From: Lentisphaerota bacterium
Lineage (GTDB): Bacteria; Verrucomicrobiota; Lentisphaeria; Victivallales; Victivallaceae
Length of the DNA stretch: 36,788 nucleotides
Reading direction: 5' to 3'
Assembly (NCBI GenBank): GCA_015061775.1
Contig: SUVY01000023.1
Span: 1-36,788 of the forward strand
The translations under genes and the position numbers were made by a program. Of the stretch, positions 1-36,788 are shown in pieces. A model generated the notes under the pieces. That model did not search any database. It was not told where the DNA came from and saw nothing but the letters and a program-made list of their open reading frames with translations. Each line of letters opens with the position of its first letter. The stretch's first letter is position 1.

Positions 1-127
1 AGATGCTGCTAATCCTCAGAGGTATGGTTATCGCCGATAAAGAATTTGATAAAAATTACAAAAATATTTCAAAATCGGCTTGACTTTAAGCAAACCATCT
101 GACAAAGGTAGGTAAAAGTAAATAAAA

Positions 128-340
128 GTTAATGTCTCAAATGTTGTGAGACAATCTGAACGGCGGCGCCCCGCGGTCAATCTCGCGCCTTGCATCTGCG
201 CCGCGGCGGTCGTGTACAGAAGTACACTCCCTTGCTGTGCTCAATGCAAAACGCGACCTTGCCTCACGGATGCATCCACCGATGCTGACAAGCGTTTTGC
301 GTATGTTGACAAAACATATCTTATGTGTTATATTTAAGCG
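128..340 (+). repeat. 213-bp GC-rich dispersed repeat, copy 1
   Basis: It is nearly identical to the reverse complement of 5021-5236, with a few substitutions and a 3-nt indel. It contains a stem TGTCTCA/TGAGACA (133-139/147-153), a GTGTAC/GTACAC hairpin around 210-225, a long-range stem GCAAAACGC/GCGTTTTGC (246-254/292-300) and a sigma70 promoter at its right end. A 63-codon frame (146-337) stays open in both copies because the indel is 3 nt, but its composition is that of structured non-coding DNA. The copy interrupts the left arm of the inverted repeat at 101-456, so it most likely arrived later as a unit. Confidence 0.85.
306..334 (+). promoter_or_regulatory. Sigma70-like promoter carried by repeat copy 1, facing chrA
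   Basis: TTGACA (306-311), a 17-nt spacer and TATATT (329-334): consensus -35 and near-consensus -10. The expected start is near 341, just outside the repeat, giving a leader of about 140 nt to the chrA start at 482. Confidence 0.7.
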
Positions 341-385
341 AGTACCCCGCTTTTCTTGAAAGGGAGAGAGGGGCGCGGGGAGAGA

Positions 386-421
386 GGGAAAACTTCTTTT
401 CTCGTGAAAAGAAGTTTTCCC
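386..421. other. Perfect 16-bp hairpin in the chrA leader
   Basis: GGGAAAACTTCTTTTC (386-401), loop TCGT, and the exact complement (406-421). It has no following T-tract on either strand, so it is not a standard intrinsic terminator. Its right half runs into the 42-nt inverted-repeat block that recurs at 1659-1700. A related stem with the same GGGGAAAACTT core lies at 5412-5451. Confidence 0.8.
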
Positions 422-481
422 GCTTTCCCCGCATCATCTCCCCATATCGGGAACAATAATTATTGAAATCGACAGGACAAA

Positions 482-1063
482 ATGAAAATCGACAGGGAAT
501 ATTTCAGTCGTCTGTGGCTGCTGTTCTGGACCTTTGCCAAGATCGCCGCTCTGGTGGTCGGCGGAGGTCTTGCCATGCTTCCGGTGATCGAGGAGACATT
601 CGTCAACCGCAAAAAGATCTTGACCTCCGAGGAGCTGCTTGATATGATCGCCATAACCCAGACCATTCCGGGAATCATCGCCGTGAACTCCGCCGTCTAT
701 GTCGGCTGGAAAGTTGCCGGTCTGCTCGGAGCGGTTTGCGCCACGGTCGGAGTCATCCTGCCCTCATTTACAGTCATCGTTATAATTGCGATGTTTTTTC
801 CGTCACTCTCTCCTGATAACATATACATCAAAGGAGCCTTTTCCGGAGTCCGCGCCGCCATTACCGGCATGATCGCCGTGACCGCATACAACACGCTCCG
901 CAAAGGGGTGAAAAAGCGCATAGACGCCGTCATCGTTGCGGCAGGTTTCATCACCTGCGCCATATTCAAAGTCAACCCCGCGTACGTGATCTGCGCCGCC
1001 ATGCCCGCCGGATTGGTGTTGCTGTACTGGGAGGAACGCAAAGCTGGGAGGACTGAAAAATGA
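482..1063 (+). CDS. chrA: Chromate transporter, ChrA family, first half-protein
   Basis: 193 residues, the length of one ChrA domain, so this is half of a short-chain two-gene ChrA system. It is hydrophobic with several membrane spans. Signature motifs are visible: FxxFAKIA at the start, GGGLAMLP at about residues 28-35, ITQTIPG at about 59-65, and AVYVGWKVAGLLGA. The family is proposed to export chromate through the inner membrane, probably as a heterodimer of the two halves; the substrate is inferred from the family only. The start ATG follows AGGACAAA. The stop overlaps the next start by 4 nt (ATGA), showing translational coupling. Expression probably comes from the promoter in repeat copy 1. 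There is no chrB-like regulator nearby. Confidence 0.9.
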   Translation: MKIDREYFSRLWLLFWTFAKIAALVVGGGLAMLPVIEETFVNRKKILTSEELLDMIAITQTIPGIIAVNSAVYVGWKVAGLLGAVCATVGVILPSFTVIVIIAMFFPSLSPDNIYIKGAFSGVRAAITGMIAVTAYNTLRKGVKKRIDAVIVAAGFITCAIFKVNPAYVICAAMPAGLVLLYWEERKAGRTEK

Positions 1064-1647
1064 TTGGTGCAGCTGTTATCTTCCTGCTTTTCTGCAAATT
1101 TTCCCTGCTCTGTTTCGGCGGCGGATATATGCTTATTCCGCTCATCATATCCGACTGCGTGGAAAAACATGGTTTTCTCTCCCTTGAGGTGTTCGGAAAT
1201 CTTTTATCCATCAGCCAGCTCACTCCGGGACCCGTCGGAATAAATACCGCGACCTACGTCGGCTATATCCAGGGAGGCTTTCTCTCGAGCCTTGCCGCAA
1301 CGCTTGGTCTGATATTTCCGACCATGATCCTGTCGAGCCTCGCCATCCTCGGCATACGCAAGTGGAAAGATACTTTCATCGTGCGCGGCATCATGCGCGG
1401 AACCAGATTGTCAAGTGTCTCATTGATAATCTATGCAGTAACGATATTCCTCGGACTCTCGGTGTTCACCTCTCCGATACCGTGGGAAGTTCTCTTCGGC
1501 AAAGGTATTCCCGATAGTTTCGGAGTCTCTTATAAAGGATTGATAATTGCTGTCCTTGCCGCAACAGCAGTAGCCAAAAAATGGTGCTCAACCACCATAA
1601 TAATCCTCTGCGGAGCCGCCGCCGGAGCCATCCTCGCCCTGATTTGA
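1060..1647 (+). CDS. chrA: Chromate transporter, ChrA family, second half-protein
   Basis: 195 residues, the second ChrA domain, paralogous to its upstream neighbour. Motifs: FCKFSLLCFGGGYMLIP near residues 9-25, SQLTPGPVGINTATYVGY near 51-68, and a GLIFPT segment. The PGP motif is typical of ChrA, and the first half has PGI there, so this half carries the more canonical site. It overlaps the upstream gene by 4 nt, and together they should form the antiparallel two-domain transporter. The right arm of the flanking inverted repeat begins 12 nt after its stop, so no further gene belongs to this cassette. Confidence 0.9.
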   Translation: MIGAAVIFLLFCKFSLLCFGGGYMLIPLIISDCVEKHGFLSLEVFGNLLSISQLTPGPVGINTATYVGYIQGGFLSSLAATLGLIFPTMILSSLAILGIRKWKDTFIVRGIMRGTRLSSVSLIIYAVTIFLGLSVFTSPIPWEVLFGKGIPDSFGVSYKGLIIAVLAATAVAKKWCSTTIIILCGAAAGAILALI

Positions 1648-1658
1648 TTTAGAAAGCT

Positions 1659-1807
1659 TTGTTCCCGATATGGGGAGATGATGCGGGGAAAGCGGGAAAA
1701 TTTTCGTTATTCTTTTCCCCCTGTCCCGCCATAGCCTTGGCGACGGCGGATCTCACCCTTTCAAGAAAAGCGAAAAACTTTTTTATTTACTTTTACCTAC
1801 CTTTGTC
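1659..1807 (-). repeat. Right arm of inverted repeat flanking chrA pair
   Basis: Reverse complement of the left-arm blocks: 1659-1700 (42 nt perfect), 1751-1772 (one mismatch) and 1781-1807 (27 nt perfect). The part between the first two blocks differs from the left arm. It ends 29 nt before the stop of the convergent minus-strand gene. This arm has no 213-bp insertion and therefore shows the likely ancestral state. Confidence 0.85.
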
Positions 1808-1836
1808 GGGAACAGAGCCATTTAGAAAAAGGAAGA

Positions 1837-4800
1837 TCAAAGTTCCAGGGGGAGGATTGTGGTGGTATCGAAGGCTGTTTCGCGGAGCTCTACGCTATCT
1901 TTGCGGTAGATTTTTATGGTGTGATTTCCTGAGCCGTGCAGTTTTACTGCTCCATCGGTTACTTCCACAAAAACATCCGTTGGAGCGTCTATTACCGCGT
2001 CTTTCAACACCGTCAGCAGTTTTGCTTCGCGCTCTTTTACTTCAGTATCAAAGACAAAGCCTGCCGCCTTTACCGTCACAGGTTTGATATTGGATTTTTC
2101 TGTCCAGTCGGTATTGAGCAGCATTATGCGTTTGACGTCTCTGCTCTCGTCCCACATATTCCAGAACACTTCGCGCGAAGCGTCTTCCACGCTGCACTCA
2201 GGAAGATTATCCTGCGCAAGCAGCGCGACCAGATTCGCCATTATCTGTCGTATATCCTCATGTCCGAAGTATGCGTATGCCGTCAGCAGATAGACCGTTC
2301 CTTTTCCGTATCTGTGCCGTACCACCAGCGCATGACGCTTGGCGGCATCCCAGATAAAGGGTTCAGCTCCGGCAAGTTCGATATCCGCCATGCAGCAGGA
2401 GCCATCCTCGGTGCGCGAACTGCTCGGTATTGCCGACAGATCAGGCTGCGGAAACTTTTCGCGGCAGACTGCATTCCATTGACCGCTGAAGAGTTCTCCC
2501 TTGCCTTTGACTTTTACTCCGCACAGTTCAGAAAGATCGCCGTCATTGTAGAGGTCAAGATCTTCCATATCTCTGAGGAAATCTCTCTTTACATGGCGCG
2601 AAAATTGAGTGAGACCTATAAGCAGCGTGCCACCGTTTCCGACAAACTCACGGAGTTTATCATAATCCTCATCGATCATGGTATTCCAGCCCATGTGGAG
2701 CAAAAGGGAGTACTGTTTGAGGTAATCTGCACTTGCTTCCGTCGGAACCTCATCGAAATCGCCGTAGGGAGTTCCAGAAAAAAAGAAGCGGCGTTTATTG
2801 AAATCCTGACGGAACGGCTGCGTTGAAGCTCCTGGCATCAACACATCGAGCACATGGCGGCATTTTTCGACCTGATTATGTCTCCATGTGGAGTCATTGT
2901 TTCCAAATTTTCCCCATACTGAATAATCAGGAGTCTGCTCCGCATCGCAGATAAATCCGTTGAAGGGAGCTGCGTATCTGCCCTCGACAAATGCTATTCT
3001 TCGATTGACTTTGCCTTTGCGCGGATGGGTCTTGGCGAACTTGAAAAACCATCTGGTCATATCGCGTTTACCCTTTGTGAGCGCATCATCCCACGCCTGA
3101 CGCTCCTCTTTGAAGAGATTGAATAAACAATCCTCCTCATAAATCATATTTGCCCCCATCATCCACGGCTGCATGATTGAAAGGTAGTACAAGCCAAGGT
3201 GATTTTCAAAATAGGGCTGGGTCGCGTGCTGGATTGCGATATGCACTCCCCACTCGCCGTTGCGGAATACCTCCGCCGCCGGACGCGCCTGACTGCACAA
3301 GTGCTGAGTATGGCTCACCATGGTTTCGGAGCGGATAAAATCGACTCCTGCCATGTAGCAGTAGCGGTGACCTCCTGACGCGTCTCCGAAAGCGGAACGC
3401 GGACACACCGCATGAGCTTTATCTATTTCGACTTTGAGGTGTTTCAAATACTGTTCGACCGCGGTTTTCATATCAGGAGACTCAAATCCCGGCTGCGGGT
3501 CCATTGCGTAAACTACTCCGGGCCACTCGTGGCGGCCTGAGCTGTGCATCATCTCTCCTGCTCCCTCGACCAGTTCTTTTGAGTTGATGACACTCTCGAC
3601 ATAGATTTTATGGTCGCAACAGAATTTTCCCCAGCGTCTCAACTCTTCGGGGTCGGCTTCATAGTCATTTTGGAACGCATTTTTGAACTCTCCTGAGTCG
3701 TGGGTCGAAGAGCACTCGCATTGTGCCGCCTGATATTTTCCGTTGAAGTGCGGACGGAACACCACGATATTGCTCAGCTTCGTGCGGTATGTGTAGTCGA
3801 GCAGCCAATCCATATAGCCATCCACATCATGCGGAACGGTAGTCATATCGTATCCGACCATGACCTCAGGAGTCTCATCAGCGACATCATAGACTTCGGG
3901 AACCACTCCCTCGCTGTTTCCGCAGGTGAACTTTATATTTTTTCCCGGCTCGCTGAGGTTAAATACAAATTCGTTCCATCCCTTTTGGAGTGTCATTTTG
4001 AGACTGTTTCCGGGATATTGGATAGTTACCTCTTCAGCGTCTTGGACCGAAAACACCTTTCCGATCTCCCTGCAGTTTGTCTGCGCCCATTGCGGAAGCG
4101 AAAACTCCAGGTGTGCGTAATTTGATGTCTGCAATATCATTCGGGTTATGAGGAAACATCCATCATCATTATTGGCGTTTTCAAGTTCAAAACTGTGTCT
4201 TCCCGGCTCCGCCTCAAAATTGAGCCACAGATCTTCAAGTATCTGCATAAACACATCGTGGCTCCGGTAAAATCTGCGGTTGCTCACCACAAGTTTGCCA
4301 TCGCAGTACAGATTTATGGTGATATAGTCCGAGTATTGCTGCTCCTTCTCAGGAGTATATCCCGGCGCAGCCATACAGACCACGTGCAGCAGCTGTTTGG
4401 AGTAATCTTTTTTCTTTTCCGGGATTACCGCCTCGAACTTCACCCTTTTTCCGGGTTCCAGCCACGCAGTTCTCATGCGCGCCCAGTTGCGGATTTCAAG
4501 TTTTCCGGCAAAGTCATCCACCTCAAAGACCTGCTGGCCATCCTTCGCTTCAGGAACGAACCAGTAGTATCCCGTTTTAGTCACAATCACATGGCAGCCG
4601 AGATATTTTGGTCCGACATTGAACACCAACCGTCCATTTTTCAGAATATCGTTTGCCGTAAAGTCAAAGTTTCCTGACGCGGTTTTAAGATGGAATACGC
4701 TGTTTTCATTGACTTCTGCTGTAAATCTTACTCCGGCAAGTCCGCGGCGTGTCGTACTTTTCCACTCCGCAGCTTCAAGTTTTGTCTCTTTTGCGCAATG

Positions 4801-4959
4801 TCCGGGACCGAACCAGATTACAGGATAGTCGAGCTGCCACGCTCCAGTCACCGTTCCGTTTTCGCACTCCAGTTTTCCGTCCCAGATATAAAACGGATGG
4901 TAATGACGCCGTGAGTAAAGGTATTGGTAACCCCAATCTATTCTGAAGTCTATTTTCAT
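1837..4959 (-). CDS. Large glycosidase-like protein of unrecognised family (1040 aa)
   Basis: I do not recognise a CAZy family. The first roughly 350 residues look like beta-sandwich or carbohydrate-binding modules: many aromatic residues, a WFGPGHCAKET segment near residue 50, and PGRHSFELENANND. A TIM-barrel-like centre follows (VGYDMTTVPHDVDGYMDWLL, then GDASGGHRYCYMAG). Around residues 745-800, LLLHMGWNTM...LREFVGNGGTLLIGL resembles the GATase-like trimerisation domain of GH42-type beta-galactosidases. A beta-sandwich tail closes the protein. No signal peptide is seen, so it is probably cytoplasmic. The open frame extends 55 codons upstream into the repeat; I chose the ATG at 4959 because the repeat-borne promoter starts transcription near 5020, and the protein begins sensibly there (MKIDFRIDWGYQY). 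The ribosome site is weak. Confidence 0.75.
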   Translation of the reverse strand: MKIDFRIDWGYQYLYSRRHYHPFYIWDGKLECENGTVTGAWQLDYPVIWFGPGHCAKETKLEAAEWKSTTRRGLAGVRFTAEVNENSVFHLKTASGNFDFTANDILKNGRLVFNVGPKYLGCHVIVTKTGYYWFVPEAKDGQQVFEVDDFAGKLEIRNWARMRTAWLEPGKRVKFEAVIPEKKKDYSKQLLHVVCMAAPGYTPEKEQQYSDYITINLYCDGKLVVSNRRFYRSHDVFMQILEDLWLNFEAEPGRHSFELENANNDDGCFLITRMILQTSNYAHLEFSLPQWAQTNCREIGKVFSVQDAEEVTIQYPGNSLKMTLQKGWNEFVFNLSEPGKNIKFTCGNSEGVVPEVYDVADETPEVMVGYDMTTVPHDVDGYMDWLLDYTYRTKLSNIVVFRPHFNGKYQAAQCECSSTHDSGEFKNAFQNDYEADPEELRRWGKFCCDHKIYVESVINSKELVEGAGEMMHSSGRHEWPGVVYAMDPQPGFESPDMKTAVEQYLKHLKVEIDKAHAVCPRSAFGDASGGHRYCYMAGVDFIRSETMVSHTQHLCSQARPAAEVFRNGEWGVHIAIQHATQPYFENHLGLYYLSIMQPWMMGANMIYEEDCLFNLFKEERQAWDDALTKGKRDMTRWFFKFAKTHPRKGKVNRRIAFVEGRYAAPFNGFICDAEQTPDYSVWGKFGNNDSTWRHNQVEKCRHVLDVLMPGASTQPFRQDFNKRRFFFSGTPYGDFDEVPTEASADYLKQYSLLLHMGWNTMIDEDYDKLREFVGNGGTLLIGLTQFSRHVKRDFLRDMEDLDLYNDGDLSELCGVKVKGKGELFSGQWNAVCREKFPQPDLSAIPSSSRTEDGSCCMADIELAGAEPFIWDAAKRHALVVRHRYGKGTVYLLTAYAYFGHEDIRQIMANLVALLAQDNLPECSVEDASREVFWNMWDESRDVKRIMLLNTDWTEKSNIKPVTVKAAGFVFDTEVKEREAKLLTVLKDAVIDAPTDVFVEVTDGAVKLHGSGNHTIKIYRKDSVELRETAFDTTTILPLEL

Positions 4960-5020
4960 GGTATTGTCCCAATTTTTGTGAAAGCTTTTCGAAACAGATG
5001 ATAAACAATATTTTGTTATA

Positions 5021-5236
5021 CGCTTAAATATAATACATAAGATATGTTTTGTCAACATACGCAAAACGCTTGTTTGCTTCGGCGGATGCATCCGCGAGGC
5101 AAGGTCGCGTTTTGCATTGAGCACAGCAAGGGAGTGTACTTCTGTACACGACCGCCGCGGCGCAGATGCAAGGCGCGAGATTGTCCGCGGGGCGCCGCCG
5201 CCGTTCAGATTGTCTCACAACATTTGAGACATTAAC
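5021..5236 (-). repeat. 213/216-bp GC-rich dispersed repeat, copy 2 (inverted)
   Basis: Reverse complement of copy 1 at 128-340, with the same hairpins and promoter and an extra GGC in the GC-rich part. The conserved block runs from GTTAATGTCTCAA to TATATTTAAGCG. Outside it the similarity to copy 1 stops on both sides, which defines the unit. It lies directly upstream of the minus-strand 1040-aa gene. Confidence 0.85.
5027..5055 (-). promoter_or_regulatory. Sigma70-like promoter carried by repeat copy 2
   Basis: On the minus strand: TTGACA (5055-5050), 17-nt spacer, TATATT (5032-5027). The expected start is near 5020, giving a 5' leader of about 60 nt to the ATG at 4959. Confidence 0.7.
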
Positions 5237-5470
5237 ATTTTCATAGCTGCGTATTCCTTTGTTTTGTGCCAAACTTGGCGGAGTTGAAGAGGAGGAGATT
5301 TTATTTTTTATGCTTGCGCTATCGCGCTCGCTTTTTTGAGCTGCCGCGCTTATTTTTTGCGCTATCGCGCTTGCTTTTTTTCAGCCTCGCTTTGCTGTGC
5401 AAAGCTCGGGATTGAGGGGAAAACTTTGTTGTAACAAAGTTTTTCCCTCAAACTCCCTTTTCAAAGAACT
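5237..5470. other. Gene-free spacer with GC-stem/T-tract units and a long hairpin
   Basis: There is no gene here. TTGCGCTATCGCGCT occurs twice (5314-5328 and 5357-5371), each followed at once by a short T-tract, with a degenerate third unit near 5340-5358. These look like tandem terminator-like stems on the plus strand, although no plus-strand gene precedes them. A stem CTTTGC/GCAAAG lies near 5390-5405. A 19-bp stem with one wobble pair (5412-5430/5433-5451) follows, which would form just after the stop of the minus-strand esterase gene but has no T-run behind it. Confidence 0.6.
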
Positions 5471-6259
5471 TTATATTCGGGGGAACTTACAGGTCGTATA
5501 GAGGAATGTCGCCGCAAGCGTACTCCACTGCCCAACATCCTCACGCTCCGTATTCAACCCCAGACCGTGCGGTCCATGCGGAAACACATGCAGCTCACAA
5601 TCCCTTCCCGCTGCCCACATCGCACGCGCAAACATTATCGGATTGTCCCGGTTCACTGCTTTGTCATCTGCCGTTATCCAGCACATCGCAGGAGGAGTGT
5701 TTTCCGTGATTTGTTTTTCGATCGACAGAAATTCCCTCTTCTCAGCATCATCGCAGCCGATAAGATTGTTCGCGCTTCCGATATGAGCATATTCCCCGCT
5801 CATTGAAATCACAGGATAACTCAGTATCATCGCATCAGGACGCGGACTTGCTTCGTCGTATTCATCTCCGCATGTACTGTCTATGCGGTCGTACAGAACT
5901 CCGGCGGTTCCCGCAAGATGCCCTCCGGCAGAAAATCCGCAAACCGCGATCTTTTCCGGATCGACATTGTATTTTGCCGCATCCTTACGCACCATCCTCA
6001 CCGCCCTCAACGCGTCGCGCTGCTGGCTGGGGTAATGCAGCGGAGATACGCTGTATATCACCACAAAAGCGTGAAATCCCAGTTCATTGAACCTCTCTGC
6101 CACAAGTGACTGCTCCAGACTTCCGTAGTGGCTGTATCCGCCTCCCGGATAGATTATCACAGCTCCCCGGACTTTGTCGTCGCACGGAAATATCGTCATC
6201 GTCGGCATAAAGCCGTTCTCATACGGTTTATCGTAGAGTTTTATCGTCTCTTTTGACAT
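5471..6259 (-). CDS. Alpha/beta-hydrolase, acetyl-xylan esterase-like
   Basis: 262 residues, cytoplasmic. It has the alpha/beta-hydrolase plan: oxyanion region PGGGYSHYG (about 38-46), nucleophile elbow GFSAGGHLAG with Ser110, an acid in ITADDKAV (Asp198/199) and His231 in PHGPHG. This matches the BD-FAE/AxeA-like group that removes acetyl or other acyl groups from sugars or xylan fragments; the substrate is inferred. The start is supported by AGGGGG eight bases upstream of the ATG. It follows the UPF0210 gene by 20 nt as the third gene of the operon. Confidence 0.85.
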   Translation of the reverse strand: MSKETIKLYDKPYENGFMPTMTIFPCDDKVRGAVIIYPGGGYSHYGSLEQSLVAERFNELGFHAFVVIYSVSPLHYPSQQRDALRAVRMVRKDAAKYNVDPEKIAVCGFSAGGHLAGTAGVLYDRIDSTCGDEYDEASPRPDAMILSYPVISMSGEYAHIGSANNLIGCDDAEKREFLSIEKQITENTPPAMCWITADDKAVNRDNPIMFARAMWAAGRDCELHVFPHGPHGLGLNTEREDVGQWSTLAATFLYTTCKFPRI

Positions 6260-6279
6260 TTTCTGCCCCCTGAGATACG

Positions 6280-7638
6280 TCAGTTCTTCAAACTGTGGAT
6301 CGGAGCAGGTATCCTGCCTCCGCGCTTGATGAATTTTGCCGGACTTGCTGTCCTTACCGGCATCACCGGAGCCTCTCCGAGCAGACCTCCGAAGCTCACG
6401 CTGTCTCCCACCTTGCAGCCGTATGCCGGAATCAGGCGCACGGCAGTCGTTTTGGTATTGGCGACTCCGATCGCGATCTCATCGGCGATTATTCCGGATA
6501 TCACCTCAGCAGTCGTATCTCCCGGAACTGCGATCATATCAAGTCCCACAGAACAGACTGCGGTCATGGCTTCGAGTTTCTCTATGCACAGCACTCCGCT
6601 CTGGGCAGCCGCGATCATTCCGGCGTCCTCAGACACAGGAATAAATGCTCCTGAAAGTCCTCCGACCTGGCTTGACGCCATCACGCCTCCCTTTTTCACC
6701 GCGTCGTTGAGCATCATCAGCGCGGCAGTAGTTCCGGCGCATCCGCACTGCTCAAGTCCCATTGATTCGAGGATATACGCCACGGAGTCTCCGATCGCAG
6801 GAGTCGGGGCAAGTGAAAGGTCAACGATTCCGAAAGGAACTCCGAGTTTCGCCGCCGCCTCACGCGCCACAAGCTGTCCTACGCGGGTGATCTTGAAGGC
6901 GGTGCGTTTGATGACTTCGGCGATCTCCGCAAGGTCGCAATCTCCGGCTCTGCGGATCGCAGATGCCACGACTCCGGGACCTGATACGCCAACGTTGATA
7001 ACAGTCTCGGGCTCTCCGATTCCGTGGAAAGCTCCAGCCATAAAGGGGTTGTCGTCCGGAGCATTGGCGAACACCACGAGTTTCGCGCATCCGATCGAAC
7101 CGCGGTCGCGGGTGATATAGGCGGTATCTTTGATGATCTGCCCCATACGGGCGACTGCATCCATATTTATTCCGGCTTTGGTCGAACCCACGTTGACCGA
7201 ACTGCAGACGCGCTCGGTGGTGCTGAGTGCCTCAGGAATAGAATCGATCAGCACATCTGCTCCGCGGCAGCTTCCCTTCTGGACCAGCGCGCTGTATCCT
7301 CCGATAAAGTTGATTCCGAGTTCTCTTGCCGCCTTATCGAGTGTCTGGGCTATTTTGACCGCTCCTGCGGTATCGAGCTGACCGCAAAGCAGGGATACCG
7401 GAGTCACTGAAACGCGTTTATTGATGATCGGTATTCCGTAACGTTTTTCGATCTCTTCACCGGTTCTCACCAGGTTTGCCGCGCTGTTCATCACCTTGTC
7501 GTAGATTTTTTCGGCAAGTCGCCCCGGACTGTCGCTCTGGCAGTCATAGAGTGAAATTCCCATCGTGATCGTGCGGATGTCGAGACACTCCTCTTTGATC
7601 ATATTGATGGTTTCAAGTATGTCATTGCGTGAAAACAT
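6280..7638 (-). CDS. UPF0210 (DUF711) family protein
   Basis: 452 residues, a typical full-length UPF0210 protein. Recognisable stretches are [14 protein letters not shown] near residues 20-33, [15 protein letters not shown] near 111-125, and glycine-rich segments GVSGPGVV and [15 protein letters not shown]. The family adopts a glycyl-radical-enzyme-like barrel, but I know of no established reaction. The ATG at 7638 is chosen over the longer frame because AGGAAG precedes it and the upstream extension overlaps the UPF0237 gene. The UPF0237-UPF0210 gene order is a widely conserved pair, which suggests the ACT protein regulates this one. Confidence 0.92.
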
Positions 7639-7657
7639 TTTTTCTTCCTGTTCTGTT

Positions 7658-7927
7658 TCAGATGTTGTGCATCGCATTGAAGATGTCTTCGTGCATAGCA
7701 TGGATCTCAAGATGATTCTCTTTACCCAGCGCAGCCATGCGGTCAACGAACTCCGAAAACGGAACGGTGATTCCGTCGATGTCGGAAATCATGATCATAG
7801 TGAAATATCCGTCGAGAACACTCTGACTGATATCGAGGATATTGACTCCGCAATCTGCACATTCGCTGCTGACTTTTGCGATGATTCCGACGGCATCGCG
7901 TCCAACCACAGAAATAACTGACTTCAT
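7658..7927 (-). CDS. UPF0237 ACT-domain protein
   Basis: 89 residues making up a single ACT domain. The start, [20 protein letters not shown], is the typical ligand-binding edge of GcvR-like ACT proteins. It is probably an amino-acid-binding regulator of the UPF0210 protein encoded 19 nt downstream. A strong AGGAG site precedes the ATG. It is the first gene of the operon, with its own promoter at 7970-7998. Confidence 0.93.
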
Positions 7928-7969
7928 ATTTTATACTCCTTTTTAGGTACCTCTGATAATTGTGACGAT

Positions 7970-7998
7970 AATATACCACTATGATGATATAAAAGCAA
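7970..7998 (-). promoter_or_regulatory. Promoter of the UPF0237-UPF0210-esterase operon
   Basis: Minus strand TTGCTT (7998-7993), 17-nt spacer, TATATT (7975-7970), followed by ATCGTCA. The same -10 plus ATCGTCA occurs at 9271 in front of the secreted protein gene. The start codon lies about 40 nt downstream. Confidence 0.65.
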
Positions 7999-8017
7999 GA
8001 AGATTTTATCTTTCTAC

Positions 8018-8046
8018 TTGACTTTGCAGAAGAATTGCTGTATAGT
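8018..8046 (+). promoter_or_regulatory. Promoter of the GH105 gene
   Basis: TTGACT (8018-8023), 17-nt spacer, TATAGT (8041-8046). It is divergent from the minus promoter at 7970-7998; only 19 bp separate the two -35 boxes. A 13-bp palindrome TCATCA-T-TGATGA (8071-8083) lies in the leader just before the ribosome site and could be an operator. Confidence 0.65.
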
Positions 8047-8096
8047 ATTCCAGTGTCTTTGGAAACATTATCATCATTGATGAAAAGGAGAACATT

Positions 8097-9170
8097 ATGA
8101 CCCCTCGCAAGCTCAATAACTCTTACCTCAATGTGGTGGAAAACGTCTGGACCACCTTCAAAGAGAACCATCCCTGGAACACCTATGCTTCGATTCTCGC
8201 TCTCTCAGCTTATGAGCGTATCGGAAAATTTGAAAACAACCAAACCATCCTCAACGAGAGCGTCGCCATTGCCCGTGATTTCATCAACGGCAAATACACC
8301 AAGTTCGGAGGTGCTTACGGCCGCTATATCTACCATCTCGGAGGTTCTGCAACCGCGTGGCTTTTCGCCAGAGGTTTCATGCCCGAAGCCAAAGAGAAAC
8401 TCATTTCCGGAGCAGAGATGCTGATAAATGAATTTCCGCTCTCTACTGACGGAGCCTATAAATTCCCGAACAAAGAGCAGGAGCTGGTCTGGGTCGATTC
8501 CCTTTTTGCCATCTGCCCCTTCCTGGTCTGGCTGGGAGAGTCTGTCGGCCGCAAGGACTTCACCGATGCCGCCATCGACCAGCTGCTCATCCACCACAAG
8601 ATCCTCTTCAATCCTGAACTCAAACTCTACCACCAGGCGCGCCGTGACGGAAAACTCTCCGCCTGCTGGGGACGCGGAGTCGGCTGGGCGATCTACGGCA
8701 TGGCTGAAATGACCTATGATCTCCGTAATCACGAGCGTTTTGAAGAGGTTGCCTCCGCCTACCGCGATGCTATCGACGGCTGCCTTGCCTGGCAGGATGA
8801 AGACGGTCTCTTCCACCAGATCGTCAACGACCACAGCAGCTACGCCGAGAGCTCAGCGACCGGACTTATCCTCTACGGTTTCGGACGCGCAGTCAAAAAC
8901 CAGATCGTCGCAAGGGAGAAGGTTTACGAGCCCTTCCTGCGCGGAATCAAGGGTCTCACCCGCTTTATCGGACTTGACGGTTCTGTTTCCGACTGCTGCT
9001 GCGGCTGCCTGATGCCCAAAGAGGGAACTGTCGAGGATTACAAAGTTCATCCGAGACAAATCAACGATGTCCATGCGGCTGGTCCCGTCCTCTGCGCCTT
9101 CGGACAGGCTGAGCAGCTCTACCACAACAAACTTATTCCCTCTTTCGAGGAGTTGATGACCGGCAAATAA
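8097..9170 (+). CDS. GH105 unsaturated rhamnogalacturonyl/glucuronyl hydrolase
   Basis: 357 residues, the usual length of the YteR/YesR group. Members have an (alpha/alpha)6 barrel and remove the 4,5-unsaturated uronic acid left by polysaccharide lyases. Visible markers: VWVDSLFAICPFL with the likely catalytic Asp134, YHQ with His179, CWGRGVGWAIYGMAEM (190-205), LFHQIVND and SSYAESSATGLILYGF. There is no signal peptide, so it acts on imported disaccharides. AAGGAGA lies ahead of the ATG. It is monocistronic, with its own promoter and a terminator just downstream. The exact substrate (pectin or another uronate) cannot be told from sequence. Confidence 0.92.
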   Translation: MTPRKLNNSYLNVVENVWTTFKENHPWNTYASILALSAYERIGKFENNQTILNESVAIARDFINGKYTKFGGAYGRYIYHLGGSATAWLFARGFMPEAKEKLISGAEMLINEFPLSTDGAYKFPNKEQELVWVDSLFAICPFLVWLGESVGRKDFTDAAIDQLLIHHKILFNPELKLYHQARRDGKLSACWGRGVGWAIYGMAEMTYDLRNHERFEEVASAYRDAIDGCLAWQDEDGLFHQIVNDHSSYAESSATGLILYGFGRAVKNQIVAREKVYEPFLRGIKGLTRFIGLDGSVSDCCCGCLMPKEGTVEDYKVHPRQINDVHAAGPVLCAFGQAEQLYHNKLIPSFEELMTGK

Positions 9171-9196
9171 TCGCTTTCCCCGGTTGCATACAGATC

Positions 9197-9235
9197 AAAA
9201 ACGCAGTAAGATGAAAAATCTCTCTGCGTTTTTTT
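9197..9235 (+). terminator. Intrinsic terminator after the GH105 gene
   Basis: 10-bp stem AAAAACGCAG (9197-9206) and CTGCGTTTTT (9224-9233), running into further T residues. Confidence 0.8.
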
Positions 9236-9247
9236 CGTTTTATGAAC

Positions 9248-9276
9248 TTGCATAATTGAGGATTTAATAATATATT
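9248..9276 (+). promoter_or_regulatory. Promoter of the large secreted-protein gene
   Basis: TTGCAT (9248-9253), 17-nt spacer, TATATT (9271-9276) followed by ATCGTCA, like the promoter at 7970-7998. The start codon lies about 40 nt beyond the predicted start site. Confidence 0.65.
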
Positions 9277-9322
9277 ATCGTCAAACTTGATTTAATTGAC
9301 AACAAAACATGGAACAGTTGAA

Positions 9323-12300
9323 ATGAAAATCGCAAGAATTCTCCGATCCGCCCTGCTCCTTCTCGGAGCATCTGCATTTGCAGCAGACAGTATTCCGCTT
9401 GAGTGGAACGTAAACCGCAAATCCGATGTTCCCTACGAGATCGAGATCGACACCGCAAAGATTGCAAAAATAACCGGAAAGTCTTCAGACGCAGGCTTTG
9501 CCATCGTTGCGAAGACATCTTCCGGAGCAAAAGAGCTTCCGGTCACAGCTCTCGCTGGAAACAGCACAAACAAAATTCTGCTGCGCTTTACAGTTCCCTC
9601 CGGAACGACCTCCCTTGAGTGCGTTCCGGGCAAAGGAGAGCTCAAACTTACTCCGGCTTCTGACTGCGGCAATCTCTTTTCCGGAGCTCTGACCGATCCG
9701 GCAAAATGGCAGTACGGCTACAAAGCCGGCTCTAAAATCAAACGTGACAAGCTCTTCAAACTGACCAGAAAAGACGGAGCTCTCTATTTTGACGTCGCCC
9801 GCTTCGGCACTTATGTTGCGCGTTACACGGTGGATATCCCGGAAAGTCTTGCCGGAAAACACGTCATGCTTGAGTTCACACTCCAGAGTGCGGCAAAAAT
9901 GGTCTGGCGCAACCCGATCAGAGTCATCCAGTACGATGCCGAAGGCAAGGAGCTTCCGGTCAGCGTCACCGACCCGCGCTGGATAAGCCACATGCGTCCT
10001 CCGGAGACCAAAACCCGGTACTCCGAACCCGGAATCATCCACTCAGAGGCACGGAAAATCACCTTTGAGCTTACTTTCATCGCTCCCCGGCTTGAAAACG
10101 ACAACCACGGACTTCCGCTCAAAGACAAGACCGCCAACCAGCCCAAACTGCTGCTTTCCGAGCTCGCGCTGCGCGAAGCTCACCAGCTGCCGTTCCCGCG
10201 TTACCGCGATGAGCTCTTTGCCGCAGGATTTTCCGGAAAAAGCGGAGACTTCTCTCATGTCCTCAACGGAAACAACCTCTTCTTCTTCGCCACCTCAGGT
10301 CATGGCTCATGGGCAGAGGAAAATCCCGTGCGGGATATCAACAGCAGCTATTATCCCCTGGGAGACGGCACCATCGAATGCTGCTTCAAACCCGAAAAAT
10401 GGGATAACACCGCCTATATCCTTATGCAGGCGACCAACCGCCTCAACCGCTCCCGCAAAGGCTACCTGCCCAAACGCGGAGAGTTGTTCTGTGTCCAATA
10501 TATTCCCAAGAGCAAAAGGATAACCGTTTCCCTCAAAGATTTTGCGGACAAGAAGTTTTACAAGTCGGCAAAGGCAGAGATCCCCGTTGGCAAGTGGAGC
10601 CATATTGCTGTCCAATGGAGTCAGGATAACGGAGTTCAGGTATATCTCAACGGCAAAAAAATAATCGATGACAAAAAATACAAATTCACTCCGGTCGATC
10701 CGACCGCATCTCCGAGCAATTACGTCAACGCGCATCAGCTGACTGTCGGAAACACAGTAGCTGTCTCCCGCGGCTCCGGTACCGGCATCAAAAACAATTT
10801 CCGCGGCAAGATCGACCTGCTGCGCGTCTCATCTGCGGCACGTTATACCGGTAATTTCACTCCGGCAAAGAGTTTCACTTCTGATCCGGACACCCGCGCG
10901 CTCTTCAACTTTGACCGCAGTTTCGACGGAACCACCTACGCTGAGCTCCAATTCATCTCAGGAAGCAGCCTGGATAAAGCCGGACGCCGGAACAATAAAA
11001 TCTCTTACGCAGGCAGTGAGAAGCAGTATTTTCCGCCGGAGATCCTCGATGAAGTGCACCACGACAAAGTGCTCAACCGCCTCAACTACCCTGTCGTTCC
11101 CCGCGAAGATGATTTCAATGCGTCTTATACATCACACTCCAAGAGCTTCTCTGCCTCCAACGGAGATGAGTTCGAGATAAATGTTGATAAAGATGTCCGC
11201 GTTGACAGCATCGAATACACAAACACCTCCGACAAAGATCTCAAGCACCCGATAATCATCGCTGACGGTGAGATCGACCCCCGCAGCTTCGGAGATATCG
11301 CCGATACGCTTAATCTCAAAAACACCTCCCACCGCGACCGCGCAAACCGGATATTCAACTTTGTTCTCGGAGCGAGCGACTACTTTATGAATCACCAGAT
11401 CGACTTTGCTCCCAAAAGCAACAAGCCGCGCAGCGCAGAGTACCTCGCGCTTGTGATGCTCAACAGCTATTGCGGCTTTGAGTGCGGACCGCTCAATAAC
11501 CTCGCCGCCACACTTTTCTCATGCTCAGGCCAGCTTCCCGCAGTCCAGACCGGAGGCTTCGGACACAGCTTCGAGCAGGTCTTTTACGATGGAAAGAACC
11601 GTCTTTATGACCTCTCAGCCCAGAAGTTCTTCCCCGCATTCGATAATGAGGGAGCAGTAAGCCTCGGAGAATCCGGAATCGAGCCCGGAGTTTACGGACG
11701 CACCGGAGGCAGCTCAGACCACTTCATCCGTCTCTCTCTGCGCGGACACTCGGTCAACTCTCCGGAGTTTATGGAAAAAATCGGTGTCACCATCAAGAGC
11801 GGTGAGAGTTTCAAAGTCTTCCACTCCAACGATGGAACCTACAACGATATCCAGATGTCCGGAGCATTGGGCAATAAAAAAATGCGTGATATTGAGCGAT
11901 ACAACAAAAAACTCAATATTCCAAAAACCAAACATCCGCTCTACCGTATTCCCAGAGTATTCCCGCATTTTGCCAGCGCATTTCTGCGATTCAATGCGGC
12001 TCCTGCCAAACACAAGTCGGCGTTCAGCAAGATAACAGCAAAAGATTTCCGCTACACCGTTGACAGCAGCTATGTCATCGTTTCCGGAGAGTACCTCGCC
12101 CGCCTTGCTGACGGAAAAGCGGCGAAGATCGAACTGTCCATCGACGGAGGAAAGACCTTCAAAAAACTCAAAGCTCAGAAAGACGGAAGCTATTCTCTGC
12201 GCTATGAGGTCAACGCCCGCCACAATCTGGTGTTCAAGATCAATGCTCCGATATCGGAAGTCAAAAACTTCAAGGCTTCGACCAAAGTCATGGTCAACCC

Positions 12301-13252
12301 GAGAGTCCTGACTGCCAAACTCAAAAAAGGAAACAATAAACTCACCTTCAAATCGACTTCCGGAAAGGCGCAGGTCAAAATCGCTTACAGTACCAAAGCC
12401 TTCCCGATCAAACTCACCGGAGTCGTTTCACATGGAGGAATTCCCGGATACGCCCGTCAATTCACAGTGGTCGAACCCGGCAAAACCGCCGAGGTCGGCA
12501 TCTCAGGAGTTTCAGAAAACGCCAGTGTCTCAGCTACTGACGGAGTTTCCGCTGAACTCAAACAGGGAAAAATCATCATCAAAGCTCCTGCGGACAAAAA
12601 ACGTTATTTTGCGCAGGTCATAATCCGCGACCGGGGTGCTGAGAAACGCATCCATGTTTTGATAGCTCCCGGAGTCAGACTGCTCACTCCCGCCCAAGCT
12701 AAACTTTCCGGAAACGCCAAACTGCTAAAAGCCGAAGGACAGGATTGCATATTCTTCCCGAAACCGAACGCCAAGGCGGTATTTGATTGCAGTCTTCCGG
12801 CTGGAAAATATCAGATCTGGAACCTCAACCGTTTCGAGAGCCATGTTTCCGCCAACCACGGAAGCGGCGGCCACGGCAAGAGCCGTTTCCTCCAGATGCA
12901 GATCGACGGAAAACAGTACGGAATCGGTTCGACCGGAAACACCTGCAGTGATTTTTACAAAGCTCAGTTTGCCAAACAGGGAGAGCGCAGCCGTTTCAAA
13001 TGGGATTTTCCGCTTTCATCAGGAACGACCTATCCCTACCACCGTCCGGAATATATTACGATCGGAGCTGCCGACAAGATCACGGTATTTGCCAATGAGA
13101 AAAGAAATGTTCCCGGAGGAGCTGAACTTGCTGCGCTGCTGGTGGTACCTGATTGTGAAGTTCCCTTCCTGAGCGAGCTTGTCAGACACCTCTGCGGTCT
13201 CAACAACGAAGTCTGGAAAATCAAAGAATCCAACGCAGTCTATTTCAAATAA
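9323..13252 (+). CDS. Secreted LamG and transglutaminase-like multidomain protein (1309 aa)
   Basis: The ATG at 9323 gives a clean signal peptide (MKIARILRSALLLLGASAFA, cleavage near residues 20-21); the longer frame would add nine residues in front of it. Residues about 345-520 form a LamG/concanavalin-like domain (DGTIECCFKPEKW, KWSHIAVQW, VQVYLNGKKI). Residues about 640-790 look like a transglutaminase/cysteine-protease fold: Cys717 or Cys721 (YCGFECG), His748 (GHSFEQVFYDGK) and Asp763 (LYDLSAQ), with normal His-Asp spacing. Beta-rich repeats follow (SIDGGKTFKKL near 945). A C-terminal domain around 1170-1300 has HGSGGHGKSRF and a carbohydrate-binding look. It is probably periplasmic or outer-surface and may bind or process glycan or peptide material. 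The exact function is unknown. Confidence 0.75.
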   Translation: MKIARILRSALLLLGASAFAADSIPLEWNVNRKSDVPYEIEIDTAKIAKITGKSSDAGFAIVAKTSSGAKELPVTALAGNSTNKILLRFTVPSGTTSLECVPGKGELKLTPASDCGNLFSGALTDPAKWQYGYKAGSKIKRDKLFKLTRKDGALYFDVARFGTYVARYTVDIPESLAGKHVMLEFTLQSAAKMVWRNPIRVIQYDAEGKELPVSVTDPRWISHMRPPETKTRYSEPGIIHSEARKITFELTFIAPRLENDNHGLPLKDKTANQPKLLLSELALREAHQLPFPRYRDELFAAGFSGKSGDFSHVLNGNNLFFFATSGHGSWAEENPVRDINSSYYPLGDGTIECCFKPEKWDNTAYILMQATNRLNRSRKGYLPKRGELFCVQYIPKSKRITVSLKDFADKKFYKSAKAEIPVGKWSHIAVQWSQDNGVQVYLNGKKIIDDKKYKFTPVDPTASPSNYVNAHQLTVGNTVAVSRGSGTGIKNNFRGKIDLLRVSSAARYTGNFTPAKSFTSDPDTRALFNFDRSFDGTTYAELQFISGSSLDKAGRRNNKISYAGSEKQYFPPEILDEVHHDKVLNRLNYPVVPREDDFNASYTSHSKSFSASNGDEFEINVDKDVRVDSIEYTNTSDKDLKHPIIIADGEIDPRSFGDIADTLNLKNTSHRDRANRIFNFVLGASDYFMNHQIDFAPKSNKPRSAEYLALVMLNSYCGFECGPLNNLAATLFSCSGQLPAVQTGGFGHSFEQVFYDGKNRLYDLSAQKFFPAFDNEGAVSLGESGIEPGVYGRTGGSSDHFIRLSLRGHSVNSPEFMEKIGVTIKSGESFKVFHSNDGTYNDIQMSGALGNKKMRDIERYNKKLNIPKTKHPLYRIPRVFPHFASAFLRFNAAPAKHKSAFSKITAKDFRYTVDSSYVIVSGEYLARLADGKAAKIELSIDGGKTFKKLKAQKDGSYSLRYEVNARHNLVFKINAPISEVKNFKASTKVMVNPRVLTAKLKKGNNKLTFKSTSGKAQVKIAYSTKAFPIKLTGVVSHGGIPGYARQFTVVEPGKTAEVGISGVSENASVSATDGVSAELKQGKIIIKAPADKKRYFAQVIIRDRGAEKRIHVLIAPGVRLLTPAQAKLSGNAKLLKAEGQDCIFFPKPNAKAVFDCSLPAGKYQIWNLNRFESHVSANHGSGGHGKSRFLQMQIDGKQYGIGSTGNTCSDFYKAQFAKQGERSRFKWDFPLSSGTTYPYHRPEYITIGAADKITVFANEKRNVPGGAELAALLVVPDCEVPFLSELVRHLCGLNNEVWKIKESNAVYFK

Positions 13253-13265
13253 CCCCACCGCAAAC

Positions 13266-13302
13266 AAAAGCCGCAGTTCCGTAAAAGAACCGCGGCTTTT
13301 TT
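13266..13302 (+). terminator. Intrinsic terminator after the secreted-protein gene
   Basis: AAAAGCCGC...GCGGCTTTT stem with an inner TTC/GAA pairing (13277-13290), followed by a run of T. Confidence 0.85.
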
Positions 13303-13338
13303 ACTGCCTTAACTCTCAAACTTACTGCGTTATCGGAT

Positions 13339-13367
13339 TTGACATAACGTATTCTGGTTACTGTAAC
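13339..13367 (+). promoter_or_regulatory. Possible regulated promoter of the SPFH gene
   Basis: Consensus -35 TTGACA (13339-13344), 17-nt spacer, and a weak -10 TGTAAC (13362-13367). The -10 lies inside an 11-bp perfect palindrome GTTAC-T-GTAAC (13357-13367), as an operator might. The leader would be about 130 nt. Confidence 0.4.
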
Positions 13368-13482
13368 AGGATGCGACTGTAGAATGTACCGAAAAAACAA
13401 AATATTTTTATTTTTTTAAAAAACTCAGTTGAAAAATTTAAGAAAAGTGCTAATTCATCCTGTTGCAATAATTGTAGTAACC
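13356..13482. repeat. Imperfect inverted repeat in the SPFH leader
   Basis: GGTTACTGTAACAGGATG (13356-13373) recurs inverted at 13456-13482, where the GGTTACT and CAACAGGATG parts are separated by 10 extra bases. The 82-nt interval is A/T rich. It could be an RNA stem, a pair of operator sites, or the remains of an inserted element. Confidence 0.45.
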
Positions 13483-13504
13483 CTTTAAACATGAGGATAG
13501 GTAG

Positions 13505-14377
13505 ATGGCTATCATTGATGTTGTCACTTGGGATCCAGCACCAGGAGTCTTTGCGTGGCGTTTTCCCAACTCAGAATTGCACACTAAGACGCAATTGATC
13601 GTCTCTGAGGGACAGGAAGCTGTTTTGTTCAATCAGGGAACCGCGATTGGCCCCTTCGGCCCGGGACGCCACGTTCTCGATACGGCAAACTACCCGGTTC
13701 TGACGTCTTTCGTAAAAATCGCTACAGGTGGAATAACCCCATTTAAAGCTGAAGTCTGGTTTATTTCCAAAGCATTTAAACTTGATGTCAAATGGGGAAC
13801 CGCAGGAGCTATTCAAGTTGAAGATCCCCAATACCACATCATTCTTCCTGTCAGAGCATTCGGTCAATACGGAATTACTGTTGAAGACTCTGCGCTGTTC
13901 CTAAGCAAAATGATCGGCATGGTTCCAGCGTTTGTCGAGAAAGTCCTCGCTGATTACTTCAAGGGCATAATCATCACCCGGGCAAAAGACCTGATCGCCA
14001 AATACCTGGTTGATAAACAAATTTCTGTTCTTCTACTCTCTGCACATCTCAACGATATCTCGAATACCATCGAGCGTCAAGTTTCAGAAGAGCTGGCGGC
14101 TTACGGAGTTAAAATCGTAAACTTTACCGTAAACTCCATATCGACCGATGAACAGGACCCTGCGGTGAAAAAACTCCGTGCGGCAATGGCGAAAAAGGCT
14201 GAAATGGATATCATCGGCTACAACTATCAGCAGGAGCGTTCTTTCGATACGCTCGAAACCGCAGCAGGTAATTCAGGAAACGGCGGAATGATGAACGCAG
14301 GAATGGGTTTGAGTACGGTTGTCCTTTCCTGTGTTATGTTGTGTGTTCAAAGTGAACTTATTACAAATTTATCCTGA
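13505..14377 (+). CDS. SPFH/band-7 protein (YdjI-like), C-terminally truncated
   Basis: The first 275 residues follow the YdjI-like SPFH group closely: PGVFAWRFPN, SEGQEAVLF, FGPGRH, KWGTAGAIQVEDPQY, PVRAFGQYGI, and MAKKAEMDIIGYNYQQERSF. These proteins normally continue into a glycine-rich linker and a C-terminal zinc ribbon. Here the linker begins (AGNSGNGGMMNAGMGL) and then changes to STVVLSCVMLCVQSELITNLS and stops, with no CxxC pair. The last 31 nt overlap the convergent GH35 gene. This looks like loss of the 3' end, possibly by recombination that brought in the GH35 locus; function is uncertain. The ATG is preceded by GAGGATAGG. Confidence 0.8.
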   Translation: MAIIDVVTWDPAPGVFAWRFPNSELHTKTQLIVSEGQEAVLFNQGTAIGPFGPGRHVLDTANYPVLTSFVKIATGGITPFKAEVWFISKAFKLDVKWGTAGAIQVEDPQYHIILPVRAFGQYGITVEDSALFLSKMIGMVPAFVEKVLADYFKGIIITRAKDLIAKYLVDKQISVLLLSAHLNDISNTIERQVSEELAAYGVKIVNFTVNSISTDEQDPAVKKLRAAMAKKAEMDIIGYNYQQERSFDTLETAAGNSGNGGMMNAGMGLSTVVLSCVMLCVQSELITNLS

Positions 14378-16461
14378 CAGTAAACTTTTATTTCCATGGG
14401 CGAGAGATGGACGGTTCCTGTGAATTTTCCGCGGCAGTCGCAGCTTTGTTTTGAAGTCGAAGCGTTGATAAAGAATGTCCACACGCGGTTTTGTCCATCA
14501 ATACGGCGCATGGTCATCACCCACGGATTGCTGTTGAAGAACACCTTTTCTCTGCCGAGAGACTTCATGATGGCGGCAAAAAACTCTGATTGTGAGAACC
14601 TGAGAAGTTTGAACATCGCACCATCTACGGCGACTTTTCCAGCCTTGACGCATTTGGTGTAGGCTGTGATTTCTCCTGTACGGGACTCTCTGCCGATGAT
14701 TTCCGCGTCTGACGGAGCAGTTACCGGAACAAAAAGCTCTCCTGATATCGGGGCATCTTCGCTGCCGTTGAAATCGACTCCGCCATATTTGGGACTTGAG
14801 AGTGTTGAAACGGGAATATCCAATGCCGTGGCAAGAAGAGTGCACTCTTCACAGTTTTCATCGTATCTTGGAACGGCTCCGAAAATCAGCAGTTTTCCGC
14901 CGTCTGCAACAAAGTCAGCGAGCTTGAGCTGAAGACTTTTTCTCATAACTCCTCCGCAGAGGACGCAATGCACCACATCTTTATCGAACTTTGTTTCGGT
15001 ATCGATGATCTGCGGAACCATATCTGCCGCAAAAACTGTCGAAAGCAGGCTCTGTCTCATGTGACTGCGGAGCTTGGTTCTTCCGACGGTATCGGGCAAA
15101 TCATCCTGATATCCCGGACGCCAGCTATCCCAATCCATTATGATTGCCACATCGGTATCGGGTTTGGACTCAATCAACGCACTCTGCTCCACGGCAAAGG
15201 TGCTGAACTTCTTAACCGAGTCGTATGCCGGACGGCAGACTCCCTCAGCCGAAACGGGAGCTCCGTAGTCATACACCTTGCATGACCAGCCTGAACCGGG
15301 GGGATTTTCGCCTCCGGCAAAGACGTATCCGTTGTGTCCCTGCATACCGAAGGCGAGGTGGGCAAAAAGCGATGCCGCGAGGTCTTCGGCGGTAACAGGA
15401 GGCCATTGAGCGATGTTTCCGTACTGAAATTCAGGTATCCACGCGGGATAACCCAGAGAGTTCAACATTCCGCATGAGAGAAAGTTTTCCACAATCTTCT
15501 GCGGAGTCGGATTGTTTTGAGGCCAATCCTGACTCAGATTCCAGTAGTGGTCACAGCCGACGATAAAATCTTTGCCGAGCAGAGAGATGCTCTCCTGAAA
15601 ATAAGCGGTAAGTCCGATGTTTCCTGAGTTGTGGCAGAAGGGAATATCTATGCCGTTTTCCACCGCAGTATCGCGCAGGAATTTCATAAACTCCGCGGTC
15701 ATCGCGCAGTAGAAGTCGCCATAGTCGTTTTCTATTCTCGCTCGCACAATCTCATCCGCAAGCTCCGTGGCAGGGAAGATATCTTTGAACTCTTTTGCCG
15801 CTGTCTTATACGCCGCGTTGACTTTTTCAATCGCGCCGTACCGCTGACGCAGGAATTTTGCGTACCTGCCGTCATTTGAACCGAATCCGCAGGTATCACG
15901 GTTGTAGTCGAGACTGTCGCGCCAGACGTGAACTCCGGTTGTTTCGTTGTCGAGCTGGAATATAATTATATTGCCTCCGCGGCTCGCCAGATGGGGAACA
16001 AGACGCTGGCATATTTCGCGGTAAAAACGTTTGACTTTTTCCACCAGCACGGGGTGCATATAGGATATCGCCGAAAGATGTATCGGGGTACCGTCAATCC
16101 TGCGCGCCAGAACTTCGGGGTAATTTTCAATCAGCCAGTCCGGAAGTCCGTCTGCCATAAGCTCAGAGTAGCTGTACGGTCCAGGACGGACTATCACGTT
16201 CAACCCCTCTTCGGCGGCGATGGTGCAGTAATCGGCAATATCGGTGATGCCGTCTACGGCATTGAAACGGAACACTCCCTCTTCAGGCTCATGGAAACGC
16301 CACGGAAGATAGGTCGCTACGGTATCAGCTCCGCTTGCTTTGAGTTTGGCAAAGCGGTCTCTCCACTCGGATTTTGCCACGCGGTAGCAATGAATTTCGC
16401 CTGAGGCAAAGTAGAACGGTTTGCCGTCGCGCAGAAAGTGTTCGCGGTTCCAGCTTATCAT
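14347..16461 (-). CDS. GH35 beta-galactosidase
   Basis: 704 residues. It has a GH35 catalytic barrel (FYFASGEIHCYRV near 16-28, VIVRPGPYSYSE near 89-100) with the acid/base Glu173 in QLDNETT and the nucleophile Glu344 in AWIPEFQYGN. The usual ENEYG at the acid/base site is DNETT here, a divergence that keeps the catalytic Glu. After about residue 400 come a Rossmann-like regulatory domain and a beta-rich tail. There is no signal peptide, so it should cleave terminal galactosides inside the cell. It starts 4 nt after the upstream exported-protein gene; its AAGGAAAT ribosome site lies inside the last codons of that gene, so the two are co-transcribed. Confidence 0.9.
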   Translation of the reverse strand: MISWNREHFLRDGKPFYFASGEIHCYRVAKSEWRDRFAKLKASGADTVATYLPWRFHEPEEGVFRFNAVDGITDIADYCTIAAEEGLNVIVRPGPYSYSELMADGLPDWLIENYPEVLARRIDGTPIHLSAISYMHPVLVEKVKRFYREICQRLVPHLASRGGNIIIFQLDNETTGVHVWRDSLDYNRDTCGFGSNDGRYAKFLRQRYGAIEKVNAAYKTAAKEFKDIFPATELADEIVRARIENDYGDFYCAMTAEFMKFLRDTAVENGIDIPFCHNSGNIGLTAYFQESISLLGKDFIVGCDHYWNLSQDWPQNNPTPQKIVENFLSCGMLNSLGYPAWIPEFQYGNIAQWPPVTAEDLAASLFAHLAFGMQGHNGYVFAGGENPPGSGWSCKVYDYGAPVSAEGVCRPAYDSVKKFSTFAVEQSALIESKPDTDVAIIMDWDSWRPGYQDDLPDTVGRTKLRSHMRQSLLSTVFAADMVPQIIDTETKFDKDVVHCVLCGGVMRKSLQLKLADFVADGGKLLIFGAVPRYDENCEECTLLATALDIPVSTLSSPKYGGVDFNGSEDAPISGELFVPVTAPSDAEIIGRESRTGEITAYTKCVKAGKVAVDGAMFKLLRFSQSEFFAAIMKSLGREKVFFNSNPWVMTMRRIDGQNRVWTFFINASTSKQSCDCRGKFTGTVHLSPMEIKVYCQDKFVISSL

Positions 16462-16465
16462 ATTT

Positions 16466-16972
16466 TTATTTCCTTATAATCTCATACGCCATAACGCCCT
16501 GTTTGAACATGGCAGTATTGGCGGTGAAGGTGATTTTCTTATCTGTTTTGCGGCACTTGACTTCACCCAGACGCGCTCCGTCGGCTGAAATGGCATATAC
16601 CGTAACTCCATTTGAGGGGATATTGAGCGTCACAGTCGTTTTGGCGTTGCGGACAAGCAGCGGAAGCCTGCCGGGGAACTTGCTCTCAATCTTATAGAAG
16701 CCGTCTTTCTGCAAGACTGCATCCATTTTCATATCGACATTGCTGCCGTTCATTTTGCAGGTTCCTGAGGTGACAAAACGCCGTGCACCGCGGGCAGGAT
16801 TGATATCCTTGAGCTTGCCGTTATCACGCCATGACCATTGCTTGTTGACGCAGGTAGTACGAATTTTAAAGCCGGCGGCTTCGATATAGCCGTTATCCTG
16901 GAATTCGATTTTTCCAAAGCAGCAGACCGCTGCAAGTACTGTACAAAAAACAACGGCACATTTCGTTGACAT
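16466..16972 (-). CDS. Small exported protein of unknown function
   Basis: 168 residues with a signal peptide (MSTKCAVVFCTVLAAVCCFG, then a charged beta-rich domain). The mature part alternates hydrophobic and charged residues as in a beta-sandwich (TTVTLNIPSNGVTVYAISADG). I recognise no family. CAGGAG lies 8-9 nt before the ATG. Its coupling with the GH35 gene suggests a role in handling or binding the same glycan in the periplasm. Confidence 0.7.
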   Translation of the reverse strand: MSTKCAVVFCTVLAAVCCFGKIEFQDNGYIEAAGFKIRTTCVNKQWSWRDNGKLKDINPARGARRFVTSGTCKMNGSNVDMKMDAVLQKDGFYKIESKFPGRLPLLVRNAKTTVTLNIPSNGVTVYAISADGARLGEVKCRKTDKKITFTANTAMFKQGVMAYEIIRK

Positions 16973-17025
16973 AATAAAAACTCCTGTTTCAAGTATATTG
17001 TTGTATGCTCAGTTGAACAGTATAT

Positions 17026-17052
17026 ATTATATCAAAAAAGTAAAAAAAGCAA
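17026..17052 (-). promoter_or_regulatory. Possible promoter of the exported protein-GH35 operon
   Basis: Minus strand TATAAT (17031-17026) with TTGCTT (17052-17047) 15 nt upstream. The spacer is short, so the -35 assignment is weak. The rest of 16973-17177 is A/T-rich and holds no gene. Confidence 0.4.
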
Positions 17053-17177
17053 CCCCGAAAACACGCAAATATATATAAAATTGTAAAAAATAAATCTATT
17101 TTCCACAATTTCACAATAAAAACAGCTTATTATGGGTATTTTTGTAATACTGTGAGGAACGCCGCCCTGTTCGAGCG

Positions 17178-17729
17178 TTACTTTATTTTGAAAAGTTTAC
17201 AGAGCGCGTCGAAACGCTCAAGCGTTGCCGGAGCAAACTTTTTCATGCCGCGGCGCACCTCTTCAAGACTCTTTTCGGTTCCGTCTCCGGACTTGGAAAA
17301 AAATTTGTCCGCAAGGCATACCGCTTTCTCTTCTAACGTCTCCGGAAGATAATCACGCTCCGGAAGCGGAAGTTTCTGCTCGCGGATATCCTCGATACTC
17401 AATCCAGACCCCGTGTGACGCTCGCAGATCCGGGCGTGTCTTTCAAGGTCTATATCGTGCTGCTGAGCATACTCCCGCAGCAGTTTTGCTCCAATGATTC
17501 CGTGGGTGATATAAGGAGCATTTCCGGTACAGAATATTCCGGGAGCATGGCATTTGAATATACCTATATCGTGCAGAAGCGCACCCTCTGATACCAGCTT
17601 CAGGTCAAGATCAAGCCCGGAGGACTCCGCGATGGCAAGTGCCTTCTTCCGCACATTTTCGCTGTGGGAAATCAGCGAACGGCGCAGCTGACCGTCTTCG
17701 GGATAGTAATATTCGATGATCTCTTTCAT
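17178..17729 (-). CDS. HD-domain (HDIG-type) hydrolase
   Basis: 183 residues. Metal-binding HD features: His in SLISHSENVRKKA (about residue 20), LLHDIGIFK (HD pair near 50), a conserved His in YITHGIIGAKLL and His in ICERHTGSG, with Asp in CLADKFFSK. It probably hydrolyses a phosphate ester or nucleotide; the substrate is unknown. Two adjacent ATG codons (17732 and 17729) compete; the second is chosen because GGAGG lies 6 nt before it but only 3 nt before the first. It is the last gene of the long minus operon, 25 nt after the SBP gene. Confidence 0.85.
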   Translation of the reverse strand: MKEIIEYYYPEDGQLRRSLISHSENVRKKALAIAESSGLDLDLKLVSEGALLHDIGIFKCHAPGIFCTGNAPYITHGIIGAKLLREYAQQHDIDLERHARICERHTGSGLSIEDIREQKLPLPERDYLPETLEEKAVCLADKFFSKSGDGTEKSLEEVRRGMKKFAPATLERFDALCKLFKIK

Positions 17730-17754
17730 CATCCCCCTCCTGTTTTGCGGTATT

Positions 17755-19551
17755 TCAAAGGTAGGCAGGAGTGATCTCCATTCCCGCCGGATATACGTTG
17801 AGATTTTTGAATTTTTCCGATACTGCGACAAGGCTGTACGGCCAGACCAGAAAGGTGTACGGCTGATCGCGGTGGATTATCTCTCCGATCTTGTGCGCGA
17901 GCTCTTTGCGTTTTGCGGAGTCGAACTCCGAACGCATCTCTTCGATCAGACGGTCTAGTTCGGCGTTTGAATAGGATATATGGTTGCTTCCTCCCTGAGC
18001 TATCTGGCTTGAGTGCCAGACCTGATACATATCAGGATCAAAGTTGCTCGCCCAGCCGAGACAGCAGGCATCGTAGCTTCTTGAATCGAGTCGGCTGATA
18101 TAGTTTGACCACTCTATGACCTGGATGGACATATCTATTCCGGCGGCGGCAAAAGACTCCTTCAAAAGCGGCATGAGACGCTGCTGGATGCTGCTGGTCG
18201 CTATCTGCATCATGGTAAAACGGAATTTTTTACCATCTTTTTCCAATATTCCGTCTCCGTCCACATCGCGCCAGCCTGCCTTGGCAAGAAGCTTCTTCGC
18301 CCTCTCGGGATCGTAAGGCAGCGGTTTTAATTTGGGATTGGTGAAATTACTGCGCGGAAAGAACGGAGTCACGGCTATCTCAGCAAGATCATGGTAGATA
18401 TCCCGGCATATCCGCTCGCGATCGACCAGCAGCGTCAGAGCAGTACGGACATCGCGGTCGCGGAAAAGCGGATTATTCTGATTGTAGCCGATATAGGTGT
18501 ATTGCGGAAGCAGATACTTTTCCTTGCGCAGACGCGCCGCCTTGAACTGCGGAGTATCTGTCCGCTTTATCCATTGCTCAGGAGTCAGAGACAGTCTGTC
18601 GATCTTTCCTGACATCAACGCCTGAAAACAGGTATTGGGATGGCTTATGACTTCAAAACGCAGCTCATCGAGCGGAGGGGCTATTCCGTATTTCGCTCCG
18701 AAATAGCGCGGATTGCGCTTGAGGACTATCGCCTGTGCCTTGTCCCACCTGTCGAGCATATAGGCTCCGGAAGTTACAGGAAGTTTGTTCCGCAGGTGGT
18801 CTGAGTTGAACGCATTTCCGTCAAACTTTCCGTCAGGAGCGTAATAATGGCGGGGCAGCGGAGAGAGTCCGAGGGTACATGCCACGGCTCCGTAGAAGGG
18901 CTTTTTCCAATACACCATAAACTCGTAGTCGTTGACTATCTCTATCTTTTCCAGATCCTGATAGTAGGCTTTGAGGTGGGAGGAGTTGACGTTTTTGTCT
19001 TTGATGACATCGACCATGAACTTGAAGTCATGGGAAGTTACCTCAACGTCTTCATGGCGTTTTCCGGTAACGGGATCGGTGACGTCGCAATATTTTATTC
19101 CGCGTCTCAGTTTGATGCGGAATACTTTTTTATCCGGAGATATCTCCCAGCTCTCAGCTGCCATCGGCTCGAAAACATCCGGATTTTCCCAGTTGCGCTC
19201 TGCGAGAGATACTGAACAGAGCGCAAGCAGCTGCGATGCCGTGGCTTCGTTGCAGATGATTGGATTGAAATTGGGTGGCTCGGCATTTATCGACTGCACC
19301 ATCCTGCCTCCGGAGCGGGCGGCGGGATCAAAGTATTTCAAATTGGCGATATTGCTCTTGATGATTGCTTTTTCAGGAGCAGTTTTTTCCACCCTCGCCG
19401 CAGGAACCGTTCCCTGTTTTTCGAGCTGTTCGAGCAGCCTGACATTGACCCGGTGCAGGCGGTCAACGGCATTTATTCCGACGATGCCGAGATAGATGAC
19501 TGCCAGCGTAAGAACGGTGAGGATGAATTTGAGATAAAAGCCGGAACGCAT
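17755..19551 (-). CDS. Membrane-anchored ABC solute-binding protein, SBP_bac_5 (peptide/nickel/oligosaccharide type)
   Basis: 598 residues. Instead of a lipobox it has an N-terminal membrane helix (about 8-27) followed by a short coiled-coil-like stretch to about 47. The family 5 binding domain then runs to the end (NAEPPNFNPIICNEA, FEPMAAESWEISPDKKVFRIKLRRG, VTSGAYMLDRW, WSNYISRLDS). Such proteins deliver peptides or oligosaccharides to an ABC importer. No permease or ATPase gene is adjacent, so its partner must be elsewhere. The ATG follows AGGGG at the end of the GH36 gene; only 3 nt separate the two. Next to an alpha-galactosidase, an alpha-galactoside ligand is plausible but unproven. 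Confidence 0.88.
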   Translation of the reverse strand: MRSGFYLKFILTVLTLAVIYLGIVGINAVDRLHRVNVRLLEQLEKQGTVPAARVEKTAPEKAIIKSNIANLKYFDPAARSGGRMVQSINAEPPNFNPIICNEATASQLLALCSVSLAERNWENPDVFEPMAAESWEISPDKKVFRIKLRRGIKYCDVTDPVTGKRHEDVEVTSHDFKFMVDVIKDKNVNSSHLKAYYQDLEKIEIVNDYEFMVYWKKPFYGAVACTLGLSPLPRHYYAPDGKFDGNAFNSDHLRNKLPVTSGAYMLDRWDKAQAIVLKRNPRYFGAKYGIAPPLDELRFEVISHPNTCFQALMSGKIDRLSLTPEQWIKRTDTPQFKAARLRKEKYLLPQYTYIGYNQNNPLFRDRDVRTALTLLVDRERICRDIYHDLAEIAVTPFFPRSNFTNPKLKPLPYDPERAKKLLAKAGWRDVDGDGILEKDGKKFRFTMMQIATSSIQQRLMPLLKESFAAAGIDMSIQVIEWSNYISRLDSRSYDACCLGWASNFDPDMYQVWHSSQIAQGGSNHISYSNAELDRLIEEMRSEFDSAKRKELAHKIGEIIHRDQPYTFLVWPYSLVAVSEKFKNLNVYPAGMEITPAYL

Positions 19552-19554
19552 ATT

Positions 19555-21411
19555 TTATCCCCTGAATTCAATGAGTTGGCAACTGTGCGGAGCAAGCTCG
19601 ATCTCGAACAGTTTTCCGTCATGCGAAACGGATTTTCCGCTCCAGAAGTCGGTTGCTTTCATATCTTTGGAGATACCGGATTTTTCCAGATCGAAGGAGA
19701 AGGTCTTTTTCTCGTTGTCATCCCAGTTGATGGCAAGCAGACGGACTCCGGACTTGAACTTCTGGACAAATCTCCACGGAAGCTCTGACTCGAAGAGTTC
19801 AAGACAGACTCCCGCCTCTCCGGGCTCAGCGGAGACCGTTTTGCGGCAGAGTTCAAGTCCCTTTTCGTTGAGCAGGGTCATCTTGTCGGAGAGGTTCAGC
19901 ACGCCTCCGGAAATGATCGCAACTGAGAGCAGCACCTCGGGCTCATTCTCTTTGAACGTGGCGAGATCAAACTCTTTGTCCGCAAGATATTGATCGTTGG
20001 GAGCAACATAGACATACGTCGGCTGCAGGCGGTGCATATCGGGGTCAACCGAGGTATGCTCAGCGCGGCAAACCGCGAAGTCGGGGTCATTTATCCAGAG
20101 TTTGCGGTTCTGCCAGTAACGCGCCGCCACAACGGGAGCATTGACTTTGGTGTTGCGCCATGTGGCGTGGATATCCGCTCCGATACGGCAGGCGTTGAGG
20201 CCCTTTGAGCCGGAAGAATAGACGTGACCACAGCCGAGTATCTCAGCTCTGTCACCCGTTCCGCGGCGCACGCTGTCTATGATGAGACGCACGATATCGT
20301 CGCGGCGGCACTTCGGGTCTGCATGGCGGAAAGCCTGGATGACGGGTTTCAAAAAGTCGATCTTGAAGTAGCCGTATCCGTAATCGGTGAAGCGGCGGAA
20401 TGTATCCTCGAGAAACTTCTGTGCCTTTTCAGTAGTCGGGTCGAGCACAAAACCGTAACGCTTCATGCACTGGTAGGCGAGACAGGGCTGACCTCCGCGG
20501 CTCTTGGCGAGCATATCCCAATCCATCTGAGCGATGCGGGCGTGAGGTTCGACGATACCCGGAGCGATCCAGAGACCGGGAACAAACCCCATCTTGCGCA
20601 GCTCTCCGGCAAGGGTATCCATTCCGGAAGCAAAGTAGTGATTGGGTTCCCACTCTCCGTAGCAGTACTGCCAGCCGTCGTCGATGATTATGCGTTTGAC
20701 ATATTTGGAGAGAACAGGGTCGCGGTGGATGAATTCGGCGTTTTTCAGCACCTCATCTTCGGTGATAGTCCAGCGGTAGTAATCCCAGGTGTTCCAGCCG
20801 CAGACGGGGTCGGAGAACTCTTTTCCCGGCTCGGAAATCTCGTTGCCGTACTCTTCGAGCAGGGCATAGCCGTCGGAGCTTTCGCGCACGGTGAGCTCAG
20901 GAAACTCCAATTCGACTGCTCCGTAATATTCAGCAAGAGAGGTGATGGATATATTTTTGAGTGCGCACTTGACTCCGGTACAGGTGAACTCAGCCGGAAA
21001 TCCCGCCTGATAGGGAGTTGACAGCTGCATGGTGACTCCGTCGCGGGTGATGGAGACCACGGTCTCACCGAAGATGGAAGTCTCCTCTTCAAGTTTTTTC
21101 AAGTCGTAGGAGCTGCAGCCTTTGAACGCGGTCTGAGGCAGGATATGATCCGCCGCAAGCTCGGGAAGCTCAAAGTATTTGAAAACCACCTTGTCCTGCA
21201 CTTTATCCAGAACGGCGGTGACTTTGAAGGATGAACGGTAAATCTTTTCTGTTACTTCAAGTTTCCATTTTCCGCCTGCTTCAGCAGTATAAACTCCGTC
21301 TGATTGCAGCTGCCAGTTGAGGGCAACGGCGTCGCCTTCTCCGAATGAGACGCTGCTGTTGAAGACAATGGACGGAAACTTTTCAAGTTTTACGACAGGT
21401 TGACAAGACAT
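19555..21411 (-). CDS. GH36-type alpha-galactosidase
   Basis: 618 residues, clan GH-D. Residues 1-190 form a beta-sandwich, 200-520 the TIM barrel and the rest a C-terminal beta domain. Motifs: GWNTWDYY (205-212), IIIDDGWQYCYGEW (241-254), GLWIAPG (279-285), YFKIDFLKPV with nucleophile Asp352 and CRIGADIHATW with acid/base Asp413. It hydrolyses terminal alpha-galactosides such as raffinose-family sugars. There is no signal peptide. AAAGGAGTGA, which includes the stop codon of the upstream acyltransferase gene, is its ribosome site; only 6 nt separate the genes. It is shorter than the roughly 720-residue classical GH36 enzymes. Confidence 0.9.
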   Translation of the reverse strand: MSCQPVVKLEKFPSIVFNSSVSFGEGDAVALNWQLQSDGVYTAEAGGKWKLEVTEKIYRSSFKVTAVLDKVQDKVVFKYFELPELAADHILPQTAFKGCSSYDLKKLEEETSIFGETVVSITRDGVTMQLSTPYQAGFPAEFTCTGVKCALKNISITSLAEYYGAVELEFPELTVRESSDGYALLEEYGNEISEPGKEFSDPVCGWNTWDYYRWTITEDEVLKNAEFIHRDPVLSKYVKRIIIDDGWQYCYGEWEPNHYFASGMDTLAGELRKMGFVPGLWIAPGIVEPHARIAQMDWDMLAKSRGGQPCLAYQCMKRYGFVLDPTTEKAQKFLEDTFRRFTDYGYGYFKIDFLKPVIQAFRHADPKCRRDDIVRLIIDSVRRGTGDRAEILGCGHVYSSGSKGLNACRIGADIHATWRNTKVNAPVVAARYWQNRKLWINDPDFAVCRAEHTSVDPDMHRLQPTYVYVAPNDQYLADKEFDLATFKENEPEVLLSVAIISGGVLNLSDKMTLLNEKGLELCRKTVSAEPGEAGVCLELFESELPWRFVQKFKSGVRLLAINWDDNEKKTFSFDLEKSGISKDMKATDFWSGKSVSHDGKLFEIELAPHSCQLIEFRG

Positions 21412-21417
21412 AATAGA

Positions 21418-22425
21418 TCACTCCTTTGTGTTGTTGTTTTCACGGGCAAGTTTGCTGAAAAAGTGGGCGTTGGGAACTTTTGCGTAATAGGGGTAACGCT
21501 TTTTGAGCTCCTCAGAGGCATCCGGAGGTATATGCTGAAATCTCTTATAGAGCCAGAGATACTGCTCAGGGTACTCACGGATGTACTTTTCAGATATATC
21601 AAGGAGAGCCTGCAATATCTCAGCATCGCTCTCATACTCTTCGAACGGCTTGGGCAGGTCTTCGGAGAGAGAGTAGAGTTTTCCATCCGCATGGCGGAGA
21701 CTTATTCCGAACATGATGGCGCAGGGAATATTTCTTGCGTCACAATATCTTTTCAGCACGATGGGTCCGGAACTGCTGGGAGAGGGAACTCCGAAAAAGT
21801 TGACGAAAACGCCTCCATCGCGGACCCGGGTATTCTGGTCAACGAGAATGGCGATGCTCTTTCCGTCTCGGAGAGCTGACACACAGCTGCGCATCGCTCC
21901 TTTGGAAAATATCACCTCAAATCCTGCCGCTATTCCGCGCACACGGTCATTGAAAAATTTGTTGAGGTATTTATTTTTGACCGGCTTGGCGATCGCTGCC
22001 ATTTTCACTTTGGCGTGGTAGGTCGCCATGATTCCTGAACCCTCCCAGCTGCCGTGGTGCGAAGAGACATAGAGCATACGCACATCGTTGCGCGCAAAGT
22101 TCTGGAGTTTTTCCCTGAGACACTCCGGCATCACGTAACATCTTTCAATGCGCTCGGGTCTGCCGTCAGTCCAGAAGAACTCGATCATGTTCCACAGCAT
22201 ATTGAATATGGATTCAAATCCGACTTTTCTGATCTTTTTCTTATCCCAGTCAGGAAATGCGCATTTGATGTTGGCGCAGACAAGCTTTGACACTCCGGGA
22301 ACCATCCAGGCGATGCGCGCAAAAAATCTTGCGGTCACCGGAACCGCCCATCCGGGCAGACTGCGTATGGTATAATAACTGAGCATTGCCGCGCAATACA
22401 ACACAAACTCTCGAATTTTTTTCAT
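21418..22425 (-). CDS. Lipid A biosynthesis acyltransferase, LpxL/HtrB family
   Basis: 335 residues from the ATG at 22425; a GTG directly before it (22428) is an equally possible start. An N-terminal membrane helix is followed by the acyltransferase domain with the HHGSWE motif (His123, Glu128 as the HX4E pair), the FFGVPSPSSSGP segment and the terminal PEQYLWLYKRF motif typical of LpxL/LpxM. It adds a secondary acyl chain to Kdo-lipid A or a related lipid on the inner membrane, which implies a Gram-negative envelope. It lies between a sugar transporter-like gene and an alpha-galactosidase; no other lipid A gene is nearby. Confidence 0.88.
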   Translation of the reverse strand: MKKIREFVLYCAAMLSYYTIRSLPGWAVPVTARFFARIAWMVPGVSKLVCANIKCAFPDWDKKKIRKVGFESIFNMLWNMIEFFWTDGRPERIERCYVMPECLREKLQNFARNDVRMLYVSSHHGSWEGSGIMATYHAKVKMAAIAKPVKNKYLNKFFNDRVRGIAAGFEVIFSKGAMRSCVSALRDGKSIAILVDQNTRVRDGGVFVNFFGVPSPSSSGPIVLKRYCDARNIPCAIMFGISLRHADGKLYSLSEDLPKPFEEYESDAEILQALLDISEKYIREYPEQYLWLYKRFQHIPPDASEELKKRYPYYAKVPNAHFFSKLARENNNTKE

Positions 22426-22474
22426 CACTCAACTCTTTCTTGAAATACCTCTGCCGCGCAGAAAATTTTACTGA

Positions 22475-23679
22475 TCAACTGTTGCTTTTTGTCACCCGGT
22501 AAAGTGCGTATGCCATCAACAGGAAGAACACCGGACCGAAAACATACAGTCCCCTTACTCCGCAGCTGCTGACTACCAGACCTGCGACAAGCGGAGAGAG
22601 AAAGTTTCCGCAGCTGCGCATACTGGCGGCATAGCCGAAGATAAGTCCGCGGTTTTCAGCTGAGGTGCGGCGGCTCAACCATATCTGGAGAGCTGGATCG
22701 AGACCGCTTCCGGCAAAAACCGCTATAAAACGGAAGAAAATACCGCTCCGAGCGTCGAACTCAGACTGATCGCCCCCATCGCCACGGCGGCACATATCGA
22801 CGAACATATCGCTATGCGCCCGGGAGAGAAGCGGTCTGAGAGTATTCCGAGGGTAAATCCTGAGACTACTCCGGCAAATCCGCAGACTGCTGATAAAGCT
22901 CCTGTCCAGCCTGAGGCTCCCGTCAGGGTGCCGAGGATATCCTGCACCAGCAGCGGAACAAATGACATATCGAAATGACGGCAGAACATGACGCAAGCCA
23001 TCAAGAGGACAATAGGCAGAGCCGCCTTGAACGCCTTGCCCCGCGGGACAAGTGTGGAAAAGAAATTCCGCATACGCGTATTCTGCGGAACAAAGTGCTC
23101 GCGTACTCCGTACCAGACCAGAATAAATGAGGTGGTCATCAATACAGCAGTAGCGAAAAAGGCGTTGCGGTATCCGAAATATTCAGCGAAAAGGCCTCCG
23201 AGAAAAGAGCCAGTCATGTGGCCTGAAAACATCGCGCTGTGCAGACTGCCGAGGGCAAAACCGTTGTGTTCCTCCGGAGTCTGGGTCGATATAAGGGTCT
23301 GCGCCGCCGAGACCGTTCCGCAGAACATACCCTGCACCAGACGCAGGAATATCAGAAACACCGGCTCGGTCGCGACACCCATGAGGCCGATAGCCACAGC
23401 TCCGCCGATATACGATCTCAAGAGCATCTTTCTTCTGCCGAACTTATCAGCCAGAGCTCCCCAGATCGGAGCAAAGAGCATCATGGTAAGCGGAGCACTC
23501 GCTCCGAAAAGAGCGACATAAACAGGAAGTGACGAACTCGGCACCTGAAGATCTTTCTGCATAAAAAACGGAGCAAAAGGCAGTCCGAAAGAGAAGCCGT
23601 TGGCGGCGATGAACTGCGCCATCCAAACGACAAAAAGCTGCCGCTTCCAATTTTTGCGGAAATCTGCTGCCGGCTCCAA
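22475..23679 (-). pseudogene. MFS transporter, frameshifted
   Basis: The first frame (23679 to 22723) encodes TMs 1 to about 9: SFGLPFAPFF, ALADKFGRRKMLLRSY with the loop 2-3 MFS motif, and SDRFSPGR with the loop 8-9 repeat. It stops after TLGAVFSSVL. A second minus frame picks up without loss (FFRFIAVFAGSGLDPALQ to VTKSNS) and ends at 22475. One base appears to be missing near 22730-22740 in a T-rich run (GTATTTTCTTCC). No slippery heptamer fits, so a real mutation or an assembly error is likelier than programmed frameshifting. The start is a TTG at 23679, five bases after GGAGG. The transport substrate is unknown. Confidence 0.8.
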
Positions 23680-23739
23680 AACGACCTCCCGGAGTATAAT
23701 AAACGTTGTGTTGATACACCTTCTTTTAAAATACTCTTC

Positions 23740-25131
23740 TCAGCATGAAAAATCAAGGGATTTTCTGGAATAAATCTCCAATCTGCTGGAATAAATCTCT
23801 TCCGAAAGAGTGTCGCATATCCTGGCGTTTTCTGAAAGCACATCGAACCCGGGATACAGCGTGCGGTCGCAGTTCTGGCAATCGAGCAGCAGACGGAAAT
23901 AACCGTCCGAAAACCGGGAAGATGCCGGAATGGTATGGCTGAGCGTGAGATTTCCGAGACAGAGGTGCGGTCCGGAGCGTTTCGAGCAGAGCGTGAGAAG
24001 TATCGACGGGTGCGGTTTCAACTCGAGCTCGAGACGGTTTCCGGGAAGAGATATGCCGTTGGGTGAAAACGGCATGGAGTTCCCTTTGAAATCCACGCAG
24101 ATAAAACTGCGGTCACAGGCAAAATATTTACCTGCAAACAGCCTGAACTGCACCCCCTTCCAGCGTTTGGCGGAGCTCGAAAGTATCACATCGGCGCAAG
24201 TCGGAGTGCGGGAGTTTGCGGCAACTCCATTTTCCTGCAGATACCCTTCGTACTGTCCTGAAAAGAGCAGCCGCCTGCCGGTAACTTTACGGAGAGCATT
24301 TTCAAGTTCCGAATTTATACTGTCAAAATCAAATTTTCCCGGACACTCCATGATGCAGTACCCCAGCATGAGCAGAAGATGGCTCTGAAACATATCCGTC
24401 ACGATGCCCGCGCTGTCGAAATAGGAGGCTCTTCCGGCAACTCCGCAGCTCTCCTGGGTCCCGATGGTGATGCGCTCTATGCAGGAGTTGCTCCACACTC
24501 CTGAAAAGAGAGTATTGGCGAATCTCAGCATCAAAATATTCTGCACATCATCTTTGCCGAGATAGTGGTCGATAAGGTATATCTGATGGGGTTTTGCCAG
24601 ACGCTGAAGGATATCCCGGAGCATTCCGGCATCTTTGCGGTCTCTTCCGAGCGGTTTTTCCAATACGATATTGCGGAAAGCTGTTGAAGAGCTCTCTTCA
24701 AACATTCCCTGCTCCGACATGGCTGAAAGTGTACTGCGGTAGGCGGTAAAGGGCAGAGCATAGTAGTATATCCGCGGATATCTGAACTCCGAGGTATCAA
24801 AGCTGTCGAGAAAGCAGGAGAGTTTTTTCCCCGCCTCCGGAATATCCGGATCGAAGTTGAAGTGATACACCTCTTTATCCAGCAGCTCATCGTAAGATAC
24901 CGAGCGTTTAAACTCTTCAAGTGAGGAAAAACGTCTTGTGAGTGCAACTATGCGGCTCTCAGGATGGAGCAGCCCCGCTCTCTTAAGTCCGGCAAATGCA
25001 GGAAATATTTTGCGCTTTGCAAGGTCTCCGGACGCTCCGGACAGGACAAACAGACAGGGGGATGGAACCGTCTCGCGGCAGAACTTTTCGTCAAAGTCCT
25101 GAGAGAAAAACTCTGCGCCGGTCAGAGACAT
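23740..25131 (-). CDS. zwf: Glucose-6-phosphate 1-dehydrogenase
   Basis: 463 residues, a little short for Zwf (480-510). It has the NADP fingerprint GASGDLAKRK (32-41), EKPLGRD (158-164), the active-site LIDHYLGKD with His189 (usually RIDHYLGKE), and His251 in DMFQSHLLLML. It oxidises glucose-6-phosphate to 6-phosphogluconolactone, entering the oxidative pentose phosphate route. No gnd or pgl gene is adjacent. The ATG lies within the last codons of the thioredoxin gene (10-nt overlap). The MFS gene begins 60 nt downstream. Confidence 0.92.
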   Translation of the reverse strand: MSLTGAEFFSQDFDEKFCRETVPSPCLFVLSGASGDLAKRKIFPAFAGLKRAGLLHPESRIVALTRRFSSLEEFKRSVSYDELLDKEVYHFNFDPDIPEAGKKLSCFLDSFDTSEFRYPRIYYYALPFTAYRSTLSAMSEQGMFEESSSTAFRNIVLEKPLGRDRKDAGMLRDILQRLAKPHQIYLIDHYLGKDDVQNILMLRFANTLFSGVWSNSCIERITIGTQESCGVAGRASYFDSAGIVTDMFQSHLLLMLGYCIMECPGKFDFDSINSELENALRKVTGRRLLFSGQYEGYLQENGVAANSRTPTCADVILSSSAKRWKGVQFRLFAGKYFACDRSFICVDFKGNSMPFSPNGISLPGNRLELELKPHPSILLTLCSKRSGPHLCLGNLTLSHTIPASSRFSDGYFRLLLDCQNCDRTLYPGFDVLSENARICDTLSEEIYSSRLEIYSRKSLDFSC

Positions 25132-25448
25132 TCCATCCCCAGCAGTTCGAGCAGCTGCTCTTCGCTCTGCACCCCGATAGCTGAACCCGTCGGCTCACCG
25201 TCGCGGAACACCATCAAAGTCGGAACCACCTCGACGTGACAGATACGGGCAAGCTCAGGCTCCCGGTCGATATCGACTTTGAGTATCTTCAGCTCCTCCG
25301 GAGCTCTGCCCGAAGCGCACCACTGGTCGATGATACCGCTCTGGCGGCGGCACGGACCGCACCAGGCGGCAAAAAAATCAACAAGACAGAGACCGTTTTC
25401 CAGGGACGTTTCAAACTCTTTTATACCGATGTGTCTGATGGAAGTCAT
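25122..25448 (-). CDS. Thioredoxin
   Basis: 108 residues, one thioredoxin domain with active site WCGPC (Cys30, Cys33) and cis-proline in EVVPTLMVF. A cytoplasmic disulfide reductase. The start at 25448 is chosen over a longer frame because AGGAG precedes it by 10 nt and the promoter at 25490-25517 would begin transcription inside the extended frame. It is the first gene of the minus operon and overlaps zwf by 10 nt. Confidence 0.9.
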   Translation of the reverse strand: MTSIRHIGIKEFETSLENGLCLVDFFAAWCGPCRRQSGIIDQWCASGRAPEELKILKVDIDREPELARICHVEVVPTLMVFRDGEPTGSAIGVQSEEQLLELLGMECL

Positions 25449-25489
25449 AATGGATAAGCTCCTTGATATATTCGACTCCCCCCGGAAAC

Positions 25490-25517
25490 AATATAATGCG
25501 GTACAAAGAAAAATCAA
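25490..25517 (-). promoter_or_regulatory. Promoter of the trx-zwf operon
   Basis: Minus strand TTGATT (25517-25512), 16-nt spacer, TATATT (25495-25490). The expected start is near 25483, 35 nt before the thioredoxin ATG. Confidence 0.65.
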
Positions 25518-25541
25518 GCGTTTCCCGGAGCAATTCCCAAC

Positions 25542-27437
25542 TCAGAGCTTTTTCACCAGCTCGATCGCGGTAAAGCCTTTGAAGTCAGGAATTTTCACTT
25601 CGCAGTAATTTCCGTTCACCGTGAAATCTATCTCGCGGCGGTCGGAGCCGAACAGGACTTTATCCACCTCAAAACCGTCGAGCCTGACCGATATTTCAGC
25701 ATTGTGCAGCTCGATCTCATCTTCGACGGCAAAGCTCTTTCCGCGCGCCTCGGGAACATAGTTCAAGATGGAGACGATCTTGCGGTCCGCCTCTTCGGCG
25801 AGCGATACGCGGGTGAAGGAGTAGAGATTAGCGGTTTTGAGCTGAGGCTCGGCGATAAAGCACCTGATATACTCCGCGACCTGATCTCTCAGATGGTCGG
25901 CTCCGCGCTCATAGCTGCCCGAAAAGATGTGTCCGGCACAGAAGAGGCGGTTTTGATTGGTCACCTCAAAGGGAAATTCTGTCGCCTTTTCCGGAGGGAA
26001 GTAACTGACCACCATTCCATCTTTGAATCCGGCTGAGCAGTAGGGCTTTATCAGAGCTCCTGCGCCCGTGCCCTGCGGAAGGACTTTCACCTTGTCTGCT
26101 CCGGAATAGATGGATAACGGCATTCCCGGAGCCTCGTAATAGCAGGGCAATTCAGCTTTGCCGACATACTCGACGCCGAAAAATCCGCCGAGCTGTTTTG
26201 CCGCCTGAGTTCCGCAGGCGATGACTCCGCCCTTGAAGGAGTCCAGACGCCTGACCAGGTGTTCGGGAAATTCGGAGTTTTCCGGAAGTATAATCAGTTT
26301 GAAGCTGTCAAGCGAACGGTCGGCGTTGGTTATGACGCTGAAGGGAAGTTTCAACTCTTCGAGCATACGCACCGCTCCGCGCAAAGGAGACTGGAGACTG
26401 TAAAGCTCCTCTTCCGAGCTCAGCACGATCGCGATATCGTTGTTCCTCGGAGCCGAGGTGTAATACGGCTCAAACTCCCGGAGTTTGTCATAAGTTTCAG
26501 CAATTCTGTCAAACACCGGCTGATCGAGATCGCCTTTGGGGTTGAAGTGACCTCCGATCTCGGGACGCAAACCGTACATAAGTCCGTAGAAGAGATCGTA
26601 AGCGAGACTGTTGACGGTGCGCAGACCTCCGAAGTCGCCCCAGTCGTAAAATCTGCCGGTCATATTGAAGACAGGTTTTCCCGGGCGCAGCTCAGGAACC
26701 CAATGCACCAGCGTCGGAAGGCACTCGTAGCCCCACTCGGAGGTCGGGAGACACTCGCAGTCGTAGAAGGTGTCATATTTTCCCGGATAGCAGAACTTTG
26801 TATTGAAAAACAGCTCTCCGTCCGGAATGAGCTTGAACACATGCTCTCCCACTTCGCGGCAGTAGTCGCTCAGCACATATCTGCCCAGCTCCTCATGCGA
26901 TTTGATGCCGAGCTTCTTCATCAGCTCTTTGCAGCGCGGACAGTAGCACGGGGTGGTATGGACGCAGTCGATGAAAAATCCGGATATATAGGGATAGAGA
27001 TTGACCACCTCGGATATCATAGCCATAAGGTGCTGTCTGAACGGAGAGTTGAGACACATACGCACGGCAAAGGGGTCTCCGGGCCAGCGTTCAAAATACG
27101 TGGAGCCGTCTTCATAGACTAAATTCCACTCGGGGTGCTGTATGGATTCGATACCGCTGATACCTCCGTTGAGATAGGCGGCAAGCTTGATGTTGTGTTT
27201 TTCGCACTCTCTGGCAAAACCTCCGAGGATATCCCTGTCGAGAGCGGGATGCGGAGTTCCGAGCTTTGTCGGATAATAGGTGAAACCGCGGTTGCAGCGG
27301 GCATGGACGGTGAGGAAATCCACTCCGCAGCGTTTGACCTCGCGGACAAAAGCCTCAGTATCAAAATTGACGCCGAAATCATAGACGTCCGGCTGGGTGT
27401 GGTTGTCGTAAAACAGGGCATACTTGGGGTCAAACAT
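25542..27437 (-). CDS. GHL6-like glycoside hydrolase with trimerisation-like domain
   Basis: 631 residues. The N-terminal barrel (about 1-330) resembles hypothetical glycosyl hydrolase 6 or GH29-like proteins: FLTVHARCNRGFTYYPT, LAAYLNGGISG, ISGFFIDCVHTTP followed by CYCPRCKELMKK, whose two Cys pairs may bind a metal. Asp in FFIDC is a candidate nucleophile. Residues about 340-520 look like the GATase-like trimerisation domain of GH42 enzymes (DIAIVLSSEEE, FKLIILPENSEFPEHLVRRLDSF). It has no signal peptide. CAGGAG lies about 12 nt before the ATG. It has a near-consensus promoter at 27516-27544 and is divergent from a WYL regulator that probably controls it. Confidence 0.75.
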   Translation of the reverse strand: MFDPKYALFYDNHTQPDVYDFGVNFDTEAFVREVKRCGVDFLTVHARCNRGFTYYPTKLGTPHPALDRDILGGFARECEKHNIKLAAYLNGGISGIESIQHPEWNLVYEDGSTYFERWPGDPFAVRMCLNSPFRQHLMAMISEVVNLYPYISGFFIDCVHTTPCYCPRCKELMKKLGIKSHEELGRYVLSDYCREVGEHVFKLIPDGELFFNTKFCYPGKYDTFYDCECLPTSEWGYECLPTLVHWVPELRPGKPVFNMTGRFYDWGDFGGLRTVNSLAYDLFYGLMYGLRPEIGGHFNPKGDLDQPVFDRIAETYDKLREFEPYYTSAPRNNDIAIVLSSEEELYSLQSPLRGAVRMLEELKLPFSVITNADRSLDSFKLIILPENSEFPEHLVRRLDSFKGGVIACGTQAAKQLGGFFGVEYVGKAELPCYYEAPGMPLSIYSGADKVKVLPQGTGAGALIKPYCSAGFKDGMVVSYFPPEKATEFPFEVTNQNRLFCAGHIFSGSYERGADHLRDQVAEYIRCFIAEPQLKTANLYSFTRVSLAEEADRKIVSILNYVPEARGKSFAVEDEIELHNAEISVRLDGFEVDKVLFGSDRREIDFTVNGNYCEVKIPDFKGFTAIELVKKL

Positions 27438-27515
27438 AAAATATTTTCTCCTGAAGAGTGTTTGAAAATCAGCGGTATATCCAATGCATTCTGTCGGTTT
27501 GCGTAAGCATGATAG

Positions 27516-27544
27516 AATATATCATTGAACTGCTGTGTTGTCAA
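27516..27544 (-). promoter_or_regulatory. Strong promoter of the GHL6-like gene
   Basis: Minus strand TTGACA (27544-27539), 17-nt spacer, TATATT (27521-27516). A 13-bp palindrome GTGTTG-T-CAACAC (27535-27547) covers the -35 box and could be an operator. The leader is about 70 nt. Confidence 0.75.
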
Positions 27545-27589
27545 CACATCTCCCGGAGCACGATGCTGTTTTCCGACATGAAGAGTATT

Positions 27590-27706
27590 TTACCAATTCC
27601 TGAAAGGAAGTTCAGGCTGGTATCCGCGCACCGGACGCGCAGCAACGCATATATTCTCGGACTGAACAGCGGAACGGCGGAAGATGTTCAAAATTTTTTT
27701 CCACAT
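27590..27706 (-). CDS. Candidate small protein, 38 aa
   Basis: It begins MWKKILNIFRRSAVQ and ends QPELPFRNW; basic and amphipathic at the start. Its ribosome region AAAGGAGAAAATATT-ATG is almost the same as that of the GHL6-like gene 152 nt downstream (GGAGAAAATATTTT-ATG), which favours translation. It lies upstream of that gene's promoter and downstream of the operator and divergent -10. I see no homologue. It may be a leader peptide or a small regulator, or chance. Confidence 0.4.
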   Translation of the reverse strand: MWKKILNIFRRSAVQSENICVAARPVRGYQPELPFRNW

Positions 27707-27734
27707 AATATTTTCTCCTTTGACGTTTGGACGT

Positions 27735-27763
27735 TTGCTTTTTGCTTCTGGACATAATATATT
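27735..27763 (+). promoter_or_regulatory. Promoter of the WYL regulator gene
   Basis: TTGCTT (27735-27740), 17-nt spacer, TATATT (27758-27763) followed by ATC. The -10 is within a 12-bp palindrome ATAATATATTAT (27754-27765), so a minus-strand -10 overlaps it, although no matching minus -35 is evident. Just upstream is a tandem GACGTTTG (27722-27737). Confidence 0.65.
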
Positions 27764-27770
27764 ATCAGCA

Positions 27771-27791
27771 AGTGGACAATTTGTGTCCACT
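27771..27791. promoter_or_regulatory. Perfect operator-like palindrome at the WYL transcription start
   Basis: AGTGGACA (27771-27778), 5 nt, TGTCCACT (27784-27791). It covers the predicted start of the plus-strand transcript, where a bound protein would block transcription. A partial TGGACA half-site lies at 27749-27754. It is the best candidate binding site for the adjacent regulator. Confidence 0.6.
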
Positions 27792-27839
27792 CTGAAACAG
27801 ATTGCAAAAATTTTTAAGATTTTTTGGAGAATAAACCTT

Positions 27840-28814
27840 ATGCCCGTACAGAAATCGCGTTTCCACCGCCTTATGCGCATAGCCGCGCTGCTCAAGGAGA
27901 ACCGTTATCCCAACTCCGAAACGCTCGAAAAGGAGTTCCGGAGGATGGCTCTCGAAGAGGGATTGGATATCGAATGCGGAAAAAAGACCATCCTGCGCGA
28001 TATGAAAGTGCTCGAGCAGGAATTCAACTGCCCGCTCGCCTTCAGCCGCTCACGCAACGGATATTATCTGAAACACCACGGCTGGGATCTTATCCTTCCG
28101 GCGGTACTGGATGAAAACGAGATGCTCGCGGCAGTCATCGGAGCTCGGATATCCGAAGCGATATTTCCCTCTCCGCTGAAGAACAGGATCCGCAATGCGG
28201 TGGACTGCCTTCTGCAGAACAACAATCCGGACTTTCTCGATACAGCCAACATGGACAGCCTCAGTATCCTGTCGGGACTATCCGCCGACATCGCTCCGGA
28301 TATCTTCATGACCGTCTTTCAGGCGTGGCAGGAGCACCGACGGCTCAAAATATCATACGCCGACTGGCAGGGAGGCGCAACTGAACGGATGATCGAGCCG
28401 CACACTCTGGTATTTTACAACAACTCCTGGTACACCAAGGCGTTCTGCCGTCTCAAGGAGCAGCCGCGCACCTTCGCGCTCCAGAGGATAAAACACGCCG
28501 AACTGCTGCACGGAAAATTCGATCCGGACAAAGAGATAATTTCCTCAGTTAATCCGGATGACTTTCTGGGATTTGAAAAAATCAGAAATGTAAAACTCAA
28601 AGCCGAAAACTACGCGCTGGACAAGTTGAAAAACTCTCCGCTGCACAGCTCACAAGTGATACACTCCGACGGAACCGTTGAAATCCCGGCGATAGCCCGC
28701 GAAGTGCTGTTTCCCTTCATCTTTTCTCACGGAGGCAATATCAAACTCCTGGAGCCTGCCGGGCTCAAATCTGAACTCAGGGAAAAGCTGCTCAAGATGC
28801 TTTCAGACTGCTGA
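27840..28814 (+). CDS. WYL-domain transcriptional regulator
   Basis: 324 residues. The N-terminal winged helix (about 5-75) has the DeoR/WYL pattern (FHRLMRIAALLKENRYPNSE, KKTILRDMKVLEQEF, NGYYL). The central to C-terminal part is a WYL sensor, with WYT (197-199) in place of the usual WYL, then FALQRIKHAEL. It probably senses a nucleotide- or sugar-derived ligand and controls the divergent GHL6-like gene and itself. I start it at the ATG at 27840 (GGAGA upstream) rather than the ATG at 27684, because the promoter and palindrome lie between the two. Confidence 0.85.
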   Translation: MPVQKSRFHRLMRIAALLKENRYPNSETLEKEFRRMALEEGLDIECGKKTILRDMKVLEQEFNCPLAFSRSRNGYYLKHHGWDLILPAVLDENEMLAAVIGARISEAIFPSPLKNRIRNAVDCLLQNNNPDFLDTANMDSLSILSGLSADIAPDIFMTVFQAWQEHRRLKISYADWQGGATERMIEPHTLVFYNNSWYTKAFCRLKEQPRTFALQRIKHAELLHGKFDPDKEIISSVNPDDFLGFEKIRNVKLKAENYALDKLKNSPLHSSQVIHSDGTVEIPAIAREVLFPFIFSHGGNIKLLEPAGLKSELREKLLKMLSDC

Positions 28815-28874
28815 GATCCAGTTTATACCGCGTCCGTTGATGACATAAATCTGTATTTCAGGATAATTATACAT
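28803..28874 (-). CDS. Candidate small ORF, 23 aa, convergent with the WYL gene
   Basis: It begins MYNYPEIQIYV and ends in WISAV. CAGGAG stands 7 nt before the ATG. An even shorter frame of 10 codons upstream (28909 to 28877) has AAAAGGAG ahead of it and ends 2 nt before this ATG. There is no clear promoter on this strand, so it may be chance. Confidence 0.2.
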   Translation of the reverse strand: MYNYPEIQIYVINGRGINWISAV

Positions 28875-28914
28875 TTTAAAACTCCTGAAAACGCGGTTTT
28901 GCGCTCATAAAAAC

Positions 28915-28943
28915 TTGTAAACAGCTCCTTTTAGAGTTATATT
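28915..28943 (+). promoter_or_regulatory. Promoter of the LeuA-like/fusion/PFOR operon
   Basis: TTGTAA (28915-28920), 17-nt spacer, TATATT (28938-28943). The start is expected near 28950, about 104 nt before the first ATG. Confidence 0.65.
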
Positions 28944-28949
28944 ATATGT

Positions 28950-29030
28950 TTTGCGGGGCTCCGCTCAGGAGCCGTATTTTTATTTTTTTTGCGGCGGATG
29001 GTAAAAAGAAAGGATTATTCCGTCCGGTAA
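28950..29030 (+). promoter_or_regulatory. Structured leader with terminator-like hairpin (possible attenuator)
   Basis: GGCTCC-gctca-GGAGCC (28957-28973) is followed by a 16-nt T-rich run (28975-28990), the form of an intrinsic terminator, yet it begins only a few bases after the predicted start site. A competing small stem GCGG/CCGC (28953-28964) would exclude it. A second stem CGGATGG/CCGTCCG (28995-29001/29020-29026, one wobble) follows, and GGTAAAAAG is repeated on both sides of it. No known riboswitch was recognised. Confidence 0.45.
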
Positions 29031-29053
29031 AAAGTCAGAAAGGTTAGTCAATC

Positions 29054-30463
29054 ATGAAAAAAGCAGCTGTTGCCGACGCGACATTGAGGATGTGTGAAAA
29101 CTCCGGATGTACGCTGGGGTTCAAGGAGAAAATCGAGATAGTCAAGCAGCTCGACCGACTTAGTGTCGATGCTATTGAGACTGCTCCGCTGCTTAATGGC
29201 AAATCTGATGTACTTTTCCTACATACCATTGCTCCGTTGACCTCGAAATGCACTATCAGCTGTGCGGTTCCGCTGGATGACGCCCTCGTCGATCTCAGCT
29301 GCAAAGCTGTCGTCAAAGCGGCAAAACCGCGCCTCAATATCCTCGCTCCGGTGTCGGCGGTGCAAATGGAGTACCATTGCCACAAAAAGCCTGATGCCGT
29401 GATCGAAAAACTCGAAGAGGTCATCAAAAAAGTCTGCTCCTGCAATATCGAAGCCGAAGTATCTCTGCTCGATGCCACCCGCGCCGAGCGTGATTTCCTG
29501 CTCAAAGCGATCAGGTGTGCCATCTCCGCCGGAGCGAAGATCATCACCGTTTGCGACTCTGCGGGAATGCTTCTTCCGCCTGAGATGCACGATTTCATCT
29601 CTTCACTCAAAACAGATATCCCTGAGCTGGATGAAGTCGTCCTCTCGATAGAGTGCTCCGATGAACTGCACATGGCTCCCGCCTGCGCAGTAGCCGCTGT
29701 GCTCGCCGGAGTCACCCAGATCAAGACTGCCGCCGGAGTTCCGGGAAAACTGCAGCTCAAGGCGTTTGCCGATGTACTCAACGCCAAGGGTGAATCCCTC
29801 GGAATAGACTCAGGTCTCAACCGCACAGCCTGCGGCTCGATCATTCAGGTGATCGACTCACTCGTTTCCGGAAAAATAATTCCTGCCTCCCCAGAAAGGA
29901 AGCTCCAGATATCCGGCAATGGAGACTGGAAACTTGCCGCCGGCGAGGACATGGCAGCCATCGGTGAAGCCGTGAAAAAGCTCGGCTATGAACTCTCCGC
30001 CGATGACCTCGGCAAAGTTTACGATGAATTCGTCAATATCTCCCGCAAAAAGGAGGTCGGAGCCAAAGACCTCGACGCCATCGTTGCCGCCGTTGCCATG
30101 CAGGTTCCTCCGACCTACACGCTCAAGAGCTTCGTCATCAACAGCGGAAACGTCATCACCTCAATGGCGCACGTCGTTCTGCTCAAAAACGGAAAAGAGG
30201 TGCAGGGATTCAGCATGGGCGACGGTCCCATCGATGCCGCGTTCCTCTCGATCGAAAACATCGTCGGCAGACATTTTGAGCTGGATGATTTCCAGATCAC
30301 CGCTGTCACCGAAGGACGTGAAGCTGTCGGTTCAGGAATCGTCAGACTGCGCTCGAACGGCAAACTCTACTCCGGCAAGGGAGTATCCACCGACGTCATC
30401 GGTGCGGGCATCAGAGCCTACGTTGACGCCCTCAACAAGATCTGTTACGAGGAGAACAACTGA
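29054..30463 (+). CDS. LeuA-like DRE-TIM-fold protein without the catalytic motifs
   Basis: 469 residues with the outline of 2-isopropylmalate synthase: a barrel (1-270), a linker, and a well-kept LeuA dimerisation/regulatory domain (about 355-466: SMGDGPIDAAF, GKGVSTDVIGAGIRAYVDALN). The catalytic signatures have changed. The LRDGEQ motif reads LRMCEN (residues 11-16: metal ligand Asp lost, Arg12 and Glu15 kept). HCHND reads ECSDE (200-204: both His lost). The NGIGER loop reads AGVPGK. Ordinary Claisen condensation by a metal-bound enolate is therefore unlikely. It may be a pseudoenzyme, or a lyase/synthase with a new site. The next gene starts 2 nt after its stop and takes its ribosome site from the end of this one. 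Confidence 0.8.
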   Translation: MKKAAVADATLRMCENSGCTLGFKEKIEIVKQLDRLSVDAIETAPLLNGKSDVLFLHTIAPLTSKCTISCAVPLDDALVDLSCKAVVKAAKPRLNILAPVSAVQMEYHCHKKPDAVIEKLEEVIKKVCSCNIEAEVSLLDATRAERDFLLKAIRCAISAGAKIITVCDSAGMLLPPEMHDFISSLKTDIPELDEVVLSIECSDELHMAPACAVAAVLAGVTQIKTAAGVPGKLQLKAFADVLNAKGESLGIDSGLNRTACGSIIQVIDSLVSGKIIPASPERKLQISGNGDWKLAAGEDMAAIGEAVKKLGYELSADDLGKVYDEFVNISRKKEVGAKDLDAIVAAVAMQVPPTYTLKSFVINSGNVITSMAHVVLLKNGKEVQGFSMGDGPIDAAFLSIENIVGRHFELDDFQITAVTEGREAVGSGIVRLRSNGKLYSGKGVSTDVIGAGIRAYVDALNKICYEENN

Positions 30464-30465
30464 TT

Positions 30466-32949
30466 ATGAAACTCTCCTTTTCAACCAACCGCTGGAACAA
30501 TTTCAGCTTCGATCAATTTATCGATATAGCCGATGAATACCGCTTTCAGGGCATAGAGATCCATGATGTCCATGCTGTTTTCGATGTCGCTGAGCCGGGA
30601 AAAATCACCGCGCTCTACCGCCATCTCATGGAAAAACGTCTCGAAATATCCTGTATCGACCTTGTGTCGGATATCGCGGGCGACTCCGGGGCAGCTCTCG
30701 GAGAGCTCGAACTTGTGCTCGATGCGGCAAGAAGACTGCACGCGCCTTTCGTCCGCGTAAAAACTTCAAGCAGCGATGAGGGTGCCGCAGAGAGAGTCCG
30801 CAGCTTCCTCAGTTCCGCGCTGCCGCTCGCAGAGAAAAACGGAACCACGCTTCTCGTTGAGACCGTCGGAGTTTTTTCCGATACCGCAAAACTGCGCTCT
30901 CTCTTCGAGAGTTTTGTCAGCGACAACCTTGCGGCGTTGTGGGATCTGCATTACCCCTTCCGTATGCAGGGAGAAGCTCCTGAGGAGACCATCCGCAATC
31001 TGGGAGCATACGTCCGTCACGTTCACATGAAGGACTCCGAAAGCGCGGACAAACCCACGCTTATCGGAGAGGGCTCGCTGCCCATCGACGGAATAATGAA
31101 CGCGCTGCGCTCTGTGAACTATGACGGATTTATTTCCATCGAATGGGATCCCCAATGGGATGAAGTGAGCGATATCGACATCATCTTTCCGCACTTCATC
31201 AGCTACATGAGCCGCTTTGAACTCGCCAGAATGAGGGGCGTCCTCTATGACAACAACGCCAAAACCGGCAAATATGTCTGGAAAAAAGAGACCCTTATCG
31301 AAAAGACCTTCTCTCAGGTACTCGATACCATGGTCAAAGAGTTTCCGGATCACCTGGCGTTCAAGTACACCACTCTCGACTATACCCGCACCTACTCAGA
31401 GTTCCGCGATGACGTCGATCAGTTCGCCCGCTCGCTCATCTCGCTCGGAGTGAAACCCGGAAGTCATGTCGCTGTCTGGATGACCAACCTTCCGCAATGG
31501 TACATCGCCTTCTGGGCGACTACCAAGATCGGAGCTGTACTGGTCACGGTCAATACCGCATACAAGATCGCCGAGGCAGAGTATCTGCTGCGCCAGAGCG
31601 ACACCCATACGCTCATCCTCGAAAAGGGCTGGAGAGACTCCGACTATGCCGGAATCATTGCCCAGCTCTGCCCAGAACTTGAGACCACCCGTCAGGGAAG
31701 GCAGCTGCACTCCAAACGTCTGCCGTTCCTGCGCAACGTCATTACCGTCGGCTACCGCCAGAAGGGTGCTATCACCTGGGAAGATGCGCTCAGCCGCGCC
31801 AAAAGCGTTCCCGCTGAAGAGCTGCGCCGCAGAGCGGATGCCGTGGATATCCACGATGTCTGCAATATGCAGTACACTTCGGGAACCACCGGATTTCCGA
31901 AGGGAGTCATGCTCACCCATTACGGAGTCGTCAACAACGGCAAATGCATCGGCGACCGCATGGATCTTTCGACCGCCGACCGCATGATGATCGAAGTTCC
32001 GATGTTCCATTGCTTCGGAATGGTTCTGGCGATGACCGCCAGCATGACCCACGGAGCCACCCTGCTGCCGCTTCCCTACTTCTCAGCAAAACCCGCGCTC
32101 GCGTGCATCAATCAGGAAAAAATCACCTGTTTCCACGGAGTGCCGACCATGTTTATCGCGCTGCTCGGTCATCCGGATTTCCCCAAGACCGACTTCTCAT
32201 ACATGCGTACCGGAATCATGGCTGGTTCTCCCTGCCCGATATCGGTCATGCAGGATGTCATCGACAAGATGCACATGACTGAGATCACTATTGTTTACGG
32301 TCAGACGGAAGCGTCTCCCGGATGCACCATGTCCACCACCAGCGACCCCATCGAGGACCGCGTGGCGACCGTTGGACGGGATCTTCCGGAAATCGAAAAC
32401 CGCATCATCGATCCGGAAACCGGACGCGATCTCGCTGATAACGAGGTCGGAGAGTTCGTCACCAGAGGTTATCACGTGATGAAGGGCTACTACAAGATGC
32501 CGCGTGAAACTGCCGCTGCCATCGACGCCGACGGCTGGCTCCATACCGGAGACCTCGCCCTCAGAACTCCTGAAGGCAACTACAAAATCACCGGACGCCT
32601 CAAAGATATGATCATCCGCGGAGGAGAAAACATCTATCCCAAAGAGATCGAAGAGTTCATCTACACTCACCCCAAAGTTGAAGACGTCCAGGTCATCGGA
32701 ATTCCCGACAAGCAGCTCGGTGAAGAGATCCTCGCCGCCGTCATCCTCAAACCCGGTGAGACAATGACTGCCGAAGAGCTTCAGGCATACGTGCGCGCCA
32801 ACATGGCGAAACACAAAGTTCCCAAATATGTGGACTTCGTCGAAGCGTTTCCGCAGAACGCCGCAGGAAAGATCCTCAAATACAAAATGCGCGAAGATGC
32901 CGCCAAGCGTCTCAACATCGCCAAAGTCGATGGCATCGTCGCCGACTGA
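30466..32949 (+). CDS. Fusion: sugar isomerase/epimerase-type TIM barrel + AMP-forming acyl-CoA synthetase
   Basis: 827 residues. Residues 1 to about 255 are a xylose-isomerase-like/IolE-Hyi barrel with apparently complete metal ligands: Glu132 (LLVETVG), Asp160 (LWDLHY), His185/187 (RHVHMKD) and Glu226 (SIEWDP). Residues about 268-827 are an acyl-CoA synthetase: P-loop YTSGTTGFPKG (470-480), YGQTEASPG, DGWLHTGDLA, GRLKDMIIRGGENIYPKEIE and catalytic Lys802 in AAGKILK. The synthetase ties an acid to CoA through an acyl-AMP; the barrel would isomerise or epimerise a keto or hydroxy sugar. Both active sites look intact, so this may be a bifunctional enzyme. The frame is continuous with no restart between the halves. 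It is in the middle of a three-gene operon with the LeuA-like protein and PFOR. Confidence 0.88.
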   Translation: MKLSFSTNRWNNFSFDQFIDIADEYRFQGIEIHDVHAVFDVAEPGKITALYRHLMEKRLEISCIDLVSDIAGDSGAALGELELVLDAARRLHAPFVRVKTSSSDEGAAERVRSFLSSALPLAEKNGTTLLVETVGVFSDTAKLRSLFESFVSDNLAALWDLHYPFRMQGEAPEETIRNLGAYVRHVHMKDSESADKPTLIGEGSLPIDGIMNALRSVNYDGFISIEWDPQWDEVSDIDIIFPHFISYMSRFELARMRGVLYDNNAKTGKYVWKKETLIEKTFSQVLDTMVKEFPDHLAFKYTTLDYTRTYSEFRDDVDQFARSLISLGVKPGSHVAVWMTNLPQWYIAFWATTKIGAVLVTVNTAYKIAEAEYLLRQSDTHTLILEKGWRDSDYAGIIAQLCPELETTRQGRQLHSKRLPFLRNVITVGYRQKGAITWEDALSRAKSVPAEELRRRADAVDIHDVCNMQYTSGTTGFPKGVMLTHYGVVNNGKCIGDRMDLSTADRMMIEVPMFHCFGMVLAMTASMTHGATLLPLPYFSAKPALACINQEKITCFHGVPTMFIALLGHPDFPKTDFSYMRTGIMAGSPCPISVMQDVIDKMHMTEITIVYGQTEASPGCTMSTTSDPIEDRVATVGRDLPEIENRIIDPETGRDLADNEVGEFVTRGYHVMKGYYKMPRETAAAIDADGWLHTGDLALRTPEGNYKITGRLKDMIIRGGENIYPKEIEEFIYTHPKVEDVQVIGIPDKQLGEEILAAVILKPGETMTAEELQAYVRANMAKHKVPKYVDFVEAFPQNAAGKILKYKMREDAAKRLNIAKVDGIVAD

Positions 32950-32975
32950 TACAGCTTTTACAAGGAACTCAAACT

Positions 32976-35900
32976 ATGGATAATGAGAAAAAGTTCGTGA
33001 CCATGGACGGTAACGAGGCTTGCGCCTACGCTGCCTATGCTTTTACCGAAGTTGCCGCCATTTACCCCATCACTCCCTCAAGTCCGATGGCGGGCAAGAC
33101 AGATGCCTGGTCTGCCAAGGGAAAGAAAAACATCTTCGGTCAGACCGTGACTCTGGTCGAAATGGAGTCCGAGGCAGGTGCCGTCGGAGCGATCCACGGC
33201 TCTCTTGAGACCGGAGCTTTGTCAACTACCTTCACCTCCAGCCAGGGTCTGCTGCTGATGATCCCGGTGATGCACCGTATCGCAGGTGAGCGTCTGCCCG
33301 GAGTTCTCCATGTCGCCTCCCGTACCGTCGGAACTCATGCGCTCTCCATCTTCGGAGACCACTCCGACGTCATGAACTGCCGCCAGACCGGTTTTGCCAT
33401 GCTCTCGACCGCAAACTCACAGGAGATCATGGATCTCGCTCCCGTCGCCCACCTTGCGGCGATCAAGGGAAGGATCCCTTTCCTGCACTTTTTTGACGGA
33501 TTCCGCACCTCGCACGAGATGAGCAAAGTCGAGCCGATCTCCTATGATGAACTCGCAAAACTGGTCGATACCGATGCGGTCGATGCTTTCAGAGCACAGG
33601 CTTTGAATCCGGATCACCCCAAACTCCGCGCCACAGTGCAGAATGGAGATATCTTCTTCCAGGTCAGAGAGGCGAACAACCGTTTTTACAGCGAACTGCC
33701 CTCCATCGTTCAGGAGTACATGGATAAGATATCCGCTCTCACCGGACGCAGCTACAAACTCTTCGACTACTATGGCGCAGCCGATGCCGAAAACATTATC
33801 ATCGCCATGGGTTCAGTCTCCGGAGCAGTCAAAGAGACCGTCGATTACCTCAATGCCAAAGGTGAAAAGTGCGGATTTCTGCAAGTGCGTCTCTTCCGTC
33901 CGTTCTCGGCGGAACACTTCCTTGCCGCTCTGCCCTCATCCGTCCGCAAGATCGCAGTGCTCGACCGCTGCAAAGAGATGGGCAGCGCAGGAGAGCCCCT
34001 CTATCAGGATATCTGCACCGTCGTCGCCAATGCCGGAAAAAACATCAAAGTCATTGGCGGCCGCTACGGTCTCTCAAGCAAAGATGTCGATCCCGGACAG
34101 CTCTGCGCGGTTTACAACCACCTGAAAAAAGATGATCCCCACGGAAACTTCACCATCGGTATCGAGGATGATGTGACCAATCTCTCACTTCCCTCCGCCG
34201 GAGTCATCTATCCCGACGATGAGCACCAGGTCTGCTGCAAATTCTGGGGTCTCGGCTCAGATGGAACTGTCGGCGCAAACAAAAGCACCGTCGAGATCAT
34301 CAACGCCCACACTTCAAAATTTGCCCAGGCGTATTTCGAATATGATGCCAAAAAATCTTTCGGAGTCACCAAGTCGCACCTGCGTTTCGGAAACGATCCA
34401 GTCCGCTCCTCATACTATGTGAAATCAGCCGACTTTATCGGATGTCACAACGAAACCTACATCCGCCAGTACGATGTCGCAGGAGAGTTGAAAAAGGGCG
34501 GAGTCCTTCTGCTCAACACCAGCCTTGATGCTTCCGGTCTGGAAAAACTTATTCCGGGCTCTGCCAAACGCAAGCTCGCTGAAAAAGAGGCGAAACTCTA
34601 CACCATTGATGCCGTATCTATCGCCTCCGAGCTCGGACTCGGAAATCATTACAATCTGGTGCTTCAGTCAGCCTTCTTCCATCTGGTCGATATCATTCCG
34701 GCGGAAGATGCCGACAACTACATGAAAGACCTCGCCCGCCGCACCTATTTCGCCAAGGGTGAAGAGGTCGTTGCCCGCAACTGCTCCGCCATCGACGCCG
34801 GAGCCAAGGCGTTCAAACGCATCGATATTCCGGCAAGCTGGCTCACCGCCTGCGATGAAGATGAATCCTGCAGCTGCAGCCGTCCGGCAGTAGTCAGAAA
34901 CATCGCCGATCCCATCAACCGTCAGAAAGGTGATGACCTGCCGGTCAGCGCGTTCAAGGGCTATGAAGACGGAGTCATCGAAATGGGACTCACCGCCTAT
35001 GAAAAACGCGGTATCGCAGTCAAAGTTCCGGTATGGGACAGCGCAAAATGTCTTCAGTGCAACCGCTGCGCTCTGGTGTGCCCGCACGCAGTCATCCGTC
35101 CGTTCCTGCTCAACGACGCAGAAAACGCCGCCAAACCCTCCGGATTTGATACCCTCGAAGTTCGCGGTAAAGCCGGACTTCACTTCACATTGCAGACCAG
35201 TTTCGCCGACTGCACCGGCTGCGGAGCGTGCGTCAACGCCTGTCCCGCCAAAGAAAAGGCGCTCTCCATGAAGCCGTACCGCAAAGTCGGTCCCCAGAGC
35301 GAAAAATGGGAATACGCTCTCAATTTGAGCGACAAAGGCGATGTCTTCGATATCTGGAGCATCAAAGGCAGCCAGTTCCGCCAGCCGCTTCTCGAATTTT
35401 CAGCGGCGTGTGCAGGCTGCGGAGAGACTCCGTATGCCAAACTGCTCACCCAGCTCTTCGGAGACCACGTTTACTGGGCAAACGCCACCGGATGCTCCCA
35501 GGCGTGGGGTTCTCCCATGCCCGGAATCCCCTACACCACCAACCGTCAGGGCAGAGGTCCGGCATGGAGCAACTCGCTCTTTGAAAACAACGCTGAATTC
35601 TCGCTCGGAATGGCTCTCTCTGTCAAGCAGCAGCGCGCCAAAGCCAAGATGCGTGTGGCTGAGCTCCTGACCATGGATATTCCGGAAAATATCGCTTCCG
35701 CCGCCCGGGACTACATCGCCTCTTTCGATGACGTAGCCGCCTCGCGCCGCGCCGGAGAAGAGCTCTGCCGCGTTCTCGAAAACTCAGATATTCCGCTCGC
35801 CAAAGAGATCATCAAGCACCGCGATATGCTCGCCAAAAAGACCTTCTGGATGTTCGGAGGCGACGGCTGGGCTTATGATATCGGTTTCGGAGGCCTCGAC

Positions 35901-36476
35901 CACGTTGTCGCCAGCGGAGAAAATATCAACGTCCTTATCGTTGATACCGAGGTTTACAGCAATACCGGAGGTCAGTCCTCCAAAGCCACTCCCATCGGTG
36001 CCGTGGCTCAGTTCGCCAGCAGCGGTAAAGCAAGTCCCAAAAAAGACCTCGGAGCCATCTTCATGACTTACGGAAACGTATATGTTGCCCAGGTCGCCAT
36101 GGGTGCCGATCCCAATCAGCTCATCAAGGCGATCAAAGAGGCCGAGGAGTTCAACGGTCCCTCCGTTATCATCGCATATACTCCGTGTCTCTCTCACGGA
36201 CTCAAGTGCGGAATGGGAGGAGCTCAGGACGAAATGAAGCGCGCCGTCGATGCAGGTTACTGGGTGCTCTACCGCTATAATCCGGTAAACGAAAAACCCT
36301 TTACCCTCGACTCAAAGGCTCCGAACACCTCATATACCGAGTTCCTCGCCGGAGAGACCCGCTACGCGGCTCTCAAGCGCACATTCCCCGAAAACGCAGA
36401 GTCTTTCTTCTCACAGGGAGCAGCCCAGGCAGAAAAGAAATATCTCTACTACAAAAAGATGCAGGATAATCAGTAA
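32976..36476 (+). CDS. nifJ: Pyruvate:ferredoxin (flavodoxin) oxidoreductase
   Basis: 1166 residues, normal for the homodimeric PFOR. The pyrimidine-binding and domain I region starts with AIYPITPSSPMAG (28-40). Two ferredoxin-type 4Fe-4S sites follow (Cys692-695-698-702 and Cys746-749-752-756), then the proximal cluster and TPP domain (CAGCGE with Cys812/815, FGGDGWAYDIGFGG near 960, NTGGQSSKATP near 996). It converts pyruvate and CoA to acetyl-CoA and CO2 with reduced ferredoxin, a hallmark of anaerobes. It begins 26 nt after the fusion gene, with AAGGAA upstream of the ATG. Being third in this operon suggests pyruvate or a 2-oxo acid arises from, or is used by, the two upstream proteins. 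Confidence 0.95.
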   Translation: MDNEKKFVTMDGNEACAYAAYAFTEVAAIYPITPSSPMAGKTDAWSAKGKKNIFGQTVTLVEMESEAGAVGAIHGSLETGALSTTFTSSQGLLLMIPVMHRIAGERLPGVLHVASRTVGTHALSIFGDHSDVMNCRQTGFAMLSTANSQEIMDLAPVAHLAAIKGRIPFLHFFDGFRTSHEMSKVEPISYDELAKLVDTDAVDAFRAQALNPDHPKLRATVQNGDIFFQVREANNRFYSELPSIVQEYMDKISALTGRSYKLFDYYGAADAENIIIAMGSVSGAVKETVDYLNAKGEKCGFLQVRLFRPFSAEHFLAALPSSVRKIAVLDRCKEMGSAGEPLYQDICTVVANAGKNIKVIGGRYGLSSKDVDPGQLCAVYNHLKKDDPHGNFTIGIEDDVTNLSLPSAGVIYPDDEHQVCCKFWGLGSDGTVGANKSTVEIINAHTSKFAQAYFEYDAKKSFGVTKSHLRFGNDPVRSSYYVKSADFIGCHNETYIRQYDVAGELKKGGVLLLNTSLDASGLEKLIPGSAKRKLAEKEAKLYTIDAVSIASELGLGNHYNLVLQSAFFHLVDIIPAEDADNYMKDLARRTYFAKGEEVVARNCSAIDAGAKAFKRIDIPASWLTACDEDESCSCSRPAVVRNIADPINRQKGDDLPVSAFKGYEDGVIEMGLTAYEKRGIAVKVPVWDSAKCLQCNRCALVCPHAVIRPFLLNDAENAAKPSGFDTLEVRGKAGLHFTLQTSFADCTGCGACVNACPAKEKALSMKPYRKVGPQSEKWEYALNLSDKGDVFDIWSIKGSQFRQPLLEFSAACAGCGETPYAKLLTQLFGDHVYWANATGCSQAWGSPMPGIPYTTNRQGRGPAWSNSLFENNAEFSLGMALSVKQQRAKAKMRVAELLTMDIPENIASAARDYIASFDDVAASRRAGEELCRVLENSDIPLAKEIIKHRDMLAKKTFWMFGGDGWAYDIGFGGLDHVVASGENINVLIVDTEVYSNTGGQSSKATPIGAVAQFASSGKASPKKDLGAIFMTYGNVYVAQVAMGADPNQLIKAIKEAEEFNGPSVIIAYTPCLSHGLKCGMGGAQDEMKRAVDAGYWVLYRYNPVNEKPFTLDSKAPNTSYTEFLAGETRYAALKRTFPENAESFFSQGAAQAEKKYLYYKKMQDNQ

Positions 36477-36788
36477 CATCGTTTTACTGAAAGTAATTTA
36501 CAGGCAGGAGTAATTACCTTCCTTATTTCTGCATCGCATGACATGGGTATTTAAGAGGCTACTCGCCTCTTAAAAATCTCCCGGCAGGGGAGAGTCCCCT
36601 GCACCTCTGGACACATGATTTTGATAAAATCATGTATCCGATGCTTTTTGTGGGATGGAAAATTGAGACTTCTGCTCTTTTTTCTGCGAATTTCTGCTCC
36701 CGGCTTTATCCGCCTCTTCCCTGCGTTCGGCTCCGGGCGGCATAGTAGCCGCCCCTGAGCAGCCTTTTCTGGCTGCTCAGGCACTCTC
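36477..36788. other. Gene-free tail with an array of perfect hairpins
   Basis: No convincing gene. Five perfect hairpins follow each other: TTAAGAGGC/GCCTCTTAA (36551-36573), GCAGGGGA/TCCCCTGC (36584-36602), ACATGATTTT/AAAATCATGT (36613-36635), GGGCGGC/GCCGCCC (36735-36754) and CTGAGCAGCC/GGCTGCTCAG (36755-36780). None has a proper T-tract, so they are not ordinary terminators of the PFOR gene. The open 77-codon minus frame across it is likely chance, since it is constrained by the stems. Confidence 0.55.

Follow-up and report, generated by a model that had tools for sequence, protein, structure and literature searches.

A dispersed 277-bp repeat with a putative outward promoter and a hairpin core in a Victivallaceae bacterium and its sister species

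Among the closest described systems is MITEAba12 of Acinetobacter/Moraxellaceae, which bears outward sigma70-type promoters, with transcripts arising from one of them (PMC6382973). The Correia elements of Neisseria are cited in the same paper as MITEs bearing strong promoters (PMC6382973). Also, dispersed short repeats assumed to be promoters have been treated as mobile promoters (van Passel, Nijveen, Wahl and others, as cited in PMC8049555).

In this study, we analyzed a stretch of 36,788 nt (contig SUVY01000023.1, assembly GCA_015061775.1), in the following called the window, of a Lentisphaerota bacterium (Victivallaceae). The genome of the window, G000, comprises 2.70 Mb in 107 contigs. The original prediction for this DNA was a 213-bp repeat in two inverted copies which carries a promoter to its neighbors as a mobile switch. 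We consider it likely that the repeat is a non-autonomous MITE of the IS256/Mutator type which brings an outward promoter and supplies or replaces the promoters of many G000 genes.

The element in the window and in its genome

Self-comparison of the window gave inverted arms at 161-340/5021-5200 with 96% identity and at 124-168/5196-5240 with 98% identity, and thus the two near-identical inverted copies were recovered. The features of both copies and their surroundings are as follows:

120-127, plus strand: left target duplication of copy 1 (AAATAAAA), right partner lost; same target as at L006 and L010, inside a second repeat family
128-340, plus strand: MITE copy 1, about 61 bp of the right end missing according to alignment with intact copies; same breakpoint as L002
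134-152, plus strand: short hairpin in the left end (GTCTCAAATGTTGTGAGAC), folding on both strands
166-281, minus strand: long core hairpin of copy 1, minus-strand fold with z -5.2
207-231, minus strand: hairpin apex of copy 1, GGGAGTGTAC-N4-GTACACGACCG, a motif found across phyla
306-334, plus strand: putative promoter of copy 1, TTGACA-N17-TATATT, assigned by sequence and conserved in the family
482-1063, plus strand: chromate transporter gene downstream of copy 1 (PF02417, E 3.7e-47)
1060-1647, plus strand: second chromate transporter gene (PF02417, E 1.8e-31)
1837-4959, minus strand: glycosidase-like gene of 1040 aa whose start abuts copy 2; weak PF08532 match, orthologues in sister genomes
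4952-4959, minus strand: right target duplication of copy 2 (ATGAAAAT), containing the start codon in use
4960-5236, minus strand: MITE copy 2, intact, 277 bp, defined by its ends and target duplication
5027-5055, minus strand: putative promoter of copy 2, TTGACA-N17-TATATT, assigned by sequence and conserved in the family
5130-5154, plus strand: hairpin apex of copy 2, assigned by sequence; the same motif across phyla
5237-5244, minus strand: left target duplication of copy 2 (ATGAAAAT), holding the displaced native ATG

The part common to both window copies (213-216 bp) is shorter than the whole element, for which alignment of all G000 copies gave an intact length of 277 bp. Copy 2 runs another 61 bp past the shared part, its last bases being GGGACAATACC, and the ATG of the 1040-aa gene follows immediately. 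A common breakpoint, identical to the base, is found in copy 1 and in locus L002, and the second repeat family follows it. The right edge of the shared 213 bp is the point at which copy 1 is truncated and thus no end of the element, and the sharp 213-bp edges assumed before were wrong; the intact unit reaches 4960, beside the ATG at 4959. Each copy does contain the expected TTGACA-N17-TATATT reading out of the repeat, at 306-334 (plus) and 5055-5027 (minus). In copy 1 it faces the proposed chrA pair, i.e. the two PF02417 genes. In copy 2 it faces the 1040-aa gene as stated; the glycosidase identity of this protein comes down to a weak match to the beta-galactosidase trimerisation domain PF08532, below the cut-off.

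A search with the 214-bp query gave 43 matches in G000, where copies were located by sequence searches and in retrieved stretches, so that a restriction of the repeat to two copies, named beforehand as a refutation, did not apply. The number of promoter-bearing copies rose to 47 once short forms were included. Searches with the 22-base end sequences (up to 3 mismatches) gave 46 right and 45 left ends, and the reversed sequences used as controls gave 0 and 1, respectively. The short forms (~120-184 bp) are devoid of the hairpin core and are probably deletion derivatives, since their breakpoints differ. Further fragments of the element are also present, and several G000 contigs terminate within it, as expected for a repeat which breaks the assembly.

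The terminal inverted repeats are imperfect and comprise ~25 bp (GTTAATGTCTCAAATGTTGTGA versus GGTATTGTCCCAATTTTTGTGA, about 17/22), similar to those in sister species. Elements are flanked by 8-bp target duplications, such as ATGAAAAT at copy 2 and AATATCTC, TATTTTTG, AATTATTT, AAATAATA and others elsewhere. These duplications were seen in long, short and sister-species elements, with 8/8 identical positions at most short forms and at many elements overall; the targets are AT-rich. No gene lies inside the 277 bp, and together with the inverted ends and the target duplications this agrees with the small non-coding, non-autonomous repeat originally proposed. The inverted arrangement of the copies near each other in the window would also suit a local duplication. 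This origin was ruled out by copy number and distribution and has a negligible probability, given 43 dispersed matches, the presence of the family in sister genomes, and target duplications that are unlike one another from copy to copy.

For some copies, the insertion site is a single point of GTAAAAGTAAATAAAAAAGT within the second repeat family, and eight uninterrupted occurrences of this repeat were found in the stretches read; therefore, occupied and empty sites exist in the same genome. In the window, the second family covers 101-127 plus 341-456, and 1659-1818, with the inverted ends GGCTCTGTTCCCGA...TCGGGAACAAAGC. Its two inverted copies bracket the chromate transporter pair, the left one being interrupted by MITE copy 1. 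Relatives of it are nested in elements of the sister species G008 (L173, L178). A strong hairpin (GGGAAAACTTCTTTTC...GAAAAGAAGTTTTCCC) at 375-432 separates the promoter of copy 1 from the chromate transporter pair and could affect transcription into these genes.

The putative promoter and the neighboring genes

The motif TTGACA-N17-TATATT, which is predicted to be a complete sigma70-type promoter, is located 65-68 bp from the right end of the element (67 bp in the intact copy) and reads outwards. Nearly all elements of the genus keep this place and a spacer of 17 bases. For 13 representative elements of the genus, the pairwise identity per column was 97% for the -35 hexamer, 81% for the -10 hexamer, 66% for the spacer, and 40% for the 40-45 bp on either side; anchoring of the promoter windows on the best match somewhat favors the hexamers in these values. 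No comparable promoter site was found on the opposite strand of the G000 elements.

For the orientation of the 47 promoter-bearing G000 copies, gene starts were taken from our own codon-based gene calls trained on the window. At a distance of up to 150 bp, the promoter end had a gene start in 24 cases, compared with 2 for the other end (p 1e-5), and gaps between tandem genes contained 20 sense versus 4 antisense elements (p 0.0015). Genes facing the promoters include dnaE, fabF, eno, pyrE, pepT, and genes for thioredoxin and dTDP-glucose dehydratase. As a cause of this orientation, a strand bias of the target sites was rejected for G000: in tandem gaps of 21 background stretches, 51% of the target-like 8-mers were in sense direction, and because they are strand-neutral, target preference cannot account for the bias.

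Comparison with orthologous sites showed the element to be absent there. Copy 2 was inserted right into the start-codon region, so that the duplicated ATGAAAAT places one ATG on either side of the element and the 1040-aa gene now starts at the element's edge. All 12 copies of this gene read in relatives (L349 from an inexact start; L355 a distant copy) have no element upstream. The displaced native ATG beyond copy 2 opens a frame of nine codons which ends within the element (ATGAAAATGTTAATGTCTCAAATGTTGTGA, by eye). For pyrE, 13/13 orthologues read were without the element. A TATATT common to many relatives lies downstream of the element, between it and pyrE, and the native pyrE promoter is therefore probably intact. 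Together with the opposite orientation in a sister species (see below), this means that service to the next gene is not universal.

In the sister species G008, the bias is reversed (1:13, p 0.002; loci L167-L195), with 13 of 14 nearby gene starts at the end distal to the promoter, and in G012 and G017 an orientation bias is absent. With the opposite bias in G008, it is no general rule that the element serves the gene next to it. In G008, the -10 sites of the elements are for the most part weaker (TATGTT, TATTTT), and promoter-like sites, themselves weak, occur on the opposite strand; these features may bear on the reversal, although they are only suggestive. With regard to the original prediction, the mobile promoter repeat was corroborated by copies, ends, duplications, the conserved promoter and the G000 bias; its description as a switch found no support.

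Two other explanations of these data have to be weighed. The outward promoter might be a relic of the parent transposon, where it would read through the end junction of an excised circle into the transposase gene; any effect on neighbors would then be incidental and the bias otherwise caused. Outward and circle-junction promoters are known for several IS families, with IS256 among the junction-promoter families (PMC9330008), and the opposite bias in G008 fits as well. However, these MITEs have no transposase gene, yet their hexamers are conserved while the flanks diverge, and the G000 bias towards gene starts is strong, so that we regard a relic as possible but rather doubtful. Alternatively, the orientation could result from the mechanics of insertion relative to replication or transcription, and not from selection for the promoter. 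A single promoter function does not predict opposite biases in two sister genomes, which speaks for this idea; in G000, however, the target-like sites are strand-neutral, and the two window copies, 4.7 kb apart, point in opposite directions, each according to its own gene, an arrangement that speaks against replication direction as the sole cause. Insertion mechanics thus appear to be an unlikely cause.

In the preferred explanation, that of a promoter-bringing MITE, a transposase from elsewhere would move, or would have moved, the 277-bp element, whose insertion would duplicate 8 bp of an AT-rich target. The outward sigma70-type promoter, ~67 bp from the right end, would then read into the neighbors. 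As most surviving G000 copies face a nearby gene start, the element probably supplies or replaces the promoters of many such genes, and selection for this function may have caused the bias. Against it count the 1:13 bias in G008, the neutral G012 and G017, the likely native promoter at pyrE, and the negative search in G000 for transposases of three families (see below).

The core hairpin

Internal hairpins were found in both copies as predicted; compared with shuffled sequences, the core of copy 1 has a strong fold in minus-strand direction (z -5.2) and a weaker one in plus-strand direction (z -2.35). Its apex, GGGAGTGTAC-N4-GTACAYGACCG, occurs in both window copies (207-231, 5130-5154) and in the loci L231-L342. 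Among the matches listed in a scan of the whole collection, it was present in Lentisphaerae, Desulfovibrio, Thiotrichales, Xanthomonadales, Pseudomonas, Clostridia, Bacteroidales and Verrucomicrobiota, with 88 matches in one Desulfovibrio genome. One apex copy (L249:319-343) is located in a Bacillota contig, with the 23S rRNA gene on one side and the 5S rRNA gene on the other.

At 89 distinct sites, pairing of an arm with its own partner gave a mean of -40.7 kcal/mol, compared to -22.4 with the partner from another site. In Desulfovibrio, the 10-base lower arm varies between copies, and its partner matches at 9 or 10 positions in 19/26 cases; in a Bacteroidales genome, a double change from GTGTAC/GTACAT to GCGTAC/GTACGT was found. 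Rfam 15 gave no family at the gathering score, and at a relaxed score only sub-threshold matches, mostly to microRNA-precursor models; a literature search by the apex sequence gave only unrelated papers among the matches listed. The hairpin may be an RNA selected for its structure, or it may consist of palindromes kept perfect through template switching.

Since the apex is conserved and the arms change completely yet stay complementary, we tentatively put forward, at a rather low probability, that the element carries two modules: a promoter which rewires host genes, essential ones included, and a hairpin from an undescribed structured family of several phyla, which as a mobile or selected RNA or ssDNA structure would have colonized an IS256-type MITE. 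It could also be that the importance of the copies lies in the core, whose hairpin would act as a terminator, an RNA end or a DNA structure, the promoter being secondary. This would be in line with the strength of the hairpin, with its structure being conserved across phyla among the matches listed, and with the position of most long G000 copies after the stop codon of a co-directional gene. We judge it improbable, as short forms without the core have spread too, with intact promoter and target duplications.

Relatives, mobilization and comparison with known systems

Using a 274-bp query, this type of element was detected in 14/33 sister genomes, compared to 0/26 genomes outside the genus; the family reaches dozens of copies per genome across one genus of gut bacteria. 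Sister-species elements have the same design, 8-bp duplications and similar ends. A complete IS256-family element (PF00872), bounded by GATAACGTCCGAGAAATTGCGCAC and GGTAGTGTCCGAAGTTTTGCGCAC, was found in the sister species G016; its exact ends are less certain because no target duplication was visible. The right ends of the MITEs match the GGTAGTGTCCGAAGTTTTGCGCAC end at 15-19 of 25 positions, for which the chance at p 0.3 is about 2e-3 to 2e-5 or less. A target duplication of 8 bp fits the IS256 family. Based on these sequence features, the element is probably a MITE of the IS256/Mutator type.

No IS256 (PF00872), ISL3 or IS1595 transposase was found in the 107 contigs of G000. As mobilizers, IS1595 was rejected since it had no match in the genus, and ISL3 since it occurs in some relatives but has different ends. 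An autonomous copy was rejected as well: longer elements (492-1036 bp) with both ends and matching flanks have no transposase gene, and two of them hold other nested repeats. As no IS256-type transposase was found, the family in G000 may be stranded, or its helper transposase, if repeated, may be unassembled in the 107 contigs.

The family represents a clean natural case of one promoter being copied to dozens of genes via transposition. As sister species have no insertion at these genes and two related genomes show opposite orientation biases, it is directly testable whether copies are kept for their promoter or merely tolerated. In addition, the hairpin core may represent a structure common to several phyla that has not yet been described.

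Compared with the IS256 family, the end sequences of the MITE resemble those around the complete transposase of G016; the element differs by having no transposase gene, with none of this family found in G000. Correia elements have ends other than those of the present element. They also have TA or short target duplications (PMC9330008), in contrast to the 8 bp observed here. With the mobile promoters, as far as they are described where cited, the concept of dispersed short promoter repeats is shared, to which the present element adds a defined transposon structure, including its ends and target duplications. MITEAba12 is likewise a short non-coding MITE of many copies with target duplications, AT-rich targets and an outward sigma70-type promoter (PMC6382973). 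It comprises 111-114 bp and no orientation preference was reported for it (PMC6382973), whereas the present element has 277 bp, a long hairpin core, a strong orientation bias in two genomes, and a promoter predicted from sequence. Outward-promoter MITEs and the idea of mobile promoters are therefore already known. What sets this family apart is an orientation bias that is reversed in a sister species, together with the hairpin core.
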